Assembly: GCA_001788835.1 (NCBI GenBank)
Contig: MFXK01000017.1
Span: 1 to 42,284, forward strand
Direction of reading: 5' to 3'
From: Candidatus Peregrinibacteria bacterium RIFOXYB2_FULL_33_20
Lineage (GTDB): Bacteria; Patescibacteriota; Gracilibacteria; UBA1369; GWF2-33-10
Length of the DNA: 42,284 nt
Each line of letters opens with the position of its first letter. Position 1 is the first letter of the stretch. Position numbers and translations under genes: made by a program. Shown here piece after piece: positions 1 to 42,284 of the stretch. A model generated the notes under the pieces. That model saw only the letters and a program-made list of their open reading frames with translations. It was not told where the DNA came from and searched no databases.

Positions 1-1
1 A

Positions 2-154
2 GCTTCAGAGTATAGAACAAAAAACTATACACATGTCAGACAAATTTTAGGGTATTCAAGAATAGTCAGGTTTTCTTATGAGCTAATACAATTATTAAAT
101 AAGCTACTTCGTAAAATCCTCTCTCAAATTAACTTGTTTTACGATTATCAATGA
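2..154 (+). CDS. Possible C-terminal end of a gene cut by the window edge
   Basis: Frame 2 is open from the window edge for 50 codons and ends at TGA (152-154), overlapping the last bases of the convergent signal peptidase gene by 7 bp. The piece is basic and aromatic (contains NYTHVRQILGYSRIV and YELIQLLNKLL) and reads like a real protein tail. An open run of this length is modestly unlikely in DNA this AT-rich. I do not recognise the family. It could also be a chance open frame; the upstream sequence would decide. Confidence 0.3.
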   Translation, partial: ASEYRTKNYTHVRQILGYSRIVRFSYELIQLLNKLLRKILSQINLFYDYQ

Positions 155-858
155 AAGTAAGGTGTTTTCAGATTATATTCCGTTTTTTCCAAAATTCTTA
201 TATTCTTAAACGGCCATATTATTGCCCATGCCTTACCAATAATTGTATCTTTTTTAATAAAAGCTTTGTTTTTGTCATCACTGGTCATGTCAGAAAATAA
301 TCTGCGACTGTCAGCGCTGGCAGTCCTATTATCCCCCAACACAAAATATGAATCTTCTGGTACTGTAAATTCACTCAAATCCTGCCGAAAAAATTTAGTA
401 TTACCAAAATTCAGATCATTCAAATAATCTCTTTCATCCAACCTAATTGGTTTATCCATATTATCATTTTTGACATAAACAAAGCCATCCTCCAAATAAA
501 TGGTATCGCCAGGAACACCAATAATCCTTTTTATATAATATTCTTGCTGTTTAATTGGTTCCTTAAAAATGACAATATCCCCTCTTTGCGGATCGCTTTG
601 ATATAAACCAAATAACCCATGATAAATTACTTTATTGATTAAAATATATTCACCAGGCCCCTGTTTGCAACTAAAATCATAATAATTCAAAGTGTTGCAC
701 ATTGATGGACCATATACCTCAAAAGGAGCGACCACATAGGCCCTAATCATTAGGACCAAAACAATAATTACCGAAGCATTAATCGTAATATCTAAGACAA
801 AGAACAAAAAATCCTTAATTAACCTATGGTGATCACCAAATTTAATTGTATCGTCCAT
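148..858 (-). CDS. lepB: Signal peptidase I (S26 family)
   Basis: Membrane serine protease that removes signal peptides from exported proteins on the outer face of the cytoplasmic membrane. The 236-residue protein has one N-terminal membrane segment (about residues 17-39), then the box with nucleophile Ser52 (YGPSMCNTL), the general-base Lys110 in YYIKRIIGVPGD, and the GDNRTASADSR box near 175-185. This is the usual order Ser, Lys, GDN-S-DSR. A loop at about 122-170 separates the Lys box from the GDN box. It is transcribed alone, tail-to-tail with a possible gene at the window edge and divergent from the PH-domain gene at 967. The family is certain; the exact substrates are not visible. Confidence 0.93.
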   Translation of the reverse strand: MDDTIKFGDHHRLIKDFLFFVLDITINASVIIVLVLMIRAYVVAPFEVYGPSMCNTLNYYDFSCKQGPGEYILINKVIYHGLFGLYQSDPQRGDIVIFKEPIKQQEYYIKRIIGVPGDTIYLEDGFVYVKNDNMDKPIRLDERDYLNDLNFGNTKFFRQDLSEFTVPEDSYFVLGDNRTASADSRRLFSDMTSDDKNKAFIKKDTIIGKAWAIIWPFKNIRILEKTEYNLKTPYFH

Positions 859-966
859 CTATTTACAAAAACAGTAATAATATTTTGCCAGAGCTAAACT
901 TAGCTCATATAATGCAACTTAGCAAGGTTATCACATATATTTTGCTTTTGAATAATTTCTGTTAAA

Positions 967-1584
967 ATGAATTTAGTTTCAATTCTAAAAATGTTTTTTG
1001 AATATATTTCACTTTTTATAGGCAATTTTCTATTCCAAGGTTTTTTGGATGATAATGAAAAAATTTTATATATAGCGCATCGGCACATCTGGATTTATTA
1101 TAAATATTTTTTAAAAAAAGCCTTCTTAGGTTTATTCGTGCCTTTTTTTGTTTGGTATTTATTTCCTGTTGCTTATCCAGCAATGTTAGTCTGGATAATT
1201 TTGGGATTATTAATTTTGGTTCATCAAACTTTTGATTGGTATTTCGATTCAATTCTGATTACTAACGCTTCCATCAAAGTTATTGAATGGAATGGATTCT
1301 TTGACAGCTCAGCCAGCACCATTGAATATGAAAAAATTGAGGGGGTAAGCTGGAGCAAAAAAGGCTTTGCACAAACCATTCTAGGTTTTGGAGACGTTAC
1401 TATTGAAAAAATCGGTTCCGGCACTCCTTTAATATTAAAAGACGCTTCCAGCCCCAAGACTATCGAGAAACAAATATTAAAACAGCAAAATCAAATCGTT
1501 GAACAAAGCTCGCTGAAAAACTATGACACTCTTCATGGGCTAATTTCAGATATGATACTGCAACATCAGGCGAGGAAAAAGTAG
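967..1584 (+). CDS. Membrane protein with bacterial PH-like domain
   Basis: 205 residues. An N-terminal stretch is followed by DDNEKILYIAHRHIWIYYKYF, typical of YdbS/YdbT-like proteins, then two adjacent hydrophobic segments (about 50-68 and 70-90). A soluble part with ILITNASIKVIEWNGFF and YEKIEGVSWSKKG follows, resembling the bacterial PH (bPH2) fold. Family members are membrane-associated and mostly uncharacterised. The TAG stop is the first three bases of a 7-bp repeat run (1582-1609). The upstream gap to the divergent lepB is about 110 bp. The fold assignment is by pattern only and the function is unknown. Confidence 0.6.
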   Translation: MNLVSILKMFFEYISLFIGNFLFQGFLDDNEKILYIAHRHIWIYYKYFLKKAFLGLFVPFFVWYLFPVAYPAMLVWIILGLLILVHQTFDWYFDSILITNASIKVIEWNGFFDSSASTIEYEKIEGVSWSKKGFAQTILGFGDVTIEKIGSGTPLILKDASSPKTIEKQILKQQNQIVEQSSLKNYDTLHGLISDMILQHQARKK

Positions 1585-1609
1585 TTAGTAGTTAGCAGTT
1601 AGCTGATAA
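1582..1609. repeat. Heptamer tandem run at end of PH-domain gene
   Basis: Four 7-bp units in register: TAGTTAG, TAGTTAG, CAGTTAG, CTGATAA. The stop codon of the preceding gene is the first TAG of the run. One of about a dozen period-7 runs in this window, each with its own unit sequence. Confidence 0.7.
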
Positions 1610-1616
1610 ATGGCAA

Positions 1617-2240
1617 TTACAATCGCGATCCCCATCTCATTAAAGCTGTTCTTATACTATATAAATCAGGGCTCCACCTCAACGCTTCCAGCATTTTATC
1701 CACATTTCTCTTATTCCCAGGTAAAACTACAAATACGGGTGCTTGAAGTGTCCAAAATAAAATATTTCTGCGAAAGTGCAGTAAATCAAAAAAACGTATT
1801 GAGTCATCTAAAATTTCAGAATCTTTTGGAGCAACCAAATAACATTGTGGTAAATGTTCTACATCTTGAAAGACAATATCTAACGCTAACTCTAAATGAG
1901 GTAGTGGACCACTTTGCAAATTTAAGAATATTTTCCGTGTATCTTCTTTTGTATATGATTTCTGATATCCAGCTACAATAACTACAGAATTAAACAAACC
2001 ATAATCCCATTCTTTTTGATTAGATGACTTTGAATCAGTGGGCAATAATGTAAAATGAACGATTTCTCCCTGTCTTTGTTCAATTTCTTTTTCCAAAATT
2101 TCTAGTGTTTCTACATCAGGAACTTCAATTATATTAAATGAAGAGTCCATCCCTGAAGACAACGAAATTATTCGATCTATCTGTTGTAAAATTTGATCTA
2201 ATTCAGGTGATATATGGTTTCTTTGTTCTGAATCATTCAT
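1617..2240 (-). CDS. Hypothetical protein, 207 aa
   Basis: Not recognised. The protein is soluble, with no signal peptide or membrane segment. An N-terminal helical part (SPELDQILQQIDRIISL) precedes an alternating beta/alpha pattern with hydrophobic strands such as YGLFNSVVIVAGY, QCYLVAPKD and APVFVVLPGNKRNVDKMLEAL. It lies between the PH-domain gene (convergent, tail-to-tail) and pilC on the same strand, 36 bp beyond the pilC stop on the transcription-upstream side. There is no obvious functional link to either. Confidence 0.6.
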   Translation of the reverse strand: MNDSEQRNHISPELDQILQQIDRIISLSSGMDSSFNIIEVPDVETLEILEKEIEQRQGEIVHFTLLPTDSKSSNQKEWDYGLFNSVVIVAGYQKSYTKEDTRKIFLNLQSGPLPHLELALDIVFQDVEHLPQCYLVAPKDSEILDDSIRFFDLLHFRRNILFWTLQAPVFVVLPGNKRNVDKMLEALRWSPDLYSIRTALMRWGSRL

Positions 2241-2275
2241 ATAAATGATAGCATTTTTTATTATGAACTAGTATA

Positions 2276-3532
2276 CTATATCTTATCCGCAATATCTGTC
2301 AAAGATATGATCGGTTCCATAATAGCGGCAACAATCCCGCCAACTGTTAGTCCCACAACAACTAAAATTAAAGGCTCCAGCAGTTTTGATAAGTTCTTGC
2401 TAATCACATCCACCTCACCCTCGTAAAATTCGGCTACTTTATCGAGAATAGTCGCAATTTCACCAGTTTTTTCACCAATAGCGATCATACTAATAACCAT
2501 GGAAGGGATAATCCTTTCACTGCCTTTCAAATTCTCTCCCAAAGGAATACCTTGAGCGGTGTCATGGCTCGATAAAATTAGTTTCTTCTTATATACCTCA
2601 TTGCCAACGCCATTAGCCGTAATTTTTAAGGCGTCAATAATCGGAATCCCGCTTTTGATTAAATTACTCAACACCCGACTCAGTCTGCTTAATGCCGCTT
2701 TTTTATTTAAATCTCCAAATACCGGCAAAATCAAAAGCACGCTATCCACATAGAACTTGCCAATAGGCGTACGATTAAGAGCCTGAATGCCAAAAAACAA
2801 TATTACTGGTGTTAAAATAATCAAAACCAAATGATTACTGACAAAATTACTCAAACCAATCATCAATAAAGTCGATTGTGGCAAAGGCATATTAGTACCG
2901 GTAAATAAAGCCATAATCTTAGGTATCACCATGGTCATCAAAACTACAATGGCTGTTGCTAACAATAATAACACCACTATTGGATAAGTTAAGGCTCCTT
3001 TAATTTTGGACTTCATGGCTGCACTATTTTCAGTATCAGTGGCGATATCTTGCAATATATTATTTAGTCTACCAGAAAATTCTCCAGCTTGAATCATACC
3101 CACTACCGAATCATCAAAAACGTCTGGGTATTTAGACAGGGCGTCAGAGAATCTTTTGCCGCTCTTGATATCATCAGCTAAGCCAATAATAATTTTCTTA
3201 AAACGAGGATTGTTTGTTTGCACCGCCAAAGTCAATAAACTTTCCACAATAGGGATGCCAGCGTTAATCATCACCGCTAATAATCTAAAAAAAGTCGCTT
3301 TTTCTTTAATCTTAATGACGTTTAATTTTTCTACGATTTCATTTAAGGCTAAATATAAATCTTTCGCCGTATTGCCAGTTTTCTGATAATGAAAAAATGG
3401 CACTCTGCCCTTTTTCTTTTTTTCATCTAACGCTTGCACATCTTCTTGATTTGCTTCAATATCAAAACTCACAGCCAGTTCCGGCATTTTTTGAACTTCT
3501 TCTTGTTTCGGATTTTGTAATTGTTGTTCCAT
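2276..3532 (-). CDS. pilC: Type IV pilus inner-membrane platform protein PilC (GspF family)
   Basis: Polytopic membrane protein that forms the platform on which the PilB ATPase assembles pilin subunits. 418 residues, normal for the family. Two repeated GspF/T2SF domains are visible, the first around FFRLLAVMINAGIPIVESLL...MIQAGEFSGRL and the second around LSRLSRVLSNLIKSGIPIIDAL...MIAIGEKTGEIATIL. Three membrane segments follow the usual positions: two flank VVLLLLATAIVVLMTMVIP and the ILTPVILFF region, and one is the C-terminal LEPLILVVVGLTVGGIVAAIM. An extra N-terminal tail of about 60 polar residues is present. Last gene of the minus-strand pilus block, 22 bp after pilB. Confidence 0.92.
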   Translation of the reverse strand: MEQQLQNPKQEEVQKMPELAVSFDIEANQEDVQALDEKKKKGRVPFFHYQKTGNTAKDLYLALNEIVEKLNVIKIKEKATFFRLLAVMINAGIPIVESLLTLAVQTNNPRFKKIIIGLADDIKSGKRFSDALSKYPDVFDDSVVGMIQAGEFSGRLNNILQDIATDTENSAAMKSKIKGALTYPIVVLLLLATAIVVLMTMVIPKIMALFTGTNMPLPQSTLLMIGLSNFVSNHLVLIILTPVILFFGIQALNRTPIGKFYVDSVLLILPVFGDLNKKAALSRLSRVLSNLIKSGIPIIDALKITANGVGNEVYKKKLILSSHDTAQGIPLGENLKGSERIIPSMVISMIAIGEKTGEIATILDKVAEFYEGEVDVISKNLSKLLEPLILVVVGLTVGGIVAAIMEPIISLTDIADKI

Positions 3533-3554
3533 AATTCCAATTCAAAATTTATTT

Positions 3555-4784
3555 TTAATCATGGCTAGCGACTCTATAGACCTCACTTAAGCTGGTCATG
3601 CCTTGTGCCGCTTTTAAGAGTCCAGCCTGCTCCAGAGAAATCATGCCTTCTTTAATAGCCTGTTCCTTAATATCCAGCGTTGATTTATCTTCCAGAATAA
3701 ATTTCCTTAATTCGTCTGACATATTCAAAACCTCATAAAGTCCGACTCTGCCTACATAACCAATATTATGACATTTCAGACAACCCTGTGCTTCATAAAA
3801 ACTCAAATTGGTTAGTAAATTTTGATCAAAAGCCTTAATTTTTATCAAAGTATTTTTGACTTCATCCATAGTTTTTTGATCAATAGTGGCATTTTTTTTA
3901 CAATCAGGACATAATCTCCGCACCAATCGTTGCGCCACAATAGCGCGTAAAGTGGAAGTCATTAGAAATCCTGGTATGCCCATATTAGAAATACGCGTCA
4001 AAGTCTCAACCGCACTGTTTGTATGAATGGTTGACAGCACCAAATGTCCAGTCAAAGAAGCCTCAATAGCAATATTAATAGTTTCTTTATCACGAATTTC
4101 GCCCACCATAATAATATTTGGATCCTGTCTTAAAGCAGTACGCAATCCATTAGCAAAAGTATACTCTATATCAGCATGCGTCTGGCTTTGATTCAATCCC
4201 TCCATTTGAATTTCCACCGGATCTTCAATCGTCAGGATATTAACATCCTCTTTATTTAAAATATTCAGACAAGCATAAAGGGTAGTCGTTTTACCAGAAC
4301 CAGTCGGTCCAGTAGTCAAAATAATGCCATTTGGTTCAAGCAAATTTTTATTAATGGTGTCTAAAGCATAACCTTCAATTCCCAACTGTTCCAAGGTAGG
4401 AATAACGCGCGATTCATCCTGAATACGCATTACCACTTTTTCGCCGTTAATGGTTGGCAAGGTTGACACACGTAAATCTAACTCCTTATTATCTTCGGTA
4501 GTGACTTGCGCTCGTCCATCCTGTGGGATTCTCTGTTCATCAATTTTCAAATTCGCCAAAATCTTAATTCTGGAAACAACTGCCGGATGCAGGTTACGGG
4601 GATACTCAACTATTATTTTCAATACGCCATCAATTCTATACCTGATTCTGATAGTATTTTTCCCAGGCTCAATATGAATATCGCTGGATCTTTGTTCCAC
4701 CGCGTCACTAATCATACTTATAACTAAGCTAGGTATGTTGCCTACCATGATTGCATTCTGCAAATTTTCACGAAAAGTGGACAA
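3555..4784 (-). CDS. pilB: Type IV pilus assembly ATPase PilB/GspE, short form
   Basis: Hexameric secretion ATPase that powers pilus extension. Walker A is GPTGSGKTT (residues 159-167). The Asp box, the Walker B region IIMVGEIRDKET and the His box LSTIHTNSA follow, then a CxxC...CxxC zinc motif (CPDC, CLKC). At 409 residues it is much shorter than the usual 550-580. It begins just before the N2 domain (SSDIHIEPG) and lacks the MshEN/GSPII_E_N domain that normally contacts the rest of the machine. Start is TTG at 4784, with an in-frame stop about 18 nt upstream, so the missing domain is not simply mis-annotated. A later ATG at 4748 is possible. A heptamer array separates it from the pilO-like gene. 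Confidence 0.9.
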   Translation of the reverse strand: MSTFRENLQNAIMVGNIPSLVISMISDAVEQRSSDIHIEPGKNTIRIRYRIDGVLKIIVEYPRNLHPAVVSRIKILANLKIDEQRIPQDGRAQVTTEDNKELDLRVSTLPTINGEKVVMRIQDESRVIPTLEQLGIEGYALDTINKNLLEPNGIILTTGPTGSGKTTTLYACLNILNKEDVNILTIEDPVEIQMEGLNQSQTHADIEYTFANGLRTALRQDPNIIMVGEIRDKETINIAIEASLTGHLVLSTIHTNSAVETLTRISNMGIPGFLMTSTLRAIVAQRLVRRLCPDCKKNATIDQKTMDEVKNTLIKIKAFDQNLLTNLSFYEAQGCLKCHNIGYVGRVGLYEVLNMSDELRKFILEDKSTLDIKEQAIKEGMISLEQAGLLKAAQGMTSLSEVYRVASHD

Positions 4785-4824
4785 TTGAGAAATTTTAAAT
4801 TATAAATTCTAAATTTTCAATTCA

Positions 4825-4852
4825 TTCAAAATTCAAAATTCAAAATTCAAAA
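4825..4852. repeat. Heptamer run (TTCAAAA)x4
   Basis: Four perfect TTCAAAA units between the pilO-like and pilB genes, preceded by degenerate AAATTCT/AAATTTT units. The same unit recurs at 12475 and 34987 and its complement at 26300. Confidence 0.85.
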
Positions 4853-4858
4853 TTTTTT

Positions 4859-5464
4859 TCAAATTCCATTATAAAAATAAGCCTTACCCTCTAAAACAAA
4901 ATTATAAAGTTCAATATTCGAACTTTGATCTTGTTCTCCCTGCCAATTCGCAGAAATTTTGGTTAATTCCATCAACCTGGTTTGATTCTCAAGATTGCCA
5001 GAACTTTCAAAATAAGCAATCATTTTTTGAAAATTATCTTCAGTGGATGCAAAATTCATAGAAAACGGCAATTGATATATGCCTGATTGAGCGATTTTAT
5101 CTTCTTCCATTTTGCCATAAGAAATTTTTTCTAAAAATATCGGGTTGGAAGTGGAATTAATGGAATTGACAAAATTTTCCACATCGCGATTCAAATCTGT
5201 AATAGCTTCTTCATTAGGTAAAATTTTGGTCAAAGCGTCATTGTATTGAGCTTTTTCCAAAGCATCATCGCTTTGAAACTTGGCTAACAAAGCCTGAGAA
5301 TCCGCCAAAGCACCGTCTAATTTTTGATTCACCGTTGAAAAAGCCGTAAACGTATTTTTTAAATTACGGTATTGCTGAAAGCTATATAAATTCGCTACCA
5401 ATATTATTAACAATAATATAATTAGGACGATATAAGATTTATGAATTTTATTAGCGGTAATCAT
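4859..5464 (-). CDS. PilO-like pilus assembly membrane protein
   Basis: 201 residues with one N-terminal membrane segment (IVLIILLLIILVANLYSF, about 12-29), a short coiled-coil-like stretch (about 30-75), then an alpha/beta region. The region FQKMIAYFESSGNLENQTRLMELTKISAN matches the PilO ferredoxin-like domain (FxxFLxxLENLxRLVxV...). PilO pairs with PilN on the outer face of the membrane and aligns the platform. It follows the pilN-like gene by 4 bp and precedes pilB, the usual alignment-complex position. The call rests on topology, context and this motif rather than high identity. Confidence 0.7.
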   Translation of the reverse strand: MITANKIHKSYIVLIILLLIILVANLYSFQQYRNLKNTFTAFSTVNQKLDGALADSQALLAKFQSDDALEKAQYNDALTKILPNEEAITDLNRDVENFVNSINSTSNPIFLEKISYGKMEEDKIAQSGIYQLPFSMNFASTEDNFQKMIAYFESSGNLENQTRLMELTKISANWQGEQDQSSNIELYNFVLEGKAYFYNGI

Positions 5465-5468
5465 AAAA

Positions 5469-6707
5469 TTATTTTTTATTATCTAAAGTAAAAGAAATAT
5501 TAAAATTTCCAACATATAAACCATCAGTGTTTTGCTTTTTATTGAAAGATCGCATGCTGACATCTTTAAACAAAGCAGAATTTTCAAAGCCATCGATTAA
5601 ATCAGAAATAATTTTAAAATTAACGCTATTAGGAGTGGTCACAAGACCGTTAACCAAAATTTTATTCTCAACCGTATCTTTACCCTCAAGATCTTCCAAT
5701 TGAAAATTGGTGTATTTAATACTTTCTTGTGAAGCGGCATTTCGATACAAAGGATCGACATCCATAGTGGTTAAATCAATTTCTTTAATAATAGAACTCC
5801 AATCAATTTTATTGCTGTAAATCTTGTTAATATTAGATAAAGGCATTTTTTGGGTCGTATATAACAAGGTCAACAAATCTTGGACGGATTTATCACTAAT
5901 GTTTACTACATTAAAAGCTTTAAGTTTAGCTTGAATATCACTATTACCAACCAAACCCAACACATTGTTAACGCCTTGAATTTCTGACTGCACTTCTTCT
6001 TTATTGCTATCATTTCTAGAAGCAGATAATTCTTTTTTATACTCGTTCAAGCTGTTTTTTGTTTGGTCATTGATGTCTAATTTTAATTCAGCTGAGGCAA
6101 TAACTGCCAGTAATGGTAAAGTGTCAGATTGCTCTAAATTTCCACTGGCTTGAGTGGTGTAATTTTTAAGCTTTTTCTCAATTTGAGGCAGTTTTTCTTT
6201 TAATTTACCCTTCAAATTATCAGTCACAATCTTAGAATTGAGCGCCGCTAAAGTAGATAGATAATTCTCCGCCTCGAAAGCAAAATTATTTAAACTATTA
6301 GAAGCAATTAATAAATTAGACTTATTAATTTCCGCCTGTTTCAAAATTACACTTTGTCTCAAATCTGCGGTTTGTTGGGCCAAAGTAGAAATATAAGGCA
6401 TTGCAGGTCTTAGCTGTACTTGCAAATATATAGCCAGACATAAACCGACAACGATTAACACTTTGAGTAAATTAGCAATCAAAACCGATGATTTCAAAGG
6501 GTGGCTAGATTTCTTTTCTTCAGCTTTGTCATCATTTGTTGAAGGCTCTTCTATCCCCACCTGGTTACTTTGCTGAGCAAAAATATCATCACTTGGCTGG
6601 ATTTTTACCTCGATTTTCTCTATATCCGAAGTGTTATCCGAAGAAATTTGATTATTGGAAGTATTATCCATAGTCGTAAAAAATTTGATATCTAAATATT
6701 TTATCAT
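5469..6707 (-). CDS. PilN-like pilus assembly membrane protein
   Basis: 412 residues. A disordered polar N-terminus of about 70 residues is followed by one membrane segment (VLIANLLKVLIVVGLCLAIYL), a long helical region with Ala/Leu/Gln heptads, and a C-terminal domain (KILVNGLVTTPNSVNFKII...GFENSALFKDVSMRSF). That end is typical of PilN, in which a segment near SPxFxDV closes the ferredoxin-like fold. It is longer than ordinary PilN (about 200) because of the central helical insert. First gene of the pilus block. The start used is ATG at 6707; ATG at 6671 (MDNTSNN) is an alternative. No pilM or pilin gene is adjacent. Confidence 0.65.
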   Translation of the reverse strand: MIKYLDIKFFTTMDNTSNNQISSDNTSDIEKIEVKIQPSDDIFAQQSNQVGIEEPSTNDDKAEEKKSSHPLKSSVLIANLLKVLIVVGLCLAIYLQVQLRPAMPYISTLAQQTADLRQSVILKQAEINKSNLLIASNSLNNFAFEAENYLSTLAALNSKIVTDNLKGKLKEKLPQIEKKLKNYTTQASGNLEQSDTLPLLAVIASAELKLDINDQTKNSLNEYKKELSASRNDSNKEEVQSEIQGVNNVLGLVGNSDIQAKLKAFNVVNISDKSVQDLLTLLYTTQKMPLSNINKIYSNKIDWSSIIKEIDLTTMDVDPLYRNAASQESIKYTNFQLEDLEGKDTVENKILVNGLVTTPNSVNFKIISDLIDGFENSALFKDVSMRSFNKKQNTDGLYVGNFNISFTLDNKK

Positions 6708-6765
6708 AAAAAAGCAAAACTAACTAGCTTGACCTTAATCGAATGAAAGATAGAAAAGGATTTTA

Positions 6766-6794
6766 GCCTAGACTTTTTGAAAAAATATTGTCAA
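6766..6794 (-). promoter_or_regulatory. Possible promoter of the pilus block
   Basis: On the minus strand a perfect -35 TTGACA (plus-strand 6789-6794) is followed after 18 bp by TAGGCT, a weak -10. It lies just past the rplL terminator and upstream of the pilN-like gene, where a promoter is needed. The -10 is poor, so this is a suggestion. Confidence 0.3.
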
Positions 6795-6798
6795 ACAC

Positions 6799-6835
6799 AA
6801 AAAAGGAGCATTTTTTGAGAATGCCCTTTTTTTAA
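6799..6835 (-). terminator. Rho-independent terminator after rplL
   Basis: Inverted repeat GG-A-GCATT / AATGC-CC with one bulged base, flanked by A-runs on one side and a seven-T run on the other. On the minus strand it gives a stem followed by CCTTTTTT about 25 bp beyond the rplL stop. Its symmetry also allows termination on the plus strand. It separates the ribosomal genes from the pilus block. Confidence 0.8.
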
Positions 6836-6857
6836 AAAACTTTGATGAAGCAAAATA

Positions 6858-7259
6858 TTATAATAATTCAACTTCTGCGCCAGCTTCTTGTAATTTCTTT
6901 TTGATATCTTCTGCTTCAGCTTTTGGAGCGTTTTCTTTCACCATTCCACAGCTGTCAACTAACGTTTTTGCTTCTCCCAATCCAAGTTGAGTCACTTCAC
7001 GAACCACTTTAATTACTGCAATCTTTTTATCACCAGCATTCTTGATCTTCACATTATAAGCTGACTTTTCTTCAGCCGCTGGAACTGCTGCACCTGCTGC
7101 TGCTGGAGCTGCTGCTACTGCTACTGGAGCCGCCGCTGAAATTCCGTAAACTTGCTCCATGTATTTAACCACATTGTTTAAAGAGACAATGTTAAGTTTT
7201 TCTAGAGCATCTATGAGAGCTTTTTCTTCCTTTGAAAGCTCGATAGTTGTATCTGACAT
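6858..7259 (-). CDS. rplL: 50S ribosomal protein L7/L12
   Basis: Stalk protein of the large subunit, recruiting translation factors to the ribosome. 133 residues. The N-terminal dimerisation helices (about 1-40) are followed by an Ala/Pro-rich hinge (about 43-65), then the globular domain with KIAVIKVVREVTQLGLGEAK and KENAPKAEAEDIKKKLQEAGAEVEL. Length and order are normal. It lies about 80 bp downstream of rplJ and is followed by a strong terminator. No clear Shine-Dalgarno precedes the ATG. Confidence 0.97.
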   Translation of the reverse strand: MSDTTIELSKEEKALIDALEKLNIVSLNNVVKYMEQVYGISAAAPVAVAAAPAAAGAAVPAAEEKSAYNVKIKNAGDKKIAVIKVVREVTQLGLGEAKTLVDSCGMVKENAPKAEAEDIKKKLQEAGAEVELL

Positions 7260-7316
7260 AGGAATAAAATTAATGATAAATTATTACATTGCTAAATTGT
7301 TATTTGACTCTTAAGC

Positions 7317-7348
7317 ATTTAACAATTTAACCGTTTAACGATTTACTG
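7317..7348. repeat. Period-8 repeat run at end of rplJ
   Basis: Four 8-bp units: ATTTAACA, ATTTAACC, GTTTAACG, ATTTACTG. The rplJ stop codon lies inside the run. It resembles the heptamer runs elsewhere but with period 8. Confidence 0.55.
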
Positions 7349-7864
7349 TTTTTTCTCCCCATAAGCCTTTGCTGCTCTTGCAAATGCCGCCAATGGACTA
7401 TTCAACATTGAAGCGAAATTTCGTAAAGGAGATTGCAGCATTCCCATAAACTGCGCTAACAATTCTTGCTTGCTTGGCATATTAGCCAAATTATTAATTT
7501 CTGTTAATCCTAAAATTTTACCTTCAAGCAAGCCGCCAATTAATTTGACAGTTTCCACTTGTTTCCCAAAAGTTTTCAAAAATTTCGCCGCTGAAACTTC
7601 ATCTGGTCCAAAAGCTAATAATACAGGACCGCTCATCACTTCTTCTGAAATATCAGGATAACCATTTTCCTTGGCCGCAATTCTCACCAAGGTTTTTTTG
7701 GTAACGGCAATTTTAATATTGGATTCTCTGGCTTTTCTGCGAAGATCAGTAATTTGCGCCACATTTGTGCCTGCATATTGACTAAAAACAACTGACTTAG
7801 CAATTCTCATTTCTTCATTGATCTTTTTCAACATTGTCTCTTTTTTTGCTTTGGTAATGGCCAT
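7343..7864 (-). CDS. rplJ: 50S ribosomal protein L10
   Basis: Stalk base protein that binds 23S rRNA and carries the L7/L12 dimers. 173 residues, usual length. The N-terminal domain has KINEEMRIAKSVVFSQYAGTNVAQITDLRRKARE and KIAVTKKTLVRIAAKE, followed by GPVLLAFGPDEVSAAKFLKTF. The C-terminal helix ends LNSPLAAFARAAKAYGEKK and is the L7/L12 docking site. First gene of the rplJ-rplL operon. It is preceded by an L10 leader and an intrinsic terminator-like hairpin ending 12 bp before the ATG. Confidence 0.97.
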   Translation of the reverse strand: MAITKAKKETMLKKINEEMRIAKSVVFSQYAGTNVAQITDLRRKARESNIKIAVTKKTLVRIAAKENGYPDISEEVMSGPVLLAFGPDEVSAAKFLKTFGKQVETVKLIGGLLEGKILGLTEINNLANMPSKQELLAQFMGMLQSPLRNFASMLNSPLAAFARAAKAYGEKKQ

Positions 7865-7876
7865 ATAAAGAAATTT

Positions 7877-7902
7877 AAAAAAATCTACTTGGGCGAAGTA
7901 GA
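7877..7902 (-). terminator. Attenuator hairpin just upstream of rplJ
   Basis: On the minus strand TCTACTT-CGCCC-AAGTAGA forms a 7-bp stem with a 5-nt loop, followed directly by seven T residues (plus-strand A run 7877-7883) and then the rplJ ATG at 7864. A terminator between promoter and gene implies conditional termination, most simply coupled to the L10 leader upstream. Confidence 0.7.
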
Positions 7903-7959
7903 CTTTAATCTAAGATTCAAAATACCAATTATAATGCTTTTCTATAGCCTGGATATTCC

Positions 7960-8030
7960 GATAATCTTAAGTCTCGGCGGGATTTATTTTCCTTTAATTT
8001 CAGGAAACACCAGCTGTCTACGACGCATTA
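7960..8030 (-). promoter_or_regulatory. Ribosomal protein L10 leader
   Basis: Read on the minus strand, the region contains GTAGACAGCTGGTG, a hairpin (TTTCCTGAAATTAAAGGAAA) and AATCCCGCCGAGAC. This order, AGACAG-xxGGUG, variable stem, then UCCxGCCGAG, is the conserved core of the L10 leader bound by the L10-(L12)4 complex for feedback control of rplJL. It sits between the promoter at 8034-8062 and the attenuator at 7877-7902. Identified from remembered consensus; a covariance-model search would confirm it. Confidence 0.75.
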
Positions 8031-8033
8031 AAT

Positions 8034-8062
8034 AATTTATAGAAATATTTAGAAAAAGTCAA
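8034..8062 (-). promoter_or_regulatory. Probable rplJL promoter
   Basis: Minus strand TTGACT (plus 8057-8062), 17-bp spacer, TAAATT (plus 8034-8039). An overlapping TATAAA with a 15-bp spacer is also present. Position directly upstream of the L10 leader supports it. Confidence 0.55.
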
Positions 8063-8132
8063 ACTTTTGTTACGAAATTCACAAAAACTTCCGAGGTTTT
8101 TCCACTTTTTTCTTTCCATTTTTTTCTATATA

Positions 8133-8167
8133 CTGCCATCTGTCATCTATTAACTACCAGCTCAAAT
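8133..8167. repeat. Heptamer run abutting the ruvA start
   Basis: Five units in register: CTGCCAT, CTGTCAT, CTATTAA, CTACCAG, CTCAAAT. The last unit contains the first two bases of the ruvA ATG (8166). Confidence 0.65.
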
Positions 8168-8750
8168 GATCTCCTATCTTTCCGGTACGGTTATTCATAT
8201 AGATATTAAATATTTTATCTTAAATGTTAACGGAGTTGGTTATCAGGTTTTTGCTAACAATGAAACAATTTCAAATATACAATTAGATCAGGAGCTAAAA
8301 TTTTTTATTTACACTTCAGTCAAAGAAGATGCCATAAATTTATATGGATTTAAAACGCTTGATGAGCTTAATTTTTTCAAACAACTGATCTCAGTTTCAG
8401 GCGTGGGTCCAAAAACAGCGCTAGAAATATTAAATCAGCCTATTAATCTCATTAAAACCGCCATTTTCACTGGAGATTCAGCCTTTTTATCCAAAACACC
8501 CGGCATTGGCAAAAAAACCGCTGAAAGATTAATTCTGGAATTAAAAAATAAAATTGAAATCGATACTTTATCAAGCCTACCGAAAAATTTAAACAAAGAT
8601 AATCAAGAAGCTCAGGAATTGAAAGAAGCCATTGAAGCCTTAGAAAATTTAGGATATAAACGCTATGAAATCACCAAAACTTTTCAACAAATACCTACTG
8701 ACCTAAAAGACACTGAAAATATGATCAAATGGTTCTTAAGTAAAATATGA
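8166..8750 (+). CDS. ruvA: Holliday junction branch migration protein RuvA
   Basis: Tetrameric junction-binding subunit of the RuvAB motor in homologous recombination. 194 residues, normal. The N-terminal OB domain (MISYLSGTVIHIDIKYFIL...NGVGYQVF) is followed by two helix-hairpin-helix motifs (FKQLISVSGVGPKTALEIL and LSKTPGIGKKTAERLILELK) and a C-terminal RuvB-binding domain (EAIEALENLGYKRYE). It ends in ATGA, overlapping the start of the peptidase gene, so the two are translationally coupled. ruvC lies 7 kb downstream and ruvB is not in the window. Confidence 0.96.
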   Translation: MISYLSGTVIHIDIKYFILNVNGVGYQVFANNETISNIQLDQELKFFIYTSVKEDAINLYGFKTLDELNFFKQLISVSGVGPKTALEILNQPINLIKTAIFTGDSAFLSKTPGIGKKTAERLILELKNKIEIDTLSSLPKNLNKDNQEAQELKEAIEALENLGYKRYEITKTFQQIPTDLKDTENMIKWFLSKI

Positions 8751-9832
8751 CTAAAAATATTCTTATTACCAATCCAATAAATGTCCGCTACCTAACTTCC
8801 TTTTGCGGCAGTTTCGGGCAGATCTTAATCACAAAGAAAAAAATCTATCTCCTCACTGATCCACGTTATTTTGATTATGCCAAAACTCTTTTAAAAAATA
8901 AAAACAAATCTGAAAATTCTGATCAGTCCAAAATAACAATTATTTGTGCCAAAAAATCCACTTACCCCAAAACCCTCCAACATCTTCTCAAAAAACATCA
9001 AATCCAAAAACTTTATTTTGAACCAAACCACTTAACTGTTGCAGAATTAACAAAGCTAAAAAAAAATTTATCACTACCCACTACCCACTTATCACTTCTT
9101 CCCCTGCCATCGCAAAATTCCATCGAGAACCTCCGTTGCCAAAAAACTAAAGAAGAAATTTCCCTGCTTCAAAAATCTCAACAAATCAATGAAAACATTT
9201 TGCAAATAATTGTCAAAAATCTCAAAAATGGTCTAACGGAAAAAGCCATCGCTTGGCAAATCAAAGAATTAGCTTTTCAAAACAAATGCGAGGATTTGGC
9301 CTTTGAACCGATTGTGGCGTTTGGCAAAAATTCAGCCATCCCTCATCATCACAATACTGACAAAAAATTCAGCAAGGGAGACATAATCCTGATTGACATG
9401 GGCGTAAAATATCAAGGCTATTGCTCTGACATGACCAGAACTTTTTTTACTAAAAAACCCAGCCAAATTGAACAAAATATTTATTCAATAGTTCTGGAAG
9501 CGCAAGAAAAAACTATAAATGAGGCCAAAGTCGGTTTTAATTGTACTAAACTAGATGCTATCGCTAGAAATAGCATTAAAAAGCATGGCTATAAAAAATA
9601 TTTCACTCATGGCAGTGGACACGGTATTGGTTTAAATATCCATGAATATCCTTCGCTATCAGAGAAAAGCCTTGACATTGCTCCAATCAATGCCGTTATC
9701 ACCATTGAACCTGGCATTTACTTATCAAATCAATTTGGCATCAGAATTGAGGATATGATTTTGCTCACAGAAAATGGCGTCACCAGTCTCACCAAATTTC
9801 CAAAAAAAATAAAAGAAATTTGCATTTTTTGA
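8747..9832 (+). CDS. M24 family Xaa-Pro aminopeptidase
   Basis: Cytosolic metallopeptidase that removes residues preceding proline. 361 residues: a creatinase-like N-terminal domain (about 1-115) and a pita-bread catalytic domain. All five metal ligands are visible: two Asp in LIDMGVKYQGYCSDMTRTF, His in THGSGHGIGLNIHEYP, Glu in ITIEPGIYL and Glu in GIRIEDMILL. The ATG overlaps the ruvA stop (ATGA). A run of four heptamers (9072-9099) is embedded in the linker between the domains and encodes SLPTTHLSLLPL, apparently tolerated there. PepP versus PepQ cannot be decided here. Confidence 0.92.
   Translation: MTKNILITNPINVRYLTSFCGSFGQILITKKKIYLLTDPRYFDYAKTLLKNKNKSENSDQSKITIICAKKSTYPKTLQHLLKKHQIQKLYFEPNHLTVAELTKLKKNLSLPTTHLSLLPLPSQNSIENLRCQKTKEEISLLQKSQQINENILQIIVKNLKNGLTEKAIAWQIKELAFQNKCEDLAFEPIVAFGKNSAIPHHHNTDKKFSKGDIILIDMGVKYQGYCSDMTRTFFTKKPSQIEQNIYSIVLEAQEKTINEAKVGFNCTKLDAIARNSIKKHGYKKYFTHGSGHGIGLNIHEYPSLSEKSLDIAPINAVITIEPGIYLSNQFGIRIEDMILLTENGVTSLTKFPKKIKEICIF
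9072..9099. repeat. Heptamer run inside the peptidase coding sequence
   Basis: CACTACC, CACTACC, CACTTAT, CACTTCT in perfect period-7 register, 28 bp, translated in the interdomain linker of the M24 peptidase. Confidence 0.65.
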
Positions 9833-9882
9833 TAAACAAAATATTATTTAAAAGCTCTATTCTTAATTTCTGAAAATATTTT

Positions 9883-11541
9883 ATGGCTAACAAAAAATTT
9901 ACGATTCTGGGTGCGCTCATTTTATTTTCACTAACTTTCTCCGCTTGTTTCCAGAACATTGAACCTGAAAACCAAAGCCCCACAGAAATTATCGACAAAA
10001 CAGAACAAACTCTCTCTGGCACTTTGAAATATTTAGGCTCTATCGGCTACAAAAATGCCCATTATTTTCTACAACTGGCTGATGATTCCGTGATTTATGT
10101 AATATATGACGACAATCAATTAACACAATTCCAAGATCTTCCTGTAGACGTAACGGGTTTTTTCGCCCAAAAAGAGAATGACAACGGCGATAAAGCAATT
10201 TTCGCCATTGAGAAAATCAGCTTAGCCCAAAAAGAAACAGAAAATAGCGATACTAAAAATACTAATCAGATTTACGAGTATCTAAATCCGGTTTTAGGTG
10301 TAAAATTCAAATTTAACAGCCATTGGGTGCTAAAAACGGAAACAACTGTCTCAGTCACGTTAAGATATGAAAATTTCAGCACAACTGACAATCCCGAATC
10401 AATATCTGCCTTGCCATTTTTCAGCATTAATTTACTGCCTGATACTTTGGATGTAAATAGCGAAGAAGATCAAAATCAACCTAATGACGCAGAAAACACG
10501 ACCTCTTTTTCTCCTTTATATCAATATGTTTTAGCCAAAAATCCCAATACCGCTCTTTATGAAGTTAAAATCGGTCCTGACAATCTTAATGGTGTCAAAG
10601 TAGAAAGTTCAAATTTTAACACCACTGTTTATCTGCAAAGAATCAAACAAATCTACAGATTAGAATTCCAAAATCCTAATTCTGCGCAATTTGTTAATGT
10701 AAAAAATGATTTTTCTGATCTTTTAAACAACTTTCAATTCATCGCCATCAATGCTTCCGCTCCGAGCCAAACTACTGAAATTACTAATAACAATCAAACC
10801 GACAGCTCGATCTCCAACAGTCTTGCGAATAATAATGCTGAGGAAAACACTCCCCAGACAAGTAATCCTGAGCCAAGTACGCCTGAAATAACGAACTATG
10901 ATTATGATAATCTCATCAAACAAATTTCAACATCATTCAACACCGTCTTCTCTGATTTTATTAAAGGAGATTTCAAAATTTTGAGATATGAATTTATTAA
11001 GAACAAAAGTTATGCATATGTTGTATATCAAGATGAGGAAGGTATGAAAAAAATTTTATTAAGCTATGATCCTTCAAATTCTAGTATTTTAAAAGAAGAA
11101 GCTTATTACCAAGAAGGCTCAACTACTGATTGGACACTCTCAAACGGTACTGACAGTGTTACCAATGATCAAAAAGAAATTTATGAAATTTCCAGCGAAG
11201 GCCAAACAACAAAAACTTTGGACTTACAAGAAGGCTATAGTTTTTTTGAAAGCCAGACTTATGGGTTCAAGATGCAATATCCCAAATCATGGTACTTTTC
11301 TTCTTTAGGCGCTGGCTCTTATGGTTTTGCTGATCAACCAATAGAAAATAGCAACCAAATTCTTACCCTAAAAATTGTCTCCGGATCAATTGAAGATAAT
11401 ATTTCTAAAACCCAAACCTCCGCTGACTTAACCATTTTATACGCCAAAAGAAACGATACGGAAAGCTATGAATTGTCAGGTCCAGGCAAATACAAAGATC
11501 AAATGCAGATCATGATCGAAAGTATTGTAAATAAAAACTGA
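9883..11541 (+). CDS. Putative lipoprotein with PsbP-like C-terminal region
   Basis: 552 residues. The N-terminal signal peptide ends in a lipobox-like LTFSAC with Cys22 as the likely lipidated residue. After it comes a compact beta region (about 45-105) ending with DLPVDVTGFFAQKEN, resembling a small OB-like domain. Two segments with YLNPVLGVKFKFNSHWVLK and QTYGFKMQYPKSWYFSSLG follow; the phrase YGFxxxYPxxW is typical of PsbP/MOG1-like domains on bacterial lipoproteins. They are separated by a low-complexity Asn/Ser/Thr/Glu linker (about 285-340). No enzyme motif seen. It probably faces the outside of the cell; the function is unknown. Confidence 0.6.
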   Translation: MANKKFTILGALILFSLTFSACFQNIEPENQSPTEIIDKTEQTLSGTLKYLGSIGYKNAHYFLQLADDSVIYVIYDDNQLTQFQDLPVDVTGFFAQKENDNGDKAIFAIEKISLAQKETENSDTKNTNQIYEYLNPVLGVKFKFNSHWVLKTETTVSVTLRYENFSTTDNPESISALPFFSINLLPDTLDVNSEEDQNQPNDAENTTSFSPLYQYVLAKNPNTALYEVKIGPDNLNGVKVESSNFNTTVYLQRIKQIYRLEFQNPNSAQFVNVKNDFSDLLNNFQFIAINASAPSQTTEITNNNQTDSSISNSLANNNAEENTPQTSNPEPSTPEITNYDYDNLIKQISTSFNTVFSDFIKGDFKILRYEFIKNKSYAYVVYQDEEGMKKILLSYDPSNSSILKEEAYYQEGSTTDWTLSNGTDSVTNDQKEIYEISSEGQTTKTLDLQEGYSFFESQTYGFKMQYPKSWYFSSLGAGSYGFADQPIENSNQILTLKIVSGSIEDNISKTQTSADLTILYAKRNDTESYELSGPGKYKDQMQIMIESIVNKN

Positions 11542-11563
11542 AAAAAATATTTTTAATCCAAAT

Positions 11564-11917
11564 ATGCCAGAAACCCCCCAAATTCATGAAGAAGAAATAG
11601 AAGCACAATGTCCAGAAATCACTGAAGCAGATGTACTTCTAGCACTCAAAATAGAAGAATTAGATGAAAATGCCAAAGAAGTTCTATCAAGATGGTTAAA
11701 ACAAGAAGAAGAAAAAATAGAAGCCTCATTTAGAGATGAGGCTTATGAATATGCCAAAATAGACCTTACTATCAGACTGGCACGTTTATACTATGAATCT
11801 AGTTATTACGTTGCCGCAAAGGACAGTTTTGAAGCGGCTAGATATGAAGCTGAAGGTTTCAGATTAGATGAACTTGCTCAGGCAATCTCAAATGAAGAAG
11901 ATGAAAAACAGATATAA
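11564..11917 (+). CDS. Small acidic helical protein, 117 aa
   Basis: Not recognised. Strongly acidic, predicted mostly helical, no signal peptide. The segment AKIDLTIRLARLYYESSYYVAAKDSFEAARYEAEGF has the spacing of a tetratricopeptide hairpin (small residues at A, Y-x-x-A positions). It follows the lipoprotein gene by 22 bp, so probably the same transcript, and ends tail-to-tail with the DUF3467-like gene. Confidence 0.55.
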   Translation: MPETPQIHEEEIEAQCPEITEADVLLALKIEELDENAKEVLSRWLKQEEEKIEASFRDEAYEYAKIDLTIRLARLYYESSYYVAAKDSFEAARYEAEGFRLDELAQAISNEEDEKQI

Positions 11918-11983
11918 CCATCCTTATTTACTCTTTGCAATAAAACCTTCATTTAAATATTCAATATTCCACCTTCTTAATTC

Positions 11984-12334
11984 TTACGCTTGTTTCCCTT
12001 CATTCGGAATAGCTTGTCCAGCTTGTTGTTGATTTTGCATTTGACTGACTTTGTCCTGATAAGTTTTCAAGGCATTTTGAAGAAGTCCAATCATAGAGTA
12101 AGCAGTCTGATGAGTCATATATAGATTACCTACAATACTAACTGTAACAGGATTTTGTCCACCACTGCCAGCTTTAGTTACTCCAAGTTGTAAAGTTACT
12201 TCATTGGTAGTGATATTTGCTGAAACAGCATTAATATATTTATCAAACATATCTTTTGCTTCTTCGACCTTAATATTTGGTTGTTGCGTCCCAGCAACTC
12301 CATCCTGTATAGGATTGGCTGATTGATCTGCCAT
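11984..12334 (-). CDS. DUF3467-like small protein
   Basis: 116 residues. A central beta pattern is followed by VTVSIVGNLYMTHQTAYSMIGLLQNALKTYQDKV. This matches the DUF3467 arrangement (strand with a V-S-R-I-like segment, then S/T-PxHA-xxLxxALxxNIxxYE). Termini are Gln/Pro-rich and disordered. DUF3467 proteins are widespread, small and uncharacterised. Assignment is by remembered pattern, so moderate. Convergent with the acidic protein gene, upstream gap shared with the tRNA. Confidence 0.5.
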   Translation of the reverse strand: MADQSANPIQDGVAGTQQPNIKVEEAKDMFDKYINAVSANITTNEVTLQLGVTKAGSGGQNPVTVSIVGNLYMTHQTAYSMIGLLQNALKTYQDKVSQMQNQQQAGQAIPNEGKQA

Positions 12335-12433
12335 ACTTTTTTATATTAAAAAATAAATTCACATTTAAATTATATCATAAAATAACTATTTATTAAAAAG
12401 TTTTTCATTTTTTAACAAATTTCAACAAAAATC

Positions 12434-12462
12434 TTGAGTTTCAAAATCATCTTTGCTATCTT
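12434..12462 (+). promoter_or_regulatory. Possible promoter of tRNA-Ile
   Basis: TTGAGT (12434-12439), 17-bp spacer, TATCTT (12457-12462), about 45 bp before the tRNA. A heptamer run lies between it and the tRNA and would be in the 5' leader. Both boxes match only 4/6. Confidence 0.35.
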
Positions 12463-12474
12463 TTTGAAGCGTAA

Positions 12475-12495
12475 TTCAAAATTCAAAATTCAAAA
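12475..12495. repeat. Heptamer run (TTCAAAA)x3 upstream of tRNA-Ile
   Basis: Three perfect TTCAAAA units ending 12 bp before the tRNA 5' end; same unit as at 4825. Confidence 0.8.
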
Positions 12496-12507
12496 TTTTC
12501 ATAATCA

Positions 12508-12584
12508 GGGCGATTAGCTCAGTTGGTTAGAGCGCTACACTGATAATGTAGAGGTCCGTGGTTCAAGTCCACGATCGCCCACCA
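12508..12584 (+). tRNA. tRNA-Ile (anticodon GAT)
   Basis: A full cloverleaf can be folded: acceptor stem GGGCGAT paired with ATCGCCC, D stem GCTC/GAGC, anticodon stem CTACA/TGTAG with loop CTGATAA (anticodon GAT), T arm CGTGG-TTCAAGT-CCACG, discriminator A and a genome-encoded CCA end (12582-12584). 77 nt, no intron. It stands alone, not in a tRNA cluster or rRNA operon within this window. Confidence 0.98.
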
Positions 12585-12658
12585 GTTCCATTTTTTGCGG
12601 GACTAGTTACTAAAAAACCTTAATTCTTATAATTGGCCTCTGTTTTTTCAAAATAATT

Positions 12659-12686
12659 TTGTATTTAAATTAAAGTCGTGTATAAT
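12659..12686 (+). promoter_or_regulatory. Promoter of the coiled-coil protein gene
   Basis: TTGTAT (12659-12664), 16-bp spacer, perfect TATAAT (12681-12686), 33 bp before the ATG at 12720. Confidence 0.6.
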
Positions 12687-12719
12687 ATAAATCGTTAAAT
12701 TTTTTTGTTATAAAATACT

Positions 12720-13262
12720 ATGGCAGACGATCAAAATCAGAGTTTTGGCTCTACAGGAGGTCAAATACCACAAGGAGTAAATCCTGTGCCACCGCAACAA
12801 AATCCATTTGGAGCAAGTCCATTACCTCAGGGAGCTAAACCTCAACAACAAGCATCTGGCAATACTACAGGTTATGTGTTCGGTCAAATCGCCGACAAAG
12901 TTATGGTAGAAAATCCCCCTAAAATACCTGTTCCTGAACACTCAAATACCAATTTTGATGAAAAACGTTTTATCAGAGATTTGATGGGATCAATTTCTCT
13001 TCTTTGGCAAGAAAAAGCCAAAATCATTGAAAGCATACCAAAACTCAGCCAATACCAAATTGATGAATTATGCAGAATTCTAGAAGAGGAAACCACTAAG
13101 TTTCAGGAATTATCAAAAGAACACGGTGATCAATTAATGCAACTTGAACAGAAACATATTGATGAGTTCAGACAAATCGAATCTCTATTTGCTGAAGAAG
13201 ATGAAGAAGATAAATCTGCACAGCAAGCAGAAGAAATCAAGAAAAATCTTGGTTTAAGCTAG
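12720..13262 (+). CDS. Hypothetical protein with disordered N-terminus and coiled coil, 180 aa
   Basis: Not recognised. Residues 1-60 are Gln/Pro/Gly-rich and probably disordered. About 80-115 form a helical segment (EKRFIRDLMGSISLLWQEKAKIIESIPKLSQYQIDEL). The rest is a charged coiled coil rich in Glu/Gln/Leu. No signal peptide. It has its own good promoter and is followed after 11 bp by the peptide-binding protein gene, so the two may be co-transcribed. Confidence 0.6.
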   Translation: MADDQNQSFGSTGGQIPQGVNPVPPQQNPFGASPLPQGAKPQQQASGNTTGYVFGQIADKVMVENPPKIPVPEHSNTNFDEKRFIRDLMGSISLLWQEKAKIIESIPKLSQYQIDELCRILEEETTKFQELSKEHGDQLMQLEQKHIDEFRQIESLFAEEDEEDKSAQQAEEIKKNLGLS

Positions 13263-13273
13263 GCTAAACTTTT

Positions 13274-14824
13274 ATGTCGAAATTTTTTAAAATCGCCAAT
13301 ATTGAGTTATTTATACTCATATTTTTTGGGATAATAATTATTTGCGTCATATTAGTAGAATATTTTCTGCAGGGATTGATTAGTAATCATATCAATAAAT
13401 TGATCTTTAACGATAACCAAGAAGATCAAACCATTACTATTGCTTATCCCATAAATTTTCCCACCCTAGATCCTTTATCTTTTGATTCTGTAGAAAGAAG
13501 CATCTTATCTAATGTATTTGAACCTCTGGTAAAATTTGACGCCTATCTGGAAATCAAACCAGCTTTAGCTTCAAGCTGGGGACTTTTGGATGATCATAAA
13601 ACCTGGGAATTCAAATTAAGGCAAAAAGTCAAATTTAACAATGACGAAAACTTCACAGCCGTTAACGTGGTCAATACTTTCAATACCATAAAAAAATCTT
13701 CTAGCGATTTAAAAAATTTCATCAGCAATATTAATCAGATCGAAATAATTGACGATTATAATCTTAATTTTATTTTAAAAACCGAAGATCCTTTTTTCTT
13801 ATCAAAACTCAGCACAATTTTAATCTTTCTCTCCGGCCCAAACAATCAATATTATGGCACTGGAGCATACTCCATCGATAGCTATACAAACGATACTGTT
13901 AAATTGACAGTCAACAACAATTATTACGATATCAAGCCTAATTTCCAAAATATGATTTTTACGACCATAAGAGCTCCGGAAGAACGACTAAAAACTTTAG
14001 AAAAAGACACAGCAGATATCGTCGTAAATCTACCAGTTAATTTCCCTGACAGTTTGATCAGCCAGTCCAAGGTTGAAGTAATTTCTTTCCCGGCTTTAAT
14101 TAATTACTTTTTAGGGTTTAACACCCAAAATAATTATTTGAGCAACTTAAACATCAGAAAAGCCATAATCTTAAGCATTGATAAAACACAAATTGCCGCC
14201 CTTGCTGCTAGTAATATTGCTGAAGCTAACCAATTTTCCTCACCTGGTGTGTTTGGTTTTAACCCAAACATTGGAGAAACCAAGGTTAATTTGGATTTAG
14301 CCAAGATCATGATGGAAAAAGAAACTGCTTACAAAAGAATTTCTTTAAACCTTGATTTGCCGGTAGGATTAGAAGCGGTTGGCGATTATTTAAAAAATGA
14401 GTTTTTTAAAATCGGCTTAGACTTAAATTTAAATTACCACAGTGAAGATGACTTATTAGACGTTATCAAAAAAGGCCAAACCGAGTTATATTTGCTAGCC
14501 TGGAAACACGAACTTGGCGATATGAATGATTTTTATATCAATATGGTTCATAGCCGCTCTAATAATTTCGGAACCTATAACGCCAATTATTATAACAATA
14601 AAACTGTTGATCAATTAATTGAAACCGCCGAAAAAACTATTGATGATAAAAAAAGACAAAAAATGTTTCAAGATGTGATGACTTACATTGTAGAGAAAGA
14701 TCCTTTTGGTCTACCGCTATTTAACGCCAAAATTATTTATGGCGTTTCCCATAAAATCAAATTTCAGCCAAGATATGACGGCTATATTATTGGTAGCGAA
14801 ATTGGCTTAAATGAGTTAAAATAA
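13274..14824 (+). CDS. Membrane-anchored ABC transporter substrate-binding protein, family 5 (peptide)
   Basis: 516 residues. An uncleaved N-terminal membrane segment (about 8-32, LFILIFFGIIIICVILVEYFL) replaces the usual lipobox. The mature part has the SBP_bac_5 features: IAYPINFPTLDPLSFDSVERSILSNVFEPLV near the start, FKLRQKVKFNNDENFTAVNVVNTF, and NIRKAIILSIDKTQIAAL. Family members capture oligopeptides outside the membrane and deliver them to Dpp/Opp permeases. No permease or ATPase gene is adjacent, so the transporter partner must be elsewhere or the protein acts otherwise. It is followed after 18 bp by pyk. Confidence 0.88.
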   Translation: MSKFFKIANIELFILIFFGIIIICVILVEYFLQGLISNHINKLIFNDNQEDQTITIAYPINFPTLDPLSFDSVERSILSNVFEPLVKFDAYLEIKPALASSWGLLDDHKTWEFKLRQKVKFNNDENFTAVNVVNTFNTIKKSSSDLKNFISNINQIEIIDDYNLNFILKTEDPFFLSKLSTILIFLSGPNNQYYGTGAYSIDSYTNDTVKLTVNNNYYDIKPNFQNMIFTTIRAPEERLKTLEKDTADIVVNLPVNFPDSLISQSKVEVISFPALINYFLGFNTQNNYLSNLNIRKAIILSIDKTQIAALAASNIAEANQFSSPGVFGFNPNIGETKVNLDLAKIMMEKETAYKRISLNLDLPVGLEAVGDYLKNEFFKIGLDLNLNYHSEDDLLDVIKKGQTELYLLAWKHELGDMNDFYINMVHSRSNNFGTYNANYYNNKTVDQLIETAEKTIDDKKRQKMFQDVMTYIVEKDPFGLPLFNAKIIYGVSHKIKFQPRYDGYIIGSEIGLNELK

Positions 14825-14842
14825 TATGACAACTATATTATT

Positions 14843-15907
14843 ATGAAAAAAACAAAAATCATTTGCACGCTTGGTCCCAAAAGCGACTCAAAAACCGAAA
14901 TCAAAAGATTAGTCCAGGCTGGTATGGATATTGGCAGATTAAATTTTTCTCATGGGAACTACGAACATCATGCAAAAATGATCCACAGTATCAGGAAAGT
15001 TTCTAAAGAATTAAAAAAAGAAATCCCAATCATCGTTGATTTACAAGGACCGAAAATCCGTCTCGGCAAAATTTCAGACCGCGGCTTAACTATTAAGCGT
15101 GGTCAAATTATTGTTTTAACTACGCATAATGCAAATCGCAAATCGCAAATCATAAAGATTCCTATCCAATATAATTCCCTGCCATCAGAAATTAAGACTG
15201 GCGAAAGTATACTGATCGATGATGGGCTCATTGAACTGTTAGTTTTATCCAAAAACAAAACCGATATTAAATGCAAAGTAATTATTGGCGGTAAAATTAG
15301 CAGTAACAAAGGTATAAATGTGCCAGACACTAATTTAAAAAAAATTTCCACCATTACCAATAAGGATAAAGAAGATCTAAAATTCGTCTTAAAATTTCAT
15401 CCAGAATACGTTGCTTTGTCATTTACCAAAAACGCTCAAGATATTGCAGATTTAAAAAAATTTATCGAAAAAGAACTGATGTTAACCTACAACGCTCAGC
15501 AAATTAAAAAAAAATTGCCAAAAATTATTGCCAAAATTGAATGTCAACAAGGCGTTAATCATCTGGAAGAAATTACTGAAGTTGCTGATGAACTGATGGT
15601 TGCCAGAGGTGACTTAGCAGTGGAAGTTGGCGATGAAAAAGTACCTATTCTCCAGCAAAAAATAATTAACTTATCTCATAAATATGGGAAAACGGCAATT
15701 GTTGCCACGCAAATGTTATCCTCTATGGTAAACAATCCTAGACCAACTAGGGCTGAAGTATCTGATATCGCCACCGCTGTCTTCGAAAATGCTGATAAAA
15801 TCATGCTCTCCAATGAAAGCTCAGTGGGAAAATTTGCTGTCAAAGCCGTACAAATAATGACCAAAACTATTAAAGAAGTGGAAAAATATGATAATCCTTG
15901 GCGTTGA
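14843..15907 (+). CDS. pyk: Pyruvate kinase lacking the C-terminal domain
   Basis: Final ATP-forming enzyme of glycolysis (PEP + ADP to pyruvate + ATP). 354 residues against about 470 usually. The (beta/alpha)8 A domain with lid B domain is complete: KIICTLGPKS, GMDIGRLNFSHG, DLQGPKIRLG, the lysine/metal segment KIIAKIECQQGVNHLEEI and MVARGDLAVEVG, ATQMLSSM and the ENADKIMLSNESSVG end. It stops before the C domain that binds allosteric effectors. A run of three GCAAATC heptamers (15131-15151) adds seven codons in the B domain. The last 20 bp overlap ruvC, so the short end is genuine. Confidence 0.93.
   Translation: MKKTKIICTLGPKSDSKTEIKRLVQAGMDIGRLNFSHGNYEHHAKMIHSIRKVSKELKKEIPIIVDLQGPKIRLGKISDRGLTIKRGQIIVLTTHNANRKSQIIKIPIQYNSLPSEIKTGESILIDDGLIELLVLSKNKTDIKCKVIIGGKISSNKGINVPDTNLKKISTITNKDKEDLKFVLKFHPEYVALSFTKNAQDIADLKKFIEKELMLTYNAQQIKKKLPKIIAKIECQQGVNHLEEITEVADELMVARGDLAVEVGDEKVPILQQKIINLSHKYGKTAIVATQMLSSMVNNPRPTRAEVSDIATAVFENADKIMLSNESSVGKFAVKAVQIMTKTIKEVEKYDNPWR
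15131..15151. repeat. Heptamer run (GCAAATC)x3 inside pyk
   Basis: Three perfect GCAAATC copies, exactly 21 bp and so frame-neutral, within the B-domain coding region (about residues 97-103). Confidence 0.75.
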
Positions 15908-16367
15908 TCCCGGCACTGCCACTACTGGTTTTGGCATCATTGAAACATCAGAACATGACCTTAAATTAGTCGATTATGGATGTATATCAACCAAAGCTAA
16001 TCTCAAACTTGAAGATCGCCTGAATCAAATATATGAAGACCTAGAAAACTTAATTATAGAATTTAAGCCGGAATTGGCAGGTATTGAAGAAATATTCTTC
16101 ACCAAAAACATTAAAACCGCTATTTCTGTGTCCCATGCTCGCGGCGTAATAATGCAAACCATTACTAAACATCATATCCCTATTCTGACTTTCACCCCCA
16201 CCCAAATCAAATCAGCCATCACTGGGTATGGCAAAGCTGATAAGCATCAGGTGCAAACCATGTCCAAAATGATTTTAAATTTGGACAAAATCCCTAAGCC
16301 TGATGATGCCGCCGATGCTTTGGCTATTGCAATTTGCTGCGCAAACAATTTAAATAGATATGAATAA
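15888..16367 (+). CDS. ruvC: Holliday junction resolvase RuvC
   Basis: Dimeric RNase H-fold endonuclease that cuts Holliday junctions. 159 residues, normal. The catalytic carboxylates are visible: Asp7 in ILGVDPGTATTGFG, Glu in LAGIEEIFFTKN, and the Asp pair in KPDDAADALAIAICCA. The ATG overlaps the end of pyk by 20 bp in another frame, implying coupled translation. Confidence 0.96.
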   Translation: MIILGVDPGTATTGFGIIETSEHDLKLVDYGCISTKANLKLEDRLNQIYEDLENLIIEFKPELAGIEEIFFTKNIKTAISVSHARGVIMQTITKHHIPILTFTPTQIKSAITGYGKADKHQVQTMSKMILNLDKIPKPDDAADALAIAICCANNLNRYE

Positions 16368-16385
16368 AAAATTATTTTTGTTTTA

Positions 16386-17828
16386 ATGTCTAACAAAATT
16401 TTACATTATATTCAATATGCGGTAAGCGTGGCAATTATTACCATTTTTTGCGTTATTCTTGTCAGAACTCTAGGAATTACCCAACTTATTCATGAACATT
16501 TTTTCCAAAAATCTCAAGACAACATTCAAACTATCAAATACGACGATTCCAACAACAAAATCCATACCGCTGATAATTATGAGAAAGCTATCAATAAAGC
16601 CAAATTACTGCACGAAAAAAATCTAGACAAATTAGCGATCGAAGAATATGTCAAAGCTGCAAATTTCAAAACTAACAAAGGTGAGCCTGACTATCAAATC
16701 GCTTTAATTCATGATACTAATGGCGACAACGCCAAAGCTGAACAATTTGCTAAACAAGCTTTTGACAAAGAAAATAGCAACGTCAGTTATTTTAATTTAT
16801 ATTTAAAAACCTTAATCAAGGCTAATCATATCAATATTGCCGCTGACTTGATTAATCACCTAACTATTTCTGATGGAGAAACTTTATTTTACAAAGGCCT
16901 AATTTTAAGCCTACAAAAACAATACGATGATAGTATTAATGCTTTTCGCGAGGCCAAAAATAAATCAAATAATGCAATTTTATCAGCAAAAATTCAAAAT
17001 TTTATTGACTCATACAATGAGTTTTCTTCAACCCAAAGCGGACAAGAAACTTACCAACAGGCTTTACTTAGCAAAGATTTAATTAAAGAAAATTTTTATG
17101 TTCCGGCCGTTGAACTTTTAAAAAGCATTATCAGAAAAAAATATGACTACCGTGATGCCTGGATCATGCTGGGATATTCTTACCTCAAGTTAGAACAATA
17201 TCAATCATCAGTTGAAGCTTTACAAACAGCACTAGACTTAGACCCAACCAAACCAGAAACCAGATATTATCTTGGACTAGCTTATTTCGGCTTAGAAAAT
17301 TATAAAGACGCGATTAGCAACATTGAAATTGCTATTGAAAACAACTTTGAGCCAAAAAATGAAGCACTACAACAACTAGCAGAAGTTGCAATTTTGGACC
17401 AGGAATTCGAAAAAGCCGCCACTTCCTATGAAAAGATTCTGGCTGTTAAGAAAGACGATGTCGAAATTTATATTAGACCAATTTGGCTTTATATTGAAAA
17501 ATTAAATAAACCATCTGAAGCTTTAGTTTTAGCTAAACAAGCTGTAAAGATAAATCCAGAAAATGCTTTGGCCTACAGTCTTTTAGGTTGGGCGCAAACC
17601 GCTACTGGCTCCTATCAAGAAGCTTACAAAAACCTACAAAAATCCCTTAATTTAGATCCAAAACTTGCTTCAGCTTATGTCAACCTCGGCTGGTTATATG
17701 AGAAAGAAGGTAAAATTGAAGACGCCAAAGCAAATTACAAGACCAGTTACGAACTAGATCCATACGGTTCAGTAGGCAACCTCGGCGCCCAAAGATATAA
17801 TGATTTAGAAATGACCACTGATCACTGA
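16386..17828 (+). CDS. Membrane-anchored TPR-repeat protein
   Basis: 480 residues. One N-terminal membrane segment (about 10-32) is followed by a run of about eight to ten tetratricopeptide repeats, clearest in the C-terminal half: DAWIMLGYSYLKLEQYQSSVEALQ, PETRYYLGLAYFGLENYKDAI, ALAYSLLGWAQTATGSYQEAY, ASAYVNLGWLYEKEGKIEDA. Such proteins are protein-protein scaffolds, here probably facing outside. The last residues (MTTDH) and the TGA stop are encoded by a heptamer run, suggesting the C-terminus was changed by repeat growth. Confidence 0.85.
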   Translation: MSNKILHYIQYAVSVAIITIFCVILVRTLGITQLIHEHFFQKSQDNIQTIKYDDSNNKIHTADNYEKAINKAKLLHEKNLDKLAIEEYVKAANFKTNKGEPDYQIALIHDTNGDNAKAEQFAKQAFDKENSNVSYFNLYLKTLIKANHINIAADLINHLTISDGETLFYKGLILSLQKQYDDSINAFREAKNKSNNAILSAKIQNFIDSYNEFSSTQSGQETYQQALLSKDLIKENFYVPAVELLKSIIRKKYDYRDAWIMLGYSYLKLEQYQSSVEALQTALDLDPTKPETRYYLGLAYFGLENYKDAISNIEIAIENNFEPKNEALQQLAEVAILDQEFEKAATSYEKILAVKKDDVEIYIRPIWLYIEKLNKPSEALVLAKQAVKINPENALAYSLLGWAQTATGSYQEAYKNLQKSLNLDPKLASAYVNLGWLYEKEGKIEDAKANYKTSYELDPYGSVGNLGAQRYNDLEMTTDH

Positions 17829-17854
17829 CCATTTACCACCGATCACCTTTCCTT
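17813..17854. repeat. Heptamer run between the TPR gene and alr
   Basis: Six units in register: GACCACT, GATCACT, GACCATT, TACCACC, GATCACC, TTTCCTT. The TPR gene stop (17826-17828) lies inside and the alr ATG (17855) follows with no gap. Confidence 0.75.
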
Positions 17855-18964
17855 ATGACCACTTGGATCGAAATTTCAGCCACAAATTTAAAACATAATA
17901 TCCAGACATTTAAAAAAATTATTGGGGAAAAAACCATTTTGGCTCCAGCAGTCAAAGGAAATGCCTATGGCCACGGCCTAGAGATTTGCGCGAAAATAAT
18001 GATAAAAGCCGGTACTGATTTTCTTTCTGTGTTTTCCGTGGAAGATCTGGAAAGAGTTCGAAAAATTAACACAAAAATTCCTATTTTAATTTTAGGATAC
18101 GTCAAACTAAATGAACTGAAAAAAGCCATCACTTTAAATCCGAATTTTGTTGTATGGAACACTGAAACGCTAGAAAACCTCGGACAAATCGCCAAAGAAC
18201 AAAAAAAAGAAATTTTTATACATTTAAAACTTGAGACAGGCAATCATCGCTATGGTATTGACCCTGAAAATATTGATAAATACTTAAAACTTTTCCGCAA
18301 ATACCCAAATTTAAAACTGGCAGGCTTAGCCAGTCATTTTGCCAATGTTGAAGATACGACTGATCATAGTTATGCCGAACAACAATTGCAAAAATTTACT
18401 AATTTTTGCGATTTAATTGAACAAAAAGGTTTTAAAGTCAAACTAAAACACTTATCAAACAGCGCCGCCGCCACACTATGGAAAAAAGCACATTTTAATT
18501 TAGTTAGGACTGGTATCTTAAATTATGGACTATGGCCATCACAAGAAGTTTTTAAAACTATAAATCTGAAACCAGTAATGACCTGGAAAACCATAATTTC
18601 ACAAATTAGAGAAATTCCTGAAAATGAATATATTGGATATGGTTGCACTTACAAAACTACTCGAAAAACAAAAATGGCGGTTTTACCAATCGGATATTAT
18701 GATGGATATGATAGGAAACTATCTAACAAAGGCTGTGTTCTGATCAAAGGTAAAAGAGCTAAAATTTTAGGCCGTATCTGCATGAATGTCACTATGGTTG
18801 ACATCACAGATATTAAAAATGTCAAACTGGAAGATGAGGCCGTTTTACTTGGCAAGCAGGGAACTGATGAAATCCCTGCGGAAGAAATGGCTAGCTGGGC
18901 AAATACTATTAATTACGAAATTACCACCAGAATAAATGAGAAGATTGAGAGAATAGTTGTTTAA
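17855..18964 (+). CDS. alr: Alanine racemase
   Basis: PLP enzyme making D-alanine for peptidoglycan. 369 residues, normal. The PLP lysine is Lys34 in LAPAVKGNAYGHG. The N-terminal TIM barrel includes HLKLETGNHRYG and LASHFANVED. The second catalytic residue is Tyr266 in YIGYGCTYKT, and the C-terminal beta domain has GRICMNVTMVDIT. The start codon directly follows a heptamer run that also covers the end of the TPR gene. Its presence argues for a peptidoglycan wall. Confidence 0.96.
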   Translation: MTTWIEISATNLKHNIQTFKKIIGEKTILAPAVKGNAYGHGLEICAKIMIKAGTDFLSVFSVEDLERVRKINTKIPILILGYVKLNELKKAITLNPNFVVWNTETLENLGQIAKEQKKEIFIHLKLETGNHRYGIDPENIDKYLKLFRKYPNLKLAGLASHFANVEDTTDHSYAEQQLQKFTNFCDLIEQKGFKVKLKHLSNSAAATLWKKAHFNLVRTGILNYGLWPSQEVFKTINLKPVMTWKTIISQIREIPENEYIGYGCTYKTTRKTKMAVLPIGYYDGYDRKLSNKGCVLIKGKRAKILGRICMNVTMVDITDIKNVKLEDEAVLLGKQGTDEIPAEEMASWANTINYEITTRINEKIERIVV

Positions 18965-18977
18965 ACCTCAATCACGC

Positions 18978-20810
18978 TTAATCTCTTTTCAACACCGCCA
19001 AAAAAGCTTCTTGCGGCAAATCAATTTTTCCAATTGCTTTCATCCTTTTTTTACCTTTTTTTTGTTTTTCCAATAACTTGTTTTTACGAGTAACATCTCC
19101 ACCATACAGCTTTGCAGTTACGTCCTTCCTCATAGCAGAAATTGATTCTCTAGCAATTACTTTCCCTCCTATTATGGCTTGTATAGCAATAACGAAATTA
19201 GCCCTAGGAATAATATCCTTTAATTTTTCACAAAATGCCCGACCAATTCTTTCGGCATCATTTTTATGTAAAATCATGGCTAAAGCATCAACTTTTTCAC
19301 CAGCAATGAGAATATCCACTTTCACTAAATCCCCTTCCCGATAATCCAAAAGATCATAATTCATAGAAGCATAACCAGATGTTAAACTTTTTAACCGATC
19401 ATAAAAATCAATCACAATATTAGCCAAAGGGATTTCATACTCCAAAATTACTCTTTTTTCATCAATATATTTCATGGTTTTAAAAATTCCCCGCTTTTCT
19501 TCAATCAATTGCATAATACTTCCCATATATTCCGAAGGAGAAACAATTTCAGTGTGAACCCATGGTTCTTTAATATAATGATAATAATTTTTTTCTGGTA
19601 ATTGCGAAGGGTTTTGAATGGTTATTTCTTCATTTTTGACACTGACTACCTTATATGACACGCTAGGCGCTGTCACCACTAAATCCAAATCATACTCCCT
19701 TTCCAATCTTTCCTGCACAATATCCATATGTAGCAAACCCAAAAATCCACATCTAAAACCATTACCCAAAGCCACAGAATTTTCCGGTTCGAAACTAAGA
19801 GCGGAATCATTCAAAGATAATTTTTCTAAAGCATCTCTAAGCATCGGATACTGACTGCCGTCACTGCAAAAAATACTGGCAAACACATAAGGCACCACTT
19901 TCTTATAACCGGGAATCGGCGTTGGTTTTTGAACGTAACCACTGGCTACTGAGCATCCATGCCTCCACACCGTATCACCCACTCTAGCTTCGTTAACGCT
20001 CTTTAAACCTGTTACAACATAGCCAACCTCACCAGCGTGCAAAATATCTGTTTTCACATATTTCGGACGAAAACATCCCACTTCCAAAATTTCCATTTCC
20101 GCTCCAGTATGCAAGAATTTACATTTATCACCAGCTTTTAAACTACCTTCAAATAACCTCACATAAGCCACTATGCCTTTATAATTATCGTACACTGAAT
20201 CAAACACCAAAGCTTTTGTTTCTCCCGCTTCAGTCAATACTTTTGGTTCAGGAAATTTTTCTACAATTAAATCCAACAATTTATCAACATTTGTCCCATC
20301 TTTAGCCGAAATATGTAAAATTTCCGACGCAGGAATACCAAGCAAAGTTTCGATTTCTTTAGACTTGCCTTCAGGGTCAGCCGCCGGTAAATCAATTTTA
20401 TTCAAAACCGGTAAAATGGCTAAATCATTTTCAATCGCCATGTAGCAATTAGCCAAAGTCTGCGCTTGAATACCCTGAGTCGCATCCACCACCAAAATTG
20501 CCCCCTCGCAAGCCGCTAAGCTTCTAGAAACTTCATATGAAAAATCCACATGTCCCGGGGTATCAATCAAATTCAGCATAAATTTTTCTCCTCTTGAAAT
20601 TTTCGGATTATCACCTGAATATTCATAATACATTCTAATAGGTTGCAACTTAATCGTAATCCCTCTTTCTCTTTCAATATCCATGGTGTCCAGAATTTGG
20701 GCTTCCATATCTCTTTTTTCTACCGTGTGGGTAAATTCAATTAACCTATCAGCCAGAGTCGATTTGCCATGATCAATATGAGCGATAATGCAAAAATTTC
20801 GAATATTCAT
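18978..20810 (-). CDS. lepA: Elongation factor 4 (LepA)
   Basis: Ribosome-associated translational GTPase. 610 residues, full length. G motifs: IAHIDHGKSTLADRL (G1), RGITIK (G2), DTPGHVDFSYEV (G3), LNKIDLPAADP (G4) and SAKDGTNV (G5). The LepA-specific C-terminal domain ends RMKAIGKIDLPQEAFLAVL. Unlinked to lepB here, unlike in some proteobacteria. Divergent from the Cys-repeat protein gene, with about 125 bp between them. Confidence 0.97.
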   Translation of the reverse strand: MNIRNFCIIAHIDHGKSTLADRLIEFTHTVEKRDMEAQILDTMDIERERGITIKLQPIRMYYEYSGDNPKISRGEKFMLNLIDTPGHVDFSYEVSRSLAACEGAILVVDATQGIQAQTLANCYMAIENDLAILPVLNKIDLPAADPEGKSKEIETLLGIPASEILHISAKDGTNVDKLLDLIVEKFPEPKVLTEAGETKALVFDSVYDNYKGIVAYVRLFEGSLKAGDKCKFLHTGAEMEILEVGCFRPKYVKTDILHAGEVGYVVTGLKSVNEARVGDTVWRHGCSVASGYVQKPTPIPGYKKVVPYVFASIFCSDGSQYPMLRDALEKLSLNDSALSFEPENSVALGNGFRCGFLGLLHMDIVQERLEREYDLDLVVTAPSVSYKVVSVKNEEITIQNPSQLPEKNYYHYIKEPWVHTEIVSPSEYMGSIMQLIEEKRGIFKTMKYIDEKRVILEYEIPLANIVIDFYDRLKSLTSGYASMNYDLLDYREGDLVKVDILIAGEKVDALAMILHKNDAERIGRAFCEKLKDIIPRANFVIAIQAIIGGKVIARESISAMRKDVTAKLYGGDVTRKNKLLEKQKKGKKRMKAIGKIDLPQEAFLAVLKRD

Positions 20811-20878
20811 TAAAAAGATTTAAAATTTCTTTAATAATCTAAATACTTTTAAGAAATATTGCAAAATAAATTTAACTC

Positions 20879-20907
20879 TTGGTTTTGTTGATAACAAATG
20901 ATATAAA
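20879..20907 (+). promoter_or_regulatory. Possible promoter of the Cys-repeat protein gene
   Basis: TTGGTT (20879-20884), 17-bp spacer, TATAAA (20902-20907), 30 bp before the ATG at 20937. The -35 box is weak. Confidence 0.4.
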
Positions 20908-20936
20908 AAAAGAGTAATTTTCTTTTACCCATAATT

Positions 20937-21566
20937 ATGTTAAATAAAAAAACTTCCTTATTAAGCATAATCATCATTATTTTAATAGGGACGGTCGCTT
21001 TGCTATATCAAAATTATTCCACTAAAGATATAAAAAACTGCAATAATTTAAAAAACACGCAAGATCAAAATGAATGTCTAATTAAGGTCGCTGTAAAAAA
21101 AGACGATGCCCAATTATGCGATGATTTTAAGGCCATCGAGCCTGGCGTCTGTAAAAGAATGGTCTATATTAACGAAAAAAACATCCAAGGCTGTCAGGAT
21201 CTCCAAAAAACCAACCCACTTGATAGCGAAATTTGTTTAAGTGGCATTGCCAAAGCTAATAACGATATTAATCTCTGTAATGAATTAACATTAGAATCAA
21301 CCAAAGATAGTTGTATTTTTAATGTTGGTATCAATGCCAAAGACACAGATACCTGCAATTTAATCGGTGATAAATTAAAAAAAGAATTTTGCTTCATCAA
21401 ATTGGCTCAAAATCTAAATAATCTCCAAATCTGCGAAAACATCCAAACTGAAAATGAAATTAAATTGTGCTTCAGCGAATATAAATTGGTTACAAAAGAA
21501 AATTTGAATTGTAACGATTTAACTGATTCATACAAAACTGTATGCAGTGCAGTTAATAATCAGTAG
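20937..21566 (+). CDS. Exported cysteine-repeat protein, 209 aa
   Basis: One N-terminal membrane segment (about 7-24) is followed by a soluble part with 14 Cys. They recur in a pattern of about 30-35 residues (C-x2-L...C-x-x-x-[AV]...x-L-C), for example LCNELTLESTKDSC, TCNLIGDKLKKEFC and ICENIQTENEIKLC. The even number and regular spacing suggest paired disulfides in a helical repeat outside the membrane. I do not know a named family. Own weak promoter; followed by the FtsA-like gene after 38 bp. Confidence 0.65.
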   Translation: MLNKKTSLLSIIIIILIGTVALLYQNYSTKDIKNCNNLKNTQDQNECLIKVAVKKDDAQLCDDFKAIEPGVCKRMVYINEKNIQGCQDLQKTNPLDSEICLSGIAKANNDINLCNELTLESTKDSCIFNVGINAKDTDTCNLIGDKLKKEFCFIKLAQNLNNLQICENIQTENEIKLCFSEYKLVTKENLNCNDLTDSYKTVCSAVNNQ

Positions 21567-21604
21567 TAGATATCAGGTACTAAAAGCTTCCTTATTCCCT
21601 CCCC

Positions 21605-22867
21605 TTGTTCAATTTTTTTTCTGACAAATTCGAAACAAAAGAAAACTATGTGCTGGCGCTGGACATAGGTACTTCCATAGTCAAGGCTTTAATATTAAAA
21701 ATTGATGAAAACAACCCCGCCAAAGGCTCAATTATTGGCGTTGGCCGCAAAGAACAAAAACTAGGAGAAATGCATTGCGGCGTAGTGACTGACATCTATG
21801 GCGTAATTCAAAACTGCAACATTGCGATCAAAGAAGCAGAAAAAATGGCTAACGTCAGAACTTCCAAAATTATTATTGGTATTGCGGGAGAATTAGTGAA
21901 AGGCATTACCAGCAAAGCTTCATACACCAGAGAAATTCCTGAGGACAAAATCACTATTGATGAGCTCAAAACCGTAATGCACAAAATTCAATGGAAAACT
22001 TTTGATACGGTAAGATCGCAATTAGCTAGAGAAACCGGTTATCATGAAATTGATGTAAAATTAATTAACTCTAGCATTGTTAATGTTTCCATTGACGGTT
22101 ACAAAATCTCTAATCCTATTGGTTTTCAAGGCAAAGAAATTTCCGTAGACATCTTCAATGTGTTCGCCCCTTTAACTCATTATGGAGCTCTGCAAACCAT
22201 TGCCGCCGAATTGAATAAAACCTTATTAACCATTGCCGCCGAACCATATGCGGTTGCGAAATGTATTGATTATGAGGAAAGTGGCAATATGGGGGGAATT
22301 TTTATTGACATTGGAGGTGGCACCACTGATATTGCTATTATTCAAGATGGCACTTTAATCGGGACCAAAATGTTTACTTTGGGGGGGAAAACTTTCACCA
22401 AAAGATTAGCGCAAAATTTAAACATTTCTTTTTTAGAAGCTGAATCAATCAAATTAAGCTATTCTAATAATATTTTAGAAAAACATTCCGCCAAAATTGT
22501 AGCGGAAGCAATGTCAAATGACAGTGAAGTATGGCTGACAGGCGTAATACTGACTTTAAGCGAATTTGAAAACATTGAAATCTTTCCTTCTCGAATATTG
22601 CTATGCGGCGGTGGTTCAAAACTACCAGAAATCAAAAACATTTTAGAAAATTCCAATTTTCATAAAAAATTAGCCTTTGCCAGAAAACCACAAATAAGTT
22701 TTCTTGAACCTAAGCATATCACCAGGGTTATCGACGAAACTGGTTTACTTAAAAGCCAGCAAGATGTCACTCCACTAGCATTAGCTAACCTGGCGATCGA
22801 AATTAATTCTAGCGAAAAAATTCTTTCAAAAATTCTCAAAAAAGTAGTAAGCTTAATGCAAGCATAA
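21605..22867 (+). CDS. FtsA-like actin-fold ATPase with SHS2 domain
   Basis: 420 residues. ATPase motifs of the actin/Hsp70 fold: phosphate-1 LALDIGTSIVKALIL, phosphate-2 GGIFIDIGGGTTDIAII and the adenosine motif RILLCGGGSKLPEI. The SHS2 (1C) domain is represented by SKIIIGIAGELVKGITS, and YKISNPIGFQGKEISVDI matches FtsA (NPIGMxGxRLEV). FtsA ties FtsZ to the membrane during division; PilM is a related alternative, and the pilus block here lacks pilM, so that role is possible. Start is TTG at 21605; any later ATG would remove phosphate-1. Probably co-transcribed with the membrane protein at 22956. Confidence 0.75.
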   Translation: MFNFFSDKFETKENYVLALDIGTSIVKALILKIDENNPAKGSIIGVGRKEQKLGEMHCGVVTDIYGVIQNCNIAIKEAEKMANVRTSKIIIGIAGELVKGITSKASYTREIPEDKITIDELKTVMHKIQWKTFDTVRSQLARETGYHEIDVKLINSSIVNVSIDGYKISNPIGFQGKEISVDIFNVFAPLTHYGALQTIAAELNKTLLTIAAEPYAVAKCIDYEESGNMGGIFIDIGGGTTDIAIIQDGTLIGTKMFTLGGKTFTKRLAQNLNISFLEAESIKLSYSNNILEKHSAKIVAEAMSNDSEVWLTGVILTLSEFENIEIFPSRILLCGGGSKLPEIKNILENSNFHKKLAFARKPQISFLEPKHITRVIDETGLLKSQQDVTPLALANLAIEINSSEKILSKILKKVVSLMQA

Positions 22868-22871
22868 CCCC

Positions 22872-22894
22872 TTCGCAGGTGTCATTCCTGCGAA
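22872..22894. repeat. REP-like half palindrome
   Basis: TTCGCAGG and CCTGCGAA form a perfect 8-bp inverted repeat around TGTCATT. It contains the GTCATTCCTGCGAA start of the palindrome family seen at 31-35 kb, and degenerate ATCCGTCTG follows at about 22924-22932. Confidence 0.5.
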
Positions 22895-22955
22895 CCTGTC
22901 CTACGAAGTTTCAGCGAATTGCAATCCGTCTGTACTAAAACCATAAAATAAAGCA

Positions 22956-24749
22956 ATGAAAAAAAATATTAAAAAATCAGAAAAAAAAGAAAATGAAATG
23001 GAGACTAAAGATGAAAAAAAAAACCAAAAAACTAAAGTCGTTTTTGTCGAAATAGATGATGAAGTCACAGCGGTTTATGACAGCATTAAAAAACTTAAAG
23101 AACAGCAAGTCTTATTAATCATTCCCAAAGAAGCAGTCCTATTTCAAAGCGTTATTAATTTCAAAATTCTAAAGAAAAAAGCCGATGAACTTCATAAAAA
23201 TATTTACATTTTAACCAAAGATCGAATTGGTCAGCATTTAGCCACAGAAGCAGGATTCATTGTTTCCAACGATATTGAGGCAGTATTTGATTTAAAGAAC
23301 AACGCTGAGGCCATAGATAAGTTTGATATCAAACCAATTACCGCTAGCTCCAACACGACAGGCTCAGAAACATTTAAAAAACTCACGCAAAGTAAACAAA
23401 ATATTGCTGATATTTTAACAGAATTACGGCGAAAATACTCAAACAAAAATTCTTTCACGGAAAACATTATTAAAAAATTGAAAAAACCAAAAATATTCAC
23501 TGATAATAAAATCAAATTTTCTATCCCAAATCGCCGGGCTCTTCTAACACTGATTGTTCTAAGTGCTATCATCTTAACAATTAGCGCTTACATAATTTTG
23601 CCAGGAGCAACAATATATTTAACCCCAAAATCAGATGTCATCTCACAAAGCTTAAATATAACGCTGGCTGACAATTATAAATACGAAGCAGAGATCAGAA
23701 ACCAAGAACAAAACATCATTGCCATGTATTTCTACGAGACCAACCTTGCTGAAAAAATGGATTATAATTCCACTGGAAAAATCTTTGAAGGCATCAATGC
23801 CACAGGTAAAATCAAATTATTTAATGAAAGCAAAAATCCGTGGCCACTAATACCAAAAACCAGGTTACAAACTAATAATGGTTTGGTGTTCAGAATTCAA
23901 AGCTACACGACCATCCCTGCACAAAATGTCGACGGCAGTCCTGGCACGCTCGATGTGGATGTAGTTGCTGACGAAACCGATATTTTTGGGGAAATTATTG
24001 GCGATAGGGGTAATATTGCGCCCACTAATTTTTTCCTGCCTGGACTTAACGCTTCTAACCAAAAATTATTATACGGCAAAAATCTAGCAAGCTTTTCCGG
24101 CGGTGTCACTAAATTCCAATTACTGGTCACTGACAAAGATATTTTTGCGGCCAATGAACTGATCAAAAACAAAATTATTGAAAATTTAAAAACAAAATTA
24201 AAAAGCGAAATCCAAAGCCTGAATAATCAGCATCATACCAATTTTTATTTAATCCTGGATGATCGCGTCATCCAAAAAAATAAAATTGAGGTAGCAATAC
24301 CAGATAACCTGCTTGATTCTCATATCCCTAACTTTGAAGTTTCCGCCAAAATGCATGTCAAAGTCCCCTATTTCAACATGGACGAACTAAGTCAATTATT
24401 AAGAGAAGAAATCATCAAACACACCAATTTAAAGAAAATTTTAGTAAAAACTTTTGATCAGAACCTGCAATTTGAAGTGATTGATATTGACAATAAAAAT
24501 GGTAAAATTAAAATCACTGCCACCTTAGAAGGACTAGAAGAATACAACTTAAACCCTGAGACCGAAACCGGCAAACGCCTTAACGATAAAATTGTCCAAA
24601 ATATCGCCGGTAAATCCATTGATGAAGCCACTAATTACATTCAAAATATTACTGAAATCAATAAGGTGGATATTGAGTCCTGGCCAAAATGGGCTATCAC
24701 TATCCCTAGCGTTACAGAGAATATTAAGATAAAAGTAGTAGAGAAATAA
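22956..24749 (+). CDS. Large single-pass membrane protein, 597 aa
   Basis: Not a named family to me, though this architecture next to an FtsA-like gene is familiar from CPR-type genomes (recollection, not verified). Residues 1-25 are very Lys-rich. A Rossmann-like domain follows (about 28-110: VVFVEIDDEVTAVYDSI, QQVLLIIPKEAVLFQS, NIYILTKD). One membrane segment lies at about 190-213 (RALLTLIVLSAIILTISAYIILPG), and an approximately 380-residue beta-rich part is predicted outside. The tail VDIESWPKWAITIP recalls baseplate-J-like wall proteins. It may link a cytoplasmic partner to the envelope. Confidence 0.6.
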   Translation: MKKNIKKSEKKENEMETKDEKKNQKTKVVFVEIDDEVTAVYDSIKKLKEQQVLLIIPKEAVLFQSVINFKILKKKADELHKNIYILTKDRIGQHLATEAGFIVSNDIEAVFDLKNNAEAIDKFDIKPITASSNTTGSETFKKLTQSKQNIADILTELRRKYSNKNSFTENIIKKLKKPKIFTDNKIKFSIPNRRALLTLIVLSAIILTISAYIILPGATIYLTPKSDVISQSLNITLADNYKYEAEIRNQEQNIIAMYFYETNLAEKMDYNSTGKIFEGINATGKIKLFNESKNPWPLIPKTRLQTNNGLVFRIQSYTTIPAQNVDGSPGTLDVDVVADETDIFGEIIGDRGNIAPTNFFLPGLNASNQKLLYGKNLASFSGGVTKFQLLVTDKDIFAANELIKNKIIENLKTKLKSEIQSLNNQHHTNFYLILDDRVIQKNKIEVAIPDNLLDSHIPNFEVSAKMHVKVPYFNMDELSQLLREEIIKHTNLKKILVKTFDQNLQFEVIDIDNKNGKIKITATLEGLEEYNLNPETETGKRLNDKIVQNIAGKSIDEATNYIQNITEINKVDIESWPKWAITIPSVTENIKIKVVEK

Positions 24750-24756
24750 AATTTTG

Positions 24757-24811
24757 AATTCTTAATTCTTAATTTTGAATTAATTTAAAATTTAAAATTT
24801 AAAATTTAAAA
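24757..24811. repeat. Two adjoining heptamer runs before proS
   Basis: Units TTGAATT/CTTAATT (four copies from about 24754) pass into (TTTAAAA)x4 at 24784-24811, ending 7 bp before the proS ATG. Confidence 0.75.
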
Positions 24812-24818
24812 TTTCTAA

Positions 24819-26294
24819 ATGTCCTCAAAACTCACTCCTCGCCAAACAGATTATTCCAAATGGTACAACGAAATAGTAATAAATGCAGGACTTGCAGATT
24901 ATTCTGCGGTTCGCGGTTGCATGATTATCAAACCTTATGGCTATGCCATTTGGGAAAAAATGAGAGATATTCTCGATAAAAAATTCAAAGAAACAGGTCA
25001 TCAAAACGCCTACTTCCCTCTTTTTATTCCAAAAAGTTTTCTAAGCAAAGAAGCTTCACACGTGGAGGGATTTGCGAAAGAATGCGCTGTTGTCACTCAT
25101 TATAGATTAAAATTAAGTGATGACAAAAAATCGGTAGTTGTTGACCCTGAAGCCAAACTTGAAGAAGAATTAATTGTCCGCCCAACATCAGAAACAATTA
25201 TTTGGAACACTTACAAAAGCTGGATTTCGTCATATAGAGATTTGCCTTTACTAATAAATCAATGGGCAAACGTCGTTAGGTGGGAAATGCGAACAAGACT
25301 TTTTCTCAGAACGTGCGAATTTCTTTGGCAGGAAGGACATACTGCTCATGCAACAAAAGAAGATGCCTTAAAAGAAACTTTAACCATGCTTGATGTTTAT
25401 ACAGATTTTGCTGAGAATTATATGGCCATGCCGGTAATAAAAGGCACAAAAACCGAAAGTGAAAGATTTGCCGGTGCTGATGACACCTATTGCATTGAAG
25501 CATTAATGCAGGATGGCAAAGCACTCCAGTCTGGTACCTCCCACATGCTAGGTCAAAATTTTGCAAAAGCCTTTGATGTAAAATTCACAACAAAAGAAGG
25601 CAATCTTGAATATGTTTATGCAACTAGCTGGGGCGTTTCAACAAGATTAATGGGAGCTCTCATTATGTCACACAGCGATGATAATGGATTAGTATTACCT
25701 CCCCTACTTGCACCAATTCAAGTTGTAATAGTTCCAATTTTCAAATCAGAAGAAGATTTAAAAAAGATTTCAGAAAAAATTTCCATAATTAAAACTGAAC
25801 TTGAGAATAAAAATATTTCAGTTAAATTCGACACTGATGACACCAAAACTCCAGGATGGAAATTTGCAGAATATGAGTTAAAAGGTATTCCAGTTCGTAT
25901 AGCTATTGGACCACGAGATCTTCAAAATAACACAGTTGAGGTCGTAAGAAGAGACACAAAAGAAAAATCAATTCTACCAATTTCTGAACTTACAGTTAAA
26001 ATTCCAGAACTTTTAAAAGATATGCAAAAAAACATTTATCAAAAAGCACTCAAATTCAGAGAAGAAAATACAACAAAAGTAGAAACTTATGAGGAATTTA
26101 AAAAAATCCTAGATTCAAAAGGCGGCTTCATCCTGGCCCACTACGACGGCACAAAAGAAACCGAAGAACGCATCAAAGAAGAAACCAAGGCTACCGTTCG
26201 TTGTATTCCTCTGAATAATGAAAAAGAAGAAGGGAAATGTATGGTAACTGGCAAACCTTCAAGGCAGAGAGTGATGTTTGCGAGAGCGTACTAA
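24819..26294 (+). CDS. proS: Prolyl-tRNA synthetase, archaeal/eukaryotic type
   Basis: Class IIa synthetase charging tRNA-Pro. 491 residues with no editing (INS) domain, the layout of the archaeal-type (ProS type 3) enzyme. Motif 2 region is [24 protein letters not shown]; motif 3 region is [22 protein letters not shown]; the anticodon-binding domain is at about 300-400. The chain ends in a short zinc-like domain with CIPLNNE...[11 protein letters not shown] and the C-terminal Tyr (MFARAY) typical of this type. It stands alone after a repeat-rich gap. Confidence 0.95.
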
Positions 26295-26299
26295 AAAAA

Positions 26300-26313
26300 T
26301 TTTGAATTTTGAA
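26300..26313. repeat. Heptamer pair (TTTTGAA)x2 after proS
   Basis: Two TTTTGAA units, the complement of the TTCAAAA unit, just after the proS stop. Confidence 0.5.
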
Positions 26314-26343
26314 TTGTTTTGATCCATGTTGTTTTCTTCTTTT

Positions 26344-26982
26344 TTATGTTTTTATCTTTTCTAAAATTTCATTATAAGCTTTTCTCACCTCACTTTTTTC
26401 TTCAGGAGTTAGTCGCCATGATGGGGCAATTTCTTCTGCGGTTATAATGTAACCAAAATAATGTTCTTGGTCGCGGATTCCTTGATGATACGCCCAAACA
26501 CTGATTTGTTTCACACTACCTTGCTTAGAAGGCTTACCATTGGCATCACGTTTTATGGCCATCATGGCGTGCCTATTACCATTTTTATCAAAAAAAGTAT
26601 ATTGATGATCACAAGAGACACCAGGTTCTTTAATTAGAAAGCCTTCTCTCTCAATAAAAGCAACTAACTTATCAAAATCTTCACTTTTTACCTCTATTGA
26701 ATTTGGATTAACAGGATTATTTTCTTGTACTAATCCATCCTTAGCCTGTTCTAATAAATCTATCGTATCTTGCTGTGTTTGTATTAATAATCCATAAAAA
26801 TTCCCGTTTTCTATCTCAAGATATTTAATTACTTTCTCTAAATCTTCAACTGTCAACCCCGCATCCAAATATTGTTGCATTGAATCAGATCTTTTTTGTG
26901 AATCTGGCTCACTCAATAAATCATTTGCAATAGCCTCTGCGTCTAAATGTGGCTGAGATAATTGTTCGGGGGCATTTGGCAT
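26344..26982 (-). CDS. Hypothetical protein, 212 aa
   Basis: Not recognised. No signal peptide. The N-terminal third is helical and acidic (LSEPDSQKRSDSMQQYLDAGL, LEKVIKYLEIENGNFYGLL). The C-terminal part is beta-rich with aromatic and His residues (CDHQYTFFDKNGNRHAMMAIKRDANG, GSVKQISVWAYHQGIRDQEHYFGYII). Convergent with proS. A 42-codon open frame lies 4 bp upstream on the same strand. Confidence 0.6.
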   Translation of the reverse strand: MPNAPEQLSQPHLDAEAIANDLLSEPDSQKRSDSMQQYLDAGLTVEDLEKVIKYLEIENGNFYGLLIQTQQDTIDLLEQAKDGLVQENNPVNPNSIEVKSEDFDKLVAFIEREGFLIKEPGVSCDHQYTFFDKNGNRHAMMAIKRDANGKPSKQGSVKQISVWAYHQGIRDQEHYFGYIITAEEIAPSWRLTPEEKSEVRKAYNEILEKIKT

Positions 26983-26986
26983 ATAT

Positions 26987-27115
26987 TTATTTTAAAATTG
27001 CTAAAAGAGATTTTCTTTCTTTTAAAGATTTAATTTGTTCTTTTTTGGAATCAATTGACAATAACAGAGCAAAAACTTTTTTAATTAGATCTGGTTTTAC
27101 TTTTTCTTTTTCCAT
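26987..27115 (-). CDS. Possible 42-aa basic small protein
   Basis: ATG at 27115, TAA at 26987-26989, 4 bp before the ATG of the 212-aa gene. The peptide (MEKEKVKPDLIKKVFALLLS, then IDSKKEQIKSLKERKSLLAI) is Lys-rich and amphipathic helical. The tight spacing suggests an operon leader cistron. There is no clear Shine-Dalgarno site. It could be chance in AT-rich DNA. Confidence 0.4.
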   Translation of the reverse strand: MEKEKVKPDLIKKVFALLLSIDSKKEQIKSLKERKSLLAILK

Positions 27116-27177
27116 AATTTTGTTTTTAATTAAATCTTAATATTTTACCATAAACTATTCAAAAACACCAAAAAAAG

Positions 27178-27186
27178 TGCTATAAT
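27178..27186 (+). promoter_or_regulatory. Extended -10 promoter giving a leaderless mRNA
   Basis: TGcTATAAT: extended -10 with perfect TATAAT at 27181-27186. Transcription would start about 7 bp later, at or next to the ATG at 27193, so the message would have no leader. No good -35, as usual for extended -10 promoters. Confidence 0.55.
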
Positions 27187-27192
27187 ATAGCG

Positions 27193-28860
27193 ATGAAAAA
27201 ATATTTTAAACATCTTGGCTTAAGTCTGGCAGTTGCTTGTTTGGGTTTGACCATTTTCATCCTAGCCAAAAACCATTTCTTATTTGCGGCAGAACAGTTA
27301 AAGGAATCTTCATCGTACACTCCCACTGCCTGTTTTCAAACTACCACTCAGGCCGGTATGAAAAATGCCAATGAAAGTGTCATGTTCGGCACCAAAAACG
27401 GAGAGAGCGATCTTGGCGCAACTTTTGATTTCGATGCCAGATGCACAAAAGACAAAGATACAGACATGAAAGATCTACAATTTATCTGGGATTTCGGTGA
27501 TGGCAATGAGGAATATGCTTACGCTAACGGCAATTATTTGACTGAACATATCTATTTCAAAGAAGGGGCTTATATCGCGACTTTGTTGGTTTATGATCCT
27601 GAAGGCAACAAAAGCTATTACAAATTAAATCTCAAAGTCGTCAAAGACACTGGCCCTCATATCAATGTCACCATCAGCCCTGAAAGCGGCACTTTTAACC
27701 AAGAATTTACTTTTGATCCTACCGGCACCTATCATAATCAATTCAAAGATACTTATTTAGAATATCGATGGGATTTCAATGGCGATAAAACTGTAGAAAT
27801 TGACTGGACTAAGCAAAAAAAAGCTAAATACACCTACCCTTTCGGCAGTACTGGCACCAAAACTGTGTTTTTGGAGGTAAAGGATCCGGCTGGCTATACC
27901 AAAACCGCAGAATTATCAATAATGTTGGTAAAAAACACCCCACCGCAATTAAATTTATTGGTTATTCCGGATACGATTGGCACTTTTGACACCAATTTCA
28001 TCATTGACAGCACTTCCTCCAAAGATGACCAAAGCACCTTCAAGTGCCGAATTGATAGCCAATATGATGGCAAAGAAGATATTATTTATGATAACGACTT
28101 CTCCAGTAATTGTTATTGGATCAAAAAATACAGCAAAGTTGGCACTCGTAACATTAAAATCCAAATTGAAGACAAAGACGGCGAAAGATCTGAACAAGCA
28201 ATTTCTCTATCAATTGATGAATCAGCTCCTTATTTTCAATACCTGAAATCCAAATATGTGGTGCAGGGATTTAATTACAAAATGTATAAAATACAGGATA
28301 GCAATAATGAAATTAAAATTCTACCCGAATCTGAACTGCAAAATGAAAAAATTCTCAAAACCTATTGGATTAATGGCGATATGGGCATAGAAAGGAATGC
28401 TACCAGAGCGGAATTAGTAAAAATGGTTTTAACTGCTTTTGGTATTTCTACCGGCGGTGTCAGTTCCAAAGATATTCTGTTTGCCGATATCTCCCCCAAA
28501 GACTGGTACTATCGATATTTGATTAAGGCCTATCAATTAAATATCCTGAAAGGCTACCAGCAATGCAATGCCAAAAACGAATGTATTACCTATGCCAAAC
28601 CAAATGATCCTATCACTCGGGGGGAAGCCTTGGCTGTGATCTTCCGGGCTTCAAATTTTGAACTGCTTAACGACGGTCAGGCCACTTTCCGAGATGTTCC
28701 TAAAGATCATTGGGCTTTCAGTTATGTAGATACTGCTTATACTTATGATTTCATTGACCCTGAAAGTAACAAAATCTTTGGCGTTAACAAAGCCATCAAA
28801 CGCGGCGAAATCGCGGAAATTTTGTATAAAATTCTTAATAACGACCTAAAAAGCAATTAA
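27193..28860 (+). CDS. Surface protein with PKD-like repeats and C-terminal SLH domains
   Basis: 555 residues. N-terminal signal/membrane segment (about 8-27). Three PKD-like beta-sandwich repeats follow (about 60-155, 155-245, 250-342); the first two have the WDF-G/N-D core (FIWDFGDGNEEYAYANGNY, YRWDFNGDKTVEID), the third is degenerate. The C-terminus has two full SLH motifs (FADISPKDWYYRYLIKAYQLNILKG; FRDVPKDHWAFSYVDTAY) plus half-motifs with NATRAE, ITRGE and IKRGE. SLH domains bind pyruvylated cell-wall polymers, which fits the CsaB-like gene at 33912. Probably non-covalently attached to the cell surface. Confidence 0.88.
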   Translation: MKKYFKHLGLSLAVACLGLTIFILAKNHFLFAAEQLKESSSYTPTACFQTTTQAGMKNANESVMFGTKNGESDLGATFDFDARCTKDKDTDMKDLQFIWDFGDGNEEYAYANGNYLTEHIYFKEGAYIATLLVYDPEGNKSYYKLNLKVVKDTGPHINVTISPESGTFNQEFTFDPTGTYHNQFKDTYLEYRWDFNGDKTVEIDWTKQKKAKYTYPFGSTGTKTVFLEVKDPAGYTKTAELSIMLVKNTPPQLNLLVIPDTIGTFDTNFIIDSTSSKDDQSTFKCRIDSQYDGKEDIIYDNDFSSNCYWIKKYSKVGTRNIKIQIEDKDGERSEQAISLSIDESAPYFQYLKSKYVVQGFNYKMYKIQDSNNEIKILPESELQNEKILKTYWINGDMGIERNATRAELVKMVLTAFGISTGGVSSKDILFADISPKDWYYRYLIKAYQLNILKGYQQCNAKNECITYAKPNDPITRGEALAVIFRASNFELLNDGQATFRDVPKDHWAFSYVDTAYTYDFIDPESNKIFGVNKAIKRGEIAEILYKILNNDLKSN

Positions 28861-28967
28861 ACCTTTCATTTGCCCTAATTTTCCTGTAAATTGAAAACTG
28901 TTTTTTGAACGATTTTAAAAGTTACTTTACAAACTTTGTAAATTTTACGACCTTTATAAATTTTTAA

Positions 28968-31088
28968 ATGTCCACCAAAATTGCCACCTTGGCAAAAAAA
29001 CTAGATATGAAAACCAATGTCTTAATTGCTTATATTAAGGACTTTGGTTTTGAGATTGATGCAAAAAACAAGACTATCGAAGATGAACTCGCTGAAATAG
29101 TAGAAGATGAGCTAAAACAAGTGCTAAAGAAACAAGATGAAATGGACACGGCGGAAATCTATGATGAAATTGTCGGCCAGGAAATGGAAAAAGATTTAAT
29201 TAAATCACAAAGGAAACAAACAGCCGGTAAAGAAAAAACCAAAGTCAAAAAATCAAAAGAAAAAGAGGAAGTGAAAACAGAAAAAAAAATATCAACAATA
29301 ACAGAAACAGCTGCAAAAAAGGACGCCATTGAAATTGAAGACAGCATCACCATCAAAGAATTCGCGGAAAAAACGAACATCAGCGCCGCCAAAATTATTG
29401 GAGAACTAATGAAAAATGGCATTATCGCCAACATCAACCAGGAAATTGACTATGAAACCATCAGTATCATTGCCTTAGATTTGGGTATAAATATTAAAAG
29501 AAAAAGAAGCGCCGCCAAAATCGAGGATATGATGGAAGGTAATTTGAGCAAACTGCTTTATGAAGACGATAAATCAGTATTAGTGACCAGACCGCCGGTA
29601 GTCAGTATTATGGGACACGTTGATCATGGTAAAACCAAACTTTTGGACACGATCAGAAATACGCATGTGATTGATCAAGAGGCTGGTGGTATTACCCAGC
29701 ACATTGGCGCTTATCAGGTGGAAAAAAACGGACATAAGATCACTTTCATTGATACTCCTGGACATGAAGCTTTCACGGCTATGAGGGCGAGAGGTGCCAA
29801 AGCTACTGACATTGCTATATTGGTGGTGGCGGCTGACGAAGGTGTTAAACCTCAAACCATCGAGGCCATCAACCACGCCAAGGATGCTGATATCCCGATT
29901 ATTGTGGCCATTAATAAAATTGATCGTCCCGGTGCTAATCCGGAAAAAGTAAAAGGAGAATTGGTAGAGCATGGTTTACAAGCGGAAAGTTGGGGCGGCA
30001 ATGTAATTATGGTGCCGATTTCTGCTTTAACTGGCGAAGGTATTGATAAACTCTTGGACATGATTCTTCTCACAGCAGAAATGGAAGATTTAAAAGCTAA
30101 TCCAGTCAGACCTGCCGTCGCAACAGTTATTGAGGCCCACCTTGATGCCAATTTAGGGCCGGTAGCTACTGTAGTCATAAACACCGGTAGTCTTAAAATC
30201 GGCGATAACATCATTATTGGCCCAGCTTATGGCAAGGTAAAAAGGATGCAAAGCGACCGGGGTAAACATCTCAAAATGCTTTGTCCTTCTGATACCGCTC
30301 AAATTGCTGGCTTATCTGAAACAGTACATGCCGGTGATATTTTACAGGTGGTGTCTAACGAGAAAGAGGCCCGTCAAAAAGCTATTGCTATTCGGGATAT
30401 TATGAAAGTTAAAAATATTTTTAGCCAAGCCCTTAGCGTCAAAGATCTCGCTAGCAGAATTAAATCAGGCAATTTAAAAACTTTAAAAATCATCTTAAAA
30501 GCTGATACACAGGGATCACTTGAAGCCATCAAACAATCTCTGGATAAAATTCCGCAAGAAAAAGTAAGCTTAAAAATCATTCATAACGGCATTGGTGCCA
30601 TTACTGAATCTGACGTGATGATGGCTGCTGCCGGAGGGGCCTTAGTGATTGGTTTCCAAGTAGAAACACCTGTATTAGCCACCAAAGCCGCAGAAAAACA
30701 CAGTGTGGAAATTTTGAGCTACAGAATTATTTACAAACTCCTAGAAGATGTCAAAAACTTGCTGGAAGGCTTGCTGGAAGATGAAATTTTGGAAATTGAA
30801 ACTGGCAAAGTTGAAATCATAAAAATATTTTTCAAGAAAAAACATGATTACATTCTTGGCTGCAAGGTGACCAATGGTAAAATTGAACGCAAATCTACCA
30901 TCAAAATTTTCCGTAATAACCAAGAACTTGGCAAAGGCGATATTTTTTCCTTACAAAAAGTGGATAAAAAAATGGAGGAAGTGAAAGAAGGTAATGAATG
31001 TGGCCTTAAATTCTCAACATCATGTGAACTCATTGAAGGCGACACACTGATTGCATATAAATTAGAAAAGAAAGAACGAAGCCTTTAA
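28968..31088 (+). CDS. infB: Translation initiation factor IF-2
   Basis: GTPase placing initiator tRNA on the 30S subunit. 706 residues. Two IF2_N-type modules (about 1-48 and 127-178) are separated by a Lys/Glu-rich linker. The G domain follows: GHVDHGKT near 216-223, [38 protein letters not shown]. Domain II, domain III and the C-terminal tRNA-binding domain complete it ([28 protein letters not shown]). Monocistronic in appearance. Confidence 0.97.
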
Positions 31089-31116
31089 AGCTATGAGCTG
31101 TGAGTCATAAGTATCA
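31089..31116. repeat. Heptamer run after infB
   Basis: AGCTATG, AGCTGTG, AGTCATA, AGTATCA in register, starting at the last base of the infB stop region and running into the first REP palindrome. Confidence 0.6.
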
Positions 31117-31331
31117 TTCCTGCGGAAGCAGGAATCTTAGTCCCCTGTCATTCCAGCGAAGGCTGGAATCCAGTCAATATACTCATTATTTATTTGGTAA
31201 CTTCCTATATAAATAAAATTTATCATAAAATAGAATTCTCTTATTTTTGTTAACTAATTCTCTATACAAAATGAGAAATAACACTATCGACTAAAGTCCT
31301 CCACTGGATTCCAGACTAAATCTAGAATGAC
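31113..31331. repeat. REP-like palindrome cluster between infB and the PfkB kinase gene
   Basis: Three copies of a palindromic repeat: 31114-31136 (TCATTCCTGC..GCAGGAATC), 31147-31173 (GTCATTCC..GGAATCCAG) and, inverted, 31304-31331 (CTGGATTCC..GAATGAC). The stretch 31225-31307 next to the last copy, reverse-complemented, aligns with 32701-32775, sharing GAGGACT, TCGATAGTGTT, ATTTT-TAT and TAGTTAA. This whole gap between infB and the kinase gene is thus repeat DNA; no gene is seen in it. Confidence 0.8.
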
Positions 31332-31365
31332 ACTAACGACTTAACATTTAATATTTATCTCCAAC

Positions 31366-32253
31366 ATGTCCCTCCTCATAACAGGTTCACTTGCTTACGA
31401 CCATTTACTTGCTTATCAAGGTAATTTTTCTGATTTAATAATTCCTGAAAAAATCAATAATTTAAGTATATGTTTTTATACTCCAGAAAAAGAAATTTGT
31501 TTTGGAGGATGCTCTGGAAATATTGCTTATAATTTAAATCTACTCAAAGCTGATTTTGTTTTATATGGACGTGCTGGAAAAGACTTCCAAGAATATATAA
31601 ATCATTTTAAAAAGCATAAAATCAACACAAAATATATCCAAATTGATAAAAATGATTATACAGCTACAGCCTATGTAACAAGCGATAAAAATGGCAATCA
31701 AATAACATCATTTGCTCCTGGTGTAATGCAAAAAAAATTCAAAGTTGATATCTCAAAAATTAACAAAAAAATTGATTTAGCAATTATCTCTCCTGAAGAT
31801 AATAACTTCATGCAACAACTTATAAATCAATGTATCAAAAATAACATTAAATTTATTTTTGACCCGGGGCAACAACTGCCAACATTTAAAAAAGAAAATA
31901 TTTTAGAAATTCTTAAATCTGCATTTCTAACAATAGTCAACGATTATGAAATGGATTTATTATGCAAAATCACAAATCTAGACAAAAATTATTTTCTAAA
32001 AAACAAAAAAAACTTAATCATCACCTTAGGTGAGAACGGATCAGAGCTGATTGAAAATGGTAAAATCATCAAAATCAAAGCCTATAAACCCAAAAAAATA
32101 CTTAATCCAACCGGCTGTGGTGATGCCTATCGAGCAGGCCTTCTGTATGGCTTATCACAAAACTGGAATCTTGAAAAATCCTGCGACCTAGGCTCCGAAC
32201 TCGGTTCAAAACTTATTGAATACAGAGGGACTCAAGAACATGTCAAATTCTAA
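31366..32253 (+). CDS. PfkB-family kinase (nucleoside/sugar kinase)
   Basis: Ribokinase-fold small-molecule kinase, 295 residues. Motif 1 is GGCSGNIAYNLNLLKADFVLYG (about 46-67). Motif 2 is NPTGCGDAYRAGLLYGL (about 247-263), with the anion hole and catalytic Asp in GCGD. The N-terminal LLITGSLAYDHLLAYQG resembles the adenosine/nucleoside kinase branch (GSxAxD), so a nucleoside is a likelier substrate than fructose-6-phosphate. Flanked on both sides by REP-type repeats and tail-to-tail with a 96-aa gene. Confidence 0.88.
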   Translation: MSLLITGSLAYDHLLAYQGNFSDLIIPEKINNLSICFYTPEKEICFGGCSGNIAYNLNLLKADFVLYGRAGKDFQEYINHFKKHKINTKYIQIDKNDYTATAYVTSDKNGNQITSFAPGVMQKKFKVDISKINKKIDLAIISPEDNNFMQQLINQCIKNNIKFIFDPGQQLPTFKKENILEILKSAFLTIVNDYEMDLLCKITNLDKNYFLKNKKNLIITLGENGSELIENGKIIKIKAYKPKKILNPTGCGDAYRAGLLYGLSQNWNLEKSCDLGSELGSKLIEYRGTQEHVKF

Positions 32254-32261
32254 AATCATAA

Positions 32262-32552
32262 TTATTCTTTTTTATATATTTCGTCATTATTTAATTGATA
32301 TCTCATTGTTAATCCAATATTTTTTCCCCCTTCTTGCCTTACACGTCTTAATTCTTCTTCAATTACAACATTGTTATTATCTAGAGTACATAATCTTGAA
32401 AGTTCCTCACAAACATCAATAATTTGATCTGGTGAATAGCCACTATCCACCATTGTATTATAAAGTGATCTACCCAAAATAGCTTTAGTACGTTGCCATG
32501 CCTCTTCTAGTCGATTACGTTCTTCTCCCCCCATTTTATCTGGATTGCTCAT
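32262..32552 (-). CDS. Hypothetical protein, 96 aa
   Basis: Not recognised. Soluble, helical, charged: EERNRLEEAWQRTKAILGRSL, SPDQIIDVCEELSRL, VVIEEELRRVRQEGGKN. Convergent with the PfkB gene with an 8-bp gap. The gap upstream of its ATG leads to the inverted-repeat element at 32631. Confidence 0.5.
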   Translation of the reverse strand: MSNPDKMGGEERNRLEEAWQRTKAILGRSLYNTMVDSGYSPDQIIDVCEELSRLCTLDNNNVVIEEELRRVRQEGGKNIGLTMRYQLNNDEIYKKE

Positions 32553-32677
32553 AAGAAATAAATTAAAAAATATTTTTTAGTTTTTTAGTATATTACCTTA
32601 TATTTTTTATAAAATTTTGTCAATTAATTTGGATCAAGCGGAAACTGGTTTGAAAAAATTTTAATTTATCGTCAGCC

Positions 32678-32704
32678 GTCATTCCTGCGAAGGCAGGAAT
32701 CCAG
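32678..32704. repeat. REP-like palindrome, left copy in the element
   Basis: GTCATTCCTGCGAAGGCAGG followed by AATCCAG. Extended on the right by GAGGACT...TCGATAGTGTTT, shared with the copy near 31304. Confidence 0.85.
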
Positions 32705-32752
32705 TAGAGGACTAACTTCGATAGTGTTTATATATTTTATATGGAAGACTAG

Positions 32753-32985
32753 TTAAAACAAATAATATAAATGTTTAATTTGTTTCTCTTTTTCAATTCC
32801 TGATATTGCAGTATCAAATTCTTCATATCATACTAATCTTGATATATTATATTTTGATGAAAAGCTTTTATTAATTTGTTCTTTATGTTCATTAATTCTT
32901 CTTTCTAAATTATTTGTCATTCCTACATATAAAGTACCATTACGTTTACTAGCAAGAATATATACAAAATAAGTTTTATCCATAA
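32753..32985 (-). pseudogene. Degenerate GIY-YIG endonuclease gene
   Basis: From ATG at 32985 the minus strand reads MDKTYFVYILASKRN, the start of small YhbQ-like GIY-YIG proteins. An extra AT dinucleotide (about 32939-32942) then shifts the frame. In the next frame it continues GTLYVGMTNNLERRINEHKE and KYNISRLV, then meets TGA (32828-32830) where the family usually has Trp or Tyr before YEEF. It goes on to EKEKQIK and ends early at TAA 32753-32755, lacking the last approximately 20 residues. One frameshift, one stop and a truncated end: a pseudogene. It is enclosed by REP palindromes inside the inverted-repeat element. Confidence 0.8.
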
Positions 32986-33001
32986 ATAATCATTATATTT
33001 A

Positions 33002-33029
33002 CTGGATTCCAGACTAAATCTGGAATGAC
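33002..33029. repeat. REP-like palindrome, right copy in the element
   Basis: CTGGATTCCAGACTAAATCT then GGAATGAC. Nearly identical to 31304-31331; oriented opposite to the left copy, so the two face each other across the pseudogene. Confidence 0.85.
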
Positions 33030-33112
33030 CTTACGACAAATAATATCCATCATTTCTGGTCTTTTCATGAATTTTTTAAATTATTTCTTCAAACCAGTTT
33101 CCGCTTGATCCA

Positions 33113-33844
33113 TTAATTTTTCCTTACAACATACATTCTTCTATTCCAATCAACATATATATCAAAAATGATTCTAAGATTAACCTCCTCAAAATCTTCA
33201 GGATCAATCACGTTATTAACATTACTTATTATTGCTAATCCACCTTCCATTAAACTCTCTCGAACTTGTATAAGTATATGTCGAATTTTCTCATGATCTG
33301 ATACCTCAGCCGCAATACCATCACCTGTTAACACATTATTTATATGTATAAGATTTGCTCTTTTGCCATGACTAAATACATTAGTTAATTCTTCTACGCC
33401 TACCCGTATATAATAGCGTCCCTGCGATAAACCAACCATTACAGGAGATACAATATCAGTAGTCAAACAATAGTCAAAACATTTATCAAACCACTTAAAC
33501 GGATCAAATCTGCTGGTGATTCCGCAAAAACTAACCCCAACACTACCGACATCTATCACTATTGGAATTCTATGCTCATTGCCTAAAAAAATAGTCGCCC
33601 ATAAATAAATATCACTGAAACCACAATCTAAATTATTTAATAACTGATCAATTCTACTTTCTATTTTGGTAAAATCAAAAGGAAGCTCACTAGGTAACAT
33701 ATCACTGCCACCAACATAAGTTGCTTTTTGACCACAAAAACTAACAGGATATGGCAATGTCTTTGAAACCTGAAAAAAGGCTTCAAAATCATCAGTTGAA
33801 GCAATCGCATGCTCAGGAGGATCATAAATTTCATTATTTTCCAT
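33113..33844 (-). CDS. Hypothetical protein, possibly methyltransferase-like, 243 aa
   Basis: Not firmly recognised. The C-terminal half reads RANLIHINNVLTGDGIAAEV...HILIQVRESLMEGGLAIISNV, which has the layout of strands 4-5 of a Rossmann SAM-dependent methyltransferase (xLIHxxNVL...VxxxLxxGGxxII). The glycine-rich SAM loop of strand 1 is not obvious, so the protein may be degenerate or a different fold. No signal peptide. The stop codon lies in the 8-bp duplication of the adjacent element. Confidence 0.6.
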   Translation of the reverse strand: MENNEIYDPPEHAIASTDDFEAFFQVSKTLPYPVSFCGQKATYVGGSDMLPSELPFDFTKIESRIDQLLNNLDCGFSDIYLWATIFLGNEHRIPIVIDVGSVGVSFCGITSRFDPFKWFDKCFDYCLTTDIVSPVMVGLSQGRYYIRVGVEELTNVFSHGKRANLIHINNVLTGDGIAAEVSDHEKIRHILIQVRESLMEGGLAIISNVNNVIDPEDFEEVNLRIIFDIYVDWNRRMYVVRKN

Positions 33845-33911
33845 TTTTTTAAAATTTTATAAAAACACTAAATATACCACCCCAAAATCAAGATGGCATC
33901 CTAACCTATCT

Positions 33912-34982
33912 TTAAAATTTTGTCAAATCAAATGCGCCAAATTTTCTAATATCTACACAGCTATCACCTTTCCCAACCCCTTCACAAAATCCCCTCACCT
34001 TTTCACTATAACTTAAAGCAAGGAAATCCTTTTTAAATTTGTGTGCCAAAATTATGGAATGAAGTCTCATGCCAATAACAAAATGGGCATTAAAATATAG
34101 ATCAAAAATTTTATCAAAATCTGAACAATATTTTTGCACATGAAAATATTTTTTATTCAAAGTTTTCTCTCTAATATACAGCAAATAAGCCTCATCATCA
34201 TCTCTAAGTTTTTCAAATGGTATTCCAATAATTTCATAGCCTTTTTCTTGAATTAAGAAATTACACATCTTCACAATTTCCTCATCAAATTTTTCTTTTT
34301 CCTTACCATTTAGCCAATTCCTTAAAGAAAGAATAATATACCCACATTTGTCATTCCTGTGAGAACAGGAATCTTTTTCCCATAAATGTAAAATTCCTGC
34401 CTTCGCAGGAATGACAGAAAAAGGAGTAGGAATGCTAAGAGACGACGCAAAATCCTCCACAACCTTTATCTCCTTCCTAACTCCAATTTCTTTTAAGAGT
34501 TTCTTCGAAATCTCATCCCTGATTGTTATTTCATGAACATGATTAAATAAAAAACTAACTATTTTTCTAGACCACAATTTATTTAAAGGACCGACCGAAT
34601 TTCCTAAAATCCTAATTCTTTTCCTTAAAATCAAGGCTAAAAACAAATGAAAACCCCAAATAAATATTGCTTTTGGTTTATCATCCTGCATTAATCCCCC
34701 GCCACCAAAAATAAATTCATTGCATTGATAATACGCTTTTAAAGTTTGAAATAATTCTAAACCTAAAACACCCCTTAACAGTGATCTAACCCCACAAGGT
34801 AAAAAATATACTGATTTAACATGATGAAGTCTTTCAGTTTCTTTTGGATTATAACTTAAAACTACAACCCTAGCATTTAAGATTCCTGCTTTCGCTGGAA
34901 TGACAGCAAGAAGGCCTTTCAAAATTAATTCATCCCCTAAGTTAGTAGCCCCATAATTTCCACAAATAAAAATATTATTCAT
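33912..34982 (-). CDS. csaB: CsaB-like polysaccharide pyruvyl transferase with REP-derived inserts
   Basis: Transfers pyruvate from PEP to a cell-wall polysaccharide, making the ligand for SLH domains (family knowledge). N-terminal ICGNYGATNLGDELILKGLL is the family signature. The C-terminal NAHFVIGMRLHSIILAHKF and ALSYSEKVRGFCEG are also typical. Two palindrome inserts are translated: VIPAKAGI at about residue 31, and VIPAKAGILHLWEKDS with the following SHRND at about 190-210. I choose ATG 34982; the TTG at 34991 lies in a heptamer array. Twelve bp after the rnhB stop. The inserts fall in plausible loops, so activity may be kept. Confidence 0.82.
   Translation of the reverse strand: MNNIFICGNYGATNLGDELILKGLLAVIPAKAGILNARVVVLSYNPKETERLHHVKSVYFLPCGVRSLLRGVLGLELFQTLKAYYQCNEFIFGGGGLMQDDKPKAIFIWGFHLFLALILRKRIRILGNSVGPLNKLWSRKIVSFLFNHVHEITIRDEISKKLLKEIGVRKEIKVVEDFASSLSIPTPFSVIPAKAGILHLWEKDSCSHRNDKCGYIILSLRNWLNGKEKEKFDEEIVKMCNFLIQEKGYEIIGIPFEKLRDDDEAYLLYIREKTLNKKYFHVQKYCSDFDKIFDLYFNAHFVIGMRLHSIILAHKFKKDFLALSYSEKVRGFCEGVGKGDSCVDIRKFGAFDLTKF
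34350..34415. repeat. Inverted pair of REP palindromes inside the csaB-like gene
   Basis: 34350-34373 (GTCATTCCTG..AGGAATC) and 34392-34415 (inverse orientation, ..CAGGAATGAC) separated by 18 bp. They are in frame and encode about 22 residues. The pair could form a long hairpin in the mRNA. Confidence 0.85.
34881..34904. repeat. Single REP palindrome inside the csaB-like gene
   Basis: Minus strand GTCATTCCAGCG..GCAGGAATC, read in frame as VIPAKAGI near residue 31 of the pyruvyl transferase, between an alpha helix and the strand VVVLSYNP. Confidence 0.85.
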
Positions 34983-34986
34983 ATAA

Positions 34987-35014
34987 TTCAAAATTCAAAA
35001 TTTAGAATTTAAAA
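34987..35014. repeat. Heptamer run at the rnhB/csaB junction
   Basis: TTCAAAA, TTCAAAA, TTTAGAA, TTTAAAA in register. It contains the rnhB stop (34995-34997) and encodes the last residues of RNase HII (LNSKF). Confidence 0.8.
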
Positions 35015-35600
35015 TTTCTTCAACTGGCCTAAAACTCCTTCTATGTATATCACACGCTCCATATTTTCTCAACCTTTCCAAATGCAATTTTGTACCATAA
35101 CCTTTATGCTTTTCAAAACCATAATGCGGATATTTTTTTGCTATTTCCAACATAAATCGATCACGCGACACCTTGGCCAAAATTGAAGCCGCAGAAATGG
35201 ATTTAACTTTTTGATCACCGCGAATGATAGATTGATATGGGTAGTCAAATACAAATTTATCCCTGCCGTCAATTTGCAAAAAAAAATGATCATAAAATTT
35301 TTTGGGCGTTTTGAGTACTAATTCGTTCAACGCTCTTTTAAATCCCAATTCTACCGCCTTAATTAATCCCAAAGCATCAATTTCCAAATGACTGCTTGAA
35401 CCAATGCCAAAAATAGTTTTAGCAATAATAATTTCAAAAAGCCTCCCTCTTTGGCTTGGTGTCAAAAGTTTCGAATCATTTAATCCTAAAATTCTGATGT
35501 TTTTAGGGATAAAAACCGCTGCACAAAATACCGGACCTGCCCATGGACCACGTCCAGCCTCATCCAAACCAATTCTAAAAAAATTATTTAGATTCTTCAA
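34995..35600 (-). CDS. rnhB: Ribonuclease HII
   Basis: Removes ribonucleotides and RNA from RNA-DNA hybrids. 201 residues, normal. Catalytic acidic residues are in RIGLDEAGRGPWAGPVFCAAV (Asp, Glu), in LQIDGRDKF (Asp) and in AASILAKVSRDRFM (final Asp), followed by HYGFEKHKGYGTKLH. Start is TTG at 35600, overlapping the rplS stop by 17 bp; no suitable ATG precedes the active site. The C-terminal tail is encoded by a heptamer run. Confidence 0.95.
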   Translation of the reverse strand: MKNLNNFFRIGLDEAGRGPWAGPVFCAAVFIPKNIRILGLNDSKLLTPSQRGRLFEIIIAKTIFGIGSSSHLEIDALGLIKAVELGFKRALNELVLKTPKKFYDHFFLQIDGRDKFVFDYPYQSIIRGDQKVKSISAASILAKVSRDRFMLEIAKKYPHYGFEKHKGYGTKLHLERLRKYGACDIHRRSFRPVEEILNSKF

Positions 35601-36084
35601 TTTTGACAGTTTCAGTAGTTTTTGACTCCTCTGACTTGTCTTGAACTTCTTGACTGGTTGTATCTACTGATTTTTCCGTTGCAGCCTCAGTACTAACTTT
35701 TACTCCTTCCGACAAAATTTCCCTCTCTTCTGGCATCCAAATTTCTTTTAACTTCGCGGCTTTACCTGATTTATTTCTCAAATAATATAATTTAGATCGG
35801 CGCACATTACCTTTTTTTATAATTTGAATTTTGTCAATCATTGGTCCGTATAAAGGGAAAATCCTCTCCACGCCAATGCCATCAACCACTTTTCTGATGG
35901 TCACAGTAGAATCAGCCCCATAACCGGCATTCATTTTAAGCACAATGCCTTCAAATATTTGGGTGCGTTGTTTGTCACCTTCAATAATTTTCTGATAAAC
36001 CTTGATCGTATATCCTGGTTTAATTAAAGGCGATTTGGAAGGTTTTGATTTCTGAGCTACGTCATGCAAAATTGCTTGAGACAT
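35584..36084 (-). CDS. rplS: 50S ribosomal protein L19 with acidic C-terminal tail
   Basis: Large-subunit protein at the 30S/50S interface. The conserved part is about residues 17-120: KPGYTIKVYQKIIEGDKQRTQIFEGIVL, RKVVDGIGVERIFPLYGP, VRRSKLYYLRNKSGKAAKLKE. Beyond the usual length (about 115) there is a Glu/Ser/Thr/Lys-rich tail of some 46 residues, probably disordered. It heads an rplS-rnhB-csaB run with overlapping or closely spaced genes. Confidence 0.95.
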   Translation of the reverse strand: MSQAILHDVAQKSKPSKSPLIKPGYTIKVYQKIIEGDKQRTQIFEGIVLKMNAGYGADSTVTIRKVVDGIGVERIFPLYGPMIDKIQIIKKGNVRRSKLYYLRNKSGKAAKLKEIWMPEEREILSEGVKVSTEAATEKSVDTTSQEVQDKSEESKTTETVKIEESK

Positions 36085-36187
36085 GAATAAAAATTTAAAA
36101 AGTTGTAAAAAAAAGTATTAAAAACTTTGCTTAGGGATTATATTTAAGAGTACCTATTAAATCAATATGATTTTCTTACTTTAAGAC

Positions 36188-36769
36188 TTATATTCCAAAT
36201 TTCAACAATTGTTTCGATAATTTATTAACTCCCACAATATTTGATTTGTCTTTTAATAAATTTGTTACAAATACATCATTACAATCCACTCTATACAAAA
36301 AATCCTGCTTTGACATAATGCTAAACCTGATCGGCTCTTTGGTGTCAACTTCCTTATCCAAAAAATTTTCCATCAAATTACGATCTACTGTCCCAACAAT
36401 CAATAAATCCACTGGCGCTTCTTTTTTCAAAAATATTCCCGACATCAATAAAAAATCGATCTCTCCCAAATGAGTAAGTTTTTTAATCAACGCATCTTTG
36501 GCATCCATAGTTTTAATAAATAAATTCTTCAAATCTTCATAAACAATACAAGACGTATTTAACTTAAAATATTTTTTCCTGTTTTTCGCACGAGAAGATA
36601 AAAGTCCAATCTTTTTCAAATTATCAACTTCCCGTCTAATGGAATTAATCTGTTCGTTCAAGACTCTGGTCAATTCTCTTACAAAATATTCATTTTCAGG
36701 GTTCATCAAGAATAATTGAAGTAACTTAATCCTAGCACTAGATGTAAAAAGTCTTTTAAGAATATTCAT
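36188..36769 (-). CDS. Winged-helix regulator with nucleotidyltransferase-like C-terminal domain
   Basis: 193 residues. The N-terminal wHTH is SARIKLLQLFLMNPENEYFVRELTRVLNEQINSIRREVDNLKKIGLLSSR...KYFKLN (about 10-72). The C-terminal part, IDFLLMSGIFLKKEAPVDLLIVGTVDRN and EPIRFSIMSKQDFLYRVDCND, has the strand pattern of a minimal nucleotidyltransferase fold, but the usual GSxxxG-DxD active site is altered (SGIF...VDLL). It probably acts as a DNA-binding regulator with a degenerate sensor domain. TGTATA repeats upstream may be its operator. Confidence 0.7.
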   Translation of the reverse strand: MNILKRLFTSSARIKLLQLFLMNPENEYFVRELTRVLNEQINSIRREVDNLKKIGLLSSRAKNRKKYFKLNTSCIVYEDLKNLFIKTMDAKDALIKKLTHLGEIDFLLMSGIFLKKEAPVDLLIVGTVDRNLMENFLDKEVDTKEPIRFSIMSKQDFLYRVDCNDVFVTNLLKDKSNIVGVNKLSKQLLKFGI

Positions 36770-36813
36770 AAGGGGAAGTTATAAAGTAGAGACGAGGAAT
36801 TTTCTACTAAATT

Positions 36814-36849
36814 TGTATACATATTTTATACATGCTGGAAGATTGTATA
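36814..36849. promoter_or_regulatory. TGTATA inverted repeats upstream of the winged-helix gene
   Basis: TGTATA (36814-36819) and TATACA (36827-36832) form an inverted repeat with a 7-bp spacer; a third TGTATA follows at 36844. On the minus strand they overlap TATAAA, a possible -10, 45-80 bp before the ATG. Candidate autoregulatory operator. Confidence 0.35.
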
Positions 36850-37290
36850 AAATTTAAATTCAAAAATCAATAGCATTTCATTTTTTTTATTCAGGATAAT
36901 AACGGCTCTGATAAAGCTTATTATCTTTTCAGCGATTCACATGAACAAATTTATGTGTTCTATCAGTTAAAATTTTTATTATTTTATTTTTTTTAGGAAA
37001 TATTGAACAAAAAAAATAGTCAAATAAAATTTCCACACACCTAAACACCTAAAAAATATTTTATACTACTACGCTTTAGAACATCTAAATTCATGTATAT
37101 ACTCCGTAGCTTTAGCATTTGTTGAATTTAGAAGTAAAAGCTACAGCTCAAAGCTTTCGTCCTTCGTAGCAGTAGCCATGCTACTACGGAGAACGGGTCG
37201 TAGCATTTACAGTTCTGGAATTTGAAAGCGAAGAAGTATATCAGCAATCATAATCTTCAGATTTTCCCAAAAACCAACAAGGCAAACAAT
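36850..37290. other. Gene-free gap with several potential RNA hairpins
   Basis: No convincing open frame or tRNA. Besides the strong fold at 37102-37191 there are smaller inverted repeats: GATAATAA...TTATTATC (about 36896-36930) and CACAT...ATGTG (about 36936-36956). The stretch 36960-37075 is low-complexity A/T. It may hold a small RNA gene or decayed repeats. Confidence 0.4.
37102..37191. ncRNA. Foldable 90-nt element, RNA gene or palindromic repeat
   Basis: Nested or alternative stems: CTCCGTAG (37102-37109) with CTACGGAG (37184-37191); GTAGCTTT (37106-37113) with AAAGCTAC (37137-37144); AGTAGC-CAT-GCTACT (37171-37185). More GC-rich than its surroundings. The first two stems share four bases, so they are alternatives. 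Strand unknown. No match to a known RNA recalled. Confidence 0.4.
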
Positions 37291-37545
37291 CTAATATTCC
37301 CCATCCTCCTCGTCCTCGCTATTACCGTTCTTGCTAAATATCGCCCATACTAATCCGGCATAAGATGCTCCGGCAATTATTCCCAAAAAAGCCACACCAA
37401 AAATTAGAAAAGTAATGGAAGTGGTAGCACTAATAGGTGCCAAAAAAAATTGCAGATAATTACACTGCGCCGCAATATTTTCAAAAGCTAAAATCAAAAT
37501 TAAAACACTGAACGCTGCAGATAAAAGAATAAAAAGTATTAACAT
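37291..37545 (-). CDS. Small two-helix membrane protein, 84 aa
   Basis: Two hydrophobic segments (about 1-22 LILFILLSAAFSVLILILAF and 45-70 TFLIFGVAFLGIIAGASYAG) with an NIAAQCNYLQFFLAPIS linker and an acidic tail (SEDEEDGEY). Length and topology recall LapA/DUF1049-type proteins, but the tail is acidic and I see no signature. Function unknown. Same strand as tig, about 130 bp from its end. Confidence 0.55.
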   Translation of the reverse strand: MLILFILLSAAFSVLILILAFENIAAQCNYLQFFLAPISATTSITFLIFGVAFLGIIAGASYAGLVWAIFSKNGNSEDEEDGEY

Positions 37546-37621
37546 ATTTATAATTGATAAAAAAACAAAGCTAGTATACCAATTAGCTAAAATCTTAGCA
37601 AATATTCAAATTGCAGTTAAG

Positions 37622-37650
37622 AGACAATCAACAATTTAACGATTAACAAT
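37622..37650. repeat. Degenerate heptamer run after tig
   Basis: On the minus strand TTGTTAA, TCGTTAA, ATTGTTG, ATTGTCT in register, about 30 bp past the tig stop; the stop itself sits in TAGTAAT-like repeats. Confidence 0.45.
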
Positions 37651-37675
37651 CCCACTCCTCAGCTAATTACTATTA

Positions 37676-38974
37676 CTAATGTTTATGCTCCTCATATCCT
37701 TCAATATGCTTTGCAAAAAGTTTTTTCACTTTCAAACTGTGCTTCAAATTTTTGTAATGATCGGAATCTTTTTTATACAGTTTCTCAATTTTATATCTCT
37801 CTTTCGGATCAGCTTTTTGCAGAACTTCGGCGATATAAGCTTTTGCCTCCTCATCACTAATCTGAATGGTTTCGATTTCCATGGCTTTTTCTATTAAAAA
37901 AGTGTTCCTAAGTCGTTTTTTTGCATCCTCCAAAGCCTGTTTTTTGATTTCTTCTTCGGTCTTCTTAATAATTTGTAAATATTTAACCCATTCAATTTTA
38001 TATTGTTCTGCCTCAGCTTTGTATTTATCAAGAATCCCCCTGGCTTCATCTTGAGTCAAGATATCAGAAAAATCCAAATCTGCTCCTTTATCCAAAGCCT
38101 TAACAAAATTATCTTCCTGTTTGCTAATTTCACGATGTAATTTTTCGTGTTCTAAGTTTTCTTTAATTTTCTTTTTCAATTCTGCTAAAGACATCTTTTC
38201 ACCGCTAATTTCTTCAATAAATTTCTCATCAATTTCTGGCATTTTTCTTTCCTCCACCCGATTAACTTTCAGCTTAAACAAAACTTTTTTATCTTGAAAA
38301 TCTTTGGAATGGTAATCTTTGGGGAAAATAATTTCAAACTCCTTTTTCTCATCTTTAGACATGCCAACAATCGCATCTTCAAAACCCGGGACCATCATCT
38401 TGTCGCCAATCACAATTGGATGATTCTTACTATTAGTTTTGCCCAATGCTTCTTTCTTTTCCGCATCAAATCCTTCGAAATCCACTTCCACTCTATTCCC
38501 ATGTTTCACCTTAGACTCAACATCATGCCAAATTGATTTCTGCTTTCTCATCTCTTCCAAGACCTCCTCAACTTCCTTCTCAGTTACCTCCACTTTTTCT
38601 TTTTTTATATAAACTTTATCTAAGTCTTTGATGCTAAATTCTGGAAAAACCGCCGCCTTAATTTCAAACGTAAACGGATCTTTGTTCAAAACTTTGAAAT
38701 CAGCGCTAGCCAACGGGAGAATCTTCTCCTGCACAACTGCCTGTGGATACGTTTTGGCCGCGGCTTTCTCTTGAGCAATCATCTGCAAATATTCCTCGCC
38801 GACTTTTTGCACAACAATTTCATACGGGGCTTTACCTGGACGAAACCCATCAACCCTGATTTCTTTTCCTATTTCTTCTGCGGCAGAAATTTTAAATTTC
38901 CGCATTTCGTCTGCCTCAATTTCAATGGTTAATAAAATTTCTGATTTTGGTAACTTTTTGGTGATAACTTTCAT
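37676..38974 (-). CDS. tig: Trigger factor
   Basis: Ribosome-bound chaperone and peptidyl-prolyl isomerase. 432 residues, normal. The ribosome-binding N domain carries the signature IRVDGFRPGKAPYEIV (GFRxGKxP). The FKBP-like domain is at about 155-245 (GNRVEVDFEGF, VPGFEDAIVGMSKDEKKEF). The long helical C domain is Lys/Glu-rich. A proper Shine-Dalgarno (AAAGGAG) lies 9 nt before the ATG, rare among genes here, and a good promoter is at 39002-39029. Both point to high expression. Confidence 0.96.
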   Translation of the reverse strand: MKVITKKLPKSEILLTIEIEADEMRKFKISAAEEIGKEIRVDGFRPGKAPYEIVVQKVGEEYLQMIAQEKAAAKTYPQAVVQEKILPLASADFKVLNKDPFTFEIKAAVFPEFSIKDLDKVYIKKEKVEVTEKEVEEVLEEMRKQKSIWHDVESKVKHGNRVEVDFEGFDAEKKEALGKTNSKNHPIVIGDKMMVPGFEDAIVGMSKDEKKEFEIIFPKDYHSKDFQDKKVLFKLKVNRVEERKMPEIDEKFIEEISGEKMSLAELKKKIKENLEHEKLHREISKQEDNFVKALDKGADLDFSDILTQDEARGILDKYKAEAEQYKIEWVKYLQIIKKTEEEIKKQALEDAKKRLRNTFLIEKAMEIETIQISDEEAKAYIAEVLQKADPKERYKIEKLYKKDSDHYKNLKHSLKVKKLFAKHIEGYEEHKH

Positions 38975-39001
38975 AATTATGCTCCTTTAATTTATAAATT
39001 A

Positions 39002-39029
39002 ATTATATAATACTCCGTACCCTTGACAA
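39002..39029 (-). promoter_or_regulatory. tig promoter with overlapping inverted repeat
   Basis: Minus strand TTGTCA (plus 39024-39029), 16-bp spacer, TATAAT (plus 39002-39007). A 7-bp inverted repeat ATACTCC (39010-39016) / GGAGTAT (39031-39037) straddles the -35 and spacer and could be an operator. Confidence 0.65.
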
Positions 39030-39112
39030 AGGAGTATAAAAAAAATAAAAAGCCTTTTAAGGTTACGGGAATGCTAAAAAAAAGTAAAGATTTTTCAAGC
39101 AAAAAACTATCC

Positions 39113-39775
39113 TTAAATTATAATATTTTCAACTGGCCATGGTAATTTATCATGTGGGACATTCTGATTTTTGAGAATATCGTTTTCTTCAGGAATTGAC
39201 TCATCTTTATCACCTTCCTCATCTCTATCTTCATTATTTGGCCCCTTCGAGCCATCATTATTCCTATTATGATCAGAACAAATCATAGCTACAGCCACTC
39301 GACCAATTTGTATTCCCCTATAAACTCTGCATTCCATATAGTTATCACCAGCCGCATCATCAATTCTAAAAACGCCAGTAGCACTTATTACACACAAGGT
39401 TTGATTTTTATTTAAATTTTGAACTGTCAATGTTAGCCCCCCAACATTACCTTCAGTTGAAACAAAAATATCTGGTGCTGTAAAAGATGACAAAGGAATA
39501 GTACAATCCTTTTTAACATCCTCAATCCAATCCAATCTAATCACTTCCAAAATCCTCGTCATATCATTAGTTAACACTTGTAATCGCCATCTAGAAACAA
39601 TTAATTCTTGCTGTAAAACATCATTTACTTGATTAACCTGTGCAAGCTCTTCATCCATATCATTCAAGACACCTTTATATATTTCATTTTTCACACACTC
39701 TCGACCTAAACCAACAGCAAGAACCACTGGGAGTACCTTACGCGCAATACTTCTAAATCTGCCTTCCGTTTCCAT
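39113..39775 (-). CDS. Hypothetical membrane-anchored protein, 220 aa
   Basis: Not recognised. A weak N-terminal hydrophobic segment (VLPVVLAVGLG, about 14-24) is followed by a short coiled coil (DMDEELAQVNQVNDVLQQEL). A beta-rich domain (about 95-170: FVSTEGNVGGLTLTVQNL, GRVAVAMICSDH) precedes a strongly acidic, Asn-rich tail (NNDGSKGPNNEDRDEEGDKD). A short stem-loop with a T-rich tail at about 39046-39075 may end its transcript, just before the tig promoter. Confidence 0.55.
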   Translation of the reverse strand: METEGRFRSIARKVLPVVLAVGLGRECVKNEIYKGVLNDMDEELAQVNQVNDVLQQELIVSRWRLQVLTNDMTRILEVIRLDWIEDVKKDCTIPLSSFTAPDIFVSTEGNVGGLTLTVQNLNKNQTLCVISATGVFRIDDAAGDNYMECRVYRGIQIGRVAVAMICSDHNRNNDGSKGPNNEDRDEEGDKDESIPEENDILKNQNVPHDKLPWPVENIII

Positions 39776-39846
39776 AACACAAATTTCTAAAAATTAGATT
39801 GAATCATAGTATCTTCTCAAGAAAAGTCAATCTAAAATTTTTCCGT

Positions 39847-41079
39847 TCAACAATCAGCACTCTTCCCTGCCAGTCTCCCTGTCGACCAGGCTGATTGCAG
39901 ATTAAAACCTCCGGTGAAGCCATCTATATCCAGAATTTCTCCTGCAAAATATAAGCCGGGGCAAATTTTGGATTCCATCGTTTGTGGATTAACTTCTTTC
40001 AGATCTATTCCGCCGGCCGTAACAAATTCCTCCCCTGCTCTTCTTCCAATAACTGTTAATGGTAGATTTTTTAAATTTTCAACAATTTTGTTTATTTCTT
40101 TTTTCGACAGCTCACAAAATTTCTTATCCAAATTAATATTTAAATTTTCTAAAATTTTTACAGCCAAAGATTTAGGTAAAAATTGATCTATGATATTTAC
40201 GACCCTTTTTTTGCCTTCTTGAATAATTTTTTGATTCAGTAGCTCTAAAAACTTACTTTGTTCAAAATCAGATATCAAATCAATGAATAAATTTATTGGA
40301 CTTTTTGCAGAAAAATCAATCAAGGCAATTAAGGCTGACATCGCAAAAATCGCTGGTCCGCTCAAACCAAAATGAGTAAACATTATTGGACCGGTAAATT
40401 TATAAATTTTATCAGCATTCACTCTCAAAGAAACCTTTTCCAAACTCACCCCGCTTAAATGTTGTATAAATTCTTCTTTGATCATCAAAGCACTTAAACT
40501 AGGTGCTAATTTCGTAATTGTATGACCAAGATTTTTTGCAAATGTATAACCATCGCCTGTTGAGCCAGTTTCTCTATATGCCTGACCTCCTGTTGTTAGA
40601 ATAATTTTATTGACCTCCAAGACTTCAGAATCACTCATTTGAACAAAAAAATTATTCTCCTCTTTCTCGATTTTCATCACTGCATTATTCAGTAAAATTT
40701 TTACAGCAGTTTTAGCAAAAATATCCACAAAAACCCTGACCACGTCTTGCCCGTTATCCGAAACTGGAAAAACCCGTAAGTCCCCCTGAATTTTCAACTG
40801 TAATCCATGATTCTCAAACCAGGCACAAAGATCTTTTGGTGAAAAACTGTACATGGCATGCTTCAAAAATTTTGCTCCCCTGGGATATTTTTTCAAAACC
40901 TCTTCCACATCAAAAATTCCAGTTGTCACATTACATCTACCACCACCGGTTAGCATCACTTTCGCCCCCAAATCATGATTTTTTTCTATCAAAAACACTT
41001 CCGTGGCTGGATTTTTTTCTTTAATCGTGGCCACCGCCATCATTCCAGCTGCCCCTCCACCGATTACAGCAATTTTCAT
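39847..41079 (-). CDS. NAD(P)/FAD-dependent oxidoreductase, HI0933/BaiN family
   Basis: Flavoprotein of about 400 residues, here 410. N-terminal dinucleotide fold IAVIGGGAAGMMAVATI with family-specific GAKVMLTGGGRCNVT (about 38-52). FTHFGLSGPAIFAMS lies in the middle domain, and the C-terminal FAD contact GRRAGEEFVTAGGIDLKEVNPQTMESK...GLYFAGEILDIDGFTGGFNLQSAWSTG closes it. Family members are widespread; one branch reduces bile-acid intermediates in gut bacteria, but the general substrate is unknown. Monocistronic here. Confidence 0.92.
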   Translation of the reverse strand: MKIAVIGGGAAGMMAVATIKEKNPATEVFLIEKNHDLGAKVMLTGGGRCNVTTGIFDVEEVLKKYPRGAKFLKHAMYSFSPKDLCAWFENHGLQLKIQGDLRVFPVSDNGQDVVRVFVDIFAKTAVKILLNNAVMKIEKEENNFFVQMSDSEVLEVNKIILTTGGQAYRETGSTGDGYTFAKNLGHTITKLAPSLSALMIKEEFIQHLSGVSLEKVSLRVNADKIYKFTGPIMFTHFGLSGPAIFAMSALIALIDFSAKSPINLFIDLISDFEQSKFLELLNQKIIQEGKKRVVNIIDQFLPKSLAVKILENLNINLDKKFCELSKKEINKIVENLKNLPLTVIGRRAGEEFVTAGGIDLKEVNPQTMESKICPGLYFAGEILDIDGFTGGFNLQSAWSTGRLAGKSADC

Positions 41080-41148
41080 AAAAAACTTATCTAAAATTCT
41101 AGAACAATAAAAGCATCAAAACCCTAAATATCCAAATTTATTTTATCA

Positions 41149-41670
41149 TTATCTGTGCTTTTTACTATGTCTATGCTGTCTTGATTTTTTATGAACGTTT
41201 GATTTTTTCTTGACTGATGATGTTTTCGAACTTTGAGAGTGATCTACTTTGCCTGAATTAACTGGCTGAGTAGACGCAGATTGCGTTCTCACATCACTAG
41301 CACTTCTCGAATCACATTGCTCTACTCCGCCTAACACTAATAGGGAAAATAATAAAATCATACAGGCATATCTTGATTTTAAAATCCTATTAAAAACAGA
41401 TGGCTCATTTACTCTGCCTTCTGTAACATTTTTAGGCAATAAATCACTTAGTTCTCTTAATAGAGCATCCGTATCTGTACGAACTGCCTGATTTTCCCGT
41501 CCAATCTCCTGCATAAAATCAGCTGTTGCTTCTGAGGTTTCTAAAGACTTATCTAAAACAGCAGTGAACTGTGATTTTTCTTCTCGTAAAGATTGCTGAA
41601 TACTATCTAGAAGTCTATCATTATTCGTAAGTAAAGTTTCAATTGGCATATCTTCAAAATGTTCTGGCAT
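41149..41670 (-). CDS. Hypothetical membrane protein with basic tail, 173 aa
   Basis: Not recognised. The N-terminal half is a helical, acidic region (about 1-85) with coiled-coil character. One membrane segment follows (about 102-118, ACMILLFSLLVLGGVEQC), then a Ser/Thr-rich stretch and a highly basic Lys/His/Arg tail (KKKSNVHKKSRQHRHSKKHR). By the positive-inside rule the basic tail may be cytoplasmic. Located between the flavoprotein and the ABC exporter on the same strand. Confidence 0.5.
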   Translation of the reverse strand: MPEHFEDMPIETLLTNNDRLLDSIQQSLREEKSQFTAVLDKSLETSEATADFMQEIGRENQAVRTDTDALLRELSDLLPKNVTEGRVNEPSVFNRILKSRYACMILLFSLLVLGGVEQCDSRSASDVRTQSASTQPVNSGKVDHSQSSKTSSVKKKSNVHKKSRQHRHSKKHR

Positions 41671-41748
41671 TTGCGTAAAAAAAATAGCTAAGAATCAATT
41701 ATACAATATATTTAAATTTTTGCAAGGTTTTTTTTATTCAAACCATGT

Positions 41749-42284
41749 CTACTCTATAAAGCCCCTCACCTGTGTACTCCATAAATCAAAATATCTACCT
41801 TTATGACTCAAAAGTTCTTCATGTTTACCTTGCTCAATTACTTTACCATTTTCAATTATAATTATTCTATCCATAGACATGATTGTTGACAACCTGTGGG
41901 CAATAACAATTGAAGTTTTATTTCTTAAAAGTGTTTTCAAAGCCTCTTGAATCATTTTTTCTGCGCCTGAATCAAGACTGCTTGTTGCTTCATCCAAAAT
42001 CAAAATTGGAGCGTTTTTCAAAATAGCACGAGCAATTGCAACTCTTTGTCTCTCTCCACCAGAAAGTTTAATACCACGTTCTCCTACATAAGTTTCATAT
42101 TTATCTGGCAATTTCTGAATAAAATCATCAGCAAAAGCTAATTTAGAAGCTTGGTAAACTTCCTCATCCAAAGCTTCAGATTTTGCATATTTAATATTTT
42201 CAAAAATAGTTCTATGAAAAAGTATTGGTTCCTGAGGTACTAATGAAATACTTTCACGCAAAGTATCCTGTGTAACTTTTTTAA
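41749..42284 (-). CDS. ABC exporter ATPase domain, C-terminal part (cut by window end)
   Basis: The frame is open through the right edge; residues KKVTQDTLRESISLVPQEPILF belong to it, so the TTG at 42261 is not the start. Seen in order: Q-loop VPQEPILF, ABC signature LSGGERQRVAIARAIL, Walker B ILILDEATSSLD, H-loop IVIAHRLSTI. Walker A and the expected membrane domain lie outside the window. The wording IFENIKYAK...ERGIKLSGGERQR is typical of MsbA/lipid- or drug-type exporters with fused permease and ATPase. Confidence 0.93.
   Translation of the reverse strand, partial: KKVTQDTLRESISLVPQEPILFHRTIFENIKYAKSEALDEEVYQASKLAFADDFIQKLPDKYETYVGERGIKLSGGERQRVAIARAILKNAPILILDEATSSLDSGAEKMIQEALKTLLRNKTSIVIAHRLSTIMSMDRIIIIENGKVIEQGKHEELLSHKGRYFDLWSTQVRGFIE

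Follow-up and report, generated by a model that had tools for sequence, protein, structure and literature searches.

Palindromic units fitting the CGTC-1 REP family lie in frame within a csaB-like gene and other conserved genes of a Peregrinibacteria genome

The stretch of DNA analysed here (42,284 nt, hereafter the window) belongs to the 1.5-Mb, 42-contig draft genome of Candidatus Peregrinibacteria bacterium RIFOXYB2_FULL_33_20 (G000), an uncultured member of the Candidate Phyla Radiation (CPR), and includes an ORF for a putative polysaccharide pyruvyl transferase (Table 1). This ORF ends with a stop at 33912-33914 and is open over 359 codons from a TTG, the ATG at codon 4 (34982) being the likelier start. 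A profile search matched it to PF04230 with an E-value of 1e-31, the match spanning both inserts described below, whereas its TIGR03609 score of 169 bits did not reach the model cut-off of 213 bits, and it was therefore named csaB-like. The encoded protein retains every column that is invariant across 38 homologues. It is about 60% identical (dN/dS about 0.16) to the orthologue of the nearest relative compared, Ca. Peregrinibacteria RIFOXYB2_FULL_32_7 (G001), which belongs to another genus, and in both genomes the gene is adjoined by rplS and an HTH gene. Judged from its sequence, the gene looks intact. CsaB has an established role in the pyruvylation of the S-layer anchor, and the SLH-domain protein that is encoded within the same window would be expected if this were also the function here. 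The PDB was searched with the single sequence, which gave no match, and with a CsaB profile, which gave only a weak match to yeast Pvg1p; this pyruvyltransferase was also among the structure matches of the AlphaFold2 model, whose fold is GT-B-like.

Table 1. Position of the csaB-like gene and of the repeat units in the window
Feature	Position	Strand	Basis or remarks
Type-B (TT-tailed) unit, intergenic, downstream of infB	31113-31136	+	pattern match
Type-A (CCA-tailed) unit, intergenic	31147-31170	+	pattern match
Type-A (CCA-tailed) unit, intergenic, within a longer repeat	32678-32701	+	pattern match
csaB-like polysaccharide pyruvyl transferase ORF, carrier of three units	33912-34991	-	PF04230, TIGR03609, invariant columns
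Pair, second unit, antisense to the gene, DSCSHRND (aa 207-214)	34350-34373	+	2 mismatches to pattern
Pair, spacer of 18 nt, encoding LHLWEK	34374-34391		sequence
Pair, first unit, VIPAKAGI (aa 193-200)	34392-34415	-	1 mismatch to pattern; pLDDT <50 at aa 192-202
Single REP unit, frame 0, VIPAKAGI (aa 30-37)	34881-34904	-	0 mismatches to pattern

Three copies of a 24-nt hairpin of the form GTCATTCC...GGAATC, all of them in frame, are present in this gene. The first-pass annotation had placed them at these positions, where they were recovered with the pattern GTCATTCCNGCNNNNGCNGGAATC, and its view that they neither break the gene nor displace its conserved motifs agrees with the open ORF, the PF04230 match across both inserts and the conservation of all invariant columns. 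In the predicted fold, each unit has a stem of 8 bp and a loop of 4 nt, with one stem mismatch in the single unit. The two units of the pair are arranged head-to-head, and their 66 nt, spacer included, form one long hairpin (-14.4 kcal/mol, z -5.1).

Comparison with a CsaB homologue lacking the inserts and mapping on a predicted structure had both been proposed in that annotation. Alignment with the G001 orthologue revealed that all three units are absent from it. At the site of the single unit, GLLAVIPAKAGILNARVVVLS in G000 is replaced by GLLTLYPKEKITVLS in G001; the unit does encode VIPAKAGI, as had been read, but the net gain is 6 residues instead of 8, and this site is merely 2 residues longer than in a more distant homologue (L033). 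Between VED and YIILSLR, where the pair is located, there are 37 residues against 19 in G001. The pair itself comprises exactly 22 codons, in agreement with the length previously given, but adds a net 18 residues, and the length of this site varies widely among other homologues. The AlphaFold2 model (mean pLDDT 89) has values below 50 solely within the pair, at residues 192-202 and 208-210. In this model the single unit forms the end of helix 18-34 together with the next loop, and the pair, predicted as disorder, lies in the interdomain linker.

Six units were found in the window, against a mean of 0.03 in window shuffles, and with up to 3 mismatches allowed the whole G000 genome contains 96 matches (reversed control, 0). 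The bases that follow GGAAT split them into type A (CCA) and type B (mostly CTT). Type A comprises 38 copies, with the CCA tail in 38/38; none of the 38 lies inside a recognised gene of G000, two extend into the final ten codons of an ORF, and many are located at contig ends or within longer repeats. Type B comprises 57 copies at 48 sites, either as single 24-nt units or as 66-69-nt dimers. The dimers, nine in number, all have their GTC ends outside and are thus head-to-head, with spacers of 18-21 nt that are not conserved in sequence. A T precedes GTC in 32/34 genic and 21/23 other type-B copies, which are therefore of the TGTC form. Inside 25 Pfam-recognised genes there are 34 type-B copies at 29 sites, and the association between type and location (genic or not) is strong (Fisher's p 9e-11); the remaining copies are mostly near ORF ends or between ORFs. 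The first pass had missed both that csaB belongs to a set of about 25 such genes and that the intragenic copies are all of one tail type. The N-terminal cases in EPSP synthase, TrmB-like and TrpG were excluded from the count, since their start codon may be wrong. The intragenic share (29/48) is below the coding fraction of the window (0.90; p 8e-8), which would be expected had many genic insertions been removed, in a set selected for open frames, from which gene-breaking copies would escape. A pyrimidine-rich tract precedes the genic type-B units (pyrimidine fraction about 0.8 at -9 to -2 versus about 0.63 in the other type-B copies), as compared over the type-B copies of G000 and also G061 loci L170-L189 (G061 being a genome of another family of the order); this tract may belong to the element or reflect a preferred target.

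The carriers encode pgi, a riboflavin synthase, FTCD, a GT4 protein, two Mur ligases, an amidohydrolase, hisIE, hisA/F, hisH, guaA (two sites), maf, DHFR (two), csaB (two sites, three units), wecG-like and wzy-like proteins, uvrC, prmC, sua5, DUF167, nadC, pdxT, gnd, an ATP-grasp protein (two) and a femAB-like protein. The insert is absent from relatives in csaB, pgi, guaA (2), DHFR (2), ribE, pdxT, prmC, hisF and DUF167, and the solved structures of PdxT and DHFR align with the sequence before and after the insert. The gnd gene has no net gain with respect to G001, and the comparison with the orthologue is ambiguous for uvrC, nadC, sua5, maf and the second Mur ligase. Net gains in the carriers are often other than 8 or 22 residues. 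No exact empty site was found among the relatives compared; the nearest one is too distant to provide it, or to define insert boundaries or target duplications. The recurrence in 25 genes, with many insert-free orthologues, bears out the proposed parallel with the in-frame insertions of Rickettsia.

One explanation for this recurrence is that csaB and the other carriers are decaying and accept the repeats because they are dispensable. It is generally known that csaB is not universally essential and that draft CPR genomes contain some pseudogenes. Against this, csaB keeps all its invariant columns and a low dN/dS with respect to G001, guaA, DHFR, uvrC, prmC, sua5 and the Mur ligases are among the carriers, mostly single-copy housekeeping genes, and two carriers that have the insert on both sides of the comparison show dN/dS values of 0.14-0.19. 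Decay is thus very unlikely, and about 25 enzyme genes with inserts are apparently working, as far as their sequences indicate; the insert-bearing proteins would be translated and enzymatically active.

Even less credible is an assembly artefact, in which repeats would have been misjoined in a draft metagenome genome. It is true that the draft has 42 contigs, several of which end in longer type-A repeats, but units of 24-69 nt are shorter than a sequencing read, in 25 genes the coding sequence on either side of the unit belongs to one and the same protein and stays in frame, two of the insertions recur in the independently assembled G001, and the same pattern is found in G061.

The two insertions common to G000 and G001 are in frame in both genomes, one in a Mur-ligase gene (KIPASAGMT; dN 0.079, dS 0.56) and the other in hisIE (KIPAFAGMT; dN 0.057, dS 0.30). 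With dN/dS ratios of 0.14 and 0.19, respectively, both genes have remained under purifying selection while carrying the insert. For most other gene pairs of the two genomes dS is >1, which points to a more recent common ancestor of these two genes, perhaps via transfer. In both cases 24/24 bases of the core are identical, versus 84% and 91% of the flanking coding DNA. This identity is what might be expected if the inserted peptides had been recruited, as loops that tune enzymes or mediate interactions, and were kept by selection on the peptide. However, the two conserved cases may reflect chance or recent transfer, and units in five frames and both orientations give five different peptides in unrelated proteins. 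In addition, the csaB pair models as disorder, and the loops of the G001 Sua5 and HisH proteins that match the inserts are filled by unrelated low-complexity repeats, which suggests that such loops tolerate additions. Recruitment is therefore considered improbable.

The reading frames used were also analysed. The unit core is stop-free in 5/6 frames, and all five open frames are used, the genic copies numbering 7, 9 and 3 in those of the gene strand and 8 and 7 in those of the other strand. In the frame in which a TTA tail gives TAA, stop-making tails were present in 0/8 copies versus 31/49 other type-B copies. The contrast agrees with reading-frame selection but is partly forced; as proof of selection it was set aside, because an open ORF had been required beforehand.

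At up to 1 mismatch, units were detected in 5/89 genomes of the order. G061 contains 42 units, many of them in ORFs that encode conserved domains (TsaD, phosphomannomutase, CarB, QueG, POR, glycosyltransferases and a SPOUT methyltransferase); their intragenic status rests on these domains, orthologue alignment having been applied to G000 genes only. The Y1 transposase (PF01797) is present in 23/89 genomes of the order, and it was not found in G000, G001 or G061. Hence, nothing ties these REPs to a RAYT, and a Y1/RAYT transposase was rejected as the mobiliser.

Very probably, then, the extra segments are copies of a non-autonomous REP of CGTC-1 type that spreads in this genome and is tolerated in frame within genes. 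A small hairpin-forming repeat of this kind would spread in its single or dimeric form, often landing inside protein-coding genes. With a core that is open in five frames and a length change that is a multiple of three, it would add a short peptide and leave the protein usable, and copies would persist where the fold tolerates extra residues, which in csaB would be where helix 1 ends and where the two Rossmann-like domains are linked. Movement might depend on an enzyme acting in trans or on replication errors at hairpins. The spread may be selfish and near-neutral, and the insertions are most likely tolerated. A bolder proposal, which we regard as rather doubtful, is that in CPR genomes the TT-tailed units form a REP lineage specialised for residence inside coding sequence; this lineage would spread through housekeeping genes as frame-neutral inserts, with an undescribed mobiliser in place of a Y1 transposase, and pass between lineages with host genes.

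Other repeats and insertions were observed in these sequences. Two MITE-like segments of the window, at 31147-31331 (185 bp) and 32678-33029 (352 bp), are bounded on one side by a type-A unit and on the opposite side by a degenerate inverted unit, and a 30-bp inverted repeat flanks 32630-33112. AT-rich AATTCAAAATTCAAAATT repeats lie between genes at 4791-4856, 12473-12499, 24782-24808 and 34985-35011, and similar low-complexity repeats appear in the G001 Sua5 and HisH loops. A further family (HPSLKREGV, NPPPTPPLQRRGEE, SPPCPRSLEREGV) is in frame in several genes (L006, L073 and L091 of G000). In the DHFR gene (L018:1291-2037, G000:C13) NDKGDGNDKGDGND follows the second unit and seems to have arisen by tandem amplification of the unit's end. 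Besides its REP unit, uvrC (L092:1-1803, G000:C25) has a UvrC RNase H region that encloses a GNAT acetyltransferase domain, and the EPSP synthase gene aroA (L083:1484-3031, G000:C16) includes an in-frame DUF559 endonuclease-like domain (about aa 342-449), which is flanked by other short repeats.

What is new in these results is the host lineage, the kind of event being already known. Rickettsia is the best-known case of in-frame palindromic insertion into genes, and such a density in a 1.5-Mb CPR genome indicates that the event is not tied to alphaproteobacterial parasites. Conserved enzymes of this genome provide about 29 sites of natural insertion, and some inserts persist in genes common to both genera. 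In addition, this one genome, in which no Y1 transposase was found, sets side by side two tail types that share a core, of which one is frequent inside genes and the other was not found there. Among the papers searched, none joined Patescibacteria with "repetitive extragenic palindromic" and none contained VIPAKAGI, and broader CPR searches yielded nothing relevant.

The csaB-like protein resembles the CsaB polysaccharide pyruvyl transferases in its PF04230 match, invariant residues and GT-B-like fold, and differs from them in its two repeat-coded extra segments and its TIGR03609 score below the cut-off. With the GTAG REPs and REPINs that are associated with RAYT, the units share the inverted pair of hairpins and the uneven spread among relatives. 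Unlike those, they end in TGTC or CGTC without the GTAG tag, their dimer spacers are not conserved in sequence, and the REP-rich G000 and G061 lack a Y1 transposase. The palindromic elements of Rickettsia (RPEs) are in-frame insertions in many genes (reviews PMC10969869, PMC2229807), and the guanylate kinase of Rickettsia stays active despite its RPE insert (PMC2229807). As in G000, these palindromes lie in many unrelated conserved genes and add short peptides; the host here belongs to a different phylum, and no one reading frame is favoured in G000. In R. conorii, RPE-4 and RPE-6 count among the CGTC repeats; the length of RPE-1 is about 100-150 bp.

The CGTC REPs described by Di Nocera et al. 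(2013, PMC3733652) have stems of 8-9 bp and loops of 4-5 nt, form head-to-head dimers and have no dedicated transposase, and some of them lie inside genes, where dimers add 20-30 residues. Their hosts are Proteobacteria, Chlorobi, Bacteroidetes, Spirochaetes and Thermotogae, CPR not being among them, and CGTC-1 is equated with R. conorii RPE-6 and Neisseria dRS3 (PMC3733652). The first-pass annotation had assumed a different lineage and a different repeat family from those of Rickettsia. The host is indeed far from Rickettsia, but the second assumption is not supported, since the 8-bp stem, the 4-nt loop, the terminal TGTC and the head-to-head dimers fit the CGTC-1 family; the link to RPE-6 comes through PMC3733652. 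A search with the unit and its flanks returned records of Neisseria, Azospirillum and Sphingobium with weak E-values. The short unpaired tails of CGTC-1 units mostly, but not always, fit CCA (PMC3733652), as does type A, whereas the intragenic type is mostly tailed CTT. The host in CPR and the larger intragenic share (29/48 type-B sites) also set the units apart from the CGTC-1 REPs, with which they share an 8-bp stem starting with AT, the 4-nt loop, a terminal (C/T)GTC, head-to-head dimers, the location of some units inside genes and the lack of a dedicated transposase.
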